From assembly GCF_016887565.1 (NCBI RefSeq), contig NZ_CP069396.1:7856001-7920000 (forward strand): 64,000 nucleotides of DNA, written 5' to 3'. Both the position numbers and the translations under genes were made by a program. This DNA is from Archangium violaceum. Lineage in GTDB: Bacteria; Myxococcota; Myxococcia; Myxococcales; Myxococcaceae. Numbering within the stretch: the first letter of the stretch is position 1; every line of letters begins with the position of its first letter. Shown here piece by piece: positions 1 through 64,000 of this stretch. The notes below the pieces were generated by a model. That model saw nothing but the letters and a program-made list of their open reading frames with translations. It searched no databases and was not told the origin of the DNA.

Positions 1-1
1 G

Positions 2-901
2 GGCTGGCGCGCCCAGGCCCTCCACGGCGGCATGGACCAAGCCCAGCGCGACCGCGTCCTCAAGCAGTTCAAGGCGCATGCGGTGGATCTGCTCGTCGCC
101 ACTGACGTGGCCGCGCGCGGGCTGGACATCGAGAAGCTGACCCACGTCGTCAACTACGACGTGCCCAATGCCCCCGAGGCCTATGTCCACCGCATCGGCC
201 GCACCGGCCGCGCCGGGCGCGAGGGCGTGGCCATCACGCTCGCCGAGCCCCGCGAGCACCGCCTGCTGCGCAACATCGAGAAGCTCACGGGCCAGAAGAT
301 CGAAGTGGCCACCGTGCCCACCGTGGCGGACCTGCGCGCCCGCCGGCTCGAGCTCGTCCGCGCCTCCCTGCGCGAGGCCCTCGTGGCCGGCGAGCTCGAC
401 TCCTACCGCTCCGTGGTGGAGAGCCTCGCCTCCGAGTTCGATCTGGTGGATGTGGCCGCCGCCTCGGTGAAGCTGCTCCATGACGCGCAGGTGGAGGGCC
501 ACGAGCAGGAGGAAGAGGAGGAGATCCCCACGCTGCCTCCTCCCACGGCGAGGCCCTCGCATCCGGGCAAGAATGCCCGGGCGGCCGCTCGCCAGGGGCC
601 CGGGGGGCCGGGTGCGAAGGAGCCCCGAGGCGTCAAACGCCGCGCGGGTCCGGCGCAGGACTTCGATATGACCCGGCTGTTCATCGGTGCCGGCCGGGGC
701 ACGGGACTCCGTCCCGGGGACCTGGTGGGTGCCATCACGGGCGAGGCGGGCGTGGAGGGCAAGCGGCTCGGTGCCATCGAGATCGGCGACAACTACTCGC
801 TCGTCGAGGTGCCCGAGTCCGAAGCCGAGCAGATCATCACGGCGCTGCGCCAGACCACCCTCCGGGGTAAGAAGGTGCAGGTACGCCGGGACCGGGGCTG
901 A
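2..901 (+). CDS. DEAD-box ATP-dependent RNA helicase, C-terminal part (5' truncated by window edge)
   Basis: The reading frame is already open at base 2, so the start and the N-terminal ATPase core lie outside the window. What remains is the second RecA-like helicase domain: TDVAARGLD (motif V) and [13 protein letters not shown] (motif VI) are intact. A linker of about 90 residues rich in Glu, Pro and Arg follows, then a C-terminal DbpA-type RNA-binding fold (from about [13 protein letters not shown] to the end). That tail places it with DeaD/CsdA/DbpA helicases, which unwind structured RNA in ribosome assembly or cold adaptation. The subfamily cannot be decided without the N-terminus. A lipoprotein gene follows 54 bases downstream and is probably independent. 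Confidence 0.9.
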
Positions 902-955
902 GCCCCGGTGCGACTTCGCGGCCCGCTGTCCAAGGCGGGCCACGGGAGGAACATC

Positions 956-2926
956 ATGGGTCGACTCACCTCGCTTCTCTTGCTCCTGCTTCTCGTTGGA
1001 AGTGGGTGCAAGCCACGAGCGACAGAGGCCGCCGTTCGGCTGAAGGTCTCCTACAACTTCAAGGTTGGTTGCATCACCGTGCTCGCCCGGGATGCGAACG
1101 GTCAGGGCCAAGAGACGAGTGAGTTCACGGATCTCGCTCGTGAGTCTTCGGAGGTGGTGCTCGCCGTCTTCCGCAAGGAGGACTGGAGCCACACGCTGGA
1201 GATCACCACGACCGCCCACGAGCTGACTTGTGACGGAGCCGAGGTGGCCCAGGAAGTACGTATCGTGGAGCTCGACAAGAAGGGTGACATCAAGGAGTCC
1301 GAAGTCACCCTGACGGCCCACGATACCGATGAAGATGGGTACATGGCCGAGGGCACGGACTGCGACGACAATGACAAGAACAGTCGACCCGGGCTCAATG
1401 AGGCATGCGATGGCCGGGACAACGACTGCGACGGAAACATTGATCAGGGCCTGCCCACGAGGCCCTGGTACCCCGACCGGGATGACGATGGCTTCGGCGA
1501 CCGAGATGCCACGGCGCTGATGAGCTGCGCCGAGCCCGCGAACACGGGCAACACCCGCTACGTGCAGAACAACACGGACTGCGGGGACTCGGATGCGGAG
1601 ATCTACCCGCGCCCTGGCCTCTCCGAGGCACTGTGCGACGAAGTGGACAATGACTGCGACGGCGAGAAGGACGACGGTTTCGCCAAGGGCGCCGCTTGCA
1701 GCAATCCCTGTCCCGGTGGGAAGTACGTCTGCAATGCCAGCCACAACGGGGTGAGTTGCGTCGAATCCCCGGCCCCGGCCCTCTATTACCCGGACGTGGA
1801 TGGCGATGGCGCGGGTAACGAGAACATCACTCCGTCAAATGTGTGCCCAAACGAGACAGCACCCACGGGCTTCGTCGCCAACAAGAACGACTGCGACGAT
1901 CTGGACAAGCACAACCTACGCGGCAAGGCCGAGGTGTGCGACGACCGGGACAACAACTGCGACACGCAACGGGACGAGGGCGACATCTGCGGGGGCAAGG
2001 GATGGAAGGTGCTGGATGACGCAGCCCTCACTGGCAATTCCCGTCAATGGAAGACGGTGGCGATCGGCCCGGGCGGGTTGCCAGTATGGGTCGCGGGAGA
2101 TAACGGCGCACTCGCGGTTCGCACCGCGGCGGGTCAGGCCTTCAAAAGCCTTGATGGAGGTTGTGGTAACCATAACTGGCGCGCTGCCTGGGTTCGCCCC
2201 GCCAACGGCCACGTACTGCTGGCCGGTGAAGGCGGGCGCCTGGCCGAGCATGACGGCATCAACGTCTGCTACAACCAGGCAACCCTCTCACCAAGCAACA
2301 ACGTCACTGGCCTGATTGAGTTCAACCAATCCAATCCCCCGGTCTACCTCGTTGAAGACAAGGCACGAATGTACGCGTGGACGCCCGGCACCCTCCCGGA
2401 GCAGCGTTACAACGAGGCTGTGCAAACCTACTTTGGCATCCACGGATTGGCCCCCACGCAGTTGCTCGCCGTTGGAGGCGCGACTGAAGACAACGAAGCG
2501 CCCTACATCGCCAGTTACTCCGGCAGCGGAGGCCTTGGCTCGGTGGTACGCCACACCCTCAATAATGTGCCCGGCAATAATCCCGGCCCTTTGCGTGCCG
2601 TGTGGATGGGTGCTTCCAACCTCGCCTATGCCGTAGGAGACACTGGTCAGGTGATGAGGTGGGACGGAGCCACGAACTGGAATTACGTGAACCCGCCGTC
2701 CGACAACACCACCGCTCCCTTCTCCAGTGTCGTGGTGCTGGACCCCTCCTCCATCTACGTCACCGATGCCACCACCAACGGTGGTTCCATCCGTCGGTTG
2801 AACGCGGCCGGCACGTGGTTCACCGCTACCACCGTGAACAAGCCCCTCCGGGATATTGCGCTCAGCTCGCCGAGCGACATTTGGGCCGTGGGCGACAACG
2901 GCAACGTGGTGCACTTCCCGGAGTAG
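956..2926 (+). CDS. MopE-like metal-binding-motif lipoprotein
   Basis: The ATG at 956 is preferred over an in-frame start at 908 because GGAGG lies just upstream and the protein then opens with a signal sequence (LLLLLLLVGSGC), suggesting a lipoprotein. Three copies of the calcium/copper-type motif follow: D-x-D-x-DG, then DCDD, then CDxxDNDCDGxxDxG, at roughly 1335-1450, 1480-1680 and 1795-1985. These match the putative metal-binding family named after Methylococcus MopE. The C-terminal 310 residues carry repeats such as VWVAGDNGALA, AVGDTGQVMRWDG and IWAVGDNGNVVHF, consistent with a beta-propeller. It probably sits at the cell surface. The bound metal and ligand are unknown. Confidence 0.75.
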   Translation: MGRLTSLLLLLLLVGSGCKPRATEAAVRLKVSYNFKVGCITVLARDANGQGQETSEFTDLARESSEVVLAVFRKEDWSHTLEITTTAHELTCDGAEVAQEVRIVELDKKGDIKESEVTLTAHDTDEDGYMAEGTDCDDNDKNSRPGLNEACDGRDNDCDGNIDQGLPTRPWYPDRDDDGFGDRDATALMSCAEPANTGNTRYVQNNTDCGDSDAEIYPRPGLSEALCDEVDNDCDGEKDDGFAKGAACSNPCPGGKYVCNASHNGVSCVESPAPALYYPDVDGDGAGNENITPSNVCPNETAPTGFVANKNDCDDLDKHNLRGKAEVCDDRDNNCDTQRDEGDICGGKGWKVLDDAALTGNSRQWKTVAIGPGGLPVWVAGDNGALAVRTAAGQAFKSLDGGCGNHNWRAAWVRPANGHVLLAGEGGRLAEHDGINVCYNQATLSPSNNVTGLIEFNQSNPPVYLVEDKARMYAWTPGTLPEQRYNEAVQTYFGIHGLAPTQLLAVGGATEDNEAPYIASYSGSGGLGSVVRHTLNNVPGNNPGPLRAVWMGASNLAYAVGDTGQVMRWDGATNWNYVNPPSDNTTAPFSSVVVLDPSSIYVTDATTNGGSIRRLNAAGTWFTATTVNKPLRDIALSSPSDIWAVGDNGNVVHFPE

Positions 2927-2974
2927 CTCGGCAGGTGCACGGCCATGAAGCCTGAGCGGTGAAGTACCCGCCGC

Positions 2975-3529
2975 TCAGCGCCACTGTTCCTGGGAGTCGG
3001 CCTCCGCGATGGCTGCTTCCAGGGCCCCGAAGAGGGGGCGCACGGCCCAGTTGCCGTCATACCTCTGGCCGTTGATGAAGAACGTCGGCGTGCCGCTGAC
3101 GCCGGCGCGGCTTCCCCCGAGGCAGTCCGAGCGCACGCGCTCGGCCACCGCTCGGCTTCCCGCGTCCCGGTCGAACTGCTCCACGTCCAGCCCCAGCAGC
3201 TCCGCGTAGCCGATCAGATCATCCGGCTCGAGCGACTCCTGGTTCTCGTAGAGCAGGTCGTGCATCTCCCAGAATCGGCCCTGCATCGCCGCCGCCTCGG
3301 CCGCGTACGCCGCCAGACGCGCGTGCGGATGCAGCTCGGAGAGCGGGAAGTTGCGGAACACGAAGCGCACCTGCCCTCCCAGCCTCTGCCTCACCGCCTG
3401 GATGATGGTGTAGGCCTCGCCACAGTAGGAGCACTCGTAATCTCCGTACTCCACCAGTGTCACTCGCGCTTCGGCCGCGCCCATCACATGGTCGCGCTCG
3501 GATACTGGAGGCGTCAGTCTTCCCATCAT
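2975..3529 (-). CDS. DsbA-family thioredoxin-fold oxidoreductase, cytoplasmic type
   Basis: The 184-residue product begins directly with the fold; no signal peptide is visible. The first strand VTLVEYGDYECSYC contains the redox pair C33-x-x-C36, and GTPTFFINGQRYDG near the end is the usual cis-proline segment. It matches the Thioredoxin_4/DsbA superfamily. Such proteins without a leader act as cytosolic disulfide reductases or isomerases, so an exported role is unlikely. The start ATGATG at 3527-3529 leaves two equivalent choices. The gene is followed convergently by the MopE-like gene. Confidence 0.85.
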   Translation of the reverse strand: MMGRLTPPVSERDHVMGAAEARVTLVEYGDYECSYCGEAYTIIQAVRQRLGGQVRFVFRNFPLSELHPHARLAAYAAEAAAMQGRFWEMHDLLYENQESLEPDDLIGYAELLGLDVEQFDRDAGSRAVAERVRSDCLGGSRAGVSGTPTFFINGQRYDGNWAVRPLFGALEAAIAEADSQEQWR

Positions 3530-3750
3530 CGCGAGACCTCCCGCGAGACAACCACGCCCTCTCGGGCCTGGAGCTCGGCGGGAAAGGTGCGCAGATACCC
3601 CCTGGATGACGACCCTGTCCTCAAGGCTCGCCTGCTCGTGTGGAGAGCGTTCGGGCTGGCGGTAGGGGTACCCGTGAAAAGCGGGGCCCCGGACACCACC
3701 GCGGGTGCTCGGGGCCTCGAGTTGTGCTGACAGGGTTCAACACGGGGCTG

Positions 3751-3790
3751 GATACCCTCACCCCGTCCCTCTCCCAGAGGGAGAGGGTCT
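3751..3790 (-). repeat. Dispersed hairpin repeat, copy 1
   Basis: Read on the minus strand, CCCTCTGGGAGAGGG-type inverted halves form a hairpin, followed by GGGGTGAGGGTATC. It lies 48 bases past the stop of the NtrC-type regulator (3839). The 309-base gap 3530-3838 holds this copy and no recognisable gene. Confidence 0.85.
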
Positions 3791-3838
3791 GAACCTGGTT
3801 CTACACCGTTGATCCTTCCGTAACGGCCTTCGTCTTGA

Positions 3839-5476
3839 TCAGAACTCGGCCGACGCCCTCGGATCCACGATGCCGCACTCCTTGATCTTGTAGAGCAGCG
3901 CCTTGTAGCTGATTCGCAGCTTGCTCGCCGCACGACGCTTGTTCCACGCCGTCCGCTGCAGCATCGCCAGTATCGCTTCCCGCTCCGCCAGCATCGCCGC
4001 CCTCTTGCCGATGTCCTTCAGCGACATCTCCCCCTCCGGCACGCTCGGCGGCGGCGGCGGCGGCTGCGGCACGTCGAACGGATTCGCGTACCGCACCGGC
4101 GGCACCACATGGTTCGTCGGCACCTCCGCCGGAGGCACGTTCCCCTTCGACGGCATCTCCAGCACCTGCACCGCCGTGCCTCCACCCGCCGCGGGCACCG
4201 TCACCGGCGTCCGCACCACTGTCGGCGCCGGAGGCTCCACGTCCCCGTCTCCCGCGTACGACGTCGGCAGCGACGGCGCGCTCGCCGGCGCACGGCCTCC
4301 CGCTCGCAGCTCGTCCAGCACCAGCGTCGGATCCTTCAGCACGCACAGCCGGCGCACCATGTTCTCCAGCTCGCGCACGTTGCCCGGCCACTCGTACTCC
4401 GTGAAGGCCCTCAGCACCTCCGGCGGCAGCTCCGCCACCCCGCTCATGTACTGCCGCCCGTACTTCTTCAGGAAGTGGTCCGTCAGCGGCACCACGTCCT
4501 CCGGGCGCTCCCGCAGCGGCGGCAGCCGGATCGCCACCACGTTCAGGCGGTAGAACAGGTCCTCGCGGAAGTTGCCCAGCTCGATCTCCCGCTCCAGGTC
4601 CCGGTTCGTCGCCACCACCACCCGGCTGTCCACCCGGACGCTCTTCTTGCCTCCCACCCGGAAGAACTCCTCGTCCTGCAGCACCTGCAGCAGCTTGGCC
4701 TGCAGCCGGATGGCCATCTCGCCGATCTCGTCCAGGAAGATCGTTCCCTGATCCGCCAGCTCGAACTTGCCCGGCTTCTCCGCCGTCGCGCCCGTGAACG
4801 CACCCCGCTCGTGGCCGAACAGCTCGCTCTCCAGCAGCTCGCCCGGCAGCGCCGCGCAGTTCACCTTGATGAACGGCCGCGCACGCCGATTGCTGCGCGC
4901 GTGGACCTCGCGGGCAATCACTTCCTTGCCCGTGCCAGACTCACCCAGCAGCAGCACCGGCACGTCCGTGTCCGCGATGCGCTCCACCAGCGCGCGCACC
5001 CGGCGCATGGCCGGCGAGTGCGAGATGAGCAGCCGCTCCCCACTCGCGTCCACCAGCGCCGCCGACTGGGCCGCCACCGGTGCGCTCGCCGCGGGCTGGC
5101 GCGCCGGCATACGGCTGCCCAGGGCCCGGCCCATCGCGTCCTCCAGCTCGTCGTTGCCAAAGGGCTTGGACAGGTAGTCGCTGGCGCCCAGCTTCATGGC
5201 ACGCATGGCGTCCTCCGCGCCCGACAGCGCGGAGAGCACGATGACCGGCGCGTTGCCGCCGGAAGCCCGGTAGCGCCGCAGCACCTCCAGGCCACTCATC
5301 TCCGGCATCATCACGTCCAGCAACACCACGTCGAACGAGCCCCCGGCGAGCATCTCCAGGGCTTGAGCTCCATTCGACGCGCAGCGCACCTGGTACCCCG
5401 AGCTGCCCAGCAGCTCGGCGAGGAACGTCCGCACCTGCTCCTCGTCGTCCACCACCAGCACCGCGATCCGATCCAT
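3839..5476 (-). CDS. Sigma-54-dependent NtrC-family response regulator
   Basis: Domains in order: receiver (about residues 4-120, phospho-acceptor D54 in VLLDVMMPEMSG, K104 in SKPF); AAA+ activator domain with Walker A GESGTGKE (178-185), the sigma-54 contact loop GAFTGA (225-230), Walker B TIFLDEIGEM and arginine fingers in NLVVAIRLPPLRER-type sequence; a proline-rich linker; and a C-terminal Fis-type HTH. All catalytic motifs are intact, so it should remodel sigma-54 RNA polymerase when phosphorylated. The ATG at 5476 is chosen over one 21 bases upstream because GGGAGG is spaced 7 bases from it. The next upstream gene (5541-6557) codes for a degenerate GGDEF regulator in the same direction. 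No histidine kinase is adjacent, so the partner is unknown. Confidence 0.95.
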   Translation of the reverse strand: MDRIAVLVVDDEEQVRTFLAELLGSSGYQVRCASNGAQALEMLAGGSFDVVLLDVMMPEMSGLEVLRRYRASGGNAPVIVLSALSGAEDAMRAMKLGASDYLSKPFGNDELEDAMGRALGSRMPARQPAASAPVAAQSAALVDASGERLLISHSPAMRRVRALVERIADTDVPVLLLGESGTGKEVIAREVHARSNRRARPFIKVNCAALPGELLESELFGHERGAFTGATAEKPGKFELADQGTIFLDEIGEMAIRLQAKLLQVLQDEEFFRVGGKKSVRVDSRVVVATNRDLEREIELGNFREDLFYRLNVVAIRLPPLRERPEDVVPLTDHFLKKYGRQYMSGVAELPPEVLRAFTEYEWPGNVRELENMVRRLCVLKDPTLVLDELRAGGRAPASAPSLPTSYAGDGDVEPPAPTVVRTPVTVPAAGGGTAVQVLEMPSKGNVPPAEVPTNHVVPPVRYANPFDVPQPPPPPPSVPEGEMSLKDIGKRAAMLAEREAILAMLQRTAWNKRRAASKLRISYKALLYKIKECGIVDPRASAEF

Positions 5477-5540
5477 CCCCTCGCCTCCCCTCACCATCTC
5501 GAATCACCCCGGGGCCTACCCTCGATGGGTCCGCCCCTCA

Positions 5541-6557
5541 TCAAACCGTCAGTCCCACTCCCGCACCCCGCCGCTCCTCGCGTGCCCGGCGCAACGCCTG
5601 CAACGCGTGGGTGAGCAGCTGGGCCGGAGCCCCCACCATGTCCGGATAGCTCACCGCGCCCAGCGTCAGCGACGGGCGCAGCACCTTTCCCTCCACCTGC
5701 AGGCGCGCCAGGGAGAAGCGCTCGCTCACGCGAGCCATCACGTCCGGCACCCCCTCCGCCGGAGTCCCCGGCAGCAGCACGGCGAACTCGTCCTCGCCCA
5801 CTCGCGCCACCACGTCCGCCTCGCGCACCGTCTGGCCGAACACCACCGCGCTGTACACCAGCAGCCGCTCGGCCACGCCCCGTCCGGACTCCTTGCGCAG
5901 GGTGCGGAAATCCTCGAGCGACCCGGCCACCACCGAGAAGCTGCCCCCGAAGCGCTCCGTGCGCCGCATCTCCAGCGTCATGAGCTCCAGCAAGAAGGTG
6001 CGCGTGTACAGCCCGGTGAGCGGATCATGCAGGGCGGCGGAGCCCGCGTCGTCGGGCAGCATCGCCCGGCGCACGGCCTTCTTCAGCCGCAGCTGGGCGC
6101 GCAGGCGAAGCACCAGCTCCTCGCCCGAGCCGGTGCGCGGCACCATGTCCACGCACAGGCCCTTCTCCAGGCAGTGGCGGTGCGCCTCGGTGTCCCCCGG
6201 ATCCACCAGATACAGCAGGGGAATCGCGCCCCGGCCCATCTGCCGCAGCCGCCGCGCCACTGACACCGCCGCGAAGTCCGGAGCCTGCGCGGCGAGCACC
6301 ACCGCGTCCGGGCGGATGGCCTCGAACAGCGGCCCCGCCGCGTCGAAGCGCGTCACCGGCACCACCCGGAAGCCCGCTTCCCCCAGCACCACCCGGGTTC
6401 GCTCCAGGTCTCCCGCACGCGGCTCCACCACCAGCACCGTCAGCGGCTGATCCGCCCTCTTGTGCTTGCGCCTCAACGCCACCGCCCCTCCCCTCCGGCC
6501 AGAACCTTTTTCCACATCGCTTCTCCGCCCCATCCCCAGGTTTACAGCCTCACCCAC
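5541..6557 (-). CDS. Degenerate receiver-GGDEF protein, probable c-di-GMP effector
   Basis: The N-terminal receiver-like domain (about residues 38-155) lacks the phospho-acceptor: the position after PDAVVL is Ala. The GGDEF domain (about 175-330) carries GEDEF at 254-258, a variant of GG(D/E)EF. The first metal-binding motif, normally DxDxFKxxND, reads AGSLEDFRTLRKE and lacks the Asp and Asn. The inhibitory site RxxD is intact (R245, D248), exactly five residues before GEDEF. Binding of c-di-GMP without synthesis is therefore more likely than diguanylate cyclase activity; this is inference. A second ATG nine codons in (MGRRSD) is an alternative start. It lies 64 bases from the sigma-54 regulator start and may be co-transcribed with it. 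Confidence 0.8.
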   Translation of the reverse strand: MGEAVNLGMGRRSDVEKGSGRRGGAVALRRKHKRADQPLTVLVVEPRAGDLERTRVVLGEAGFRVVPVTRFDAAGPLFEAIRPDAVVLAAQAPDFAAVSVARRLRQMGRGAIPLLYLVDPGDTEAHRHCLEKGLCVDMVPRTGSGEELVLRLRAQLRLKKAVRRAMLPDDAGSAALHDPLTGLYTRTFLLELMTLEMRRTERFGGSFSVVAGSLEDFRTLRKESGRGVAERLLVYSAVVFGQTVREADVVARVGEDEFAVLLPGTPAEGVPDVMARVSERFSLARLQVEGKVLRPSLTLGAVSYPDMVGAPAQLLTHALQALRRAREERRGAGVGLTV

Positions 6558-6604
6558 CCCTACTCCCTTCCATCCCCATGTTTTTCCTGGGGTTGGGAAG
6601 GCCG

Positions 6605-6883
6605 TTACCCCTCATGGTCCCCTGAAGGAGCAACAGGCGTGCCATCCATGACCCGCCGGAGGTACGCCTCGACCTCCCCTTCCTCCAGGCGAAGCTTGAA
6701 CGCCTGGTGGCCGTCGATGATGACCACGGGGATGTCGTACCGGAAGGCGGCGAAGATGGAGGGATCGGCGCGGATGTCCTCCTCCACCAGATCGAAGGGG
6801 ATGCGTTCGCGCACCCGCTCGAGCACGGCCTTGGCCTGGTCGCAGAGGCAGCAGTTCGGTTTCGAGTAGATTCGGACAATCAT
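6605..6883 (-). CDS. Glutaredoxin-like protein (DUF836 type)
   Basis: A 92-residue protein starting MIVRIYSKPNCCLC with the redox pair C11-x-x-C14, followed by the expected helix, FDLVEEDIRAD, the cis-Pro strand IPVVIIDG and a final helix. This is the small glutaredoxin/NrdH-like fold, most like DUF836. It probably reduces protein or glutathione-type disulfides in the cytosol. A longer frame open to 7132 runs antisense into the next gene and is rejected in favour of ATG 6883. It is divergent from the PATAN gene with only 22 bases between starts, so the promoters must overlap the coding regions or lie further in. Confidence 0.8.
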   Translation of the reverse strand: MIVRIYSKPNCCLCDQAKAVLERVRERIPFDLVEEDIRADPSIFAAFRYDIPVVIIDGHQAFKLRLEEGEVEAYLRRVMDGTPVAPSGDHEG

Positions 6884-6905
6884 TTCGGACGAAGGATGTG
6901 ATGCG

Positions 6906-8078
6906 ATGCGCGGTCTGTCAGGTGACTTCTCGACGATGCCGTTGAAGGATCTCGTCGCGTACCTCGGCAGCCGGCGGGTGATGGGGACGTTGAGGGTCAC
7001 CCGAGCGGGCGTGCGCAAGCTCATCCTCCTGCGCGAGGGGCAGGTGCTGAGCGCCAGCTCCAACCAGCCACGCGAGTTCCTCGGACAGTTCCTCATCAAC
7101 ATGGGGCACCTGAACGAGGAGCAGTTCAGCAAGGCCTACGCGACCCAGCGCGAGACGCGGGTACCGCTGGGGAAGATATTGGTGATGACGGGGATGGTAC
7201 CCGAGCAGACGGTGCGCGCGGCCCTCTCCCTGAAGTTCCGCGAGACGCTGCTGGACATGTTTCCCTGGGAGGAGGGCGAGTTCTCCTTCGACGCGGGCCC
7301 GGTGGCGGAGATCGACGGCGTGGATGCGCGCGTGGAGTTGGCGGACGTGCACCGCGAGGGCGAGTTCCGCGAGACGGCCTGGCAGGCGATCCGGACGGCC
7401 TTCCCCTCGGGGAACCTGTACCTGGAGCTGGACGAGCGCCGGCTGGCGGAGTCCCCCAAGGCGGGCAGCCTGGACGCGAGGCTGGTGAAGCGCATCCGCG
7501 AGGGGCTGAGCATCGACGAGATGGCCAAGGTGCTGCACGCCTCGGAGTTCCTGGTGTACCAGCGGCTGTACGCGCTCTACCGGTTGGAGGCGGTGAAGGT
7601 GCGGAGCACGCCACCCGCGGTGCGCCAGCGGCCAGCTCCCGCCGAGGACGAGGACGAGGCGCAGGTGGTGGACGTGGACGTGCTCGGCGCCGAGTCCCCC
7701 ACGAGCGAGGTCATCCAGGCGGCGCAGTCGTTCCTGGCCAACGGCAACTTCCGGGACGGAGAGGCACTGGCGCGCCGGGCGTACGAGATGTCGGCCACGC
7801 CGGAGACGGAGGCACTGTTGCGCTCGGCGGAGGCGGCGCTGCAGGGCGCGTTGCGCCGGGAGATGCTGGACAAGCCACAGGTGCCCTCGCTGGTGGTGTC
7901 GGCGGCGCAGTTGAAGACGCTGCAGCTCAGCTCGCCCGAGCGCTACCTGCTGTCGCGCATCGACGGCAAGCGCGACCTGGGCGCCATCATCAGCGTGTCC
8001 CCCATCAAGGAGGTGGAGGCGCTGAAGTACTTCCGGGCCTTCGTGGACTCGGGGCTGGTGAAGCTCACGCCCCGGTAA
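6906..8078 (+). CDS. DUF4388 (PATAN-domain) regulatory protein
   Basis: The N-terminal 100 residues (GDFSTMPLKDLVAYLGSRR, then GTLRVTRAGVRKLILLREGQVLSASS) match the DUF4388/PATAN domain found in cyanobacterial PatA and in many delta-proteobacterial signalling proteins. A second segment from LGQFLINMGHLNEEQF to FSFDAG is the usual continuation. The remainder is mostly helical, with a DEDEDEAQ-rich acidic linker near residue 250 and tetratricopeptide-like helices after it. No enzymatic motif is visible, so it is probably a scaffold or output partner in two-component or motility signalling. GAAGGA nine bases before ATG 6906 supports this start over ATG 6901. Confidence 0.8.
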   Translation: MRGLSGDFSTMPLKDLVAYLGSRRVMGTLRVTRAGVRKLILLREGQVLSASSNQPREFLGQFLINMGHLNEEQFSKAYATQRETRVPLGKILVMTGMVPEQTVRAALSLKFRETLLDMFPWEEGEFSFDAGPVAEIDGVDARVELADVHREGEFRETAWQAIRTAFPSGNLYLELDERRLAESPKAGSLDARLVKRIREGLSIDEMAKVLHASEFLVYQRLYALYRLEAVKVRSTPPAVRQRPAPAEDEDEAQVVDVDVLGAESPTSEVIQAAQSFLANGNFRDGEALARRAYEMSATPETEALLRSAEAALQGALRREMLDKPQVPSLVVSAAQLKTLQLSSPERYLLSRIDGKRDLGAIISVSPIKEVEALKYFRAFVDSGLVKLTPR

Positions 8079-8151
8079 CGCCTCGTCCCCGCCCCGGGCA
8101 GGCACCCCGTGTCGCGGATGCCCGCCCGCTGACGGTCCTCCTTCGAGGGTC

Positions 8152-9795
8152 CTACTCCCTCGGGAAGCAGGCCACGGGCAGTGCCCACGGCTCGCTTCCG
8201 TGAACGCCATCGTTCGCCGAGAAGTAGAGCCACTCACGGGTGACGATGAAGGCGGACGGAGACGACGATGCGGCGCCCGGTGCGATGTCCGCCATCTTCG
8301 TTCCCGCCTCCGTGCCATCGCTCCACCACGGCTCTTCCCCATGGACGCCATCGGAGGCCCGGAAGAAGACACCGCCACGTACCGGGAAGACCGGGGAGGG
8401 ATCTCCCGAGATGGAGTTGGCGGGGCCCGGCTGGATGTCCTTCACCAGCCGAGTACCGGCGGGAGACCCATCCGTGACCCAGGGCTCCTGGCCCGTATCG
8501 GGCGCGGTGGCGTAGAAGAAGACCTTTTCCCCCGCCCTGACCAGGCCCGAGACCCCGAACCCGGGGGGAGGCTCGCCCGGATGGGTGTCCGCCAGCAGCA
8601 GCGTGCCTTCCGGCGTGCCATCGCTCCGCCAGGGCTCGCGGCCGTGGGTGCCATCATCGGCGGTCATGACGACGTCCCCGTCCAGCGGGGTCAGCTCGAG
8701 GGGCCGCGAGCCCTCCAAGCCAGGCCGGATGTCCTCCACGAGCCGCGTATCGTCGGCGCGGCCTCTGGAGGCCCAGAGCTCGCTCCCATGAACCCCGTCA
8801 TCCGCGGAGAAGAAGAGCGTCCGCCGCGCCACGGTCAGCTCCGCGATGCTCGACCCCTCGGGACCCGAGCGGATGTCCTCCACGAGCCGGGTGTCGTCCC
8901 GGGTGCCATCGGTCTTCCAGAGCTCGCGGCCGTGGACGCCGTCGTCGGCCACGAAGAAGATCCGTCGGTTGTCCATCCGGAGCAGGGAGTCGGGAGAAGA
9001 GCTCGCGGGCCCGCGGGCGATGTCCTTCACCATCCGGGTGTCGTCCCGGGTGCCGTCGCTCTTCCAGAGCTCGCGGCCGTGGACACCATCATCGGCGGCG
9101 AAGAGGAGCCGGTTGCCGTCCACCAGGAACGATCCGGGCGAAGAGCTCCCGGGGCCACTGGCGATGTCCTTCACCAGCCGGGTGCCGCTCCTCGTACCGT
9201 CACTGCGCCACAACTCCTCGCCGTGGGAGCCATCGTTGGCGGCGAAGTAGAGCGTCCGGCCCACGACGACGGGGCGCGGAGAGAAGGTGTGGAAGGCATC
9301 ACCCTGGGGGTTGATGTCCTCGACCAGGACCGTGCCCTCGGGTGTGCCGTCGCTCTTCCACAGCTCGGTGCCGTGGACCCCGTCATCGACGATGAAGAAG
9401 AGCTTCTGGCCCACGACGGTGAGGAACCTGGGACCGTCGGAGAGACCGCCGAGCAGAAGGGTGGTCTTCCATTCGGGAGCCGACTTGCGGCCCCTCGACA
9501 CATCTTCCAGCTTCCACAAGGCGGCGGTGCTGGTCGAGGCGTTGAACGTACTGATGAAGACCACCCCTTCCACTTCGGCCTGATCGATGACGTTGGTGTG
9601 ACCAGGCGCTGGGGTGAGATCCGCGACCATGACGGGCGGCTGGCAGCGCCGTTCATTGCGCCAGTCCGACTCCGCTTCGAGCCGCGCCGTGGCAGTGGAT
9701 GACTGCCCGTTCTCCTCCACCGATTCATCCAGCGGGCCGCAGGCACACCACAGCGCACAGCCGCTGGCCAGCCAGAGCAAACTTTTGCGAGACAT
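8152..9795 (-). CDS. ELWxxDGT-repeat lipoprotein
   Basis: After a signal peptide ending in LWCACG (lipoprotein-like) the 547-residue protein consists of nine tandem units of about 50 residues. Each has a core like DDGVHGRELWKSDGTRDDT, drifting to EPW in the last four and truncated in the ninth. The ELWxxDGT family forms beta-propeller-like surface proteins, common in myxobacteria and Bacteroidetes. The function is unknown, possibly adhesion or ligand binding outside the cell. ATG 9795 is chosen because GGAGGGGG precedes it by six bases; an extension to 9924 has no leader. The gene stands alone between convergent and co-directional neighbours. Confidence 0.85.
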   Translation of the reverse strand: MSRKSLLWLASGCALWCACGPLDESVEENGQSSTATARLEAESDWRNERRCQPPVMVADLTPAPGHTNVIDQAEVEGVVFISTFNASTSTAALWKLEDVSRGRKSAPEWKTTLLLGGLSDGPRFLTVVGQKLFFIVDDGVHGTELWKSDGTPEGTVLVEDINPQGDAFHTFSPRPVVVGRTLYFAANDGSHGEELWRSDGTRSGTRLVKDIASGPGSSSPGSFLVDGNRLLFAADDGVHGRELWKSDGTRDDTRMVKDIARGPASSSPDSLLRMDNRRIFFVADDGVHGRELWKTDGTRDDTRLVEDIRSGPEGSSIAELTVARRTLFFSADDGVHGSELWASRGRADDTRLVEDIRPGLEGSRPLELTPLDGDVVMTADDGTHGREPWRSDGTPEGTLLLADTHPGEPPPGFGVSGLVRAGEKVFFYATAPDTGQEPWVTDGSPAGTRLVKDIQPGPANSISGDPSPVFPVRGGVFFRASDGVHGEEPWWSDGTEAGTKMADIAPGAASSSPSAFIVTREWLYFSANDGVHGSEPWALPVACFPRE

Positions 9796-10008
9796 AGGTT
9801 TCCCCCTCCACCGAGCGGACACACGCCACACGGTGCCGCGCAATATGGAGAGGCTCCGACGCATGTCCAGTGCACCCGGAAGCAAGGCGAGTTCGTCACC
9901 ACCCCGTAGGAGTCGCCTCCACATGGATGTGACATTGCCCGCTGACGGGGAACGGCCGATGCAGGAGAGAGGCGAAGACCGAGCGCTTGCTCGGCGCCTC
10001 GCGACGGC

Positions 10009-11493
10009 TCAGGGCCCGGTGGTCGCCGTCTTGGTGGCCGCCGGAGCATGGGGCGCGGGCGAACCGGCCACCTCCTCGACGGGAGTCTCCTCGTCGGAGG
10101 GCTCCTCCTCGGTGGGCTCCTCTTCGTGCGGCGCGGACGGATCCTCCTTGGCGGGAGCCAGGGACCCGGGAGGCAGACGCGCCAGGCCCAGGCGCATGGC
10201 CTCGCGGCCGAGCCACGTGGCCCGGATGCGCCAGAGGGGCTCGTTGACGATGACCGCCGCCACAGCGACCTTCGGGTTGTCCTTGGGCGCGAAGCCCACG
10301 AACCACGAGTAGTCGCGGAAGGGCTTGCGATCCGCCAGCGTCCCCGTCTTGCCCACCGCGCCCGGCACGCCCATGCCGCGCTCGCGGAAGATGCGGCGCG
10401 CGGTGCCCTTGGTCACCGTGGCCTCCATCAGGGTCGTCAGGTCGCGCGCCACCTCGGGCGACAGCACCTGCTCGGCGGGCTGGGACTGGGACTGGGACTG
10501 GGCGTTCGGGTCGGGCTCGAAGAGCACGGGGTCCTTCCAGACGCCCTTGTTGGCCGCCACGGCCGCCAGCAGCGCGCCGTGCAGCGGCGAGAGGTACACG
10601 TCCCCGAAGCCCGCGCCCGTCTGCGCGAAGCGGAACTCGTCACTGTCCGGCACCGAAGCGAGCGACACGTCCGTGGGCACCGGGAAGGAGATCTCCCGGT
10701 TGAAGTGGAAGCGGGCCGCGGCATGCTTGAGCGCCCCGGGCGACAGGTAGCGCTGCGTCAGCTTGGCGAAGACGACGTTGGCGCTCTTGCCCATGGCCTC
10801 GGCCAGCGAGTGGCACTGGCCATCCCGCTCGCTGTCCGCCAGCAGCTTCTCGGACAGGCGCCGCTTGCCGCCGTGGAAGCACGTCTCGTCCAGGGGCGTC
10901 ACGCCGGCCTCCAGCAGCGCGCTGCCGGTGACGATCTTGAAGACGCTCGCCGCGGGGAACACCGCGCGCGTGGCCAGTCCGCGCAACCCCGGCTGCGCCT
11001 GCGAGTGCTCGGACATGGCCAGCACCCGGCCCGTGGACGGCTCCAGCACCACCACCGCGCCGTAGGGCACCTGGTACTGCTCGAGGAGCCCCTTGAGCTG
11101 CGACTGGAGGGTCGGGTCGATGGTCAGCGGCACGTTGCCGTTGGGACCCGGCACCACGAGCCGCCCCTGCGCGTCGCGCTTCGCGCGGGCGAGCACGTCC
11201 TGCTTGGGGGCCAGCGAGCGCAGGCGGGCGATGGGGGGGTCCGCCTCGCGCGAGGGTACGGGCACGGGAGGAACGAGCCCCGGCAGCACCCCGCCGTCCG
11301 TCACCTCGGCCACCGCCGTCCCACCGTCGTCGGAGGAAGCGGCCTCGTCCACCGTGACCATCCCGCCATCCGAGTAGGCGACCTCGATGGCCGGAGCCAT
11401 CGTGGTGGTCCCCGCACTCCCCTCGTCCGCACCGACGAGCAGGATGAACAGGGGCAGGAGCAGCGTGGCGGGGAGGGCACGGGAAAGGGTCAT
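10009..11493 (-). CDS. Penicillin-binding protein transpeptidase (class B/D-like), periplasmic
   Basis: A hydrophobic leader (residues 1-28) is followed by a Pro/Asp-rich spacer and a transpeptidase domain. The catalytic set is complete: S183-V-F-K186 (SxxK), SAN at 237-239 and KTG at 382-384. There is no glycosyltransferase domain and no PASTA domain. It should cross-link peptidoglycan D-Ala-D-Ala stems outside the inner membrane, or act as a penicillin-recognising sensor. A QSQSQSQ run near 332 and a strongly acidic EEEPTEEEPSDEE tail are probably disordered. The ATG at 11493 is selected because it opens a signal peptide; an extension to 11685 overlaps the divergent permease gene. The divergent gap is 139 bases. 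Confidence 0.9.
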   Translation of the reverse strand: MTLSRALPATLLLPLFILLVGADEGSAGTTTMAPAIEVAYSDGGMVTVDEAASSDDGGTAVAEVTDGGVLPGLVPPVPVPSREADPPIARLRSLAPKQDVLARAKRDAQGRLVVPGPNGNVPLTIDPTLQSQLKGLLEQYQVPYGAVVVLEPSTGRVLAMSEHSQAQPGLRGLATRAVFPAASVFKIVTGSALLEAGVTPLDETCFHGGKRRLSEKLLADSERDGQCHSLAEAMGKSANVVFAKLTQRYLSPGALKHAAARFHFNREISFPVPTDVSLASVPDSDEFRFAQTGAGFGDVYLSPLHGALLAAVAANKGVWKDPVLFEPDPNAQSQSQSQPAEQVLSPEVARDLTTLMEATVTKGTARRIFRERGMGVPGAVGKTGTLADRKPFRDYSWFVGFAPKDNPKVAVAAVIVNEPLWRIRATWLGREAMRLGLARLPPGSLAPAKEDPSAPHEEEPTEEEPSDEETPVEEVAGSPAPHAPAATKTATTGP

Positions 11494-11632
11494 GCGGGAC
11501 CGTCGCGCGAGGGGGGTTGGGGGGGTCCGAATGGTACCTGTCCCGGGCGTTCCGTCCATTCCATCGTGAAGGCCCGCCTGGAGAGCGAGAATCCTGGCGA
11601 GCCTCCGCCGGGCCCGGTAGGGTCCACCCGCC

Positions 11633-12520
11633 TTGAACGGATTGAATGAGACTGCAGTGATCTGGGGCGCGGAGTGCCGCCGCACCGTGCGCAGCGCGCG
11701 GGTGGTGGCGCTGCTGGCGCTCTACAGCATGTTCTCCCTGCTGGTGCTGCTCGTGGTGGGGGGCATCACCAAGGCCCTGCGCGAGCAGCTGGACACCCAG
11801 GTGGCCCAGGCCGGCGCGGATGCCGCCGCGGCCACGCAGGTGGCCGACCAGTTCCGCCAGGGATTCCTCGGGTTCCTGCTGGGGGGCGATCAGGCCATGA
11901 TGGAGGCGCTGGCGCAGGTGCCCCTGGTGGTGCTGGTGGTCTTCAAGGTCACCCTCTTCTTCCTGCCCGTCTACATCGCCATCATGGGCTTCGATCAGGT
12001 GAGCGGCGAGGTGGGCCCGCGCTCCATCCGCTACCTCACCGTGCGCTCGCGGCGCTCGTCGCTGCTGCTGGGCAAGTTCCTGTCCCAGGCCACGGTGCTG
12101 CTGGGCCTGGTGCTCATCATCGACCTGGCCATCTTCATCTACGCCGCGTTCACCACGCAGGACTTCACGGCCGGGTCCTTCGCCATCAACCTGCTGAAGT
12201 TCTGGCTGGCGGCGGTGGTGTTCTCGCTGGCGTACCTGGCGCTCACCACCTTCTGCTCCAGCCTCTTCCGGGCCCCCGCGCTGAGCCTCATCTTCAACAT
12301 CTTCATGCTCTTCGGCTTCTGGCTGGTGAACCTGATGGGCAGCTTCGCCACGGAGAAGAGCCCGATGTCGTACGTGCGCTACCTGACGCCCTCGCACTAC
12401 GCCAACAACCTGCTGCACCCCCGGCTCGCCGAATTCGCGGTGAGCGGTACGGCATATGCCGTCTTCGCGCTGCTGTTCCTCGGCGGCGCCCTCTTCGTCC
12501 TGCGCGCGAGGGACCTGTGA
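11633..12520 (+). CDS. ABC-2 type transporter permease
   Basis: An integral membrane protein of about 295 residues with six likely helices (around VVALLALYSMFSLLVLLVV, LVVLVVFKVTLFFLPVYIA, TVLLGLVLIIDLAIFIYAA, FWLAAVVFSLAYLAL, LSLIFNIFMLFGFWLV and AVFALLFLGGALFVL). The TTG at 11633 gives the longest reading; TTG 11642 or GTG 11657 are equally possible and no good ribosome site separates them. Its last codons overlap the GTG of the ATPase gene, so the two are translationally coupled into one exporter. The substrate cannot be told from sequence. In this architecture drugs, lipids or proteins of the envelope are all possible. Confidence 0.85.
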   Translation: MNGLNETAVIWGAECRRTVRSARVVALLALYSMFSLLVLLVVGGITKALREQLDTQVAQAGADAAAATQVADQFRQGFLGFLLGGDQAMMEALAQVPLVVLVVFKVTLFFLPVYIAIMGFDQVSGEVGPRSIRYLTVRSRRSSLLLGKFLSQATVLLGLVLIIDLAIFIYAAFTTQDFTAGSFAINLLKFWLAAVVFSLAYLALTTFCSSLFRAPALSLIFNIFMLFGFWLVNLMGSFATEKSPMSYVRYLTPSHYANNLLHPRLAEFAVSGTAYAVFALLFLGGALFVLRARDL

Positions 12521-13431
12521 GCGAGCTGGCCATCGATCTCGTCAACGTCACCAAGCGCTTCGGCGCGAAGATGGCGGTGGATGGAGTGAGCTTCACCGTC
12601 CAGCGCGGCCAGGTGTACGGGCTCATCGGCCCCAACGGCGCCGGGAAGACGACCACCTTCTCCATGATGTGCGGCTACCTCTACCCCACCGGCGGCACCG
12701 TGCGGGTGATGGGGGTGGACCCCTCGAAGGACGGGGCCCTCAAGGGGGCACTGGGCGCGCTGCCCCAGGACGCGGTGCTGCCCGGTGGCTGGAAGGTGGG
12801 CGCGCTCCTCACCTACTGGGCGCGGCTGAGTGGCCTGGACAAGCCGGAGAACGAGGCGCGCGAGGCGCTCGACAAGGTGGGCCTGATGGAAGCCTGGGGC
12901 GTGGAGACGCAAGCGCTGTCCCACGGCATGGCCAAGCGCGTGGCCATGGGCCAGGCCCTCATGGGCAAGCCGCCGCTGGTGCTGCTCGACGAGCCCACCG
13001 CGGGGTTGGATCCGCGCATCGCCGCCCAGGTGCGTCAGGTCATCCGCGACATGCGGGGCCAGCAGCAGACGGTGGTGGTGTCCAGCCACAACCTCCAGGA
13101 GCTGGAGGAGCTGTGCGACGCGGCGGCCATCCTCGATCGGGGCAAGCTGGCCCAGGCCGGCACCATGGCCGAGCTCACCAGCCAGACGGCCGAGTTCCGC
13201 GTCCAGGTGGCGAGCGGCACCGTCATCGTCCCGGAGCTCGAGGCGATCCCCGGCGTCACCTCCGCTCGCATGGAGGGCGAGACGGTCCTCCACGTCCGCT
13301 TCGATGGCCAGGGCCACAAGCCCGAGGAGGTCATCAGCCGCGTGGTGGGCCACCTGCTGCAGACGGGCGTGCTGATCCTCGGCGTCTCGCGAGGCCGCCG
13401 GCTGGAGGAGCGGGTGCTGCAGCTGCTGTGA
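12517..13431 (+). CDS. ABC transporter ATP-binding protein
   Basis: The GTG at 12517 overlaps the permease stop by four bases. The 304-residue protein has Walker A GPNGAGKTT, signature LSHGMAKRVAMGQAL (a degenerate LSGGQ typical of ABC-2 exporters), Walker B LVLLDEPTAGLDP and the switch histidine in SSHNLQELEE. A C-terminal extension of about 85 residues resembles the regulatory segment of this family. It powers the adjacent permease from the cytosolic face. Nothing nearby identifies the cargo. Confidence 0.93.
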   Translation: MSELAIDLVNVTKRFGAKMAVDGVSFTVQRGQVYGLIGPNGAGKTTTFSMMCGYLYPTGGTVRVMGVDPSKDGALKGALGALPQDAVLPGGWKVGALLTYWARLSGLDKPENEAREALDKVGLMEAWGVETQALSHGMAKRVAMGQALMGKPPLVLLDEPTAGLDPRIAAQVRQVIRDMRGQQQTVVVSSHNLQELEELCDAAAILDRGKLAQAGTMAELTSQTAEFRVQVASGTVIVPELEAIPGVTSARMEGETVLHVRFDGQGHKPEEVISRVVGHLLQTGVLILGVSRGRRLEERVLQLL

Positions 13432-13662
13432 GGAAATCCCCCGGAAAATCCGGGTGAAACTCCGGGGCGGCTCGGGTCACCACGGGACTGATGGTGGCCC
13501 GACCCCTCTCACGACCCCGAGACATCCACGCGCACGCCTGGCCGCAGGGCCTCGGTGTAGGCGCGGAGCGGGCGTCCTGCCGGGGGGAATTTTGGCCGAA
13601 AAGCGTTGTGTTTCCGGGGCCCTGGGTGGATTCATCGCCCGGGTCGGGCACGCCTGGTCGTC

Positions 13663-13691
13663 TTGCGTGCTCCGAACGCGCTCTGTTATCT
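13663..13691 (+). promoter_or_regulatory. Candidate sigma-70-type promoter for the triple-DsbA gene
   Basis: TTGCGT (13663-13668) and TTATCT (13686-13691) are separated by 17 bases and lie 77 bases upstream of the ATG at 13769. This is a pattern match only. The rest of the 337-base gap 13432-13768 shows no gene. Confidence 0.4.
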
Positions 13692-13768
13692 ACCCGCGCC
13701 CTGCTGACTTGAACAAAGCCCGGGACCGCAGTCGGACCTGACGACGTACCTAGGAGCAGAACAGACTC

Positions 13769-15754
13769 ATGAAACCCAATGTGATCGTGGCCCTGCTGGT
13801 GGGCCTGGTGCTGGGATTCGTTGGCGGCCGTGCTGTCACCGGCCCCTCGAAGGACTCCGCCGCTGGCAACAAGCCCACTGCCGCCGCCGCGGCCAACCCG
13901 TCCCGGCCGAGCGCCCGGCCGACGGACCCCACCGTCTTCAAGGTTCCCATCGACGGCTCTCCGGTGCTCGGCAGCGCGGACGCGCTCGTCACGCTGGTCG
14001 AGTTCTCCGACTACCAGTGCCCGTTCTGCTCCCGCGCCAACGCGACGGTGGAGCAGCTGCGCAAGCAGTACGGCAACAAGCTGCGCGTCGTCATGAAGGA
14101 GAACCCCCTCTCCTTCCACCCGCGCGCCAAGCCCGCCGCCCTGGCCGCCCTGGCCGCGGGTGAGCAGGGCAAGTACTGGGAGTACCACGACAAGCTCTTC
14201 TCCAACAGCAAGGCGCTCGAGGACGCGGACCTGGAGAAGTACGCCACCGAGATCGGGCTGGATCTGAACCGCTGGAAGGCGGACATGACCAACCCCAAGC
14301 TGTCCGCCCTCATCGATCGTGACCAGGCCCTGGCTGGCAAGCTCGGCGCCAACGGCACCCCGGCCTTCTTCATCAACGGCCGCTTCCTCTCCGGCGCCCA
14401 GCCGATCGACAACTTCAAGGCCATCATCGACGAGGAGCTCGGCAAGGCCGAGGCCCTGACGCGCTCCGGCACCCCGGCCAATCAGGTGTACGCCGCCATC
14501 CTCGCCAAGGGTGTGGAGTCCGCTCCCAAGGCCGCCGCCCCGCAGCAGGAGGCCCCGGCCACCGCCTACCGCAAGGTGGACGTGCCCGCCGACTCCCCGT
14601 CCTTCGGCCCGAAGAACGCCAAGGTGACCATCGTCGAGTGGTCCGACTTCCAGTGCCCCTTCTGCAGCCGCGTCACCCCGACGCTCAAGCAGATCAAGGA
14701 GAACTACCCCAACGACGTGCGCGTGGTGTTCCGTCACCAGCCGCTGTCCTTCCACCCGAACGCCAAGCCCGCCGCCGAGGCCTCCATGGCCGCTCATGAG
14801 CAGGGCAAGTTCTGGGAGATGCACGACAAGCTCTTCTCCAACCAGGGCTCGCTGGACCGCGCCACCTTCGAGCGCTACGCCGAGGAGCTGAAGCTGAACA
14901 TGGGCCAGTTCAAGGCCGCGCTGGACTCCGGCAAGTACCGCGCGAAGGTCGAGGCCGACGCCTCCGCCGGCGCCGCCGTGGGCGCCAATGGCACCCCGAC
15001 CTTCTTCGTCAACGGCCGTGAGTTCGTGGGCGCCCAGCCCTTCGACTCCTTCAAGCGCGTCATCGACGAGGAGCTCGCCCGCGCCAACAAGCTGGTGGCC
15101 GCCGGCACCAAGCCCGAGGAGCTGTACGGCAAGCTGATCGAGGAGGGCCTGAAGTCCAATGGCTCCGCCCCGCAGGCCCAGGCCCAGGCCCCGGCGGCCG
15201 AGGCCCCCGTGCAGAACATCGAGGTCGGCAACGCTCCGGCCATCGGCCCGAAGAACGCCCCCATCACCATCGTGGCCTACTCCGACTTCGAGTGCCCGTT
15301 CTGCGGCCGCGCCGTCCCGACGCTCAAGCAGATCGAGAACGACTACCACGGCAAGGTGCGCATCGCGTTCAAGAACTCGCCGCTGCCCTTCCACGCGAAC
15401 GCCAAGCCGGCGGCCGCCGCCGCGCTGGCCGCCCATGAGCAGGGCAAGTTCTGGGAGTACCACGACAAGCTGTTCGCCAATCAGCGCGCCCTGGATCGCG
15501 CCTCGCTCGAGCGCTACGCCGAGGAGCTGAAGCTGAACCTGCCCAAGTTCAAGGCCGCGCTGGACAGCAACAAGTTCGAATCGCAGATCACCGCGGAGAT
15601 GGCCGAGTCCAGCCGCGTGGGCGTCAACGGCACCCCGACCTTCTTCATCAACGGCCGCTCGCTCGTCGGCGCGCAGCCCGTCGATGCCTTCAAGCGCATC
15701 ATCGACGAGGAGCTGAAGAAGAAGGGCGGCCCGATGGCGGCGGACCAGAAGTAA
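13769..15754 (+). CDS. Membrane-anchored protein with three tandem DsbA-like thioredoxin domains
   Basis: An N-terminal hydrophobic segment (NVIVALLVGLVLGFVGG) acts as a signal or anchor. An Ala/Pro-rich linker leads to three DsbA/Thioredoxin_4 domains, each with a CPFC active site: C84/C87, C296/C299 and C509/C512, a period of 212-213 residues. Each also has a GTP-x-FF(I/V)NGR cis-proline segment and the same C-terminal IIDEEL helix. Domains two and three share long near-identical DNA stretches (for example 14870-14935 against 15508-15572), so that duplication looks younger. The protein is probably a periplasmic disulfide oxidase or isomerase with three redox centres. TAGGAG precedes the ATG. 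The usual family member has one such domain. Confidence 0.9.
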   Translation: MKPNVIVALLVGLVLGFVGGRAVTGPSKDSAAGNKPTAAAAANPSRPSARPTDPTVFKVPIDGSPVLGSADALVTLVEFSDYQCPFCSRANATVEQLRKQYGNKLRVVMKENPLSFHPRAKPAALAALAAGEQGKYWEYHDKLFSNSKALEDADLEKYATEIGLDLNRWKADMTNPKLSALIDRDQALAGKLGANGTPAFFINGRFLSGAQPIDNFKAIIDEELGKAEALTRSGTPANQVYAAILAKGVESAPKAAAPQQEAPATAYRKVDVPADSPSFGPKNAKVTIVEWSDFQCPFCSRVTPTLKQIKENYPNDVRVVFRHQPLSFHPNAKPAAEASMAAHEQGKFWEMHDKLFSNQGSLDRATFERYAEELKLNMGQFKAALDSGKYRAKVEADASAGAAVGANGTPTFFVNGREFVGAQPFDSFKRVIDEELARANKLVAAGTKPEELYGKLIEEGLKSNGSAPQAQAQAPAAEAPVQNIEVGNAPAIGPKNAPITIVAYSDFECPFCGRAVPTLKQIENDYHGKVRIAFKNSPLPFHANAKPAAAAALAAHEQGKFWEYHDKLFANQRALDRASLERYAEELKLNLPKFKAALDSNKFESQITAEMAESSRVGVNGTPTFFINGRSLVGAQPVDAFKRIIDEELKKKGGPMAADQK

Positions 15755-15787
15755 TCCCCGCCGCCTCTCGCGAGGCCGCTGAATGAA

Positions 15788-15822
15788 AAAGGCCGTCGGA
15801 CCAACAGGGTCCGGCGGCCTTT
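15788..15822 (+). terminator. Rho-independent terminator after the triple-DsbA gene
   Basis: A 15-base stem (AAAGGCCGTCGGACC pairing with GGTCCGGCGGCCTTT, one G-U pair) with a five-base loop, followed by CTCTTT. Located 33 bases past the stop at 15754. Confidence 0.85.
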
Positions 15823-15832
15823 CTCTTTCCAG

Positions 15833-15870
15833 CTCCCTCTCCCCCTGGGAGAGGGTCGGGGTGAGGGTCT
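15833..15870 (+). repeat. Dispersed hairpin repeat, copy 2
   Basis: CCCTCTCCCCCTGGGAGAGGG hairpin halves followed by TCGGGGTGAGGGTCT. It lies just beyond the terminator of the triple-DsbA gene and 17 bases from the end of ridA on the other strand. Confidence 0.85.
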
Positions 15871-15887
15871 CCCCTCCCCGCGCATGC

Positions 15888-16274
15888 TCAGGACACGGCG
15901 ATGGCGTCGATCTCCACCTTGGAGCCACGGGGCAGCGCGGACACCTGCACCGTGACGCGGGCGGGAGGCTGGCCGGTGAAGTACCGGCCGTAGACCTCGT
16001 TCACCTTGGCGAAGTCGCCCAGGTCGACGAGGAAGATGGTGCAGCGCACCACGTGGGAGAAGTCCAGGCCCGAGGCCTTCAGCACCGCGCCCAGGTTCTT
16101 CATCACCTGATCGGCCTGGACGACGACGTCACCCTGGACGATCTCCATCGTCTTCGGATCCAACGGAATCTGCCCCGACAGGAAGGTCATCTTCCCCGCG
16201 TCCACCTGCACGGCCTGCGAATAGGGGCCGATCGCCTTGGGCGCGTCGTCGGAGTGCACGATCTTGCGAGCCAT
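15888..16274 (-). CDS. ridA: RidA-family enamine/imine deaminase
   Basis: A 128-residue protein with the full YjgF/YER057c/UK114 signature: SDDAPKAIGPYSQAV at the N-terminus, FLSGQIPLDP, and PPARVTVQVSALPRG containing the catalytic arginine R106, then the EIDAIA ending. RidA hydrolyses reactive 2-aminoacrylate and related enamines released by PLP enzymes such as threonine dehydratase. The length and all landmark residues are normal. ATG 16274 is preceded by CGGAGG-like sequence (on the minus strand). No metabolic partner is adjacent. Confidence 0.95.
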   Translation of the reverse strand: MARKIVHSDDAPKAIGPYSQAVQVDAGKMTFLSGQIPLDPKTMEIVQGDVVVQADQVMKNLGAVLKASGLDFSHVVRCTIFLVDLGDFAKVNEVYGRYFTGQPPARVTVQVSALPRGSKVEIDAIAVS

Positions 16275-16382
16275 GAATCCACCTCGGAGGTGTGGCGGCC
16301 AGCGAGGCCGCGAGTTCGCGGCGGCTCTACCACCGGAGGCCGCGACCGGCCAACCCCCACGGACGGAACCTGTTCACCGCCC

Positions 16383-17060
16383 TCAGTGGGAGTGCGTGTC
16401 GCCCTCCTCCTCTACGGTGGCCTCCTCGCGGCGCAGGGGCACCTCCTCCGTCCAGGTGCGGCGCTCCACGGCCTTCTTCAGGTGCACCTCCTCGTAGACC
16501 ACGGGGCGCTTCACCACCTCCACGTCCTCGCGCCACAACGGGATGACCTGCTCGAGCTCCTCGAACATGCCCGAGGCTCGCGCCGAGGAGGCGGAGGTAT
16601 CGGTCGCGCCCGGCTGGACGGGGATGCGCTCCACCACGAGCTCCTCGCGCCGCACCTCCACGGTGAACTGCTTCAGCTCGGTGCGAACCACCTTGCGCAC
16701 GCGCACCGCCCCCACGTCGCGCGTGCGCACCTGGGGCCAGGCCTCCTCTCGCGCCAGGGGCACCCGCACGTCGCCCGAGTCCTCGTGCGCGCGGACGCTG
16801 GCCAGGGGCGGCTCGCTCACGGCGGGCGCCTCCACCTCGGAGCGCACCGGGCGCGGCGCGGCCCCCGCGAGCAGCCGCACCTCCCCGTCCGCCACCGTCC
16901 CCACGTCACTGCGGGAGATGGTGAAGCGCTGGGGCCAGAAGAAGCCGCGCTCCACCACCAGGGCTCCCCCCTCGAGCCCCACCACCGTCCCCAGGCGCCT
17001 GCCGTCCGCCGCACGCACCTCGAGGCCCTTCCTCAGCTCCTGCGTCGCGTCTGCCGCCAT
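16383..17060 (-). CDS. DUF2382/PRC-barrel-like stress protein
   Basis: Residues 1-60 (ELRKGLEVRAADGRRLGTV, then FFWPQRFTISRSDV) resemble a PRC-barrel. The rest carries a repeated segment typical of DUF2382 (YsnF/AvaK family): VRVPLAREEAWPQ with VRVRKVVRTE and VEVRREELVVERIPV, then VIPLWREDVEVVKRPVVYEEVHL. The product is soluble, charged and acidic at the end (EEATVEEEGDTHSH). Relatives respond to general or oxidative stress, but no biochemical activity is established. ATG 17060 is chosen with GAGGAG upstream; the frame stays open far upstream only as an artefact of GC bias. The gene immediately upstream, a membrane protein, is probably in the same operon. Confidence 0.7.
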   Translation of the reverse strand: MAADATQELRKGLEVRAADGRRLGTVVGLEGGALVVERGFFWPQRFTISRSDVGTVADGEVRLLAGAAPRPVRSEVEAPAVSEPPLASVRAHEDSGDVRVPLAREEAWPQVRTRDVGAVRVRKVVRTELKQFTVEVRREELVVERIPVQPGATDTSASSARASGMFEELEQVIPLWREDVEVVKRPVVYEEVHLKKAVERRTWTEEVPLRREEATVEEEGDTHSH

Positions 17061-17110
17061 GCCCGTCGCTCCTCGGTTGCCCGTCGTGTCGTGCCTCGCC
17101 CGTGCCGCCC

Positions 17111-17689
17111 TCAGTGCAGATCCCGGTCCGGGCGCCCCGCGTCCTCGTGGGCCCCGGGCCTCCGGGCCTCCGGTGTGCTTCGCCTCCCCGTGAGCATCTC
17201 GCGCCACGGCAACCGGCTTCTCCGTGTCTCGACGCGTTCTCCGCCGAGCCCGGAGCGCAGCCACGGTGCCGCTACCCGCCCGGCCAGCAGGGCTCGCCCG
17301 AGCGCGGCGCCCGTTACCGCGCCCACCACCGCCGCGAGCCCGCTCCACACAGGCTGAGGAAGGACGCCCGCGCTGCCCGGCCCCGCCACCGCGGCCAGCA
17401 GGAGCGCGCCCGCGCAGGCCAGCAGCCCGTGCAGGTACGCACCGCGAATGCCGTGCTCGCCTGACGCGGACGCCCCCGTCCATGACGCCACCCCCGCCGC
17501 GAGCAGCGGCGCCACCACCCACCACAGCCGGAGTCCGATTCCGGGGCCGTCCCCTCGCGTGAATTGAGGCACATCCGCGAAGCGCAGGAGCACCAGCCAC
17601 GCCGCGGCACCCAACAGCGCCCCCGCCGCCACCGCGCCCCAGCGCACACCCGGCAAGGGCTGGAACGTCCTTCCCTGTGTCTCGTCCAT
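17111..17689 (-). CDS. Small integral membrane protein, unknown function
   Basis: A 192-residue product that I do not recognise. It has about four hydrophobic helices (WGAVAAGALLGAAAWLVLL, LWWVVAPLLAAGVASW, YLHGLLACAGALLLAAVAG, VWSGLAAVVGAVTGAALG) and an Arg/Asp-rich cytosolic tail. The pattern of small residues resembles DUF3792 or YrzE-like stress membrane proteins, but this is weak. The ATG at 17689 follows GAGGAG by seven bases. It ends 50 bases before the DUF2382 gene and is probably co-transcribed with it, which hints at an envelope-stress role. Confidence 0.6.
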   Translation of the reverse strand: MDETQGRTFQPLPGVRWGAVAAGALLGAAAWLVLLRFADVPQFTRGDGPGIGLRLWWVVAPLLAAGVASWTGASASGEHGIRGAYLHGLLACAGALLLAAVAGPGSAGVLPQPVWSGLAAVVGAVTGAALGRALLAGRVAAPWLRSGLGGERVETRRSRLPWREMLTGRRSTPEARRPGAHEDAGRPDRDLH

Positions 17690-17851
17690 GGTGCCTCTCC
17701 TCACTCGGGAGTCGCGAGCGCTCCGACAGGCGCTCCGCCTGGCATCATGTGCAGCTTCCCCGCTCGTCGCAGCGCACGGCCGGAGGACCCTCCCCTTGAG
17801 CACGGGCAGGCAGGCCCACAGCGGGGACTCCGGGAATGAACTCGCGGGGGC

Positions 17852-17890
17852 CTATACCCTCACCCCGACCCTCTCCCAGAGGGAGAGGGA
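17852..17890 (-). repeat. Dispersed hairpin repeat, copy 3
   Basis: Same hairpin and GGGGTGAGGGTATA tail, read on the minus strand, beginning 10 bases past the stop of the (p)ppGpp synthetase/hydrolase gene. Confidence 0.85.
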
Positions 17891-17900
17891 GGGTTGGGAC

Positions 17901-20114
17901 TCAGATTCGCTCGACGGAGTAGACGCCCGGGAGGCGCTCGATGGTGCGCATCAGATCCGTCAGCTGCTTCAGGTCCGAGATCGTCACCTCGAAGGTGTTC
18001 ACCGCCCGGTCATCCCCCGTCGCACGACAGTTGGCCTGCGAGATGTTCACACCCTTCTTCGAGAAGGTGTTCGAGATGTCCGCCAGCAGGCCCGTCCGAT
18101 CCGCCGTGAGCACTCGCAGCGTGACCGGCCTCTTGAAGTCGCCACGCACGTCCCACGACACGTCCACCCGCCGCTCCGGATCCGTCGCCAGCGCCTTGTC
18201 GCAGCCCACCGTGTGCACCGTCACGCCCCGGCCCCGGGTGATGAAGCCCGCGATCGGATCTCCCGGCACCGGGTTGCAACACCGCCCGAAGCGCACCAGC
18301 ACGTCGTCCACGCCGCCGATCTGCACCCCGCTGCTGTTCTGCTTGCCCACCAGCTTCTTGGCGAAGTCGGTGACCCTCGACAGGCCCGGCAGCATGCTGT
18401 TGGACGTGGCGGACGCCGACTCCACCGACGTGCCCTTCCCCTCCCCCGAGCTGGCCGCCAGCTTCTCCGGCGGCACCACACGGGAGATCACCTGGTTGGG
18501 CACCACCTTGCCGTAGCCCAGGGCCACCAGCAGATCGTCCTCCACCCGGTAGCCCAGCTCCTCGCAGACCTTCTTCAGCTCGCCGTTCTTCAGCAGCCTG
18601 TTGAAGTTGAGCTGGAAGCGCTTGAGCTCGCGCTCCAGCAGCTCGCGGCCCAGCTGCAGGCTCTTCTCGCGCTGCTGCTGCTTGATGAAGGCGCGGATGC
18701 GCTGCTGCGCACGGCTCGTCTTGACGAACGTCAGCCAGTCCTTGGACGGGTGCGCCTGGGGGCTGGTCAGCACCTCCACCGTGTCCCCGTTCTTCAGCTT
18801 GTAGCGCAGCGGGACGATCTTCCCGTTCACCTTCGCGCCCACGCACCGCCCACCCACGTCCGAGTGGATCGCATAGGCGAAGTCCACCGGCGTGGCGCCT
18901 CGCGGCAGGCTCTTCACGTCTCCCCGGGGCGTGAAGACGAAGACCTCGTCGGTGAAGAGGTCCACCTTCACCGTCTCCAGGAACTCCTTGGGATCCTTGA
19001 GGTCCTGCTGCCACTCCATGAGCTGGCGCAGCCAGGCGAACTTCTCGTCGTCCTTGCTGACGGAGAGCGCCTTGCCCTCCTTGTACGCCCAGTGCGCCGC
19101 GATGCCCTCCTCGGCCACCTTGTGCATGTCCGGGGTGCGGATCTGCACCTCGATGCGCTCGCCCAGCGGCCCCACCACCGTCGTGTGCAACGACTGGTAC
19201 ATGTTGGGCTTGGGAATCGCGATGAAGTCCTTGAAGCGCCCCGGCACCGGCTTCCACAGCTGGTGCACCAGTCCCAGCGCCTCGTAACAGCTGGGCACCG
19301 CGGGCATGATGATGCGGAAGGCGATGATGTCGTGGATCTGCTCGAACTCGATCCCCTGCGACTTCATCTTCTTGTAGATGCTGTAGACGTGCTTGAAGCG
19401 GCCGCTCACGTCGCCCGACAGGCCCCGCTCCTCCAGCTTCGTGCGGATGAGGGTGCTGACGTCCTCGATGTACTTCTCCCGCTCCTTCTTGCGCTTGTTG
19501 AGCTTGTCCTGCAGCGCCACGAAGTCCTGGGGCTTCACGTAGCGGAAGGACAGGTCCTCCAGCTCGGTCTTGATCCAGCTGATGCCCAGGCGGTTGGCCA
19601 GCGGGGCGTAGATGTCCAGCGTCTCCTGGGCGATCCGCCGCTGCTTCTCCTCGGACATGTGGTCCAACGTCCGCATGTTGTGCGTGCGGTCCGCCAGCTT
19701 CACCAGGATGACGCGGATGTCCTGCGCCATCGCGATGATCATCTTGCGGAAGTTCTCCGCCTGCTTCTCTTCCTGCGAGAGCGTGGCCGAGGCGGAGAAC
19801 TTGGAGAGCTTGGTCACCCCGTCGACCAGCTGGGCGACCTCCGGGCCGAACAGCTCGGTGAGCTCCTCGGCGGTGGCGAGCGTGTCCTCGATGGTGTCGT
19901 GGAGCAGGCCGGTGACGATGGAAGCCTCGTCCAGCTTGAGCTCGGCCAGAAGTCCGGCGACCTCGAGCGGGTGGATGAGGTAGGGCTCACCAGACTTGCG
20001 TAGTTGGCCCTGATGCACCTTGGCCGAATAGACGTACGCCTTCTTGATGATGTCCAGATCGGGGTCCGGGTGATAGGACGCAACCCGTTGGAGGATGTCG
20101 TTGAGGCGGATCAT
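17901..20114 (-). CDS. relA: Bifunctional (p)ppGpp synthetase/hydrolase (RelA/SpoT homologue)
   Basis: A 737-residue Rsh protein with the standard order HD hydrolase, synthetase, TGS, helical region and ACT. The hydrolase HD pair is present (H72-D73 in GLLHDTIEDT, and ADRTHNMRTL). The synthetase region has GRFKDFIAIPKPNMYQSLHT; RFKD is the RxKD signature of bifunctional enzymes, unlike the ExDD of monofunctional RelA. The TGS begins at about VFVFTPRGDVKSLP and the ACT covers the last 75 residues. It makes and degrades the starvation alarmone that starts fruiting-body development in myxobacteria (established for Myxococcus). ATG 20114 (MIRLNDIL) fits family starts. A TTG at 20156 is less likely, and neither has a strong ribosome site. 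Confidence 0.95.
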   Translation of the reverse strand: MIRLNDILQRVASYHPDPDLDIIKKAYVYSAKVHQGQLRKSGEPYLIHPLEVAGLLAELKLDEASIVTGLLHDTIEDTLATAEELTELFGPEVAQLVDGVTKLSKFSASATLSQEEKQAENFRKMIIAMAQDIRVILVKLADRTHNMRTLDHMSEEKQRRIAQETLDIYAPLANRLGISWIKTELEDLSFRYVKPQDFVALQDKLNKRKKEREKYIEDVSTLIRTKLEERGLSGDVSGRFKHVYSIYKKMKSQGIEFEQIHDIIAFRIIMPAVPSCYEALGLVHQLWKPVPGRFKDFIAIPKPNMYQSLHTTVVGPLGERIEVQIRTPDMHKVAEEGIAAHWAYKEGKALSVSKDDEKFAWLRQLMEWQQDLKDPKEFLETVKVDLFTDEVFVFTPRGDVKSLPRGATPVDFAYAIHSDVGGRCVGAKVNGKIVPLRYKLKNGDTVEVLTSPQAHPSKDWLTFVKTSRAQQRIRAFIKQQQREKSLQLGRELLERELKRFQLNFNRLLKNGELKKVCEELGYRVEDDLLVALGYGKVVPNQVISRVVPPEKLAASSGEGKGTSVESASATSNSMLPGLSRVTDFAKKLVGKQNSSGVQIGGVDDVLVRFGRCCNPVPGDPIAGFITRGRGVTVHTVGCDKALATDPERRVDVSWDVRGDFKRPVTLRVLTADRTGLLADISNTFSKKGVNISQANCRATGDDRAVNTFEVTISDLKQLTDLMRTIERLPGVYSVERI

Positions 20115-20233
20115 CGAAGCGTCAGCAATGGTAACTGCCGCCCCCAGGGGGGGCAACGTCGCGTCCTTGGGATTTACTCGGGATTCGCTTTCGTTGACCC
20201 CGTGTTCCGCCCACTTCTAGAGTCGATCCGCCC

Positions 20234-21307
20234 ATGTCACAGCTCCTGCTGTCCGCTCTCGCCGTCGTCTGCCCGAACTGTGACGGGTACAATCCCCCTC
20301 GTGCGGAGGGTTGCGCGACCTGTGGAACCTCGTTCATCGAGACTCCGGCCCCGGTGAATGCTTCACCCGCCCGGGCGGCGCCTGCTCCCTCTCCGGGCAA
20401 GCCCGTCCCCGGAGTCCCCCGCTCCCCTCCGATTCCCGCCCGTCCGCCCGAGGCCCCACCTGGTCTCCGTCCGGCCTCGCGCACCCCGGCCCCCGTCGCC
20501 GCGGCGGGGGGTATCCCACTCGCCGCCCGGCCCCTGTCCGCCCCGCGCCCGGTGGCGGCCCCCCTGCCCCTGGCGGCGCGCCCCGCCGCGCCGCCCGTCC
20601 CGGCGGCGGCACCCAAACCCGGCCCCGCGCCCGCCTCTGGAGCCCGTCCCGCCCCGGCCGCTTCCCGCTTCGGGCTGGCCGTCATCGCCGGATCCACGCG
20701 CGGCCAGCGCTTCAAGCTACCCGTCACCGGCTGCTCCGTGGGCCGCACCCGCGGCGCCATCCTCTTCGCCGACGATACCTTCGTTTCCGCCCAGCACGCC
20801 TCTTTCCTCATCAAGGACAACGTGCTGCATGTTCGCGACGAGTCCAGCGCCTCGGGGGTGTACGTCACCATCCCGGGCGTGGAGACGCTCCTCCCCTTGT
20901 CGTTCTTCAGCATCGGCCAGCGCCTCTTCCGCTTCCTCGGCAAGCTCGAGGCCCCGCCGCCCCTCGCCGGTCGCCCCACTGTCTACGGCGCCCCCGTGCC
21001 CCCGGGCCAGGGCGTGTTCGGTGTGGAGGAGGTGCTGGTGGGAGGCCGCAGCGGTCGGACGGTGGTGACCTCGGCCCCGTTGCTGACCCTCGGACAGGCC
21101 AACTGCGACTTCAGCTACGGCCAGGAAGAAGGGCTGGCCAGCCGCCACTGCGAGCTGAGCTTCAGCCTCGCCGGTGCCCAGCTGAGAGATCTCTCCGGAG
21201 GCCTGGGCACCTATGTGCGCATCCCCCCGGGGGTGGAGCGGCCGCTGCGCCCGGGAGACCGGGTGCGCATGGGCCAGCACATCGTCCAGGTGGAGCTGAT
21301 GGGCTGA
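20234..21307 (+). CDS. Zinc-ribbon and FHA-domain protein A
   Basis: An N-terminal zinc ribbon (C13-x2-C16, C27-x2-C30) is followed by about 110 residues of Pro/Ala-rich linker. The FHA domain (about 150-240) contains SVGRTRGAILFADDTFVSAQHASF; the core Gly-Arg and Ser...His residues are present. A second, more diverged FHA-like unit (about 260-355) shows LTLGQANCDFSYGQEEGLASRHCEL and a GLGTYVRI strand. FHA domains bind phosphothreonine, so it is a likely substrate or adaptor of the convergent Ser/Thr kinase that starts 15 bases beyond its stop. It shares its zinc-ribbon style with the kinase and with the FHA gene at 23319. Confidence 0.85.
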   Translation: MSQLLLSALAVVCPNCDGYNPPRAEGCATCGTSFIETPAPVNASPARAAPAPSPGKPVPGVPRSPPIPARPPEAPPGLRPASRTPAPVAAAGGIPLAARPLSAPRPVAAPLPLAARPAAPPVPAAAPKPGPAPASGARPAPAASRFGLAVIAGSTRGQRFKLPVTGCSVGRTRGAILFADDTFVSAQHASFLIKDNVLHVRDESSASGVYVTIPGVETLLPLSFFSIGQRLFRFLGKLEAPPPLAGRPTVYGAPVPPGQGVFGVEEVLVGGRSGRTVVTSAPLLTLGQANCDFSYGQEEGLASRHCELSFSLAGAQLRDLSGGLGTYVRIPPGVERPLRPGDRVRMGQHIVQVELMG

Positions 21308-21322
21308 GCCCCCGCCTCCGGA

Positions 21323-23179
21323 CTAACGGCCGGCGGCGGAGGACAGTTCTGGTATCCGCTTGAGGATGGTGGCGCGGGCCTTGGAGTCCGGCAGGTCGCG
21401 CAGGTGGCGCTTCCACCAGCCGCGCGCCTCGTCGGTGATTTCACGCGCCCAGTACACCTCGCCGAGCATCAGCGACAGCTCCGGCGACGGATTGAGGACG
21501 AAGGCGTTGCGGAACTCCGTGGCGGCCAGGTCCAGGTTCTTGTTCTTGTAGGCGTCGTATCCCGCCTGCTGCCGCCGCTGTGCCTCCGCGAGGTTGCGCG
21601 GATCCTTGGGGATCTGCTGCTCGTACAGGGGCATGCCTGGGTCCGGCACGAAGGCGCCAGCCTCCTGGCCGGGGATGGGCGCGTTCACCGGGGGAACGAA
21701 GGGAGCCTTCGTCGCCTGGTTGCGCCAGCTCGTGTACAGCCAGTAGCCGGCCAGGCCGAGCGTCACCAGCGCCAGGGTGAGGACGAAGGCCTTGAGGAAA
21801 CCGAACCCGCCCCCGACGTCGGGGACGGTGGCCACGATGGCCTCGGTCTTGTCGTTGGCCAGGGCCTGAACGGGTGGGAGCCGCTCGGTGGCCGAGCGAT
21901 CGGCGGGGAGCCGCTCGGTGGCCGAGCGCACGGGAGCGTGCGCCGCGGGCGGTGGCGGGCGCTCCCTCTCACGCTCCGGCGCGGGCCGGCTCGGAGGCGC
22001 CAGCTGCGTGCGCTCCTGGGACATCCGGGCCATGGCGGCGCCGGGCTGCATGCGCTCGGGCATGGCGCGCACGGTGGCGTCGGACGCGCTCCCCCACGGG
22101 TCGGTGATCTCCGTGCTCACCCCACTGGGAGGAGGCGTGGCCCGGCGAGGCAGCGGTGCGAACACCCCCGCCGAGCCCCCGGCCGTGCGCCGGCCGGAGG
22201 CGGACACGCTGGTGCGGCGCTCGCGCGGCTCACGCTCCTTCTCCTTCTCCACCGCGAGCAGCTCGGCCTTGAAGGCCTCCGCGTCCTGCGGCCGGTCATC
22301 CGGGCTCTTGGAGAGGGCCCGCATGATGAGCCGCTCCATGGCCTGGGAGACGCGGATCTCCGGGCGCTTGCGCGACGGAGGGACGGGCTCCTCGGTGAGG
22401 TGCTTGGTGGCATAGCCCACCGCGGAGTCGGACTCGAAGGGGAGCCGGCCGGAGATGAGCTGGTAGAGGATGACGCCCACCGCGTACAGGTCCGAGCGGT
22501 GGTCCAGCGTGGCGCCGCGGGCCTGCTCGGGAGACATGTACTCCGGGGTGCCGCAGACGAAGCCGGTGCGGGTGAGCGTCGGGCCGTCCTCGCCGTCCTG
22601 GATCTTCGCGATGCCGAAGTCGAGCACCTTCACGAAGTCCGGCTCGTTGCGGCGCTGCTCCACCATGATGTTCTCGGGCTTGAGATCCCGGTGGATGACG
22701 CCAGCGGCGTGCGCGTCGTAGAGGGCGGAGAGCACCTGACTGACGATGCGCGCCACGCGCGACTCGGGCAGCGGGCCGTCCTTGCTCAGGACGGTGTGCA
22801 GGTCCTGCCCCGGCACGAACTCCATGGCGATGAAGAGGGCGCCGTCCTCCGTCACGCCGAAGTCGAGGATGCTGATGGAGTTGGGGTGGTTGAGACGGCT
22901 GGCGGCCTTGGCCTCGCGCTTGAAGCGGGCCACGGTCCGGTCATCACCCAGCAGGGTGTGACGCAGCACCTTGAGCACCACCAGCTTGTCCAGGGCGACC
23001 TGGCGGGCACGGTACACCTTGCCCATCCCGCCCTCACCGATGAGGGCCTCGACCTGGTACTTCTGGGCGATGGTGCGTCCGATGTACTCGTCCGCCTCCC
23101 CGCGCGCGAGCGTGGCGCCGCAGGCGGGGCAGTATTTGGAAACGTCACCGGCGTCAGCGCGGCAGCTCGGACAATGCAA
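21323..23179 (-). CDS. Transmembrane Ser/Thr protein kinase with N-terminal zinc ribbon
   Basis: A TTG start at 23179 is proposed: it puts the zinc ribbon (C3-x2-C6, C17-x2-C20) at the very N-terminus, and GGGAAG lies upstream. The nominal ORF runs to 23320 but would overlap the divergent FHA gene. The kinase domain (about 40-310) is complete: GEGGMGKV loop, lysine K70, HRDLKPEN (163-170), DFG (187-189) and GTPEYMSPEQARG. A basic and Pro-rich juxtamembrane region with two copies of ATERLPADRS-like sequence follows, then one transmembrane helix (FVLTLALVTLGLAGYWLY). About 130 extracytoplasmic residues resemble TPR helices. This is a typical myxobacterial Pkn; its targets are probably the flanking FHA proteins. 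Confidence 0.93.
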   Translation of the reverse strand: MHCPSCRADAGDVSKYCPACGATLARGEADEYIGRTIAQKYQVEALIGEGGMGKVYRARQVALDKLVVLKVLRHTLLGDDRTVARFKREAKAASRLNHPNSISILDFGVTEDGALFIAMEFVPGQDLHTVLSKDGPLPESRVARIVSQVLSALYDAHAAGVIHRDLKPENIMVEQRRNEPDFVKVLDFGIAKIQDGEDGPTLTRTGFVCGTPEYMSPEQARGATLDHRSDLYAVGVILYQLISGRLPFESDSAVGYATKHLTEEPVPPSRKRPEIRVSQAMERLIMRALSKSPDDRPQDAEAFKAELLAVEKEKEREPRERRTSVSASGRRTAGGSAGVFAPLPRRATPPPSGVSTEITDPWGSASDATVRAMPERMQPGAAMARMSQERTQLAPPSRPAPERERERPPPPAAHAPVRSATERLPADRSATERLPPVQALANDKTEAIVATVPDVGGGFGFLKAFVLTLALVTLGLAGYWLYTSWRNQATKAPFVPPVNAPIPGQEAGAFVPDPGMPLYEQQIPKDPRNLAEAQRRQQAGYDAYKNKNLDLAATEFRNAFVLNPSPELSLMLGEVYWAREITDEARGWWKRHLRDLPDSKARATILKRIPELSSAAGR

Positions 23180-23318
23180 GGGACTTCCCGGAAAGCAGGG
23201 GTCTGGGGGGTGTTGGTCCCCGAACTTCCCACGAGCGTCGGGTCGCCCGCAAGGTGGACGGGCACTGCTTTGTGCCCGCGCAACCCTCCACCGGGCTTGA
23301 TATGTAAGCCCGCCCGCC

Positions 23319-24077
23319 ATGGTCTACTGCCCCCGCTGCGACGCAGAGAACCCCGACTCCGCCTCCACCTGTCACGCCTGTGGCTCGCCCATCCGCTCGG
23401 GCGGCACGATGGTGATGGCAGCGCCGAAAGTGACGGCCCGGCCCCAGGTGGCCCTGCGCGTGGTGCGGGCCGACGGTGGCCCCGAGTCCGTGGTGCGGAT
23501 GACCCGGGACACCCTCACCTGCGGCCCCCAGGGGGACCTGGTGCTGATGGACGACCCCTTCATCATGCCCGTCCAGGCCCGCTTCTTCTTCTCGGGGGCC
23601 CGGCTGGCGGTGGAGGACGTGGGAGGGGCCAACGGCGTCTTCGTGCGCCTGCGCCAGGACAAGGAGCTGCCGGTGGGTGGCGAGCTGCGCCTGGGTCGGC
23701 AGCGGCTGGTGCTCGAGCCCATTCCCGCGGCGGCGGTGGGTCCGGGTGGCGCCCACATCTGGGGCTCTCCTGACCCGGGCTACCGGCTGCGGCTGGTGCA
23801 GATACTGGAGGGAGGCGTGCGAGGGGCGGCCTTCCCGCTCAAGGAGGGGGACAACCACCTGGGGCGCGAGCAGGGGGACATCGCGTTCCCGACGGACGGC
23901 TTCGTGTCGGGGCGCCACGCGCTGCTGCATGTGAAGCAGGACCGGCTGCGGGTGCGGGACGTGGGTTCGTCCAACGGCACCTTCATCCGGCTGACCGGCC
24001 CCGTGTTCGTGGAGAACGGGGACCACTTCCTCATCGGCCGCCAGCTGCTCCGGGTGGAGATCCAACTGGCGGCCTGA
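23319..24077 (+). CDS. Zinc-ribbon and double FHA-domain protein B
   Basis: It begins with a zinc ribbon (C4-x2-C7, C18-x2-C21). Two FHA units follow: a diverged one (about 45-130; QGDLVLMDDPFIMPVQARFFF, where the usual Ser-x-x-His is MPVQ) and a canonical one (about 150-250; NHLGREQGDIAFPTDGFVSGRHALL and VGSSNGTFIRL). Only the second retains the Gly-Arg, Ser-x-x-His and SSNGT residues that contact phosphothreonine. It is divergent from the kinase gene with 139 bases between starts, and so probably works with it. Confidence 0.88.
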   Translation: MVYCPRCDAENPDSASTCHACGSPIRSGGTMVMAAPKVTARPQVALRVVRADGGPESVVRMTRDTLTCGPQGDLVLMDDPFIMPVQARFFFSGARLAVEDVGGANGVFVRLRQDKELPVGGELRLGRQRLVLEPIPAAAVGPGGAHIWGSPDPGYRLRLVQILEGGVRGAAFPLKEGDNHLGREQGDIAFPTDGFVSGRHALLHVKQDRLRVRDVGSSNGTFIRLTGPVFVENGDHFLIGRQLLRVEIQLAA

Positions 24078-24081
24078 GAGA

Positions 24082-24125
24082 GGCAGGTGGTCTTCACGCG
24101 GGCCCGTGCGCGAGGTCCACCTGCC
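24082..24125. terminator. Possible bidirectional terminator hairpin
   Basis: GGCAGGTGG (24082-24090) pairs with CCACCTGCC (24117-24125) between the convergent FHA and dksA genes. There is no T-run on either side. Confidence 0.4.
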
Positions 24126-24139
24126 CTGTTCCCACGGCA

Positions 24140-24502
24140 TCAGCCGTAGGACTTCTCCTTCTTCTCCTGCTCCTCCTTGCAGCGGATGCACAGCGTGGTG
24201 ACCGGCCGCGCCTCCAGCCGCTTGGGGGAGATCTCCTCCTCGCACCGCTCGCAGATACCGAAGGTGCCGTCCTCGATGCGGGCCAGGGCCCGATCGATCT
24301 TCTGCATCAAGAACTTCTCCCGGTCGCGCAGGCGGAACGCCATGGACTGGGCATACTCGGAAGAGGCCTGGTCGATCTCGTCGGGGAGATCATCGGTGTC
24401 GAAGCTGGCTTCCTCCACCAACGTCTTCTTGGCGCTCTCCAGCAGGCTCGTCTTGCTGTCCTCGAGCATCTTCTTGTAACGCTTGAGATCTTTCTGGTTC
24501 AC
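24140..24502 (-). CDS. dksA: DksA/TraR-family RNA polymerase-binding factor
   Basis: A 120-residue protein with a coiled-coil N-terminal half and a four-cysteine zinc finger (C84-x2-C87, C105-x2-C108). The coiled-coil tip carries DEIDQA (41-46), the DxxDxA signature through which DksA acts in the RNA polymerase secondary channel with ppGpp. The length is slightly below E. coli DksA (151). The window also encodes the ppGpp synthetase 4 kb away. It is divergent from the diadenylate cyclase gene, with 129 bases between the starts. Confidence 0.93.
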   Translation of the reverse strand: MNQKDLKRYKKMLEDSKTSLLESAKKTLVEEASFDTDDLPDEIDQASSEYAQSMAFRLRDREKFLMQKIDRALARIEDGTFGICERCEEEISPKRLEARPVTTLCIRCKEEQEKKEKSYG

Positions 24503-24631
24503 AGCCTTAGGCTCCCGTCTGCGGGGAAATGGGCCCGGTACTCCGGAAAAAAAGGCCGGAAAGCTTTATTCACCTGCGGTCTGATGTCAAGGAGACCTGA
24601 CCTACCTATAACAGGGGGCGAGGTCGTACCC

Positions 24632-25513
24632 ATGAGCGAAGCCTCGAAATTCGATCGGGAGTTCCTGCGAGCCGCCCTCTCGCTTGCTGGAAAGGGGGAC
24701 GTGGACCACTTCCTCTACATCAGCGATGCGCCCATTCCCCCCGAGGACCTGAGACGGCAGCAGGCCAGGCGCAAGCTCGTCTACGCGGTGACCTCGGACA
24801 ACATCGCGCAGGATCTGCTCTCCAAGAAGCAGAAGGCGCTGGTGATTCCGGCCTACGACTACTCGCGCACCGAGCGGGTGAAGGTGGCGCTGGTGTCGGC
24901 GCTGTCACAGGGGGCGTTCAAGGAGGGGGACCTGGTGCTGGCGATGACGGGCAAGCTGGGGCGGGCCCCGGACACGCTGATGCAGATGCGCATCGGGGGC
25001 TCACTGGACGACCGGCTGACGATCGAGGGCGTGAAGCTGGGGGACGAGTTCAACTCGCAGGTGGTGGACGCGCTCATCCAGCTGGCGCTGCAGGTGGGCC
25101 AGGAGGGCTTCGAGGGCCACCCGATCGGGACGATCATCACGATCGGCGACCACACGAGCGTGATGGAGAAGAGCCGGCAGATGACGATCAACCCGTTCCA
25201 GGGTCTGTCGGAGGCCGAGCGCAACGTGCTGGACCCGAAGATCCGCGAGGCGATCAAGAACTTCTCGGTGCTGGACGGGGCGTTCGTCATCCGGGAGGAC
25301 GGAGTGGTGCTGGCGGCGGGCCGCTACCTGTCGGCGTCGGATGACGCGGTGAAGATTCCGCTGGGGCTGGGGGCGAGGCACGCGGCGGCGGCGAGCATCA
25401 CGTCGATGACGAAGAGCATCGCGCTGGTGGTGAGCCAGACGTCGGGAGCGGTGAGGCTCTTCAAGGGCGGCAACATCGTGCTGGAGCTGCACCAGACCGC
25501 GCGCCGCACGTAG
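24632..25513 (+). CDS. DisA_N-domain diadenylate cyclase, candidate DacZ type
   Basis: The C-terminal half (about residues 180-293) holds the two diadenylate cyclase motifs: DGA at 215-217 (FSVLDGAFVI) and R249-H250-x-x-A (LGLGARHAAAASIT), where the third residue is Ala rather than the Arg of canonical RHR. The N-terminal 165 residues (for example DLVLAMTGKLGRAPDTLMQMRIGG) resemble the pyruvate-kinase C-terminal fold that precedes the cyclase domain in archaeal DacZ. It is not the DisA layout, because the HhH DNA-binding part is missing, and not CdaA, because there are no membrane helices. It should make c-di-AMP from two ATP in the cytosol if the Ala substitution is tolerated. ATG 24632 follows GGGGGCGAGG. 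Confidence 0.8.
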   Translation: MSEASKFDREFLRAALSLAGKGDVDHFLYISDAPIPPEDLRRQQARRKLVYAVTSDNIAQDLLSKKQKALVIPAYDYSRTERVKVALVSALSQGAFKEGDLVLAMTGKLGRAPDTLMQMRIGGSLDDRLTIEGVKLGDEFNSQVVDALIQLALQVGQEGFEGHPIGTIITIGDHTSVMEKSRQMTINPFQGLSEAERNVLDPKIREAIKNFSVLDGAFVIREDGVVLAAGRYLSASDDAVKIPLGLGARHAAAASITSMTKSIALVVSQTSGAVRLFKGGNIVLELHQTARRT

Positions 25514-25520
25514 CCCCACA

Positions 25521-25559
25521 CCCCTCTCCCCCTGGGAGAGGGACGGGGTGAGGGTATCC
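25521..25559 (+). repeat. Dispersed hairpin repeat, copy 4
   Basis: CCCCTCTCCCCCTGGGAGAGG hairpin and ACGGGGTGAGGGTATCC tail, starting seven bases after the cyclase stop, in the convergent gap before the acyl-CoA dehydrogenase. Confidence 0.88.
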
Positions 25560-25612
25560 GGCTCCCGGGTTCCCCCGTGGCGCAACACGGCGTCACGGGT
25601 GCCCCACACAGC

Positions 25613-26752
25613 CTACGCCGCGTCCACGGTAGCGAAGCGGGTCAGGTGGAAATCAGCGTCACCGAAGGTACGGTCGATGGTGGTCAAGCGCTTGAAGTAG
25701 TGGCCAGCGCTGTACTCCAGGGTGGTGCCGATACCGCCGTGCAGCTGAATCGCCTGTTGGCCGATGAAGCGGCCGGACCGGCCGATCTGGACCTTGGCCG
25801 CGGAGATCGCCTTGGTGCGCGCCTGGGCATCGGCGCTGTCCGCGCGATCGGCGGCGAGGATCGCCATGGATCTTGCCTGCTCGTGGGCAATGAACATGTC
25901 GACCATGTGGTGCTGCAGCACCTGGAAGCTGCCAATCGGCACGCCGAACTGGATGCGCGTCTTCAGGTAGTCGAGCGTCAGCTCGTTGAGCGCCTGCATG
26001 TTGCCCACTGCCTCCGCGCACAAGGCGGCGATGCCGCGATCGATCGCCTGCTGGATGAAGGGAAACGCACCGCCCTCCCCTCCCAGCAAGGCCGAGTGCG
26101 GCACCCGTACGCCCTCGAGCGCGACCTCGGCGGCGCGGGTGCCATCGACATTGGGATAGCCGCGAATCCGCAGGCCCGGCGCACCGCGCTCGACCAGGAA
26201 CAGCGACAACCCGTCCCGGTCGTCCGCCTTGCCCGCCGTGCGCGCCGAGACGAGCAGGAGGTCGGCGCAGTCGCCCCCGAGCACGACCGCCTTGGCTCCA
26301 TTCAGCGTGTAGCCCTCGGCGTCGCGTCTCGCCGTGGTCGCCACGTGGGTGAGCGAATAGCGCGACCTGGGCTCACCGTGGGCGAAGGCCAGGAACAGCG
26401 CGCCCTCGGCCACGCGAGGCAGCACGCTGGATTTCTGCGCCTCGCTGCCCGCGGCGCGGATGAGTCCAGCGCCCAGGACGACCGTGGGGAGGAAGGGCTC
26501 CACCACCATGCCGCGGCCGAACGCCTCCAGCACGATGGCGAGGTCCTGGAAGGTGCCGCCAATGCCACCGTGCTGCTCGGGGAGCTCCACCCCGAGCAGG
26601 CCCATCTCGGCGAAGGTGGCCCACAGCTCCCGGGAGAAACCTTCCGCCGAGGCCAGGATCTTCGCCCGGCTCTCGAAGCCGTAGCGTTCGCGAATGAGAC
26701 GGACCGCGGTGTCCCGCAGCATCCGCTGCGTGTCGGTCAGACTGAAGTCCAT
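25613..26752 (-). CDS. Acyl-CoA dehydrogenase (379 residues)
   Basis: The full three-part acyl-CoA dehydrogenase fold is present: N-terminal helical domain (MDFSLTDTQRMLRDTAVRLI), middle beta domain, and C-terminal helical domain with IQLHGGIGTTLEYSAGHYF, whose Glu is the probable catalytic base. It introduces the alpha-beta double bond in an acyl-CoA using FAD and passes electrons to ETF. It is the last gene of a seven-gene minus-strand run and sits 27 bases after a second, different dehydrogenase. Paired dehydrogenases of unequal size can form heteromeric enzymes for bulky or steroid-like acyl-CoA (established in Actinobacteria); that is only a possibility here. Confidence 0.9.
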   Translation of the reverse strand: MDFSLTDTQRMLRDTAVRLIRERYGFESRAKILASAEGFSRELWATFAEMGLLGVELPEQHGGIGGTFQDLAIVLEAFGRGMVVEPFLPTVVLGAGLIRAAGSEAQKSSVLPRVAEGALFLAFAHGEPRSRYSLTHVATTARRDAEGYTLNGAKAVVLGGDCADLLLVSARTAGKADDRDGLSLFLVERGAPGLRIRGYPNVDGTRAAEVALEGVRVPHSALLGGEGGAFPFIQQAIDRGIAALCAEAVGNMQALNELTLDYLKTRIQFGVPIGSFQVLQHHMVDMFIAHEQARSMAILAADRADSADAQARTKAISAAKVQIGRSGRFIGQQAIQLHGGIGTTLEYSAGHYFKRLTTIDRTFGDADFHLTRFATVDAA

Positions 26753-26779
26753 GAGGGATCTCGCTCCTTGCGCGCCGCC

Positions 26780-27976
26780 TCAGAGGCCGAGCACGGCCTT
26801 GGCCAGGATGTTGCGCTGGATCTCGTTGGAACCGCCGTAGATCGTCACCTTGCGGTAGTTGAAGTAGTCCGGCGTCAGCGGGGCGGCGTACTCGGGGCCG
26901 ATCGGCTCGCCCTTCCAGCCGGGCTCACGGGCCTCGGGGTTGAACGGCAGGGCGTAGGGGCCCACCGCTTCCATCATCAGCTCGGTCAGGGTCTGCTGGA
27001 TCTCCGAGCCCTTGATCTTGAGCATGTTGGCCTCGGCGCCTGGAGCCTGACCGGCCCGCTCGGCGGCGATCATGCGCAGGTTGGTCAGCTCCAGCGCCAT
27101 CAGCTCGATCTCCACCGCCGCGATCTTCTCGCGGAAGCCCGCGGTCTGGCTCAGCGGCACGCCGTCCACCTTCTCCTCGGTGGCGATCCGCTTCAGCCTC
27201 TTCAGTTCCGCCTTGGAGCGGCCGATGCGCGCGATGTTGGTGCGCTCGTGGCCCAGCAGGAACTTGGCATGGGTCCAGCCCATCCCGGGCGCGCCGACGA
27301 TGTTCTCCTTCGGCACGCGCACGTTGTCGAAGAAGACCTCGTTGACCTCGTGCTCACCGTCGAGGGTGATGATCGGACGGACCGTCACGCCCGGCGTGCT
27401 CATGTCCGCCAGCAGCATGGAGATGCCCTGCTGCTTCTTGGCCGCCGGATCGGTGCGCGCCAGCAGGAAGATCATGTTCGCGTGCTGACCCTGGGTGGTC
27501 CAGGTCTTCTGCCCGTTGAGGACCCAGTGGTCGCCCTCGAGCTCCGCCTTCATCCGCAGTGAAGCCAGGTCGGAGCCGGAACCCGGCTCGGAGAAGCCCT
27601 GGCACCACCAGTCGTCCTGCCGGAGGATGCGCGGCAGGTAGTAGTCCTTCTGCCGCTGGCTGCCGAAAGCCATCAGCACGGGGCCGATCATGCTCAGGCC
27701 GAACGCGAGGGGCTGGGGGGCTCCCTCCTCGGACAGCACCTCGTCGAAGAGATGGCATTGGACGGAGTTCCAGCCAGTCCCGCCATACTCCTTCGGCCAG
27801 CGCGGCCCTCCCCAGCCGCGCTCGTGGAGCCGGCGCTGCCACGCGACCTGCTCCTCCTTGCCGAGGCGCTTGTGGTGGAGGACGCGGTCGCGCGTCTCGG
27901 GCGGGAGATTGGCTCGCACCCACTGCCGCACCTCGTCGGCGAAGGCGAGTTCCTCGGGGGTGTAGTTCAGGTCCAT
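26780..27976 (-). CDS. Acyl-CoA dehydrogenase (398 residues)
   Basis: It opens MDLNYTPEELAFADEVRQWV and has WCQGFSEPGSGSDLASLRMKAE, the FAD/substrate loop of the family. It ends YGGSNEIQRNILAKAVLGL, the typical C-terminal signature. Flavin-dependent first step of fatty-acid or branched acyl-CoA oxidation in the cytosol. The gene is 33 bases downstream of the FadB-like gene and 27 bases upstream of the second dehydrogenase, in one operon. The sequence diverges enough from its neighbour that the two are not a recent duplication. Confidence 0.92.
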   Translation of the reverse strand: MDLNYTPEELAFADEVRQWVRANLPPETRDRVLHHKRLGKEEQVAWQRRLHERGWGGPRWPKEYGGTGWNSVQCHLFDEVLSEEGAPQPLAFGLSMIGPVLMAFGSQRQKDYYLPRILRQDDWWCQGFSEPGSGSDLASLRMKAELEGDHWVLNGQKTWTTQGQHANMIFLLARTDPAAKKQQGISMLLADMSTPGVTVRPIITLDGEHEVNEVFFDNVRVPKENIVGAPGMGWTHAKFLLGHERTNIARIGRSKAELKRLKRIATEEKVDGVPLSQTAGFREKIAAVEIELMALELTNLRMIAAERAGQAPGAEANMLKIKGSEIQQTLTELMMEAVGPYALPFNPEAREPGWKGEPIGPEYAAPLTPDYFNYRKVTIYGGSNEIQRNILAKAVLGL

Positions 27977-28009
27977 GGTGCTCTCCAGGGCGTGCCGTTC
28001 GTTCCCGGT

Positions 28010-30094
28010 TCAGAGGGCCTGGGCGAAGCCCTTGCCCTCGGCGACCAACCGCTCCAGCAGCGGCGACGGCGTCCACCAGCGGGTGCCGTGCTTGCGTCCG
28101 TACTCGCGAATCTTCTCCAGCGCCTGGGGCAGCCCGAGCTCGTGCTCCGCCCAGAACATCGGTCCCCCCCGGTGGGCCGGGAAGCCGTAGCCGTAGAGGT
28201 AGACGATGTCGATGTCGCTGGCCCGGTAGGCGATGCCCTCGCGCAGCACCTCGCAGCCGATGTTCACCATGGCCAGGAAGCAGCGTTCGAGGATCTCCTG
28301 CTCGCTGATCTCCCGGCGCTGGATGCCGTACCCGGCGGCCGTCTCCTCGATCACCCTGGCGACGACATCGGAGGGGATCGGGGTGCGCTGGCCCGCCTGG
28401 TAGTCGTAATAGCCCGCCTGCGTCTTCTGTCCGAGCCGGCCCATCTCGACCAGCTTGTCGGCCACGGCTCCGGCCTTGACCTCGAAGGTGCCGGGGTCCC
28501 GGTCCTTGCGCGACTTGTAGCCGATGTCGAGGCCCGCCAGGTCGCCCATCTGCAGCACGCCCATGGGCATGCCGAACTTCACCAGGGCCTGGTCCACCTG
28601 CTGTGGCGTGGCGCCTTCCAGGACCAGCAGGCTGCCCTCACGCATGTAGCCCTCCAGCATGCGGTTGCCGATGAAGCCGTGGCAGTTGCCGGCGACCACA
28701 CCCACCTTCTTGATGCGTTTGGCGACGTCCAGCGCGGTCGCCAGCACATCGGGCGCGGTCCGGGCGCCACGGACGATCTCCAGCAGCTTCATGACGTTGG
28801 CGGGGGAGAAGAAGTGCATCCCCAGGACGTCCGCCGGCCGGGAGGTGTAGCCGGCGATGGTGTCGATCGACAGGTAGGAGGTGTTGGAGGCCAGGATGGC
28901 GCCCTTCCGGGCGACCCGGTCCAGGGTCTCGAAGACCTTCTTCTTGACCTCCAGCGTCTCGAACACCGCTTCGATGATGAGGTCCGCGTCGGCCAGCGCG
29001 TCGTAGGACAGGGCCGGTTTGATGAGGCCCATGCGGGTCTCCACCTGCTCCGCCGTCAGACGCCCCTTGGCCGCCGTGGCCTCGTAGTTCTTGCGGATGA
29101 CGCCCAGGCCCCGGTCCAGCCCTTCCTGGTTCACCTCCAGGAGGGTCACCGGGATGCCGGCGTTCGCGAAGTTCATGGCGATGCCACCGCCCATGGTGCC
29201 GGCACCGATGATGGCCACGGACTTGATGGAGCGCGGCTTCACGTCGGCGGGCAGACCGGGAATCTTGGCGACCTGACGCTCGGCGAAGAAGACATGCTGG
29301 AGCGCCTGGGCCTGGCTGTTCCGCGCGCACTCGATGAACAGGTCGCGCTCGCGTTGGATGCCCTGATCGAAGGGCAGCGTGGCCGCGGCCTCCACGGCGT
29401 CGATGATGCGCTGCGGGGAGAAGAGGTTCCGCTTCTCCTTGGCGGTGCGCTGGCGAGCCGCATCGAAGAAGCCCGCGGGAACCGCGTCCGGCGCGAGGGT
29501 GAGGTCACGCACCCGGCGGCGCGGCGAGCCGATCTTCTCCCGCGCGAAGGCGACGGCGGCCTCGGTCAGATCTCCGTCCACGATCTTGTCGATGGCGCCC
29601 ATGTCGCGCGCGACGGGCACTGGAATCGGGTCGCCGGAGATCATGGCTTGCAAGGCCGGCTCGATGCCGACGAGACGCGGCAAGCGCTGGGTACCGCCAG
29701 CGCCCGGCAGGATGCCCAGCTTCACCTCGGGCAGCCCCACCTGGGCGTTCCCCAGGGCCACGCGATGGTCGCACGCCAGCGCGACCTCGAAGCCGCCACC
29801 GAAAGCCGTGCCGTGGATTGCCGCCACCACCGGCTTGGAGAAGGCGTCGAGTGCGTCGATCACCTCCGGCAAGCCCGGCGACCTGGGCGGGCCGCTGAAC
29901 TCGGTGATGTCGGCGCCCGCCATGAAGGTGCGCCCCGCGCAGGCGATGACCACGGCCTTGATGGCGCCGTGGGACTCGGCCTGCTTCAGCCCGTCGAGGA
30001 GTGCCACCCGCACGGACTGGCTGATGGCATTCACCGGCGGGTTGTCGATCCAAAGGATGCCGACGTCACCGCGCGCTTCGAAGCGTCCAGACAT
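28010..30094 (-). CDS. Bifunctional enoyl-CoA hydratase / 3-hydroxyacyl-CoA dehydrogenase (FadB/FadJ type)
   Basis: A 694-residue fusion. Residues 1-185 form the crotonase-type hydratase (oxyanion-hole segments [10 protein letters not shown] and [17 protein letters not shown]). From about 290 the NAD-binding Rossmann domain begins with [22 protein letters not shown] dehydrogenase domain follows with the catalytic His in [18 protein letters not shown], then a duplicated C-terminal domain. It hydrates enoyl-CoA and oxidises the 3-hydroxy product, steps two and three of beta-oxidation. ATG 30094 is chosen for GGGAGGGAG upstream. The thiolase gene precedes it by 35 bases. Confidence 0.95.
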
Positions 30095-30129
30095 TCGTCT
30101 CCCTCCCTGTTTCGTATCGATTCCGGTGG

Positions 30130-31329
30130 TTACACCCGCTCCAGCACCACCGCGATGCCCTGGCCCACGCCGATGCACATGGAGACCACCGCGTACCGGC
30201 CGCCACCGCGTGCGAGCTGGCGCGCCGCCGTCAGCAGCAGCCTCGCGCCCGAGGCCCCCAGTGGATGGCCGACGGCGATGGCACCGCCGTTGGGGTTGAC
30301 CCGGCTGTCGTCGAAGCCGAGCCCCAATTGCTTCAGGCAGCCCAACACCTGGGTGGCGAAGGCCTCATTGATCTCGAGGAGGTCCATGTCCTTCAACGTC
30401 AGCCCGGCCCGGTCCAGCGCCTTGCCGATCGCGGGCACGGGGCCGAGGCCCATGACACGCGGAGGCACGCCTGCGACGGCGCCCGTGAGGATCCGCGCCA
30501 GGGGCCTGGCCCCCATTCTCCGGCCGATCTCCCCGGTGCCGATCACCAGGGCCCCGGCACCATCGTTGATGCCCGAGGCGTTACCCGCCGTGACCACGCC
30601 CTCCGGGAACAGGGGCGTCAGTGCGGACAGCCGCTCCAGGGTCGTCTCGGGCCGGGGGTGTTCATCGGCCGCCACCACGGTCCGGGCACCGCGCCGTCCC
30701 TCCAGGACAACGGGCGTCAATTCCCCCTCGAAGAAGCCCTCCTTCAGTGCCGCCGCGTACTTCCGCTGGGAGGCCAGGGCGAAGCGGTCGCTGTCCTCCC
30801 GGCCGATGCCGAGCTCGTGGGCGATGTTGTCCGCGGTCTCCGGCATGGTGTCGTTGCCGAAGGCCTCGGTGATGACCGGATTCGGGAAGCGCGCACCCAT
30901 CGTGGTGTCGAAGACCCGGGCCTCGCGGCTGTAGGCGGTCTCCGCCTTCCCGAAAACGAAGGGGGCGCGGCTCATGCTCTCCACCCCGCCCGCCAGGAAG
31001 AGCGCTCCCTGTTCCGTGCTCGCGGCGCGCGCGACGTCCAGGACCGCCGCCAGGCCACTGCCGCACAGGCGGTTCACCGTCACCCCCGGAACCTCGACCG
31101 GCAGGCCCGCGAGCAACGCGGCGTGACGCGCGACATTGCGGCTGTCCTCGCCCGCCTGGTTCGTGCAGCCGATGACGACGTCCTCGAACTGCTCGGGCCG
31201 GAAGGGTCCACGGGCCACCAGCGCCTTGAGCACGCCGGCCAGCAGGTCGTCCGGGCGGACCGCGGCGAGCGCTCCGCCATGACGGCCGAACGGCGTGCGG
31301 AGGCCCTCATAGAGCCAGGCGTCGAACAT
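30130..31329 (-). CDS. Acetyl-CoA acetyltransferase (thiolase)
   Basis: A 399-residue thiolase with every landmark: nucleophilic Cys in VNRLCGSGLAAV, NEAFA, HPLGASGAR, and the second Cys in MCIGVGQG. It cleaves 3-ketoacyl-CoA to acetyl-CoA and the shortened acyl-CoA, closing the beta-oxidation cycle encoded by the next three genes. ATG 31329 lies only four bases past the stop of the coiled-coil gene, so the operon continues from the MoxR/VWA genes without a break. Relatives include beta-ketoadipyl-CoA thiolases of aromatic degradation, so the substrate chain is open. Confidence 0.95.
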   Translation of the reverse strand: MFDAWLYEGLRTPFGRHGGALAAVRPDDLLAGVLKALVARGPFRPEQFEDVVIGCTNQAGEDSRNVARHAALLAGLPVEVPGVTVNRLCGSGLAAVLDVARAASTEQGALFLAGGVESMSRAPFVFGKAETAYSREARVFDTTMGARFPNPVITEAFGNDTMPETADNIAHELGIGREDSDRFALASQRKYAAALKEGFFEGELTPVVLEGRRGARTVVAADEHPRPETTLERLSALTPLFPEGVVTAGNASGINDGAGALVIGTGEIGRRMGARPLARILTGAVAGVPPRVMGLGPVPAIGKALDRAGLTLKDMDLLEINEAFATQVLGCLKQLGLGFDDSRVNPNGGAIAVGHPLGASGARLLLTAARQLARGGGRYAVVSMCIGVGQGIAVVLERV

Positions 31330-31333
31330 GCGC

Positions 31334-31888
31334 CTACCCGCGCTCCTCGCGGTAGATCTCCGCGAGCGCATGGGCCCGTTCGATCTCATCGCGCGCGGCG
31401 TCCAGCGCGAGCACCTTGTCGAAGCGCTCCACCTGCTCTTGCAGCGCTCCGGTGACGAGCCCTCCCACGGCGAGCCGGGCGGAGGCGCTCTCGCGCTCGG
31501 CCCGAAGCTCGGCCACCCGGCTGCCGATGTCCGCGGCGGCCTCCAGGAGCAGCTTGCTGTCCTGTTCGGCGCGCTGGAGCGAGTCCTGCGTGGTCCTCAG
31601 CAGCGACTGGGTCTGGGCACGGTCGCGCTCGAGCGTGGTGGCGACCTTGGCGTCCCCCTTCTCGTCCGCGGTGGCGCGCCGCTTGGAGAGCTCCTCCAAT
31701 CGGCGGGCGTACCGCTCCTCGGAGCGGGCCAGGTCGCCCTTGAGCGCCAGGAGCGTGGCGGCGGACTTGCGGACCTCGGCCGCCTGGCGCTCCAGGTCCT
31801 CGATGAGCTGATCAAAGGCCGCGAGCGGATCCGTGGGCTTCTCGGGCTTCGTCGGCTTCTTCTTCTTGCGCAACCAGTCGAAGAGCAT
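31334..31888 (-). CDS. PspA/IM30-like coiled-coil protein
   Basis: A 184-residue product that is almost entirely alpha-helical and strongly charged, beginning MLFDWLRKKKKPTKPEKP and continuing in heptad-rich helices (DLERQAAEVRKSAATLLALK, EERYARRLEELSKRRATADE, and others). No transmembrane segment is present. The length and helix pattern recall the phage-shock PspA family, which binds membranes and bacterial AAA+ partners, but the conserved N-terminal PspA motif is not clear. It is placed between the VWA protein (13 bases) and the thiolase (4 bases), so it is probably an accessory of the MoxR-VWA machine. Confidence 0.6.
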   Translation of the reverse strand: MLFDWLRKKKKPTKPEKPTDPLAAFDQLIEDLERQAAEVRKSAATLLALKGDLARSEERYARRLEELSKRRATADEKGDAKVATTLERDRAQTQSLLRTTQDSLQRAEQDSKLLLEAAADIGSRVAELRAERESASARLAVGGLVTGALQEQVERFDKVLALDAARDEIERAHALAEIYREERG

Positions 31889-31901
31889 GGGCGGCGCCAG
31901 A

Positions 31902-34211
31902 CTACTCGAACGGGCGGCAGAGGAGGCGCACGCGCTCGAGGCGCTCGTGCACCTGTGAACCTCCCGTGGCGAGCGCGGCGAGGTAGCGCGTGGGGTTGAG
32001 CTGGTACACCCCGAGCAGGTGCTGCAACAGGGTGAGGCCCTCGGTGGCGCGGCGCTCGACGGGGGCGAGCGCGGCGGCCTCCACGATGGCGTCGAGGACG
32101 TCGGCCACGCGGGCGATGACATCCGGGCCGGGGAGCTCGCCCGCCACCTTCTGGGCGGAGACCCGCGAGGGCTCCGGGAAGAGGGCATCGAAGGAGGCCT
32201 CGGAGGCCACGGGCCCGGCGGACACGGTCCGCCCCGCCGCGAGCGCCTCGAGTGCGTCCAGGTGGGGCATGAGCGCCTCGACAGTCTCCGGGGTGACGGG
32301 CACGTCGCGCGGCAGGAGGGTGCGCCAGGGGCTGTCGAACTCGGTGCGCGCCCACTGGATCTCCTGGTCGGAGAGGTGGTGGTAGAAGGCACGGCCTCCG
32401 AGACCGCGCTGCTCCTGGACCAGTGACTTGAGGTCCGGGTTCTCCTCGCCGAGCGAGATGAAGCTGAGCGCGATGTCCAGCGCGTCCATGGGAGCGCGGG
32501 TGCGGCGGATGAGCTCCAGGTCGACACGGTCCTCGCCGTCGGTGATGAGGACCACGGTGGCGCGAGCGAGGTACGGGTCCCTTCCCCGCGCGGCGCGGAT
32601 GGAGTCGAAGGCGGACATGAGCGCGAGGGTGATGTCCGTCTGTCCCTCGGCGGGCGAGTCGCGGAAGAGCTTCTCGATCTGCCGGGTGGCCTCGCGGGCC
32701 GTGTCCACGCGGGCCAGCTCGGTGGGAATGTCGTTGAAGAAGGAGAAGTAGAGCGGGTCGAAGGGCAGCCCCTGGCGCGCCTTGACGCGGAGGTTGTTGA
32801 GCTCGGCGATGATGAGGGCGTCGCGGAAGCGGGCGCGCGAGCCGTGCATGGAGCCCGAGGCATCACAGACGTACACGCGCACGGCGGTGCGCCGCATCTT
32901 CTTGACCCGCGGAGGTGGCTCGTCCTCCAGGTAGGCACGCACCGTCTGGCGGTGCGAGGCCAGATCGTGCAGGAGCATCCGCGGGTCGGAGATGACGAAG
33001 TTGTGCACGTCGTGCAGGCTGCCCGTGCGCTCGAACGTCATGTTCTGCGTGGGGTACGGCACCCGCTTCGGCACGGGGCGCACCTTCTGGGTGTTCACCT
33101 CGACGACTTCCTCGGTGAGCGAGTCCTCCACGTCGAAGTAGCGGCCACAGCCAGCCGCCAGCTCGAACGCGGCGAGCTGCTCGGGCTTCAGCGAGAAGGC
33201 GAGGTCCGCGAGCAGATCATCCGCGGTGGAGGGCTTCGGGGCCTCCCGGGCCGCCTTCCCGCCATCGATAGCGGGGGGTTCCTCTCCAAACCAGCGGGTC
33301 AGATCGTCGCGCTCGGCGGACTCCAGCAGGGCCCGCATCGGCTCGCGGGAGGGCATCAGCGGCTCGAGTGCCGCGCGGGCCGCCGCCGCCAGCCGGGCAT
33401 CGTTCGCCTCCACCGCGCGCTCGTAGAGCCCCCGGAGCGAGCGCCAGGCCATCCCCGGCTCCCTGCGCGCGGTGCGCTTCACCTCCTGCACCAGCGCCTC
33501 GAGCGAGCGCGTCGCCGGCTGCTCCCGGACGCGCTCGCGGGCCTGGGCCACCTCGTTGCGCAGGGCCACGCCCCGGTCCCGGTCGTGCTCCATGCCGATG
33601 CGCAGGAGGATCTCATGGGCGATGTCCAGGTCGCGCCGCTTCTGGACCAGGTCGTCCACGTTGGCCCGCGCCCGCTGCGCGAGGAACTCGGCCACGGCCA
33701 TGCGGGCCTTGCTCGGAGGCGCCCCCCGCTCGTTCCAGGGGGAGCCGGGCCGGGCGAAGATCTCGAGCTCGTCCTCCTGCTGGGAAGGGCGCGAGGGGTT
33801 CAGGAAGAGGTCCGCCACCCGCAGCACCCGCGCGAGCCGGATGAAGCCCCGCTCCAGCGCGGTGCGTGCCCCGGGAGGCGTCCGCCCCGCGTGGTGCATC
33901 TTCTCCACCGCGTCGAGCGTCCGCTCGAACTCTTCCAGCGACTCGTCCGCCCGGGAGCGCAGGCCCGCGGCCAGGTCCCCCACCCTGCCCTTCTTCACGC
34001 CAAGCTCGAGCAACAGGCGCGCGTCCGCGAGGGTGTGCACCCCCACCCGCTCCAGCGCCCGATCGAGCGTGGTCACGATGGGCAGGGACAGGTCCACCTC
34101 TCCTGGGGCGGTGAGTCCGAGCCACCACCCGCGCAGGCCCTCGGCGTTGGACGAGCTCCCCTGGAGCGCGTCCAACCGGAGCCGCAGCCGTGCGAGCCGC
34201 GATGCGAGCAC
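31902..34211 (-). CDS. VWA-domain protein, partner of MoxR ATPase
   Basis: A 769-residue protein. The first about 420 residues are helical with no recognised domain. A von Willebrand A domain follows, with the metal-ion-dependent adhesion motif CDASGSMHGS (DxSxS), a T in the second loop (EGQTDITLAL) and D in ITDGEDRVD. The last about 150 residues are helical again. VWA proteins encoded beside MoxR AAA+ ATPases act as adaptors that present substrates for chaperone-like or metal-insertion reactions. No signal peptide is visible, so it is cytosolic. Its start is 14 bases after the ATPase stop. Confidence 0.85.
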   Translation of the reverse strand: MLASRLARLRLRLDALQGSSSNAEGLRGWWLGLTAPGEVDLSLPIVTTLDRALERVGVHTLADARLLLELGVKKGRVGDLAAGLRSRADESLEEFERTLDAVEKMHHAGRTPPGARTALERGFIRLARVLRVADLFLNPSRPSQQEDELEIFARPGSPWNERGAPPSKARMAVAEFLAQRARANVDDLVQKRRDLDIAHEILLRIGMEHDRDRGVALRNEVAQARERVREQPATRSLEALVQEVKRTARREPGMAWRSLRGLYERAVEANDARLAAAARAALEPLMPSREPMRALLESAERDDLTRWFGEEPPAIDGGKAAREAPKPSTADDLLADLAFSLKPEQLAAFELAAGCGRYFDVEDSLTEEVVEVNTQKVRPVPKRVPYPTQNMTFERTGSLHDVHNFVISDPRMLLHDLASHRQTVRAYLEDEPPPRVKKMRRTAVRVYVCDASGSMHGSRARFRDALIIAELNNLRVKARQGLPFDPLYFSFFNDIPTELARVDTAREATRQIEKLFRDSPAEGQTDITLALMSAFDSIRAARGRDPYLARATVVLITDGEDRVDLELIRRTRAPMDALDIALSFISLGEENPDLKSLVQEQRGLGGRAFYHHLSDQEIQWARTEFDSPWRTLLPRDVPVTPETVEALMPHLDALEALAAGRTVSAGPVASEASFDALFPEPSRVSAQKVAGELPGPDVIARVADVLDAIVEAAALAPVERRATEGLTLLQHLLGVYQLNPTRYLAALATGGSQVHERLERVRLLCRPFE

Positions 34212-34225
34212 GCGTCAGCTCCTCC

Positions 34226-36784
34226 TCACAGCGAGGCCCGCAGCTCCAGCAGCTGCTTGCTGAAGCGGCTGAAGTCCTCGTCGATGCCGCGCAGCACGCC
34301 CTCCAGCTTGCGGGCGCTCTCACCCAGCTCGCCGGGAATGGCGCTCAACTGCGCGAGCAGGCCCTTGATGCGCACCAGCTCGCCCTCCTTGAGGGTGAGC
34401 AGCGGGAAGCGGCTCTTCACCAGGCGATCGAAGACCTGATCCGCGGTGGCGCGGTTCTGGATGGCCTGTGCCCCGGGCAGTCCGGTGAGGAGCTGGGTGA
34501 GCCAGCTGCGCAGGTACTTGATGCGCGTCTGCACGAAGGACAGCTCCACCCGGGCCAGCGCCTCGCGGATGCCGTCGGAGAGGAAGGAGGCGGCGGAGGG
34601 CGGCCGTGCGAAGGCGAGCTGTCCGTCCAGGCCGGACAGCGCGGCGAGCTCGCCATCCCGGAGATGCGAGGAGAACTCGCTCCGGTAGAAGGTGTAGGCC
34701 TCGCCGCTGACGGCGGCATGGGGGGCGGGCGGAGGACTGGCCACCTCGCGCCCGATGGCTCGCACGTACTCGCGCAGGCGCACCTCGAGCAGCTCCCGGC
34801 ACTCGGCGAACACGGGCTCCGGGGTCAGACCCTCGCGCCGCAGGTTCTCCGCCACCACCTGCACCGTGCGCGAGAGCTGATCGATCCGCTCGAAGGGGGT
34901 GGTGGACAGCACGTCCCGCGCGTAGGCGAACCCGAGCGGCTGCAGCAGCTCCTGCTTGAGGCCGCGCTGCGCCGGGTCCAGCTTGCACAGGGCCTGCTCG
35001 AGCTGGCCGAGCCGGCGCGAATCCGCCGCGAGCGCATCGAGCGGATCCCTCCGGCCGCGAGTGCCCGGGAAGGCACTCTCCGAGCGCTGACGGAGGGCGG
35101 CCACGGCGCGCCGGCGGGCCTCGGACTCCGCGGCCCGCAGCCGCACCACCGCGCCCGCGCTCCCCTCGGCGATCAGCGCCAGGAGCTCTCCCACCCGGCC
35201 CAGCTCCTCGGCGAGGTTGTCCGCCAGCCCGACGAGCGCCTCCAGCACCACCGACTCGTCGAAGGCGAGGCTCTCCGCGTTCAGCGCCATCAGCTCCAGC
35301 GCCTGCATGACGAAGCGGGCCACCGAGTCACACACGGCGGGCAGCCGGGGACGCAGCTCCGGCACCTGGCGGCACAGCTCCAACGTCTCCGAGAGCGCGG
35401 CGAAGACGGCCACGCCCGCGCGGGGCTCCGTCCCCTCGACGGGTCCGCGCGCCACCCGCTGCTCCACCACCGCGAGCAGCCCGCGCGCGGCGCCCAGCAG
35501 GGCCGTGCGGTTCTCCGGGTGCCGGGGTCCCGGAACGAGCTTGATGCGCAGGCGCTGCGCCGTGGTGGAGACGATGCCGGGCTGGAAGTTGCGCGCGAGC
35601 GCCTCCACGGGCTTGAGGTCCTCGGCCGCGCCGAGAGAGACCGCCTCGCGCTCCACGCCCGTGCCCAGCTCCGCGCGAACCTTGGTCAGCGCGGCGTCGA
35701 AGGCCTTCTGCTCGATGCGGACGATCTCCAGCTGCGCGCGCTCGCGCGGGTCCACGGCCACCTTGAGGAGCGACTCGACCTCCTCGGCCTGCGGCCCGCC
35801 GAGCAGGAAGAACCAGCGCAGCGCGTCCAGGTCCTCCACGGTGGCCTCGAGCGGCCGGTCCGGACGGCGGTAGAGCTGATCCCTCACCACCGCGGCCTTG
35901 AGGGCCCAGAGCGCCTTCACCACCGAGCGCTGGGAGAAGTACTTGGTGGGGACATAGTCGGGCAGCTTGGACACCTGGGCCGTGAGCGCGCGCTCCAGCT
36001 CGTCGGCGAGCAGCTCGATGGCCTCGAGCAGGTGACTGGACACCGTCACCCGCTCCACGGCCTCCTGGAGCACGTCGAGCTGCTGCAGGGTGAGGCCGGC
36101 GCGCAGGTCCGGCCGCATGTTGGAGGCGAAGCGGTGCAGCATGGCCGCTCGGCTGGGGCGCCGGGCGAAGGACTTGGGCACGAAGGAGATGAAGCTGAGC
36201 CGATCCGCGAAGGCCAGCAGCAGCTCCGGCGAGCGCGCCAGCACCTCGGAGAGGTAGCGGTTGCTGGTCATGATGGCGCACTCGATGCGCCCCGTCGTCA
36301 CCCGGCGCCCGTGCTTGAGCTCGCGCTCGTGCAGGACGTTGAGGATGGAGCGCAGGAGCATGTCGCGCCCGTCGAAGACCTCGTCGAGGAAGGCGTGGGT
36401 GGCGCCCAGCATGCCGTCCTCGGTGATGAACTCGGTGCGGCCCGTCTCGGTGAGCACCTTGAAGTCCACCGGGCCGATGAGGTCCGTCTGCACGGTGGAC
36501 TCGGCGATCTGCTTGGCGAAGAGCGACGGCTGCCCCGTCTTCTCGTCGAGGATGCGCCCCAGCACCGACGAGGCGATGGCGCTCTTGGCCGTCCCCGGCG
36601 GTCCCACCACGAGCACGTGCTCCCGGCACAGCAGCGCGAGCTCGATCTGGGTGAAGAGCGTCTCACGCTCGAGGTAGGCCTCGCGCAGCTCCTGGAAGAA
36701 GTGGCGGAAGGCCTGCGCGGCCTGGGGGTGGACCTGAGAGGGAGAGTGGATCACGATCGCTCTGGCTGAGACAGGAGGCGACAT
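34226..36784 (-). CDS. MoxR-family AAA+ ATPase with long C-terminal extension
   Basis: The AAA+ domain occupies about residues 25-300: Walker A GPPGTAKS (61-68), Walker B HAFLDEVFDG, sensor IMTSNRYLSE and a lid region. This is the MoxR type, closest in style to RavA. The remaining about 550 residues are helix-rich and unassigned, making the protein (852) much longer than ordinary MoxR (about 330) and longer than RavA (about 500). It probably remodels a target with the VWA protein encoded immediately downstream. It is the first gene of the seven-gene run to 25613. No signal peptide is present. Confidence 0.88.
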   Translation of the reverse strand: MSPPVSARAIVIHSPSQVHPQAAQAFRHFFQELREAYLERETLFTQIELALLCREHVLVVGPPGTAKSAIASSVLGRILDEKTGQPSLFAKQIAESTVQTDLIGPVDFKVLTETGRTEFITEDGMLGATHAFLDEVFDGRDMLLRSILNVLHERELKHGRRVTTGRIECAIMTSNRYLSEVLARSPELLLAFADRLSFISFVPKSFARRPSRAAMLHRFASNMRPDLRAGLTLQQLDVLQEAVERVTVSSHLLEAIELLADELERALTAQVSKLPDYVPTKYFSQRSVVKALWALKAAVVRDQLYRRPDRPLEATVEDLDALRWFFLLGGPQAEEVESLLKVAVDPRERAQLEIVRIEQKAFDAALTKVRAELGTGVEREAVSLGAAEDLKPVEALARNFQPGIVSTTAQRLRIKLVPGPRHPENRTALLGAARGLLAVVEQRVARGPVEGTEPRAGVAVFAALSETLELCRQVPELRPRLPAVCDSVARFVMQALELMALNAESLAFDESVVLEALVGLADNLAEELGRVGELLALIAEGSAGAVVRLRAAESEARRRAVAALRQRSESAFPGTRGRRDPLDALAADSRRLGQLEQALCKLDPAQRGLKQELLQPLGFAYARDVLSTTPFERIDQLSRTVQVVAENLRREGLTPEPVFAECRELLEVRLREYVRAIGREVASPPPAPHAAVSGEAYTFYRSEFSSHLRDGELAALSGLDGQLAFARPPSAASFLSDGIREALARVELSFVQTRIKYLRSWLTQLLTGLPGAQAIQNRATADQVFDRLVKSRFPLLTLKEGELVRIKGLLAQLSAIPGELGESARKLEGVLRGIDEDFSRFSKQLLELRASL

Positions 36785-36858
36785 CGTAGTCCCCCCCGCC
36801 GCCCCATTTGAAGGGCGCGGCGCCCCCCGTGCTCAGGATTGGACCGGCCGGACGACCC

Positions 36859-37266
36859 TCACTTGAAGTGCACGGCGCACGCGCCGTCCGAGCACGTCCG
36901 CCCCGCGATGCGGAAGCGGTAGCGGGCGACGAGGCCGTAGAACCAGTCCGCCACCTGCCTCAGCCCCGGCACGTAGTAGACGAAGAGCAGCTTGCCGAGT
37001 GGCCTGCGCCCCAGCGCCTGCACCACGGCCTCGGCGCCCTCGAAGACCCTCCCGTCCCCCTGGACCAGTTGCATGGCCTTCTCGCACCGCTCGGGCTCGA
37101 CACCCGGGAAGGCGGCCAGCACCCCCTCGTCCCGGAACGAGCGCAGCTCCGTACCGCTGCTCCCCAGCAGCCGCTCGAACTGCTTCGCCGCTCCCCGACA
37201 CAGACGGCAATGCCCGTCGTACAGGATGACGTCATGCCCCGGGGGCGTCGTCGTCAGCGCCTTCAT
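36859..37266 (-). CDS. DCC-family thiol-disulfide oxidoreductase-like protein (DUF393)
   Basis: A 135-residue protein beginning with the family motif: VILYDGHCRLCRG, in which D17, C20 and C23 give the DxxCxxC pattern. The middle ELRSFRDEGV and the C-terminal WFYGLVARYRFRIAG helix are also typical. The family is thioredoxin-like and named for its DCC motif; a redox role is likely but its substrate is unknown. An extra C-terminal pair (CSDGAC) could form a second thiol pair. It is downstream of dnaK on the same strand, but a strong terminator intervenes. Confidence 0.8.
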   Translation of the reverse strand: MKALTTTPPGHDVILYDGHCRLCRGAAKQFERLLGSSGTELRSFRDEGVLAAFPGVEPERCEKAMQLVQGDGRVFEGAEAVVQALGRRPLGKLLFVYYVPGLRQVADWFYGLVARYRFRIAGRTCSDGACAVHFK

Positions 37267-37347
37267 GGGTCTCCTCCCGCCGTGTCCGGCCCTCGCTGCG
37301 AATGGAGTTTCTCATACAAGGGGCCGTTTGTTCCGCCCGCAAAACGG

Positions 37348-37384
37348 AAGGGCCGGAGATTCCCTCTCGGGAACTCCGGCCCTT
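37348..37384 (-). terminator. Rho-independent terminator of dnaK
   Basis: Sixteen base pairs (AAGGGCCGGAG and TTCCC on one side, with a single bulged A) close a four-base loop. On the minus strand the hairpin is followed by CCGTTTT. It lies 84 bases past the dnaK stop. Confidence 0.88.
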
Positions 37385-37409
37385 CTCGGGGTTCAACCCT
37401 GGATGGCAA

Positions 37410-37447
37410 CTACCCTCACCCCGGCCCTCTCCCAGAGGGAGAGGGTG
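37410..37447 (-). repeat. Dispersed hairpin repeat, copy 5
   Basis: Read on the minus strand, the hairpin starts 21 bases after the dnaK stop and is followed by GGGGTGAGGGTAG. The true terminator comes next, so the repeat is transcribed with the dnaK message. Confidence 0.85.
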
Positions 37448-37468
37448 TGTGGGGCGGGGGGCACCGGA

Positions 37469-39388
<1,920 letters not shown>

Positions 39389-39733
39389 GGTGTGTAACCT
39401 CCGGAAATTACTACGGAAAACATCCCGGAGCCCTCGAATGGCTCCGACATGTGCCCAACGTAACCACCCACCTGGGGGTGTCAAACCGTGGCGAGGCGCG
39501 TCACGGGCGAGCCACCCGGCCGCCACGGGTGCGTAACGCGCTCTCCACTTCCGCCACCGTCCGTTTGCAACCAGACGGCCGGGCGCTCACTAACGAACGC
39601 GCCAACCCCCTGAAAACACAGGTGTAGGTGGAGCTAACGCCTCGCGTCAGCCATTGGCTGAGAATGTGCACTGGGCGAAGGCCGCGTTGTCGTGTGGCAA
39701 CGACATGCCCCTACCCCCCTTGGAGGCAGCCTC

Positions 39734-40825
39734 ATGCTGGTACAGCCACTTCGGTCCGTGGATCCGCGCCAGATTCCGTCCGTCACCGGTGCGCCCGAGC
39801 ACAAGGTCGCGGTGCTGCTCAACGCCAATGCCCGCAAGGTCGACGCACGGGTGGTGAAGTCGCTCTCACATGTGGTGCCGGAGCAGGACCTGTTCCTGTC
39901 GCGCTCGGAGCTGGACTGCCGGCGCATCGTGCAGACGGTGTTGGAGCGCAACTACCCGATGGTGTTCACGGGAGGCGGAGACGGCACGTTCCTGGGCTTC
40001 GCCAACGAGATGTTCCGCCAGTTGGATGCGCGAGGCCGCTTCGCGGGCAAGCGAGCGCCGCGCTTCGGAGTGCTGAAGCTGGGCACGGGCAACGGCCTGG
40101 CCACGTACGTGAATGCGGGAGGAGGCCAGGACGGCATCCTGCAGGACGTGGTGAGGGCGCGAGCGGGCCAGGTGCCGGGCCACCGGCGGATGGACCTGCT
40201 GATGGTGGACGGCCAGCGCACGCCGTTCGCGGGGCTGGGCGTGGATGGGAAGCTGCTCAACGACTACATCTGGGTGAAGAGCAACCTGGGCCGCGGCTTC
40301 TTCAAGAAGATGCTGTCGGGGCCGGGAGGCTACTTCTCGGCGGTGGCGTTCAAGACGGTGCCGCACTACCTGACGAACTCGACGTTCGTGGATTGCGAGG
40401 TCATCAACGGCCAGGCGGGAGAGGCGTACCGGGTGGGGCCGGATGGCACTCCGGTGGGAGCGCCGATCGCACCGGGAGAGCGGATCTTCAAGGGCGAGCT
40501 GATGATGGCGGCGGCGGCGACGATGCCCTTCTACGGGTATGGCTTCCGGATGTTCCCCTTCGCGGGGGAGCGGCGGGGGATGATGCAGCTGCGGCTGGGC
40601 CAGTTGCAGGCGGCGAACATCCTGGCGAACCTGCCGAAGCTGTGGGCGGGCCGCTGGTTCCCGGAAGGCCTGCAGGACTTCTACGCGAGCGAGGTGCACA
40701 TCCGCTTCGCGAAGCCGATGCCGTTCCAGGTGGGAGGGGACGCGGCGGGCTACCGAGAGGAAGTGAAGCTGAGCGTGGCGCCGGATCCGGTGGAGCTGCT
40801 GGACTTCCACGGAGCGGTGCACTGA
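39734..40825 (+). CDS. Diacylglycerol-kinase-like lipid kinase
   Basis: The catalytic domain (about 20-150) has VAVLLNANARK, the nucleotide loop FTGGGDGTFLG (GGGDGT at 80-85) and LKLGTGNGLA, as in DagK/YegS/sphingosine kinases. The C-terminal two thirds form the usual beta-sandwich half. It probably phosphorylates a lipid hydroxyl at the inner face of the membrane. Many members act on diacylglycerol, but the residues that fix substrate are not readable here. ATG 39734 follows GGAGG by seven bases; an upstream in-frame ATG at 39692 has no such site. The gene runs into two hairpin repeats. Confidence 0.85.
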   Translation: MLVQPLRSVDPRQIPSVTGAPEHKVAVLLNANARKVDARVVKSLSHVVPEQDLFLSRSELDCRRIVQTVLERNYPMVFTGGGDGTFLGFANEMFRQLDARGRFAGKRAPRFGVLKLGTGNGLATYVNAGGGQDGILQDVVRARAGQVPGHRRMDLLMVDGQRTPFAGLGVDGKLLNDYIWVKSNLGRGFFKKMLSGPGGYFSAVAFKTVPHYLTNSTFVDCEVINGQAGEAYRVGPDGTPVGAPIAPGERIFKGELMMAAAATMPFYGYGFRMFPFAGERRGMMQLRLGQLQAANILANLPKLWAGRWFPEGLQDFYASEVHIRFAKPMPFQVGGDAAGYREEVKLSVAPDPVELLDFHGAVH

Positions 40826-40832
40826 ATGAAGC

Positions 40833-40871
40833 CCCCTCCCTCTCCCGCCGGGAGAGGGTCGGGGTGAGGGT
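40833..40871 (+). repeat. Dispersed hairpin repeat, copy 6
   Basis: CCTCCCTCTCCCGCCGGGAG-type hairpin followed by TCGGGGTGAGGGTACC, seven bases after the lipid-kinase stop. Confidence 0.85.
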
Positions 40872-40902
40872 ACCTGTCCCCCCGGTTAACATCCGTGCAA
40901 TG

Positions 40903-40940
40903 CCCCCTCTCCCTCTGGGAGAGGGCTGGGGTGAGGGTCT
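40903..40940 (+). repeat. Dispersed hairpin repeat, copy 7
   Basis: A second copy in the same orientation 31 bases after copy 6, with tail CTGGGGTGAGGGTCT. It ends 21 bases before the methyltransferase stop on the other strand. Confidence 0.85.
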
Positions 40941-40961
40941 GAAGCGCCCTACCCGTTCCCA

Positions 40962-41723
40962 CTACCCGCGATCGCGCGAGGCAGGAGGACGCTCCCCGGG
41001 CTCCTTGCGGCGACCCACGAGGAACGCATAACTGGCGGTGGCCTTGTTGCCGCTCTCGCGGTGCAGGGCCATCTCCTCGCGCAACCAGCGAGCCTGCTCA
41101 GCGGGAGCACTGGCGAGATGAGGCTCCAGCTCCTTGTAGAGCGTGTCCATCTCCGCGTCCTGAAGAGACTCAGCGGACTCGGGCTCGAAGCCGGACTGAG
41201 CCAGAGCGTGGAGCAGCTCCCGGGGCAGCAGCAGGGGTGCACCCAGGCGGCGCTCCCAGAACTCGATCACCGCACGAGGCGTCACCCGTCCCACACGCAC
41301 GGGGTAGGTAATTCCCACCCGCCCCTTATGGGCAAGCAGGGGCCGGAAGGTGTTGAGGGCCTCGGGCAGGGACATCAGCACGCGGCCCTGGCAGAGGACG
41401 GCATCGAACTCGCCCTCCCGGAAGGCGGGCTTGCGGAGGTCGATGCGCCGGACCTCGACGCGGCCGTCCAGGGCGAGCGAGTGCACCCGCTCCTTCATGC
41501 GGGAGACGAGGGCCTCGTCCGTGTCCGCGGCGACGACCGAGCAGCCGAACTCCTGGGCGAGCAGCACACTGGCCAGGCCGGAAGGGCCGCAGCCCAGCTC
41601 GAGCACGCGCCCCCCCTCCTCCAACTGCGCCACCTTCGCGAAGCGGCGCGTGGCGGCCTCGGAGCAGAAGGGACGCCGAGCATCACCAGGGAAGTAGAGC
41701 GGGAAGGGCTCGGCCGTGCTCAT
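40962..41723 (-). CDS. Class I SAM-dependent methyltransferase
   Basis: A 253-residue Rossmann methyltransferase: motif I VLELGCGPSGLASVLL, acidic residue in VVAADTDE, motif IV-like FDAVLCQGRVLMSLP, and the post-motif KGRVGITYPV. The C-terminal part is helical and substrate-specific, but not recognisable. The acceptor is unknown. The gene overlaps nothing, and it is 81 bases upstream of the DUF493 gene's stop across a divergent-free gap (all minus), so the two may be co-transcribed. Confidence 0.8.
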   Translation of the reverse strand: MSTAEPFPLYFPGDARRPFCSEAATRRFAKVAQLEEGGRVLELGCGPSGLASVLLAQEFGCSVVAADTDEALVSRMKERVHSLALDGRVEVRRIDLRKPAFREGEFDAVLCQGRVLMSLPEALNTFRPLLAHKGRVGITYPVRVGRVTPRAVIEFWERRLGAPLLLPRELLHALAQSGFEPESAESLQDAEMDTLYKELEPHLASAPAEQARWLREEMALHRESGNKATASYAFLVGRRKEPGERPPASRDRG

Positions 41724-41804
41724 GAGAAGCCCCTTCTACACTGCCGGACCCGAATCGCCAATTCCCCTCGACAGGGCGCTGGGGGGACGTGGTGCCGGCC
41801 GCCC

Positions 41805-42122
41805 TCAGAGGTAGTAGACGACCCGCTGCTCCTGCCGGAGGCGGGCGTAGATGGAGCGGCGGTGCTCCTCGGAGAGCAGGTAGACGGAGACGCTCAAGGA
41901 GACGTAGGTGCCCTTGCTGCTGGGCTGCTCACGGATGGAGTCCGGGGAGATCTCCGTCCCCATGAGCGCCCGGAAGAGACCGCGCACGTAGTCAGCGAAG
42001 TCCGGGGCCTGCCGGCCCATGACCTTGAAGGTGTAGACAGTGGGGTACTCGATGAGCGGCTTGTTCTCCTGGCCGTCACCGCCGCCCTGGGTGGCTCCGT
42101 CGGCGTTTCCGTCTCCCTTCAT
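41805..42122 (-). CDS. DUF493 (YbeD-like) small protein
   Basis: A 105-residue protein. After a Gly/Asp-rich N-terminus, from PTVYTFKVMGRQAPDFADYVRGLF to the end (VSLSVSVYLLSEEHRRSIYARL), it matches the ACT-like alpha/beta fold of DUF493. E. coli YbeD is linked to lipoate metabolism by genetic context only, so no function is assigned. It lies 27 bases downstream of the phoH-like gene and is probably co-transcribed with it. Confidence 0.75.
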   Translation of the reverse strand: MKGDGNADGATQGGGDGQENKPLIEYPTVYTFKVMGRQAPDFADYVRGLFRALMGTEISPDSIREQPSSKGTYVSLSVSVYLLSEEHRRSIYARLRQEQRVVYYL

Positions 42123-42149
42123 GACTGCATCCTCGTGCGGCGCAGGGGG

Positions 42150-43472
42150 CTAGAGGAGGTTGGCCGCGAGCTCGGCCAGGGCGCTGCGCTCACCCTTGGC
42201 CATGGTGATGTGGCCCGCGATCTTCTCGTTCTTGAAGCGGTTGACCACGTGGACGAGGCCGTTGTTGGTCGCGTCCACGTACGGGTTGTCTATCTGGAAC
42301 GGGTCCCCGGTGAGAATGATTTTCGTGTTGTCGCCCACGCGGGTGATGATGGTCTTGACCTCGTGGGGGGTGAGGTTCTGGGCCTCGTCGATGATGATGT
42401 ACTGGTTGGGGATGCTGCGCCCGCGGATGTAGGTAAGGGCCTCGATCTCCATGAGCCCCAGGTCGATCAGCTCGTGGTAGCCGCGGCCGGCCTTCTTGTC
42501 GGCGCGGCTGAGGTTCATGAGGAACTCCACGTTGTCGAAGATGGGCTGCATCCAGGGGTTCATCTTCTCTTCCAGGGTGCCCGGCAGGTACCCGATGTCC
42601 CGGCCGAGCGGGAAGACGGGCCGGCTGACGAGCAGCTTCTGGTAGGTGCCCTCCTCGGTCACCTTGTGGAGCCCGGCGGCGATGGCCAGCAGCGTCTTGC
42701 CCGTACCGGCCTTGCCCACGATGGTGACGAGCTTGATGTCGTCGTTCATCAGGAGGTCGAGGGCGAAGCTCTGCTCCATGTTGCGCGGGCGGATGCCCCA
42801 GACGCCCTCGCTCTTCATGCCGCGCAGCAGCGGCACCACGCGGCCGCGGGCGGCGTTGAAGCGGCCCATGGCGGTGTGGGACGGGTTGGTCTCGTCCTTG
42901 AGGAGGATGAACTGGTGCGGGGAGAGCTTGTCCTGACCGGAGAGCTCCACCTCGGCGCCGGACTTGTACATCTGGTCCACCACCTCGCGGGGAACCAGGC
43001 GCTCGGTGAAGCCGGTGTAGAGCTCGGTGATCTCCACGCGTTCGGCGTCGTAGTCCTCGGCGATGAGGCCCAGGGCGTCCGCGCGGATGCGCAGGTTGGT
43101 GTCCTTGGTGATGAAGACGGCCGGGGACTGGGGCTCGCGCTCCATCAGGTCGATGGCCACCGCGAGGATGCGGTTGTCCATCAGGTTGCTGTCCGCCATG
43201 GAGAGCGGCAGATCCCTGTCGGTGAAGCACACGCGCAGCACGCCGCCGTGGGGCAGGCGCACCCCGTCCTTGAGAGACCCCTCCTCCCGGAACGAGTCCA
43301 GGTAGCGCGCCACCAGACGCGCGTTGCGTCCCAGCTCGGAGAGATCGCGCTTGAACTGATCGATCTCCTCGATGACGTAGATGGGGATGATGACGTTGTG
43401 TTCCTTGAAGCCGTAGATGGAGCGCGGGTCGTGGAGGAGGACGTTGGTGTCGAGAATGAAGTTCTTTCGCAT
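42150..43472 (-). CDS. PIN-domain and PhoH-type ATPase fusion (YlaK type)
   Basis: A 440-residue two-domain protein. The N-terminal PIN RNase domain starts MRKNFILDTNVLLHDP with the metal-binding Asp (D8) and later Asp/Glu residues (EEIDQFKRD, DNRILAVAI). The C-terminal PhoH ATPase has Walker A IVGKAGTGKTLLA and Walker B YIIIDEAQNLTPHEVKTII, then GDPFQIDNPY. Such fusions are ATP-dependent RNases/RNA helicases related to PhoH2. ATG 43472 marks the family start; the frame extends to 43649 without homology. No antitoxin gene precedes it, unlike vapB-phoH2 loci. Confidence 0.92.
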   Translation of the reverse strand: MRKNFILDTNVLLHDPRSIYGFKEHNVIIPIYVIEEIDQFKRDLSELGRNARLVARYLDSFREEGSLKDGVRLPHGGVLRVCFTDRDLPLSMADSNLMDNRILAVAIDLMEREPQSPAVFITKDTNLRIRADALGLIAEDYDAERVEITELYTGFTERLVPREVVDQMYKSGAEVELSGQDKLSPHQFILLKDETNPSHTAMGRFNAARGRVVPLLRGMKSEGVWGIRPRNMEQSFALDLLMNDDIKLVTIVGKAGTGKTLLAIAAGLHKVTEEGTYQKLLVSRPVFPLGRDIGYLPGTLEEKMNPWMQPIFDNVEFLMNLSRADKKAGRGYHELIDLGLMEIEALTYIRGRSIPNQYIIIDEAQNLTPHEVKTIITRVGDNTKIILTGDPFQIDNPYVDATNNGLVHVVNRFKNEKIAGHITMAKGERSALAELAANLL

Positions 43473-43787
43473 CGTGTGGAGCGCGACCTCGAAGTGGGTG
43501 CGACCGCTGGAACCGACCGTGCGACGGGACTCCGACTGACGGACCGCTTCTGCGTCTGACTGCCAGCCTGAATATAGGCCCGGCTTCCCACGTGGACAGC
43601 CCACCAGGGCCATGTGGATGTGTACCTGGAGTGTAACGCGCGGGGTCATGCGGGGAGTCCCACGGGACCCCTGATCCGAGGATCAGGGGACGCGCCCCCG
43701 AAGCGGTCCTCCCGCCCCATCCCGGCGTCTCCCAACGGACACTCCGGGGCCGGGCAAGGGAGCGGGGGGTGGACGAAGCGCTCGTGG
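43473..43787. other. Intergenic region between gre and phoH-like genes
   Basis: 315 bases without a recognisable gene; both flanking genes are on the minus strand. It contains a perfect 10-base inverted repeat, CCCCTGATCC GA GGATCAGGGG (43668-43689), with no T-run on either side. This could be an operator, or an attenuating hairpin between the gre stop and the phoH promoter. Nothing else stands out. Confidence 0.5.
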
Positions 43788-44360
43788 CTACGCGTAGCGG
43801 ATGCGGACGAGGGTGTACTCGATCTCCCCGCGAGGGCGGATCACCTCGACGGTGTCGCCCACCTTCTTGCGCATCAGGGCGCGCGCGATGGGCGACTCCA
43901 CGCTGATGCGGCCGCCCGCGGTATCGATCTCGTCCGAGCCGACGATCTGATAGGTGACCTTCTGGCCGTCCTCGTCCTCGAGGGTGACGGTGGCGCCGAA
44001 GTAGACGCGCTCGGTGTCGGTCTGCTCGGAGGGCTCGACGATGGTGGCGGTGTCCAGGCGCTTCTGGAGGAAGCGGATGCGCCGGTCGATCTCCCGGAGG
44101 CGCTTCTTGCCGTAGATGTACTCGGCGTTCTCCGAGCGGTCGCCCTGGGCGGCGGCGGCGGACACCTCGGCGGTGACCTTGGGGCGCTCCTCGTTGAGCA
44201 GGCGCAGCAGCTCCTTGTGCATGCGCTCGGCCCCTGACCGGGTGAGGTAGCGGCGAGGGCCGGAGGAGGACTTCTCCTCCTCCTCTTCATCCCCACCCTC
44301 CAGTTCCAGCTCGTCGTTCTCCTCGGGGGCTTCCTTGGAATTCCGGACGTCTCGACGCAT
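43788..44360 (-). CDS. GreA/GreB-family transcription elongation factor
   Basis: A 190-residue protein: an acidic, probably disordered N-terminus (ELELEGGDEEEEE), the Gre coiled-coil (RSGAERMHKELLRLLNEERP to RRIRFLQKRL) with the tip residues D-R-S-E-N-A-E-Y (GDRSENAEYIYGKKRL), and the C-terminal FKBP-like globular domain (VYFGATVTLEDEDG and SPIARALMRKKVGDTVEV). The acidic tip pair needed for transcript cleavage in the RNA polymerase secondary channel is present. ATG 44360 is chosen since the frame beyond it is not conserved-looking. It shares its target site with DksA encoded at 24140. Confidence 0.92.
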   Translation of the reverse strand: MRRDVRNSKEAPEENDELELEGGDEEEEEKSSSGPRRYLTRSGAERMHKELLRLLNEERPKVTAEVSAAAAQGDRSENAEYIYGKKRLREIDRRIRFLQKRLDTATIVEPSEQTDTERVYFGATVTLEDEDGQKVTYQIVGSDEIDTAGGRISVESPIARALMRKKVGDTVEVIRPRGEIEYTLVRIRYA

Positions 44361-44547
44361 GGGCCCTGTATAGCGCCTCCGGAGGGCGGGGACAGGGAGG
44401 AGGCGCGGGGGGGTCGGCCGTTGACCGTTGGCCGTCAGGAACGGAGGGAGCGAATCGCCAGTAGAAGTCCGAAAGAAGTGCTGGTAGAGAGCGCGCAGAT
44501 GCCGGGGGGGTTGCGGAATCCGGCGATCGGCCAAAAAAGAATAGTGC

Positions 44548-44620
<73 letters not shown>

Positions 44621-44625
44621 CAGAG

Positions 44626-44698
44626 GTCCCCGTCGTCTAGAGGCCCAGGACGCTGGCCTTTCAAGCCGGTAACACGGGTTCGAATCCCGTCGGGGACA
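44626..44698 (+). tRNA. tRNA-Glu (anticodon TTC)
   Basis: 73 bases, five bases after tRNA-Lys. The acceptor stem GTCCCCG/CGGGGAC is perfect, with anticodon loop CTTTCAA and T-arm CGGGTTCGAATCCCG. CCA is not encoded. The two tRNAs are probably one transcript. Confidence 0.96.
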
Positions 44699-44706
44699 CA
44701 AAAGCC

Positions 44707-44745
44707 AAGGCCGGAAGCCGCTGAGCGATCAGGGGTTTCCGGCCT
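44707..44745 (+). terminator. Terminator after the tRNA pair
   Basis: AGGCCGGAA pairs with TTCCGGCCT, followed a few bases later by GTTTTC. It lies directly downstream of tRNA-Glu. Confidence 0.65.
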
Positions 44746-44754
44746 CGGTGTTTT

Positions 44755-45003
44755 CAGGCCCCAGCGCGTCCCGACTACCAGTTCAACAAGCAGGTCATCC
44801 ATCACCTGTTCTGCAAGACCTGCGGCATCCGCTCCTTCGCGCGCGGCACCCGTCCGAATGGCCCGGTGGTGGCGATCAACACCCGCTGCCTGGATGACGT
44901 GGATGTGACCAGGCTGAACATCCAGCACTTCGACGGGAAGAGCCGCCAGGCACGGCTTGTCCGATGGTCCGCGGCCTATGCGTTCCCCTCAAGTGTGCGC
45001 TGA
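44755..45003 (+). pseudogene. GFA-family (glutathione-dependent formaldehyde-activating-like) C-terminal remnant
   Basis: In one plus-strand frame this stretch reads DYQFNKQVIHHLFCKTCGIRSFARG, then INTRCLDDVDV and NIQHFDGKSR, the C-terminal half of a GFA/CENP-V-type zinc protein with its FCxxCG pair. There is no start codon or N-terminal half; the frame begins abruptly a few bases after the tRNA terminator. It ends at a TGA inside the 3' end of the convergent LysR gene. I read it as a gene cut off by an insertion or deletion at the tRNA locus. Confidence 0.65.
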
Positions 45004-45857
45004 TGGGGTTTGAAGGCGTCGTAGACGTGGTCCATGAAGGCACGAATACGCCTGTTGTTGCGAAGCTCTGGCAACGTCAGCACCCAGAGATCGCGCGCCT
45101 CTTCGGAGAGGCGCGCTCCCACGCGCACCAGCCCTGGATCGGCATCGCCGTCGAAGCACGCCAGGAAGGTGACGCCCATGCCGGCGGAGAGCGCGCGCCG
45201 GCGGACCGCGAAGTCGTCGGAACGCAGCGACACCTTGGCTCCCGGCGCGTTCCGGGCCAGCCAGTCATCGAGCCAACGCCCATCGGAGCGCTCGTCCGAA
45301 TGCAGCCACGGAAAATCCGCGAGGGTGGCACCAGGGCCCATCCGATCGACGAGTGAACGCGCGGCGTAGGCCTCGAACTGCATTCGACCGACGCGGCGGC
45401 CCACCAGGCCCTCCGCCGGATTGTTGCCCAGACGCAGCGCCACATCGGCCTCGCGGCGAATGAGCGACACCTGCTCATTGGTCACGCCGAGGGTCACCTC
45501 CACCCCCGGATAGCGCTGGATGAAGCTGGAAAACACCTCGGGAAAACCCGCGAACAGGAAGTCCACCGTCGAGACCCGCAGCCGGCCGCGGAGCTCGGCG
45601 TCACGGCCCAGAAGCCGCCCCTCGGTCACGTGGATCTCCGCCTCCAGCCGCGCCGCGGTCTCGGCCAGCTCGTCGCCGGCGGCCGTGGCCGCGAAGCCTT
45701 CTTCGGTGCGGTCGAAGAGCCGGACGCCCAGCCGATCCTCGGTCTCCTTCAGGCGCCGCCCGACGGTGGTCCGGGAGACCCCGAGGGTGGCGGCGGCGCC
45801 GGACAACGTCTTCTCGCGGTGGATCGCCAGCACGTAGCGAAGGTCGTCCCAGTCCAT
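44976..45857 (-). CDS. LysR-family transcriptional regulator
   Basis: A protein of about 293 residues: an N-terminal winged helix (WDDLRYVLAIHREKTLSGAAATLGVSRTTVGRRLKETED), a linker helix, and a LysR substrate-binding domain. ATG 45857 (MDWDDLR) matches the usual start of this subfamily; ATG 45881 is an in-frame alternative. It is divergent from the quinone-reductase-like gene, with 74 bases between the starts, the normal arrangement for a LysR protein that controls its neighbour in response to a small molecule. Its last codons overlap the GFA remnant on the other strand. Confidence 0.9.
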   Translation of the reverse strand: MDWDDLRYVLAIHREKTLSGAAATLGVSRTTVGRRLKETEDRLGVRLFDRTEEGFAATAAGDELAETAARLEAEIHVTEGRLLGRDAELRGRLRVSTVDFLFAGFPEVFSSFIQRYPGVEVTLGVTNEQVSLIRREADVALRLGNNPAEGLVGRRVGRMQFEAYAARSLVDRMGPGATLADFPWLHSDERSDGRWLDDWLARNAPGAKVSLRSDDFAVRRRALSAGMGVTFLACFDGDADPGLVRVGARLSEEARDLWVLTLPELRNNRRIRAFMDHVYDAFKPHQRTLEGNA

Positions 45858-45931
45858 GCGCACATTTTTGCACGCCGACATCCCGAAATCATGCGTGGGG
45901 CGCCAGTTTCCGCACGCGTAGGGTGGTCCTC

Positions 45932-46921
45932 ATGCGAACCATCTTGCAAAGCGGTTACGGAGAGCCTGAACGGGTCCTGGTGCAGGGCGAGAGCGACATC
46001 CCCACGCCGGGCGACGGCGAAGTCCTCGTCCGTGTGCACGCGACGTCGGTGAACACGCCGGACTGCATCGCCACCCTCGGAGTTCCCTACGCGCTGCGCC
46101 TGGTGTCCGGCCTGCGTGCGCCCATGTCGCCGGTCCGCGGCTCGGACGTCGCCGGCGTCGTGGAAGCGGTGGGCGCCCACGTTACCGGCTTCGCACCCGG
46201 CGACGCCGTGTTCGGCTCGGTGTGGACGGGAGGTTACAAGCGCGGCGCTCCCGGGACCTTCTGCGAATACACCGTGGTCCCGGCGACACAACTGGCGCAC
46301 AAGCCGGCGCAGCTCAGCTTCGAGGAAGCCGCCGGGGCGGTGATGTCGGGCGTGACGGCGCTGGTGGCCATGCGCGATGTCGCTCGCGTCCGCGCAGGTC
46401 AGCAGGTGCTCGTCAACGGTGCCTCCGGTGGCCTGGGGACGTTCGCCGTGCAGATCGCCAGGGCCTTGGGTGCCAGGGTCACGGGCGTGTGCAGCACGAG
46501 GAACGTCGAGCTGGTGCGTTCGCTCGGTGCCTCCCACGTCATCGACTACACGCGGACGAGCTACCCGGAGCAGGACGCGCGCTACGACGTGGTGATGGAC
46601 AACGTGATGAACCACCCTCCGTCGGTCTCGGCGCGCGTCCTCACCGCGAATGGGATGTTGCTGCCCAACAGCATCGGCACCCACAAGTGGCTGGGAACGC
46701 TGCCCAGCATGGCGTTCGGGGCGCTCTTCAAGTCCAGGCAGTGGCGCACGATTCAATTCGTCCCGTCACGCAAGAACCTCGAGGACATCGGCGCGCTGAT
46801 TCAATCGGGCGCCGTGAAGGTCGTGATCGACAGGACCTATCCGCTCGCGCACGCCGGCCAGGCCGTGGCGCACATGGTGAGCAGGCGCGCGCGCGGACAG
46901 ATCGTGATCAGCGCCATGTAG
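45932..46921 (+). CDS. Medium-chain dehydrogenase/reductase, quinone-oxidoreductase-like
   Basis: A protein of about 329 residues with the GroES-like N-terminal domain (TPGDGEVLVRVHATSVNTPDC, PVRGSDVAGVVEAVG) and an NADPH-binding Rossmann domain (VLVNGASGGLGTFAVQIARALGARV). The catalytic zinc cysteines of alcohol dehydrogenases are absent, so it belongs to the zinc-independent QOR/zeta-crystallin branch that reduces quinones or enones with NADPH. ATG 45932 is preferred; GTG 45923 is possible. Probably regulated by the divergent LysR protein. Confidence 0.88.
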   Translation: MRTILQSGYGEPERVLVQGESDIPTPGDGEVLVRVHATSVNTPDCIATLGVPYALRLVSGLRAPMSPVRGSDVAGVVEAVGAHVTGFAPGDAVFGSVWTGGYKRGAPGTFCEYTVVPATQLAHKPAQLSFEEAAGAVMSGVTALVAMRDVARVRAGQQVLVNGASGGLGTFAVQIARALGARVTGVCSTRNVELVRSLGASHVIDYTRTSYPEQDARYDVVMDNVMNHPPSVSARVLTANGMLLPNSIGTHKWLGTLPSMAFGALFKSRQWRTIQFVPSRKNLEDIGALIQSGAVKVVIDRTYPLAHAGQAVAHMVSRRARGQIVISAM

Positions 46922-47281
46922 GCAACGGCGAGCAGGCGTCCCCCCTTCTGTGCACTTGGATGGAGCATAGGCGGCATGGGAGCCCTGTTGCGGGCGAGGG
47001 CCGGGGTAGGTGGTCGTCCAGGAGGGCCGCGCGACACGCATTGGACGGTGCAGGAGGGCCCTGAGGAGGCCCGCCCGTCGCGCTCCAGGCATACCCCTCC
47101 CCTGCGCAGGCGACCGCTCGCCTTGGGCTGTGCCAGAGAGTGCATCCCTCAGCCAGCAGTCGCATCACTCCCCGCTCTACGGGGTTCCACCACCTGAACG
47201 CACTGCGACGACAGCCCCGGCTCCGAGGTCTCTCCTCGGGCCGGGGCTCTTTTTCATGCTCGAGCTGGCTAGTCCCGCGCT
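46922..47281 (+). other. Intergenic region, possible small RNA
   Basis: 360 bases without a convincing gene. The short frames here lack homology and ribosome sites. A strong plus-strand terminator closes the region (47213-47254), so a transcript of up to about 290 bases, or the 3' UTR of the oxidoreductase mRNA, ends there. Confidence 0.4.
47213..47254 (+). terminator. Strong Rho-independent terminator
   Basis: AGCCCCGGCTCCGAGG pairs with CCTCGGGCCGGGGCT around a TCTCT loop, followed by CTTTTTC. It faces the immunity-like gene, which ends at 47282. Confidence 0.85.
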
Positions 47282-47896
47282 CTACATGAAGATCCCGGGT
47301 GCCCTCTCCAAGGCTGCGCGCAGTTCCTCGATCGTCGTGTCCATCTTCTCGGCCACAGTGGGCGCGTGCCAGGTCGACGCGACTGTGCCCTCGGGCGCAT
47401 CACACACCACCTTGATGACCGAGCCGAAGAAGCCGGGCCACTCTTGCTGCCCCAGGTCCGCGCCGTGACGGCGTGCGTCCATGAAGGTGAAGCACGGCCA
47501 GCGCGGCAGTCGAATCGTGCTCATGTCGCAGTTGAAGAACCGACAACCATTGAGCCGTGCCTCCGAGAAGTCACAGTCCTCGATTCCGCCGAGCCGCCAT
47601 CTCTCGTCCACGTCCTCGCGGAACCCGAAGTCGTTTCCGCCGAACCGGCCCTTGAACCGGCACCCCTTCAACTTCATTGCCGCCCAGGGCAGCGTCTTCA
47701 GCTCGCTCTTCGCGTGAATGGTGCAGTCGATCAGCTTCCCCGACACCAGATGCAGCCACCGCGCCGAAATGTTGGTGACCAGCGTACAGCCCCGGAGCGT
47801 GACGTTCGGCCCGAGCCAGTAAATGGCCTTCTTGTCCGTAAGCTCCAGTCGCTCGCCCTCAATCTCTCGATTCTCGTAGTGGATGTTGGGAGTCAC
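47282..47896 (-). CDS. Pentapeptide-repeat-like protein, candidate immunity protein
   Basis: 204 residues. The central part has regularly spaced Cys/Phe/Leu turns (VTLRGCTLVTN, KLIDCTIHAK, MKLKGCRFKG, GIEDCDFSEARLNGCRFFNCDMS), which suggests a right-handed beta-helix of pentapeptide type. The last 65 residues are a different, helical segment. No signal peptide is visible. It starts seven bases after the stop of the polymorphic toxin gene, in the position of the immunity gene in myxobacterial sitA-sitI pairs, so I infer that it neutralises that toxin. The base composition is less GC-rich than the core genes. Confidence 0.6.
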   Translation of the reverse strand: MTPNIHYENREIEGERLELTDKKAIYWLGPNVTLRGCTLVTNISARWLHLVSGKLIDCTIHAKSELKTLPWAAMKLKGCRFKGRFGGNDFGFREDVDERWRLGGIEDCDFSEARLNGCRFFNCDMSTIRLPRWPCFTFMDARRHGADLGQQEWPGFFGSVIKVVCDAPEGTVASTWHAPTVAEKMDTTIEELRAALERAPGIFM

Positions 47897-47903
47897 GCGG
47901 CCC

Positions 47904-49310
47904 TCAGAAGAAGATCATGCGAAAGAAGGTGCTCGCCATTCGTCGCCCGTGCAGCGCGAAGTTGGACTCCGTACCAGACAGGATCTCGTAGTGGTAGCTC
48001 TGGCCACCCGGACCGGTCACGTCCACGCCTCGCTGGTTCCACGACAGGTGCGGGAAACGGTTGGCCACCTGTCTTTCGACCCATCGCCCACGAGCCTGAC
48101 GCTCGAGCAGATTTGCCCGGTGCTCTTTTCCAGCACGCAGCATCTTGTCAATCGCCGCCGCCTCCTCATTCGACAGCGCCGCCCGAGACCACTTCGCCGC
48201 CTCCTCCCTCACCGCCGCTTGCAGTTCGTCGCCCAGGCGGTCCTCCGCCGGAATGTCCCTGTAGCTCTTGCCGCGCGGGAGGTGCCACCGCTCGCCAGTG
48301 CTGAGAATGACCTGCTTGTTGCCACCGCGGTGCTGGATGGCCACGGTGCCCGAGTGCCCCCCAGCAGCTCCCGAGCTGCCGCTCCTCGCCAGCACGTTGA
48401 TGGCCACCGGCGCCTGCGGGGACATGAGGACGACGAGGGCGCGGCTCTGCTCCACCACCACCTCCACCGCGGCGGCCTCCTCCATCGCCACCGCCACGGA
48501 GCCCTCCATGCCCTGGGCCGCCCACTGCGCCTGCACCTGGTTGAACCTCGGCAACGAGCGAAGGTGCGTCGCCATCTCGCCCAGGGTCCGTCCGGTGAGA
48601 GTGGCCACCGCGAGGATGAGGGCCCGGGCCGCGTCCGTGCCTATGCGCTTGCCGAAGACCTCGCCAGCGTCGCGCAGCTCCTCGAAGGTGGTGGCCTCGT
48701 GCGCCGCGTGCGCCATGCTGGCCCACCCGTCCATGAGGCCCCACATGGCGTCCACGCCCAGCCAGGCCAGAAGCACCACGGAGAGCGCGGCCGCCACCGC
48801 CTTCGTGCTGGGCTCTGGTAGCAGCCAGAGCGCCAGGTACAGACCCGCGGCCCACACTAGGCAGGAGAGCAGCGCCTGCGGACTGAGCTCGCGTCCAAGG
48901 GCCGCTCGCGTCTCGTCCAGCACGCCTCCGAAGGCCAATGCGAGCGCCAGGGTGCGCCTGTCGTCCGTGCGCAGGTAGGGCCCATCCGTGAAGAGGCCCA
49001 GGCAGTCACCGCCGCCACGTGGCTGACACCACCGGAGGTACTTCTCTTTGAGCGCCGCCTCGGCCTCGGGCACCAGCGAGCCCTTGTCGGTGAGGGGCAC
49101 CAGCGTGAGAACCCTGTCCCGGTACACCTCGGCGAGCAGCTCCTCCTCGGGCATGGCCTGGAGCAGCCCTTGGGCGGCCTCCTGGGGAGTGCCGCGCACC
49201 TGGTGGTGCTGGAGCAGCTGCGCAACCGCGCGTTGGTACTCCTCCCGCGAGACAGCCACCACCCGCGTGCTGTCGCGCGCCTCCACCTCGGCGGCGTACA
49301 CAACAAGCAC
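47904..49310 (-). CDS. SitA-like polymorphic toxin (leader frame-disrupted)
   Basis: A 468-residue reading from GTG 49310. The first about 300 residues carry sequence I associate with the conserved delivery region of myxobacterial SitA-type lipoprotein toxins (for example RTLALALAFGGVLDETRAALGREL, ALSVVLLAWLGVDAMWGLMDGW, TDAARALILAVATLTGRTLGEMA). From about residue 330 a different C-terminal domain begins (QHRGGNKQVILSTGERWHLP to the end), with RWVERQVANRFPHLSW and GVDVTGPGGQSYHYEIL, possibly a restriction-nuclease-like fold. The same frame stays open upstream to 49535 and encodes a lipoprotein-type leader, LAPAGALWLIVLFLHAAC (about 49466-49413), but has no ATG/GTG/TTG there. The ATG with a good ribosome site (49546, after GGGAGG) is in another frame. 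A frameshift is suspected, so it may be a pseudogene. Confidence 0.65.
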   Translation of the reverse strand: MLVVYAAEVEARDSTRVVAVSREEYQRAVAQLLQHHQVRGTPQEAAQGLLQAMPEEELLAEVYRDRVLTLVPLTDKGSLVPEAEAALKEKYLRWCQPRGGGDCLGLFTDGPYLRTDDRRTLALALAFGGVLDETRAALGRELSPQALLSCLVWAAGLYLALWLLPEPSTKAVAAALSVVLLAWLGVDAMWGLMDGWASMAHAAHEATTFEELRDAGEVFGKRIGTDAARALILAVATLTGRTLGEMATHLRSLPRFNQVQAQWAAQGMEGSVAVAMEEAAAVEVVVEQSRALVVLMSPQAPVAINVLARSGSSGAAGGHSGTVAIQHRGGNKQVILSTGERWHLPRGKSYRDIPAEDRLGDELQAAVREEAAKWSRAALSNEEAAAIDKMLRAGKEHRANLLERQARGRWVERQVANRFPHLSWNQRGVDVTGPGGQSYHYEILSGTESNFALHGRRMASTFFRMIFF

Positions 49311-49706
49311 CGGCTGCAGCTCCCTCGGCGCCGAGCGCGCCTCGCTCTCAGCAGCCTCCTCCCCCGCACGCCCTCCCCCTGCCCTCCTGCCCGCCGCGGG
49401 CCCCTGCGTCGCGCAGGCCGCGTGGAGGAAGAGGACGATGAGCCAGAGGGCCCCGGCCGGCGCCAGGGTGGCGGGCCCCGCCTCCGGGCCTCGAGCTGCG
49501 TTCCGCCGCCCTCCCCCACCGCAGGACTCGGGTGCTTATAAAACATGGCGCTGGCCTCCCCCAGGAGCATCAGTCCCGAAGGATAGGATGCGGGACGGCC
49601 AACCCTGCAGGGGGCGGGCGCGCAACGCCCCACAGTCCGAGCCCCATCTACTGTGGGATCCTGGACGTGCGCGAAAACGGCCGTGCTCCGAAGACGGAGT
49701 GCCAGA

Positions 49707-50046
49707 CGTCGGAGGTCGGTTTCAGGGTACTGGTGCAGGAAGTTCGGCTGCACCGAGTCGGAGCTGCGTGAGGCCGTCAGGGAAGTCGGCACGAGCGCTG
49801 CTGCCGTCGAGGAGTATCTCAAGAAGCTACGTCTGGCCCGCCACCGAGCAGGACTGGGGCAGCGAGACCACCTACAAGGGCCAGGTGGAGCCCACCGCCC
49901 CGAAATCGTTCGTGGATAATCTGCGCCGTGACCTGCCGCTCATCCGCTCCAAGATGCGGCGCGTGACGAACAACAGCCCGTCCACCCCGAATGCCCCGGG
50001 CGAGCGCCGGGTGCCCATGGTGACCTCGCTGGCGCCGCCTCCGTGA
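49707..50046 (+). pseudogene. DUF3606 remnant joined to the tail of an unknown gene
   Basis: At 49719-49826 one plus frame reads SGYWCRKFGCTESELREAV followed by VGTSAAAVEEYLKK, a clear DUF3606 core. Its expected N-terminus falls in another frame (TSEV just upstream), so a frameshift is present. From 49828 to the TGA ending at 50046 a different frame reads like an authentic C-terminus (PKSFVDNLRRDLPLIRSKM and VPMVTSLAPPP) that I cannot identify. The two pieces do not form one ORF. Confidence 0.55.
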
Positions 50047-50060
50047 CGCGCGGCGGGGAA

Positions 50061-50090
50061 CGCCGGATTCGATCCCCGCCGCCTCCATCC
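50061..50090 (+). other. tmRNA/tRNA 3'-end-like sequence, possible attachment-site footprint
   Basis: GGATTCGATCCCCGCCGCC followed by TCCATCC resembles the T-loop and acceptor end of bacterial tmRNA, usually GGGTTCGATTCCCGCCGCC then TCCACCA. The T-stem no longer pairs, CCA is changed, and no 5' part is present, so this would be a decayed duplication left by an integrase, not a functional RNA. The likeness could be chance. Confidence 0.35.
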
Positions 50091-50149
50091 CGAGAAGCCT
50101 GGCAATCTCGTGGGGTTGCCGGGTTCTTCCTGGCCCTCGGATTCTTCAT

Positions 50150-50743
50150 TCAGAGTGCCGATTTCCGCTCGCGTTCGTAGTGGAGGCCCACGACACCACT
50201 GGGATAGGGCGTCGCCGCCTTCAGCTTGAAGGTCGTGTGAACTCCTTCGGGAAGCAGTCGCTTTCCGCCGCCCAGGATGAGCGGATAGAGCAGCAGATGA
50301 AGCTCATCGACCAGGTCGTGCTCGAGCAGCGTGTGCACGAGCTCGTGGCTCCCATCCGTGAGGATGTTCTTGCCGGGCGCTGCCTTGAGCTTCCGAACCG
50401 CCTCGACGACGTTGTCGCGAATGATCGTCGTGTTTCGCCAGATGGGCTTGTCGAGGCTCTTCGATACGACGTACTTCGCCGGGGCGTTCATCATGTCCCC
50501 GAAGGGGTCGCCAGGCTTCATCGGCTCGAACGCGTTCGCATGAATCTCGTACGTCTTTCGTCCGAGGAGGAACGCATCGGTCTCCCGCATGAACGCGCCG
50601 AAGGCGTTGCCGATGTCGTCATGCCAGTAAGGCAGGGTCCAGCCACCGTGCTTGAAGCCACCTTCGGTGTCTTCGTCGGCGCCACCGGGAGCCTGCATCA
50701 CACCATCGAGGGAAAGGAACTCTGAAACGATGAGCTTGCGCAT
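50150..50743 (-). CDS. RibD/dihydrofolate-reductase-family protein
   Basis: A 197-residue protein of the RibD C-terminal domain family: RKLIVSEFLSLDGVMQAPGG at the N-terminus, FLLGRKTYEIHANAF, KYVVSKSLDKPIWRNTTII and ILTDGSHELVHTLLEHDLVDELHLLLYPLILGGGKRL. Stand-alone members are NADPH-binding reductases of unknown substrate, not the riboflavin enzyme itself. ATG 50743 follows GGAGGAG by seven bases. It is followed upstream by a short remnant of another gene and then a methyltransferase. Confidence 0.88.
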   Translation of the reverse strand: MRKLIVSEFLSLDGVMQAPGGADEDTEGGFKHGGWTLPYWHDDIGNAFGAFMRETDAFLLGRKTYEIHANAFEPMKPGDPFGDMMNAPAKYVVSKSLDKPIWRNTTIIRDNVVEAVRKLKAAPGKNILTDGSHELVHTLLEHDLVDELHLLLYPLILGGGKRLLPEGVHTTFKLKAATPYPSGVVGLHYERERKSAL

Positions 50744-50765
50744 GTGTTCTCCTCCTATTCCCAGC

Positions 50766-50855
50766 CTACTTGCCCGCTCGCTTTTCGATCTCGGCGCGCA
50801 GGCGCTCCTCTTGCGCGCGGAGTTCGGGGGTGAACCCTGCAGCACGACCTCCCAT
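50766..50855 (-). pseudogene. Short remnant, possibly of a YCII-related protein
   Basis: A 29-codon frame ending GFTPELRAQEERLRAEIEKR just upstream of the RibD-like gene. This resembles the C-terminal tail (TPELREQEERLR-type) of YCII-related proteins, and the rest of such a gene is missing. With so few residues the assignment is weak. Confidence 0.35.
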
Positions 50856-50872
50856 GCAGCCGAGTCATCGGC

Positions 50873-51712
50873 TCACCTCCTCGCGACGACGAGCCACGTC
50901 ACCCCACCGAGCAAGACCTTCCCTCCGGTCCGATATTGCTCGCATTCGCGGGCGACATCCGCCTCCCACGTGCGCTGTGCCTCCGGCGGCAGTCCCTCCA
51001 CGACCTTGGCCACGGGGCCCCCGAGCTCTCGAATCCAGCGCACGACCCCCGCCCCATCCTCTGCTTCCATCACGGGGACATGCATGGACTCGACGTGCTC
51101 CATCTCGAACCCGCTGCGCGTCAGCAGCGGGCGCAGGTATTCGGGATCGGAGAAGCGGAACACGCCCGGGGCATCGGGCTCGACGGGGGGAAACCGATGG
51201 AATGGCGCCAGGGTCCTGCGCGGCAGCGACCAGTACTCGACCTGCCCGGGCCCCGCCCAGCATGCGCACACCAGGCGTCCGGAGGGACGGAGCGCCCGCC
51301 ACAGCCGTTCGAGCGCCAGCTCGGGCCGGGCCATGTACATCAATCCCCAACGTACGGTCGCCGCATCGAAGGACTGCTCCGGCACCTCGAGCGTCTCCGC
51401 ATCCCCGGTACGAAACTCGATGTTCGAGAGGGCCTGGGCTCGTGCCTTCTCCCGTGCGGCCTCCAGCATGCCGCCAGCCACGTCCGTTCCCAGCACGGAG
51501 CCGGAGGAGCCCACCCGTTGCGCGGCGCGGAGGGAAGGCTCGCCCATCCCCGAAGCCACATCGAGCACCCTCATTCCCGGCCGAAGGCAGGCCAGGTCGA
51601 GCATCCGCTCGCTGACGGACGCCGTGAGGCGGGACTCCATCTCGTCGTACCGGCGGATGACGGTGGTGCGCTCGGCCCACCAGTTCTGCGGCGGCGGTCT
51701 CTGGGATGTCAT
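50873..51712 (-). CDS. Class I SAM-dependent methyltransferase (Ubi/Coq type)
   Basis: 279 residues: motif I MRVLDVASGMGEPSLRAAQ, acidic post-motif VLGTDVAGGML, FRTGDAETLEVPEQSFDAATV (motifs II and III) and LRPSGRLVCACW. This is the ubiquinone/menaquinone or small-molecule C/N/O-methyltransferase class. The long C-terminal part may choose the acceptor, which is unknown. ATG 51712 is supported by the length of relatives; the frame runs on upstream to 52315 as an antisense shadow of the sensor kinase. It is divergent from that kinase, with 127 bases between. Confidence 0.85.
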   Translation of the reverse strand: MTSQRPPPQNWWAERTTVIRRYDEMESRLTASVSERMLDLACLRPGMRVLDVASGMGEPSLRAAQRVGSSGSVLGTDVAGGMLEAAREKARAQALSNIEFRTGDAETLEVPEQSFDAATVRWGLMYMARPELALERLWRALRPSGRLVCACWAGPGQVEYWSLPRRTLAPFHRFPPVEPDAPGVFRFSDPEYLRPLLTRSGFEMEHVESMHVPVMEAEDGAGVVRWIRELGGPVAKVVEGLPPEAQRTWEADVARECEQYRTGGKVLLGGVTWLVVARR

Positions 51713-51839
51713 GTCTGAAATATAGGAGGGGGGTGCAGGGGCCGTGCTACCGGACTTCTCCTCGAGAGAAGCCGGCGTCGTCCATTTCGTTCGAGTTGCA
51801 AGAGAAATCTCAATCACCCTCCAGTACACTGTTCGCTCC

Positions 51840-53804
51840 ATGACAGTGACGGCGGACCCGCGCATCTCGACATTCCTCCTGCGACTGGCCCCTGTCACGG
51901 CCAGCCTCAGCGTCCTCGTCGGCACCGTCGTGCTGGTGGGCGGCTGGTGCTTCGGCGTCGAGGCGCTGACGGTCCTGGTGCCCGGTCTCCCCGCCATGGT
52001 GGCCCTCACCGCGGCGGGGCTCATCCTCACCGGCCTGGCGCTCTGGCTGCTGAGTCCCCTCCCCCCGGTTCCACGCCAGCGCGCGGTGGGCCGGCTCTGC
52101 GCCGCCCTGGCCAGTCTCATCGGCGCGATCACCCTGGCCGAGTACCTCTTCCTCCAGAACTGGCTCAGCCGGCTCTGCGCCTGGCTGACTCCCGCCCAGG
52201 ACGCGCCGCTGCAGCCCTCGCCCCAGACGGCGCTCGCCTTCCTCCTGCTCGGCCTGGCCCTGCTGCTCATCGACGTGGAGACCCGGCGTGGGCACAGGCC
52301 AGCGCAATACCTCACGCTCGTCGTGGCCGCGCTCTCCTGGACGGCGCTGATCGGCTACGGCACCGGCGCTTCCCAACTCCATACGCTGCCGGGTCTGCCC
52401 ACGAAGATCGGCATGGGCCTGCACACGAGCTCGGTCTTCTTCGCGCTGTGTCTCGGCATCCTCGGGGCCAGGCCCGAGCAGGGACTCATGAGCACCCTCT
52501 CGGGAGCGCACGCGGGCAGCTCCATGGTGCGCCGCCTGCTCCCGGTCCTGCTCCTCGGCCCCTGCGTGGTGGGCCACCTGTCCCTGATGGGGACCCGGGC
52601 CGGCCTCTACACTCTCACGACGGCCTTCGCCCTCGTCACCGGCATGCTGACCTTCATCGGGCTGCCGTTCATCTGGTCCGCCTCCCGCCGGCTCAACCAG
52701 GCCGGTCTCGCGCTCGAGCACGCCTACCGCACCGAGGCGCTCCACCGGGCGTGGCTCATGAGCATCATCGAGCAGATGCCCGATGGGATCCTCATCCTGA
52801 ACGAGCAGGGACACGTCCTCCTGGCCAATGCGGCCGCCAAGTCGCTCCGCGCCAGGACGTCCGACGGGCTCGAGCCCCCGGGACACCCGCTCCTCTTCGA
52901 CATGCGGAGCCCCTCCGGACAACCCCTGCCCTCGGGCGCGGGCCCCGTCGTACGGGCTCTGACCCACGGCGAGCCGGAAGCCGGCATCGAGCTGTCACTT
53001 CGGACGTGGGATGGGCGAAGTGTCCCGGTGCTGGCGAGCGCGACCCCCATCCAGGGGACCCAGGGGACGCCAGGTGGAGCGGTCGCCATCTTCCGCGACA
53101 TCTCCCTGCTCAAGGATCTCGAGCGCCAGCGGGAGGAGTGGACCTCGCTGGTTGCCCATGATCTGCGCCAGCCGGTCAGCGTCATCGCCCTCGCGCTCGA
53201 TGCGCTGCGCCATGACACCCCGGGCGGCCCAGCCGAGGAACAGCAGGAGCCCCTCCAGTGGATCGACACCAGCGTGGGCAGGCTCCGCAGGATGATCGAG
53301 GACCTCCTGGATGCCTCGCGCATCGAGGCGCGGCAGCTCCGTCTGGAGCGCCAGCCTGTGTTCTTCTCGGTGCTGGTACACGAGAGCGTCAGGCGGATGG
53401 AGGGGCAGTCCGAGGGACGCCCCTTCCGCATCACCGCCGCGGAAGAAGTCCGGACGCTGGTGGACCCGCTGCGCATCGACCAGGTGCTCACCAACCTGCT
53501 CTCGAATGCCGTGAAGTACGGCACGCTCCATACTCCCATCGACGTCGAGGTCACCCGCCAGGACGATGAGCTGCGGGTCTCGGTGTCCAACGAGGGGCCT
53601 GGGATCGCACCGGAGGATCTGCCTCACCTGTTCCAGCGCTTCCATCGCACGGCGGAGGGCCGCAAGCAGGCGGCGGGCATCGGCCTGGGCCTCTATATCT
53701 GCAAGGGGCTCGTCGAAGCGCACGGCGGCCAGCTCTGGGTCGAGAGCGAGCCCGGCCGCAGGACGACCTTCTCCTTCAGCCTGCCGGTGGTGGAGCGGGC
53801 GTAA
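51840..53804 (+). CDS. Membrane PAS-domain sensor histidine kinase
   Basis: 654 residues. The N-terminal 285 residues contain about eight hydrophobic helices in pairs, an unassigned membrane sensor. A PAS domain follows (about 300-420; MPDGILILNEQGHVLLANAAA), then the dimerisation domain with the phospho-acceptor H440 in SLVAHDLRQPVSVIA, and a HATPase_c domain with N box QVLTNLLSNAVKYG, G1 VSNEGPGIAPEDL and G2 GIGLGLYICKGLV. All boxes are intact. No response regulator is adjacent. ATG 51840 is chosen; the frame is open from 51744 but without a ribosome site. The orphan gene starts 84 bases downstream. Confidence 0.92.
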   Translation: MTVTADPRISTFLLRLAPVTASLSVLVGTVVLVGGWCFGVEALTVLVPGLPAMVALTAAGLILTGLALWLLSPLPPVPRQRAVGRLCAALASLIGAITLAEYLFLQNWLSRLCAWLTPAQDAPLQPSPQTALAFLLLGLALLLIDVETRRGHRPAQYLTLVVAALSWTALIGYGTGASQLHTLPGLPTKIGMGLHTSSVFFALCLGILGARPEQGLMSTLSGAHAGSSMVRRLLPVLLLGPCVVGHLSLMGTRAGLYTLTTAFALVTGMLTFIGLPFIWSASRRLNQAGLALEHAYRTEALHRAWLMSIIEQMPDGILILNEQGHVLLANAAAKSLRARTSDGLEPPGHPLLFDMRSPSGQPLPSGAGPVVRALTHGEPEAGIELSLRTWDGRSVPVLASATPIQGTQGTPGGAVAIFRDISLLKDLERQREEWTSLVAHDLRQPVSVIALALDALRHDTPGGPAEEQQEPLQWIDTSVGRLRRMIEDLLDASRIEARQLRLERQPVFFSVLVHESVRRMEGQSEGRPFRITAAEEVRTLVDPLRIDQVLTNLLSNAVKYGTLHTPIDVEVTRQDDELRVSVSNEGPGIAPEDLPHLFQRFHRTAEGRKQAAGIGLGLYICKGLVEAHGGQLWVESEPGRRTTFSFSLPVVERA

Positions 53805-53888
53805 CTGGAGAGGGCCCGAGGAAATGGTGGTACGAATGCATGTGCACTCCATCATGCGCAAGCCTTCGCGTCGGCAAGGGAGTCGAGG

Positions 53889-56567
53889 ATGACCCAGTGG
53901 CACCCCAAGAAATCGATTGATGAGAAAAAGAAAACGGGTGACGCGGAGCAGCTTCAAATCCTCTGGGCCGTGTACGAATCCGTCGTGAAGTCGCCAGCGG
54001 ACCCGGCATTGCGCCCCTCCCTGGAAGAGCTGTCCACGGATCTGACGAAGTTCGCGGATCGAACGACGATGTCCGCGAGGACGTCGGCAATGGTTGGGGA
54101 TTACAAGGCATTGAAGAATGCCCGCAAGATGCTGGAGCAGATCTCCAGCGCCCTGAATGGGGGGTATCACCAGTTCCTCGTGAATCTGGCTTGCTTCAAC
54201 TTCAGGACGGCCATGGGGGGGCGAGCGAGAAAAGCCACATCCGTGTTGCGGAAGGGTTCGGACGACCATTACTCACGCCCGTTCGAGGACGAGGTCCCTC
54301 TGTATGTCAGCTTCTTGCTGGCGAATGTCCCGAACGTGTCGTCGACGTCGAGCACCCAGCCGGAGACCCTCACGCTCGAACCCCAAGGGGGGTACATTCT
54401 TCCGACCCGTTTCACGGCGACGTTTCCGCTCTCCTTGAGAGGGAGCGAAGGCAGTCCCATGATCATGAGGAATCCCCGGGTTCCCAACCGGGGGCTGAGT
54501 GCGCCCACCATCAAGTACGCGTTCATGGGCTCGTTCGGGTTCTCCGAACCTGGCTATTGCACGTGGGACGAGTCTCCAGGCGTGCACGAGTCCGCCGGCA
54601 CGCGTCTGTCTTTGGGCGCATACTCGCTGGATCCGCAATACCTGACGCATGTGCTGTCCCTGGTTCGCGGATTGAATCCGGAGGCCAAGGAGCTCTACAG
54701 GCAGTACGGCAGCGTCGGAGAGCGACACCTCAGGGCCCTGCTCGGCAAGTTCGGAGGGAATGCGGGCCCCCGGCTCGCCATCGCCTGGATCAACCAGATG
54801 GCGGATGTCGCGAGCGCGTTGATCCAGAGGGCTTCGTACGGCCACACGGAGTCGCAGCCGTCCCCCTTGGAGGAGTTCTTCAAGAAGATACAAGAGAAGA
54901 TCGACGGGCGGAGGAAGAAGCTCGCGCAGATCCAGGCCAACCTGGTGGAGAAGGAAGGGATTGGAGCTGCCTCGAAGACCACCCTGTTCGAGTATCTGTG
55001 GGTGTTCGAATCAACCCTGTGGGAGTTCGCCTTCCTGGGCGCGAGCTGCCTGTCGATGGACACGATCGCCAGAACCCTCCAGGGAGTCTTCAGCGATTGG
55101 ACGCCGACGGTCGGTCTCTCCGAGGACAACCTCGTGGAGACCCTGTCGGTCAACGGGACGAGATTTCAAAGGCTCTACTTCCCGTCGGGCACGGCCGCGG
55201 CCAATACCGTGTATGACGCCTTGTGGGCTCTCGGCTTCGGGCCATTCACGCTCAAGGTGGACCCCAAGAAGCTCTCCACCTTCACCCCCTACTTCGAGTT
55301 CTACCAGAACACCACCTCCATCCTCCACCCGACGGAAGTCGGAATCAAAGCCAGGAGCAGGAACCCCAAGTGCGAAGCCGCGCAGGTCTGGCTGAACCTC
55401 TCGGACGGGCTCCACTCGGAGCTGCTGGACGAGCGTCGGGCCAGGCACGACGTCGCGGAGGTGATCGCCCAGATGGCGTCGCAGTACGTCCAGGAGTTGT
55501 ACAACCAGAAGCTTCACTGCTGCGTGACCGATGGCCAGGGCCTCACCATCAATTACGAAAAGGTATGCCTCGTCATCGACTACACGAAGTTCGCCGGGGA
55601 TATGCCCAATGGCCGGCTGTATCCCATCCTCGAGAAGCTCCGCGACCTCTTGCTGGACCTTCGAAAGAAGGAGCCCGAGGTAGTCGATGTCGTCTTCCTG
55701 CGCTCGAATCTGAAATACAACACGGGCTCCCTGGACAGGTACCAGTCGGGAGAGATTCTCGTGGGCCCGGGCAGCCACGGACAAGGGCTCTCCAAAAGTC
55801 TATCCAACCTCGCACCGGACTCATTCTCGAGTGATAGCGAGTGGAGCCTGCGGGGGGATTACATTCCCCTCATGAAGAAGATGTACCTGTTGTCCGACGC
55901 CGTCGGCTTCGGACGCTGGAGGGAGTACTCCAAGCTGTGGCCGGGCGGCGTCTTCCGGCCGCGCCCGCTCGACGTCAAGCTCGCCGCGTCGAGGGTCGAG
56001 ATCGTCATCCTCGTCGACTACACCCTCTCGCCCATCTTCACGCATCTCATCAGGGAACTCTCGGATGGGAAGTACCAGAAGGATTTGCCCGAGAAGGTGA
56101 AGAGCGCCATCCGCGATTACTGGAAACGGATCGTCCAGGACAAAGTCGCTCTCGAGGAGCACTACGACGTCGAGTCGAAGGTGCTCGAGGTCACCGGTTA
56201 CCTCGAAAGGGAGCTGAGCCAGATCATCGATATGTTGACCGACGCCGTCCAACGAATCCCCAAGTCGTACGTCGGGACGTCGAGGCAGCCTCTTGGTCAG
56301 TACGTACAGCGGATGGTGAGCGCCAGGGAGAAGATGGCGTCGCTCCAGGTTGGCGAGGACTCCGGACTCGCGGACACGCGTTGCTGTCGCTGCAAGAAGG
56401 CGCGTGGAGGGGTCTCCTCGAGGGAAGCGAAGTGGCACGTCTGCACGAAGTGCGGTGCCAACTTCTGCCCCACCTGCGGCTCCATGCTCCCGCTCCGCCG
56501 CTTCCAGTCCCAGGTGGCGCGCGCGTGCTCCTCATCCTCGTGCAAGGGTCCAACGAGGTTCGCTTGA
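53889..56567 (+). CDS. Orphan 892-residue protein: PLP-enzyme-like core and C-terminal zinc module
   Basis: I do not recognise this as a described family. N-terminal 1-120 is helical; 130-260 is a beta-rich region; 320-355 is a charged coiled coil. The core (about 400-630) has three spaced motifs reminiscent of fold-type-I PLP enzymes: YFPSGTAAANTVYDAL (phosphate-binding loop, 430-445), LVIDYTKFAGD (D564) and RSNLKYNTGSLDRYQSGEI, with K609 as candidate Schiff-base lysine. About 705-715 repeats a similar strand (VILVDYTLSP). The last 60 residues hold C832, C833, C835, then C852-x2-C855, C860-x2-C863, C880 and C885, a multi-cysteine zinc module. The third codon positions are less GC-rich than in neighbours. 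ATG 53889 has GGGAG and GAGG upstream. No domain is certain. Confidence 0.8.
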   Translation: MTQWHPKKSIDEKKKTGDAEQLQILWAVYESVVKSPADPALRPSLEELSTDLTKFADRTTMSARTSAMVGDYKALKNARKMLEQISSALNGGYHQFLVNLACFNFRTAMGGRARKATSVLRKGSDDHYSRPFEDEVPLYVSFLLANVPNVSSTSSTQPETLTLEPQGGYILPTRFTATFPLSLRGSEGSPMIMRNPRVPNRGLSAPTIKYAFMGSFGFSEPGYCTWDESPGVHESAGTRLSLGAYSLDPQYLTHVLSLVRGLNPEAKELYRQYGSVGERHLRALLGKFGGNAGPRLAIAWINQMADVASALIQRASYGHTESQPSPLEEFFKKIQEKIDGRRKKLAQIQANLVEKEGIGAASKTTLFEYLWVFESTLWEFAFLGASCLSMDTIARTLQGVFSDWTPTVGLSEDNLVETLSVNGTRFQRLYFPSGTAAANTVYDALWALGFGPFTLKVDPKKLSTFTPYFEFYQNTTSILHPTEVGIKARSRNPKCEAAQVWLNLSDGLHSELLDERRARHDVAEVIAQMASQYVQELYNQKLHCCVTDGQGLTINYEKVCLVIDYTKFAGDMPNGRLYPILEKLRDLLLDLRKKEPEVVDVVFLRSNLKYNTGSLDRYQSGEILVGPGSHGQGLSKSLSNLAPDSFSSDSEWSLRGDYIPLMKKMYLLSDAVGFGRWREYSKLWPGGVFRPRPLDVKLAASRVEIVILVDYTLSPIFTHLIRELSDGKYQKDLPEKVKSAIRDYWKRIVQDKVALEEHYDVESKVLEVTGYLERELSQIIDMLTDAVQRIPKSYVGTSRQPLGQYVQRMVSAREKMASLQVGEDSGLADTRCCRCKKARGGVSSREAKWHVCTKCGANFCPTCGSMLPLRRFQSQVARACSSSSCKGPTRFA

Positions 56568-56663
56568 GCGTGCCGCCCCCCGGCCCGTTTGTTCCACCCC
56601 GGGAACGGTGATTTGCCCGGCGGGGCTCTAGTGGAATGACGGCCCGCCGCGCATGCTCTCTCT

Positions 56664-57593
56664 ATGTCTTCGTACCGACCCGACAGGCGCAGCATCCTCA
56701 AGGCCGCTGCGTTCGGCGTCGCCTCGACCCTGCCACTGCTGGGGTGCCGCGATCCGGCTCGCTCCGCGCGCTCGCCCCAGGAGGGAACTTCCACCATGAC
56801 CGCCACCTCCTCCGAGCAACGCATGCCGGTGCTCTTCATCGGGCACGGCTCCCCGATGAATGCCATCGAGGACAACACCTGGACCCGCGGCTTCCGCTCG
56901 CTCGCCGGGCAGCTGCCCAGGCCCAAGGCCATCCTCTCGATCTCCGCGCACTGGTTCCTCCCCGGCACCTTCGTCACCGGGAACGAGCACCCGCCCACCA
57001 TCCACGACTTCGGCGGCTTCCCTCGCGAGCTCTACCAGATGCAGTACCCGGCCCCCGGCAGCGTCGAGCTCGCCCGGCGCGTGGTGAAGCTGCTCGGGCC
57101 CTCTCGCGCGTCGGTCCAGGACGACTGGGGCCTCGACCACGGCACCTGGACCGTGCTCCACCACCTGCGCCCCGCGGCGGATGTCCCGGTCGTGCAGCTC
57201 AGCATCGACGCGCGGCTCGCTCCCTCCGAGCACCTCGCGCTGGGCCGCGCGCTCTCCGGGCTCCGCGACGAAGGCGTCCTGGTGATGGGCAGCGGCAACG
57301 TGACGCACAACCTCCGCCACGCCTTCTCGAGCATGCGCTCGGGCGATATCACCATCCCGAGGTGGGCGGAGAGCTTCGACCAGGACGTGGCCCGGGCGCT
57401 CGAGCAGCACGATGGCGCCTTCCTGGCGCGCGTCATCGAGACAGACGCGGGCCAGATGTCGCACCCGAGCATCGACCACTTCCTCCCCCTGCTGTACGCC
57501 GCCGGTGCCGCCAATGACCGCGATGCGGTGCGCTTCCCGGTGAGCGGATTCGATCTCGGCTCGCTGTCGATGCGCTCCGTGCTCCTCGGCTGA
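56664..57593 (+). CDS. DODA-type (YgiD-like) extradiol dioxygenase with optional export leader
   Basis: The class III extradiol/4,5-DOPA dioxygenase family: VLFIGHGSPMNAI, ILSISAHWF, TIHDFGGFP, DWGLDHGTWTVL and GSGNVTHNL supply the metal-binding histidines and catalytic His. From ATG 56664 the first 44 residues are DRRSILKAAAFGVASTLPL then LGC, a twin-arginine motif and lipobox (LLGC), unusual for a family normally cytosolic. An internal ATG at 56796 (MTATSSEQRMPVLFIGHG) is preceded by AGGAGG and would give a normal-length cytosolic enzyme. Ring-cleaving activity on a catechol-type substrate is expected. The neighbouring LysR gene is convergent. Confidence 0.88.
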   Translation: MSSYRPDRRSILKAAAFGVASTLPLLGCRDPARSARSPQEGTSTMTATSSEQRMPVLFIGHGSPMNAIEDNTWTRGFRSLAGQLPRPKAILSISAHWFLPGTFVTGNEHPPTIHDFGGFPRELYQMQYPAPGSVELARRVVKLLGPSRASVQDDWGLDHGTWTVLHHLRPAADVPVVQLSIDARLAPSEHLALGRALSGLRDEGVLVMGSGNVTHNLRHAFSSMRSGDITIPRWAESFDQDVARALEQHDGAFLARVIETDAGQMSHPSIDHFLPLLYAAGAANDRDAVRFPVSGFDLGSLSMRSVLLG

Positions 57594-57619
57594 GGCCGCG
57601 GTGGAACCCTCCCGGCGGC

Positions 57620-58513
57620 TCAGCCTCCGGTGGGGGAAGCCGAGAGCGGCCGCCCGTTGAGGAACTCGAGCAGGAAGTCACGGAAGGCCAACACCTTCCT
57701 CGGGACATGCTGGGTTCGCGGGTACAGCATCACCAGGGACGTCGACGGTTGCGTGTAGCGCGGCAGCACGCGGACGAGCTGCCCGGACGTCACGTCCGCC
57801 TGGGCGAGGAACGTGGGGAGGGCCGCGATTCCCGAGCCCGCCTTCACCGTCTCGCGGATGAAGAGCATGTCGTCGGCGAGCACGCGCGCATGTTTCTCGG
57901 GAAGGCCCAGCTCTCCGAGGAACTTGAGCCCCCGGAACGCGACGAGGTCGTGCTGGGCGAGATCCTCGGGCGCACGGGGCGTCCCCCGGCGGGCGAGGTA
58001 CATCGGCGAGGCGTAGAGCTGCACGTCGAGCGTCCCGAGCCGCCTGACCCTTAGCGACGAATCCGTCAGCTTCGAGCCCGAGGCGCGCAGCGCGAGATCG
58101 AACCCCTCCGCCACCAGATCCACGTTCCGATTCGTCAGGCGGCAGTCGATCCTCACCGAGGCGTAGCGCGCGGTGAAGCGGGCGATGACCTCGGGCAGGA
58201 AGGTGGCTCCCATGTCATGCGGCGCGGTGAGCCGAAGCTCGCCAGAGGGGGCCTCCTCCCGCTCGGGCAGGGTCCCGACCGCCTCCTTCAACGAGGCGAG
58301 CAGGGGCGCCGTCCGCTCGTACAGCGCGGTCCCGGCGGTGCTCAACGAGACCTGGCGTGTGGTGCGGTGGAGCAGTTGTGTGCCCACCGAGGCCTCGAGG
58401 CTCGCCACTCCCCTGCTCACGGAGGACTTGGGCAGCCCGAGCTTGCGGGCCGCCTTCGAGAAGCTGCCGGTCTCCGCGACGGCCACGAAGAGGCCGAGGA
58501 GGTTCAAATCCAT
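57620..58513 (-). CDS. LysR-family transcriptional regulator
   Basis: 297 residues: HTH (LNLLGLFVAVAETGSFSKAARKLGLPKSSVSRGVASLE), linker helix and a LysR effector domain with LRLTAPHDMGATFLPEVIARF and DLALRASG, resembling the CrgA-like subgroup that controls single-step detoxification genes. ATG 58513 (MDLNLLGL) is favoured over GTG 58534. It starts 17 bases after the stop of the sensor kinase on the same strand and is convergent with the dioxygenase, which is a plausible target. The effector is unknown. Confidence 0.9.
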   Translation of the reverse strand: MDLNLLGLFVAVAETGSFSKAARKLGLPKSSVSRGVASLEASVGTQLLHRTTRQVSLSTAGTALYERTAPLLASLKEAVGTLPEREEAPSGELRLTAPHDMGATFLPEVIARFTARYASVRIDCRLTNRNVDLVAEGFDLALRASGSKLTDSSLRVRRLGTLDVQLYASPMYLARRGTPRAPEDLAQHDLVAFRGLKFLGELGLPEKHARVLADDMLFIRETVKAGSGIAALPTFLAQADVTSGQLVRVLPRYTQPSTSLVMLYPRTQHVPRKVLAFRDFLLEFLNGRPLSASPTGG

Positions 58514-58530
58514 GTCAGTACCGTCTGGCC

Positions 58531-60558
58531 TCACTTCGGATTCCGCCCCTCATCGCCCGGATCCTCCCCCACCGGCAACTCCACCGTGAACGTGGAGCCC
58601 TCTCCCGGGTGGCTCTCGACGGAGATGGTCCCTCCATGGGCCTCCACCAGCCACCTCGCCAGGTAGAGCCCGAGCCCCAGCCCGCCATAGTTCCACTCCG
58701 GTACCCCGCGGCCGAAGCGCTCGAAGATGCGCGCCCGCTCGCTCTCTGGCATGCCGATGCCGCGATCCTTCACCACCAGGAGCACCGAGCCGTTCCGCGG
58801 TGTCACGCGCACGTCGATGGGCTGGCCCTGGCCGAACTTCAGCGCGTTGTGCATCAGGCCCGTCACCACCTGCTCCATCCGGCGCGCGTCCCACCAGCCC
58901 ACGGCCGCGGTCGCCAGCTCACGCCGTACCTCGGAGCCACAGTTCGCTGCCTGCTGCCGCATCCCGTCGAGCACGCCCGCGACCAACCCTCCCAGGTCCA
59001 CCCGCTGACAGCGCAGCTCCAACGGGTGGCCCGCGCTGAGGTTGGACACATCCAGGAGCTGATCCACCAGCCGCCCCAACCGCTTCGTCTGCTGCTCGGC
59101 GGCGGCCACCTCGTCCAGCACCCAGGCGGGCTCCAGGGGAGCGGCACTCCGGCCGCGGCGCAGCAGGCCCTGCACGCGCAGCTGCAGCGGCAGCAGCGGG
59201 GTGCGCAGCTCGTGCGCGGCCACGGAGAGGAAGACCTCGCGCAGGCGGATGGCCTGCTCCGCCTGCCGGTACAGCCGCGCATTGTCGATGGCGATGGCGG
59301 CGCGGAGCGCCAGCTCCTGGGCCAGGGAGAGCTCGGCGGTCCCGTAGCGCTCCGGCGTGGACGACACGAGCGAGATGGAGCCCAACGTGTGCCCGCGGGC
59401 CACCAGCGGAACCACCAGCAGGCTCTGGATGCCGAGCGCCCGCGCCAGTTGGAAGTGCTCGTCATTCGCGCACATGGCGCGCAGCCGCTCATCGGTGACG
59501 TGGGGCTCCAGCATCGGCTCGCCGCTGCGCACGACACGAGACTGAGGGGACGTCGAGCCAGGCCTGGGAGGAAAGCGGCGCCGCAGCTCATCGAGCAGGG
59601 GCTGCTTCGCCGCGTCCACGTGCGCTCCGCGCACCCGTCGCACCTCTCCGCCCTCCTCCAGGTCGATGACGCACCAGTCGGAGAGCCTCCCCACGCACAG
59701 CGAGGCCACGCGCGACAGCACCGTCTCCAGATCGAGCGAGGTGAGGAGGACCTCGCCGGCCTCGGCCAGGAAGGCGCTGGCGGCCTCGGAACGCTGGCGC
59801 TCGTCCAGCTCCTGGCGCAGCGACTCGCGCATCTCGTTGATGGCCGAGCACACCTCGTCGAGCTCGTCGTTGAGGGTACTTTCCGAGGCCCTGCGTTGCA
59901 GCACCAGGGGCGAGTCCAGGTGCTCCGGGCTCAGCCCGCGTGTGTAGGCGGCCATGGTGGCCAGGTGCTGCGTCACCAGGCGCTGGACGATGAAGAGGAC
60001 GAACAGGGCGATGAGGAACGTCTTGGCCGCCTGTGTGGCGAGGATGACGAGCACCCGGTCCCACAGGCGCGCGTAGATGCCGTCCAGGGTGGCGCGCACC
60101 CGGAGCGTGCCCAGGTAGAGCTGCTCGTGATAGAGCGGGATGGAGCGCTCCACCACCTTCTCCGGACGGGGCGGGCTGCCCGCCACGTACTGGGTGCCCA
60201 GGGCGCTGTCCACCTGGGCCTGGGCGATGTCCGGCAGGGTGGTAATCCCCTCGAGCTCAATGCGCAGCGGGGCCTCGTCGAGCGACCAGAGGCTCTGGGC
60301 GATGCTCTGGGCATGGCTGGAGCGGATCTGCTCCAACCGCTCCTCCAGGGCGTGGACCTCGCGCTGGTAGTCCGCGAAGAGCTGCACCGTGGTGCCGGCC
60401 AGGCTGACGACGGCGCTGAAGAGCATGATGGCGACGAGCAGCCGACGGCCCAGCCGGTTGTCGGGACTCAGCCACCACCCGGTCAAAGACGACCCGGAGC
60501 GGGCGGAGGCCACGGCCTCAGGGTTGCCGCTCGAGGGGGACTGGGCGCGTGAATCCAT
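58531..60558 (-). CDS. GAF-domain sensor histidine kinase paired with a periplasmic binding protein
   Basis: 675 residues. Two transmembrane helices (about 40-64 and 171-193) enclose a periplasmic sensor of about 105 residues; then a HAMP-like region, a coiled coil, a GAF domain (about 265-430), HisKA with H449 in LSVAAHELRTPLL, and HATPase_c with GLGLYLARWLVEAHGG. The kinase boxes are intact. It overlaps the 3' end of the periplasmic sugar-binding gene by 41 bases, so the two are co-translated. I infer that the binding protein delivers its ligand to this periplasmic domain. No response regulator is next to it; a LysR gene follows. Confidence 0.93.
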   Translation of the reverse strand: MDSRAQSPSSGNPEAVASARSGSSLTGWWLSPDNRLGRRLLVAIMLFSAVVSLAGTTVQLFADYQREVHALEERLEQIRSSHAQSIAQSLWSLDEAPLRIELEGITTLPDIAQAQVDSALGTQYVAGSPPRPEKVVERSIPLYHEQLYLGTLRVRATLDGIYARLWDRVLVILATQAAKTFLIALFVLFIVQRLVTQHLATMAAYTRGLSPEHLDSPLVLQRRASESTLNDELDEVCSAINEMRESLRQELDERQRSEAASAFLAEAGEVLLTSLDLETVLSRVASLCVGRLSDWCVIDLEEGGEVRRVRGAHVDAAKQPLLDELRRRFPPRPGSTSPQSRVVRSGEPMLEPHVTDERLRAMCANDEHFQLARALGIQSLLVVPLVARGHTLGSISLVSSTPERYGTAELSLAQELALRAAIAIDNARLYRQAEQAIRLREVFLSVAAHELRTPLLPLQLRVQGLLRRGRSAAPLEPAWVLDEVAAAEQQTKRLGRLVDQLLDVSNLSAGHPLELRCQRVDLGGLVAGVLDGMRQQAANCGSEVRRELATAAVGWWDARRMEQVVTGLMHNALKFGQGQPIDVRVTPRNGSVLLVVKDRGIGMPESERARIFERFGRGVPEWNYGGLGLGLYLARWLVEAHGGTISVESHPGEGSTFTVELPVGEDPGDEGRNPK

Positions 60559-61717
60559 ACAACTCCAGGAGATTGCCCGGGAGGCGGAGGTGCCGCTGCG
60601 CGAACAGGGCTCGGAGAGAGAAGTCGTAGTGCGTCAGCGCGGGGTTGGCCGCCTTGGAGAAGGCACGGAAGTCGATTGCTTCCCAGTCACCCTCGCCGAG
60701 GAAGCGGAGGACGGTGTCCACGTTGTCACGTGAGACGGGGGCCATCGTCGTGCGCCAGTCGAGCCCCTCGGAAGCGAAATCGCGTCCCTGGTGGTAGTCG
60801 TGGAGCAGCACCAGCACCCACGCGCCCTCGAGGAAATGGCCGCCGAGCGTCGTCACCATGAGGCCCTCGCGCACGGCCTCGAGGGCGCCGGGTGTCCAGT
60901 CCATGCCACCCACCCAGACGTCCTGCCCCGGGTGACGTCCGGCGTCCTCCACGGCATGCAGGGAGGCTCGCGCCATGTTGTCGTTGGCGGCCCAGATGAC
61001 CTGCAGCTCCGGGTAGCGGCGCAGCAGCAGCCGCGTCTTGCGCAGGGCCACGTCCTCATCCCAGGAAGCCGAGACCCCCTGGAGGAGCACGGCACCGTCC
61101 CACTCGGACACGGCCTGACGCAGCCCCATGGTGCGCCCCAGCGCGGCGGCATCCCCGAGCTGTCCCTCGAGCGCGACGAGTCCCACGGGAGCGCCGGGAG
61201 CGCCGGGAGCGCAGCCTCGGGTCGCGGCCTCGAGGATGAGCCGGGCCAGCAACTGGCCGGCGTGTTCCTCGTCCGGCCGCATCTGGCCGAGCCAGTGCGG
61301 AAAGTGTCCACGGGGTCCGCCAAAGCGAGCCGTGTCCTCGGGCATCAGGCCGGAGTTGATGACGAAGACGGGAACGCGGTTCCGCTGGGAGAGCTCGAGG
61401 AGGCGGCTCCCCACGCCCCGGTGCATCGAGAGGATGACGTAGTCGGGCTTTCCGGGCCCGGTCATCACCTGACGCGCCTGCTCGAGGATCTCCCCGGGCC
61501 AGTGGCCGCTGGAGTGGATGGAGAGGTCGATGCCCAGGTCCCCCGCCGCGGCCCGCATGGCGTCCAGAACGAGCCCCCTCCAGGGATTGGCCGGTCCCAT
61601 GCTGTCGAGGAAGGCCACCCGCATCGGCCTGTCCGCCGGAGCTACCTGGGCCGCCGCGTCTGGCGCGAGGAGCAGCAGAGAGAGGATGAGGACGACGAGC
61701 CGCCAGACGACGGGCAT
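60518..61717 (-). CDS. Periplasmic sugar-binding-protein-like sensor protein
   Basis: 399 residues with a cleavable signal peptide (WRLVVLILSLLLLAPDAAAQ) and a type I periplasmic-binding fold: MRVAFLDSMGPANPWRGLV, DYVILSMHRGVG, VPVFVINSGL, LQVIWAANDNMARASLHAV and DVWVGGMDWTPGALEAV, as in ribose/galactose binders. There are no permease or ATPase genes nearby. Instead its last 41 bases overlap a histidine kinase gene, as for binding proteins that act as sensor modules (LuxP- or TorT-like logic). The ligand is unknown; a sugar or autoinducer is likely. ATG 61717 opens the signal peptide. Confidence 0.85.
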   Translation of the reverse strand: MPVVWRLVVLILSLLLLAPDAAAQVAPADRPMRVAFLDSMGPANPWRGLVLDAMRAAAGDLGIDLSIHSSGHWPGEILEQARQVMTGPGKPDYVILSMHRGVGSRLLELSQRNRVPVFVINSGLMPEDTARFGGPRGHFPHWLGQMRPDEEHAGQLLARLILEAATRGCAPGAPGAPVGLVALEGQLGDAAALGRTMGLRQAVSEWDGAVLLQGVSASWDEDVALRKTRLLLRRYPELQVIWAANDNMARASLHAVEDAGRHPGQDVWVGGMDWTPGALEAVREGLMVTTLGGHFLEGAWVLVLLHDYHQGRDFASEGLDWRTTMAPVSRDNVDTVLRFLGEGDWEAIDFRAFSKAANPALTHYDFSLRALFAQRHLRLPGNLLELYGFTRPVPLERQP

Positions 61718-61999
61718 GGGCCAGTCCCCCCTTCCGCGCGCGGTGCTGGAAACGAAAGCTACACCGTGCGTCCCATCGTGCGTAGCCCCATCGACCCGTT
61801 ATCTCGGTGCGTCGAATGCCCGACAGAGCCCGAGCGGGCGGAGGAGTACGGCGCCGGCCCGCCTGAAGCCATTCGCGGCGCCGTATTTCGTACGCCTCAG
61901 GGGCAGAACCAGCCGTCCTGCACAGTGAAGACAACGGGGCGGGTCAAACGCATGCGCATCTCTCGTCTGACAGATATTGCCAGCAACCAGGGCCTTCTC

Positions 62000-63043
62000 A
62001 TGGAGCGCCCTCCTGCACTGACGCATCCGTTCGGCGCACCGGCCCGCTTCGTGGTAGTGGGGCGCTCGACCATGGACTCCCACCACGGCGCCGTCACGCT
62101 TCAGATCAACCTCGCGCCCACCGACCTTCCCCACGCGCGCCACATCCTGCCGCACCAGTTGCGGCAGCTCGCGGCCTCCGTGGACGAGGTGCTGCTCGTG
62201 CTGGACCTGCACCGCAGCAAGGGCCATCGCTTCGCGGCGGCGTGGGAGGAGCGCCGCCCGGGGATGGAAGCCCTGCTCGCGGAGCTGTGCGCACGCTACC
62301 CGCGGGCGAAGGTGCGCGAGGTGGACTACTCGCCCACCACCGCCTCCGCCATGGCCGAGCGATTCTTCGGCGGAAAGCCCGTTCCCCTGAAGGACTCGCG
62401 CGGCGGGCCGTACTACTCGTACGTGTACGGGCTGCACGCGGCGACGCACGATCTCGTCTTCCACCTCGACGCGGACATCCTCCTGGGAGGCGGCTCGCCC
62501 ACCTGGGTGTCCGAGGCCGTACGGCTGCTGGACTCGCGGCCGGAGCTCCTCTACTGCGCGCCCCACCCCGGCCCTCCCGCGGCCGACGGGCGCCTGCGCA
62601 TCCACCTGCGCGGTGGCATCGAGCCCGATTCCTCCGTGCCCTCCGGATTCCTGATGCGGCGCTTCAGCACCCGCGTCTTCCTGATGGACCGGCGCAGGCT
62701 CCTCGAGCGGCTCGTGCCCCTCAAGCGCAAGCTGGCGCCCCCCATCCATCTGCTGCGGGCTCTGCGCGCGGGCAATCCCCCCTACCGCGAGCCGGAGAAC
62801 ATCCTCACCCGGGCCATGGAGCGTGAAGGTCTGCGGCGGCTCGACTTCCTGGGCCAGTCGCCGGGGCTGTGGAGCCTGCACCCGAAGTGGCGCTCCAAGG
62901 AGTTCTACGACGCGCTCCCCGAGGTCATCCGCCGGGTGGAGGCGGGCGACATGCCCGAGGCCCAACGCGGCGACGACGACCTCAACGACAGCCTCGTGGA
63001 CTGGACGAGCGCCCGGGCCGCCCTGCGCCAGCGCAAGTCCTGA
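62000..63043 (+). CDS. Glycosyltransferase-like protein (GT-A-type fold)
   Basis: 347 residues from ATG 62000. YGLHAATHDLVFHLDADILLGG contains an Asp-Ala-Asp pair (D157, D159), like the metal-binding DxD of GT-A glycosyltransferases. Upstream, TLQINLAPTDLPHARHILPHQLRQL fits the first nucleotide-sugar-binding strand and helix. The rest is unassigned. Alternative starts at 61952 (MRISRLTD) and GTG 61925 give an extension of unclear value; none has a strong ribosome site. No signal peptide. Probably transfers a sugar to an unknown acceptor in the cytosol. It is convergent with the hydrolase gene. Confidence 0.65.
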   Translation: MERPPALTHPFGAPARFVVVGRSTMDSHHGAVTLQINLAPTDLPHARHILPHQLRQLAASVDEVLLVLDLHRSKGHRFAAAWEERRPGMEALLAELCARYPRAKVREVDYSPTTASAMAERFFGGKPVPLKDSRGGPYYSYVYGLHAATHDLVFHLDADILLGGGSPTWVSEAVRLLDSRPELLYCAPHPGPPAADGRLRIHLRGGIEPDSSVPSGFLMRRFSTRVFLMDRRRLLERLVPLKRKLAPPIHLLRALRAGNPPYREPENILTRAMEREGLRRLDFLGQSPGLWSLHPKWRSKEFYDALPEVIRRVEAGDMPEAQRGDDDLNDSLVDWTSARAALRQRKS

Positions 63044-63046
63044 CGT

Positions 63047-63991
63047 TCAGGGCCTCGCACCCCGCTCCCTGTCGAGCAGCCACGAGGCGATGGCCTTCCC
63101 GCACGTCTCGTGGCGGTCGAGGAAGGCGAAGTGGCCGCTGTCCACCTCGACATAGGTGGCGAGGTGGCCGGCGCGTCGCGCGAGCTCGCGCATCAGGCGC
63201 GCGGGCATCATGGAGTCGTGCTGGCCCTGGACGAGCAGCACGGGGACACGAGGCGTCGGTGCCTTCGTCGTGGCCCCGGAGATGAGCACGAGTCCCCGGA
63301 GCTCCAGCCCGGGATGCGCGGCCCGCCCGGCCAGCACGCTCGCGCCCACCCCTCCATTGGAGAGGCCCCCGAGGTACACCCGCCGGACTCCGCGCCGCGC
63401 GAGCCATGCGTAGGTGCGCTCGAGGGTCTCCTCTCCCTGGCGCGACCACCAGTCCCCCATCGGCCCCACCGAGGGACAGACGGTGAGCGCGGAGATGGCT
63501 CGGGCCGCGCGCGCCATCTCCCAGCAGTACACGGCGAAGTTCCCCGTGTAGCCGTGGAGCATCACCACGGCGACCTCGGGCGAGGCCCCGCCCTCGGGAG
63601 GGATGACGAGGGTGTCGAAGGACTCGGGCGACTGGAGCCCCAGCCACGTCGCGATGGCGGGCGTGGCCACCGGCCCCTCGGCCTCGCGCAACCGGGCGAA
63701 GGCCGACTCGAGCGCGGGGATGAAGTCGCGCGTGTCCGAGCGGGGAAGCCGTCCGGAGAGGAGGAGCACATGCGCCGCCAGGAGCGTTCCATCCCGCTCC
63801 TCGACGAGGCGGTTGGTGAGCCGCGTTCCCTCGTCCGGCAGGCGCAGGGTGCGCAGGCCGTTGCCCTCCGCCAGCACGAGCCGCGCGCCCGCGACGAGCA
63901 CCAGGAGGCCGAGCCCCACCCGGGTCAGGCCGCGCCACTTCCGCCAGCGCTTCGTGAGGAGCCCCGCCGAGGTGACAACGGCGCCCACCAC
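63047..63991 (-). CDS. Membrane-anchored alpha/beta hydrolase (may extend past the window)
   Basis: 314 residues from GTG 63991. An N-terminal anchor (GLTRVGLGLLVLVAGARLVLA) is followed by a region unlike known caps, then an alpha/beta hydrolase fold: VVMLHGYTGN (oxyanion strand), nucleophile GLSNGG (G-x-S-x-G), Asp in VQGQHDSMMP and His in DSGHFAFLD. An esterase, lipase or peptidase acting near the outer face of the inner membrane is likely. The frame is still open at the window edge, so a start a few codons further upstream is possible. Confidence 0.8.
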   Translation of the reverse strand: MVGAVVTSAGLLTKRWRKWRGLTRVGLGLLVLVAGARLVLAEGNGLRTLRLPDEGTRLTNRLVEERDGTLLAAHVLLLSGRLPRSDTRDFIPALESAFARLREAEGPVATPAIATWLGLQSPESFDTLVIPPEGGASPEVAVVMLHGYTGNFAVYCWEMARAARAISALTVCPSVGPMGDWWSRQGEETLERTYAWLARRGVRRVYLGGLSNGGVGASVLAGRAAHPGLELRGLVLISGATTKAPTPRVPVLLVQGQHDSMMPARLMRELARRAGHLATYVEVDSGHFAFLDRHETCGKAIASWLLDRERGARP

Positions 63992-64000
63992 ATACCCCCA

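Follow-up and report, generated by a model that had tools for sequence, protein, structure and literature searches.

A rare Myxococcales protein family with a likely fold-type-I PLP core and, in one member, a C-terminal FYVE-like zinc module

The 64,000-nucleotide stretch of Archangium violaceum DNA analyzed here (the window) carries, at 53889-56567 on the + strand, a gene whose open reading frame translates into a protein of 892 residues, as an earlier note on this DNA had stated. Its codon-position G+C contents of 0.55/0.44/0.83 follow the pattern of a real gene. Overall, the gene has 61.0% G+C, whereas the window averages 68.6%. When a frame of gene length is slid along the window, just 0.26% of its positions give a lower value, and the minimum falls on the gene. 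Local hand counts made earlier (35 G/C in 60 bases at 54301, 41 at 36601) proved exact. Codon usage of the gene was also compared with that of the window genes. From our own reading of their sequences, we take the gene upstream to encode a sensor kinase and the one downstream a LigB-type dioxygenase; no operon partner of the 892-residue gene is evident at the window locus. Residues marked below as corresponding to aspartate aminotransferase (AAT) are proposed equivalents.

53889-56567, + strand: whole gene, 892-residue protein (open reading frame, translation, homologues)
53805-62007, no strand assigned: 8.2-kb segment with the gene at its left edge (blastn of the window against the sister Archangium G005, whole-genome search)
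53889-54338, + strand: N-terminal helical part, residues 1-150 (AlphaFold model)
54366-54629, + strand: conserved strand region, residues 160-247, with PTRFTATFP, GSFGFxEP and TRLSLGAY (alignments)
54633-54953, + strand: helical insertion, residues 249-355 (AlphaFold model)
54969-55958, + strand: fold-type-I PLP-like core, residues 361-690 (Foldseek and VIA-align matches)
55182-55205, + strand: PSGTAAAN, residues 432-439, proposed phosphate loop, G434/T435 corresponding to AAT G108/T109
55389-55418, + strand: WLNLSDGLHS, residues 501-510, N503 corresponding to AAT N194 (N503, S505 and H509 invariant)
55575-55601, + strand: IDYTKFAGD, residues 563-571, D564 corresponding to AAT D222 (D564 and T566 invariant)
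55704-55754, + strand: SNLKYNTGSLDRYQSGE, residues 606-622, S606, K609 and R617 corresponding to AAT S255, K258 and R266 (invariant, AAT spacing)
55965-56342, + strand: C-terminal helical region, residues 693-818 (model, alignments)
56382-56564, + strand: FYVE-like zinc module, residues 832-892, absolute C-terminus (alignment, PDB profile search)

In the sister Archangium G005, the kinase gene is followed directly by a glycosyltransferase gene, the counterpart of window positions 62008-63045, whereas 8.2 kb intervenes in the window. The dioxygenase-LysR pair that lies to the right of the gene in the window is located elsewhere in G001-G003, without the 892-residue gene. A rearranged segment therefore brought the gene in or shifted it. 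Together with low G+C and a patchy distribution, this insertion supports the horizontal gain proposed in the earlier note; as far as the known members show, it took place among Myxococcaceae and related Myxococcales. Plasmid records, phage records and viral contigs contained no relatives of the protein, so that a phage or plasmid origin lacks support.

Although labelled an orphan in the earlier note, the protein has homologues: eight members are known, none of them in an annotated family. Whole-genome searches of 195 Myxococcota genomes yielded seven (in G000, G004, G041, G047, G126, G127 and G153), and the eighth lies in a Myxococcales metagenome-assembled genome (MAG); a weak 29-position match in G040 was left out of the count. 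Archangium violaceum Cb vi76, Corallococcus carmarthensis and Corallococcus interemptor are among the sources. Pairwise identities among the eight range from 34 to 50%, except for one Corallococcus pair at 89%. The 892-residue protein matched no Pfam or NCBIfam family in the profile libraries, no sequence in the PDB and no defence family in PADLOC; its Pfam matches to EAD8, ECM29 and Snapin fell below cut-off and were treated as noise. The family is rare and unnamed, and its members are from Myxococcales, mostly Myxococcaceae. In the MAG (L054 57-7098), T6SS sheath genes, a DUF4280 gene and an AMP-binding-domain gene adjoin the divergently oriented family member.

The stretch common to all eight homologues ends near residue 681, and five stop there, at the equivalent of AAT ~327-335, where the C-terminal small domain of AAT begins; AAT R386 consequently has no counterpart. 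The remaining three continue as a helical bundle (the window, A. violaceum and MAG members, A. violaceum having the region twice), which is followed in the window member by the zinc finger. The two copies in the A. violaceum member (L053 133-3207) stand in tandem and are nearly identical, implying a recent duplication. Some structure alignments (VIA ranges) start at residue 239 and match the residues there to strand one of the small domain of aminotransferases. The C-terminal cysteine module occurs only in the window protein among the eight members. In the three members of one clade (L043, L044 and L045), a CxxC...CxxC ribbon at the N-terminus takes its place, and another member opens with a short Cys cluster, so zinc-type modules have been joined on at either end.

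The motifs on which a PLP-enzyme core had been proposed (PSGTAAAN, IDYTKFAGD and the stretch at residues 606-622) lie exactly at the positions given earlier. We compared them with AAT, whose first-shell residues include G38, G108, T109, W140, N194, D222, S255, K258, R266 and R386 (PMC3823064). G434, N503, D564, S606, K609 and R617 are invariant in all eight homologues and follow the AAT order; A437 is likewise invariant and T435 nearly so. Residues 601-630 form the most conserved core stretch (16/30 invariant); this conservation marks the motifs as more than a chance resemblance. Within it, the candidate Schiff-base lysine is flanked by an invariant Ser at -3 and an invariant Arg at +8, and the S606-x2-K609-x7-R617 spacing (3 and 8) is identical to that of AAT S255/K258/R266. 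Of the 16 Aminotran_1_2 proteins in this genome, 7 have a Lys-x7-Arg motif of this type, as against none of 8 Aminotran_5 and none of 8 Cys/Met-type proteins. By our own reading, the PROSITE class-I signature around the lysine is kept only incompletely in the core.

Structure prediction used five of the eight known family sequences. The AlphaFold model had a mean pLDDT of 67 (about 80 in the core), while a single-sequence fold (mean pLDDT 39) was discarded. The order of elements in the model is that of a PLP large domain (strand-G434-helix, strand-N503, strand-D564, strand-K609, R617-strand), placing the invariant K609, D564 and G434 in the order and modelled secondary-structure context right for fold-type I. 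As the earlier note had proposed, the model was searched with Foldseek; this search and one with VIA-align retrieved almost only fold-type-I PLP enzymes, over residues about 374-681. The first 41 Foldseek rows against the PDB were all aminotransferases, with a best E of 0.014, above 0.001, at probability 0.97. The best VIA-align match was the PLP-dependent hydroxylase RohP (Z 8.7, 210 residues, 4.4 Å), only slightly above a background in which best Z values of 7-8 are common in the absence of true relatives. Rank 50 still reached Z 7.2, where Z 4-5 is typical for models without a clear match, and almost all matches were fold-type-I PLP enzymes; what gives this result weight is how uniform the list is and how slowly Z falls, not the best Z. 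In the AAT rows, model residue 374 aligned to AAT ~50 and residue 681 to AAT 327, end points that, in an ungapped alignment, would put K609 no more than about 3 residues away from K258. For RohP and MppP, the distance from the lysine to the alignment end fits less well than for AAT. A viral structure library gave no useful match for the model.

Profile comparison with the aminotransferase classes, also proposed earlier, went the other way. Against the Cys/Met, class V and class I/II families, hhalign gave the core probabilities below 1%, whereas those families find each other at 97-99%; a class I subset likewise stayed under 1%, and local, global and low-threshold modes found nothing significant among PLP families. 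Aminotransferase class I/II (PF00155) gave no match above its curated cut-off and an hhalign probability of 0.1-0.2%. AAT and other class I/II enzymes, including RohP and MppP, are like the core in strand and helix order and in the G/T loop, N, D and S-x2-K-x7-R, and they are its best structural matches, yet show no detectable profile similarity. The family differs from them by about 350 extra N-terminal residues and by the lack of a C-terminal small domain, and the window member further adds the helical bundle and zinc finger. Cys/Met-metabolism PLP enzymes (PF01053) share a GxAA-type loop and Lys-Tyr after a strand, but their profile alignment to the core is weak (58 columns, loop only; hhalign probability 0.5%) and they lack its K-x7-R spacing (0/8). 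The PLP-like core proposed in the earlier note is therefore favored by structure matches and by the invariant Lys, Asp and phosphate-loop residues, and weakened by a modest E of 0.014 and Z of 8.7 and by the missing profile match. We consider it likely that the core, as modelled, has the fold-type-I PLP fold.

For the C-terminal module, at least nine cysteines had been claimed, and nine were counted from residue 832 on (832, 833, 835, 852, 855, 860, 863, 880 and 885). The module follows the spacing C-x2-C-x16-C-x2-C-x4-C-x2-C-x16-C-x4-C, with all eight Cys columns invariant; in five aligned sequences the eight Cys, the WH before the third Cys and the Arg before the seventh never vary. A profile search of the PDB placed FYVE domains best (RUFY1, E 0.0016; EEA1, E 0.0021), and Pfam FYVE appears weakly in several module carriers. 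The cysteine pattern suggests that the module binds zinc. Eukaryotic FYVE domains bind lipids through the motifs WxxD and R(R/K)HHCR. The modules lack WxxD before the first Cys, and R(R/K)HHCR is reduced to AKWHVC in the window protein and WHxC in the others; because these motifs are not kept, phosphoinositide binding is not assumed. Compared with FYVE fingers (PF01363, PF02318; RUFY1, EEA1), the module thus shares the eight-Cys pattern, the His two before the third Cys and the Arg before the seventh, but differs in the two lipid-binding motifs, in being bacterial and in always standing at the very C-terminus. A published survey noted the zf-FYVE-PHD clan in Myxococcus and its absence from non-myxobacterial deltaproteobacteria (PMC4765838).

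A phylum-wide profile search found nine further clear carriers, giving ten Myxococcaceae proteins in all; plasmids and viral contigs contained no relatives of the module. In each of the ten, the module forms the absolute C-terminus, the last Cys lying 7-9 residues from the end, while the upstream parts fall into seven unrelated groups. In the G015 carrier, one domain matches models of toxin deaminases, Bd3614-like and MafB19-like. Guesses of nitrilase-, ADP-ribosyltransferase- and amidoligase-like domains for other carriers were dropped, as in those searched nothing beyond the finger matched Pfam or the PDB. In three Corallococcus-group carriers (L048 6438-6731 and those in L049 and L050), the last loop of the module contains a hydrophobic, glycine-rich insert, possibly membrane-spanning. 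In G021, a second, apparently degraded module copy lies downstream of an intact carrier (L016 about 5136, - strand). The zinc module of the earlier note is hence real and FYVE-like. Its presence on unrelated proteins is what a recruitment tag would show; there is no sign of nucleic acid, the other target that the note had suggested.

We hypothesize that the window protein is a divergent PLP enzyme of the class I/II kind with an exchangeable terminal docking tag, the best reading of the data (probability about 0.6). K609 would form the Schiff base with PLP, D564 would hold the pyridine nitrogen and N503 the 3' oxygen, while G434/T435, S606 and R617 would hold the PLP phosphate. As the family lacks the usual small domain at the C-terminus, the substrate, presumably an unusual one, would have to be held by the long and conserved N-terminal region. 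The FYVE-like finger would act as a separate, exchangeable C-terminal tag that docks the enzyme on a partner. For the family and its window member we infer cofactor binding, catalysis and docking from these features, and the balance tips somewhat towards the family being an active PLP enzyme.

Two other readings concern the core itself. It could have another alpha/beta (Rossmann-like) fold, with the aminotransferase matches and motif spacing coincidental, as the modest Foldseek E and Z values and the missing profile similarity would allow; we regard this as unlikely, given that fold-type-I PLP enzymes make up nearly the whole list of matches as far as rank 50 and that the order and spacing of the landmarks agree independently. 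Less probable still is a PLP-type fold that has ceased to bind PLP and acts as a scaffold or binding domain. The loss of the small domain and of the sequence signal in profiles speaks for such a scaffold. Against it, every residue proposed to contact the cofactor, the Schiff-base Lys and the phosphate Arg among them, is invariant across homologues of 34-50% identity.

A third reading, compatible with a PLP enzyme, is that of a secreted effector (e.g. type VI) whose terminal FYVE-like module, shared with other effectors, would serve as a tag for delivery or targeting. The MAG member adjoins TssB/TssC and a DUF4280 gene, one module carrier has the toxin-family (Bd3614/MafB19-like) deaminase domain, a second carrier has a DUF2169 gene at a distance of about 3.7 kb, and VipB is present in all carrier genomes. 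VipB is, however, near-universal among larger Myxococcaceae genomes, so its co-occurrence says little. The MAG gene stands at the edge of the cluster in divergent orientation, and beside the members at the other family loci there is no recognizable secretion gene (1/8 beside TssB/TssC), nor was an immunity-like neighbor recognized (0/8 with an obvious immunity gene). The PLP-like family is moreover depleted in DUF2169 genomes: DUF2169 occurs in 1/7 family-positive versus 48/58 other VipB-bearing Myxococcaceae genomes (P 0.0006, not corrected for relatedness). An effector role is therefore possible but not favored, and we hold it about as improbable as the scaffold.

We put forward, tentatively and with the odds against it, that myxobacteria use the FYVE-like finger as an exchangeable, strictly C-terminal address tag on accessory or effector enzymes, one passenger being a new PLP enzyme family that lacks the small domain and has a new activity. 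Few folds are as well catalogued as that of PLP enzymes, so a conserved family that no profile covers, and that lacks the small domain by which the active site is normally closed, would widen the range of the fold. A bacterial FYVE-like module that moves between unrelated proteins and is always terminal suggests that predatory bacteria have a sorting or docking system not yet described.
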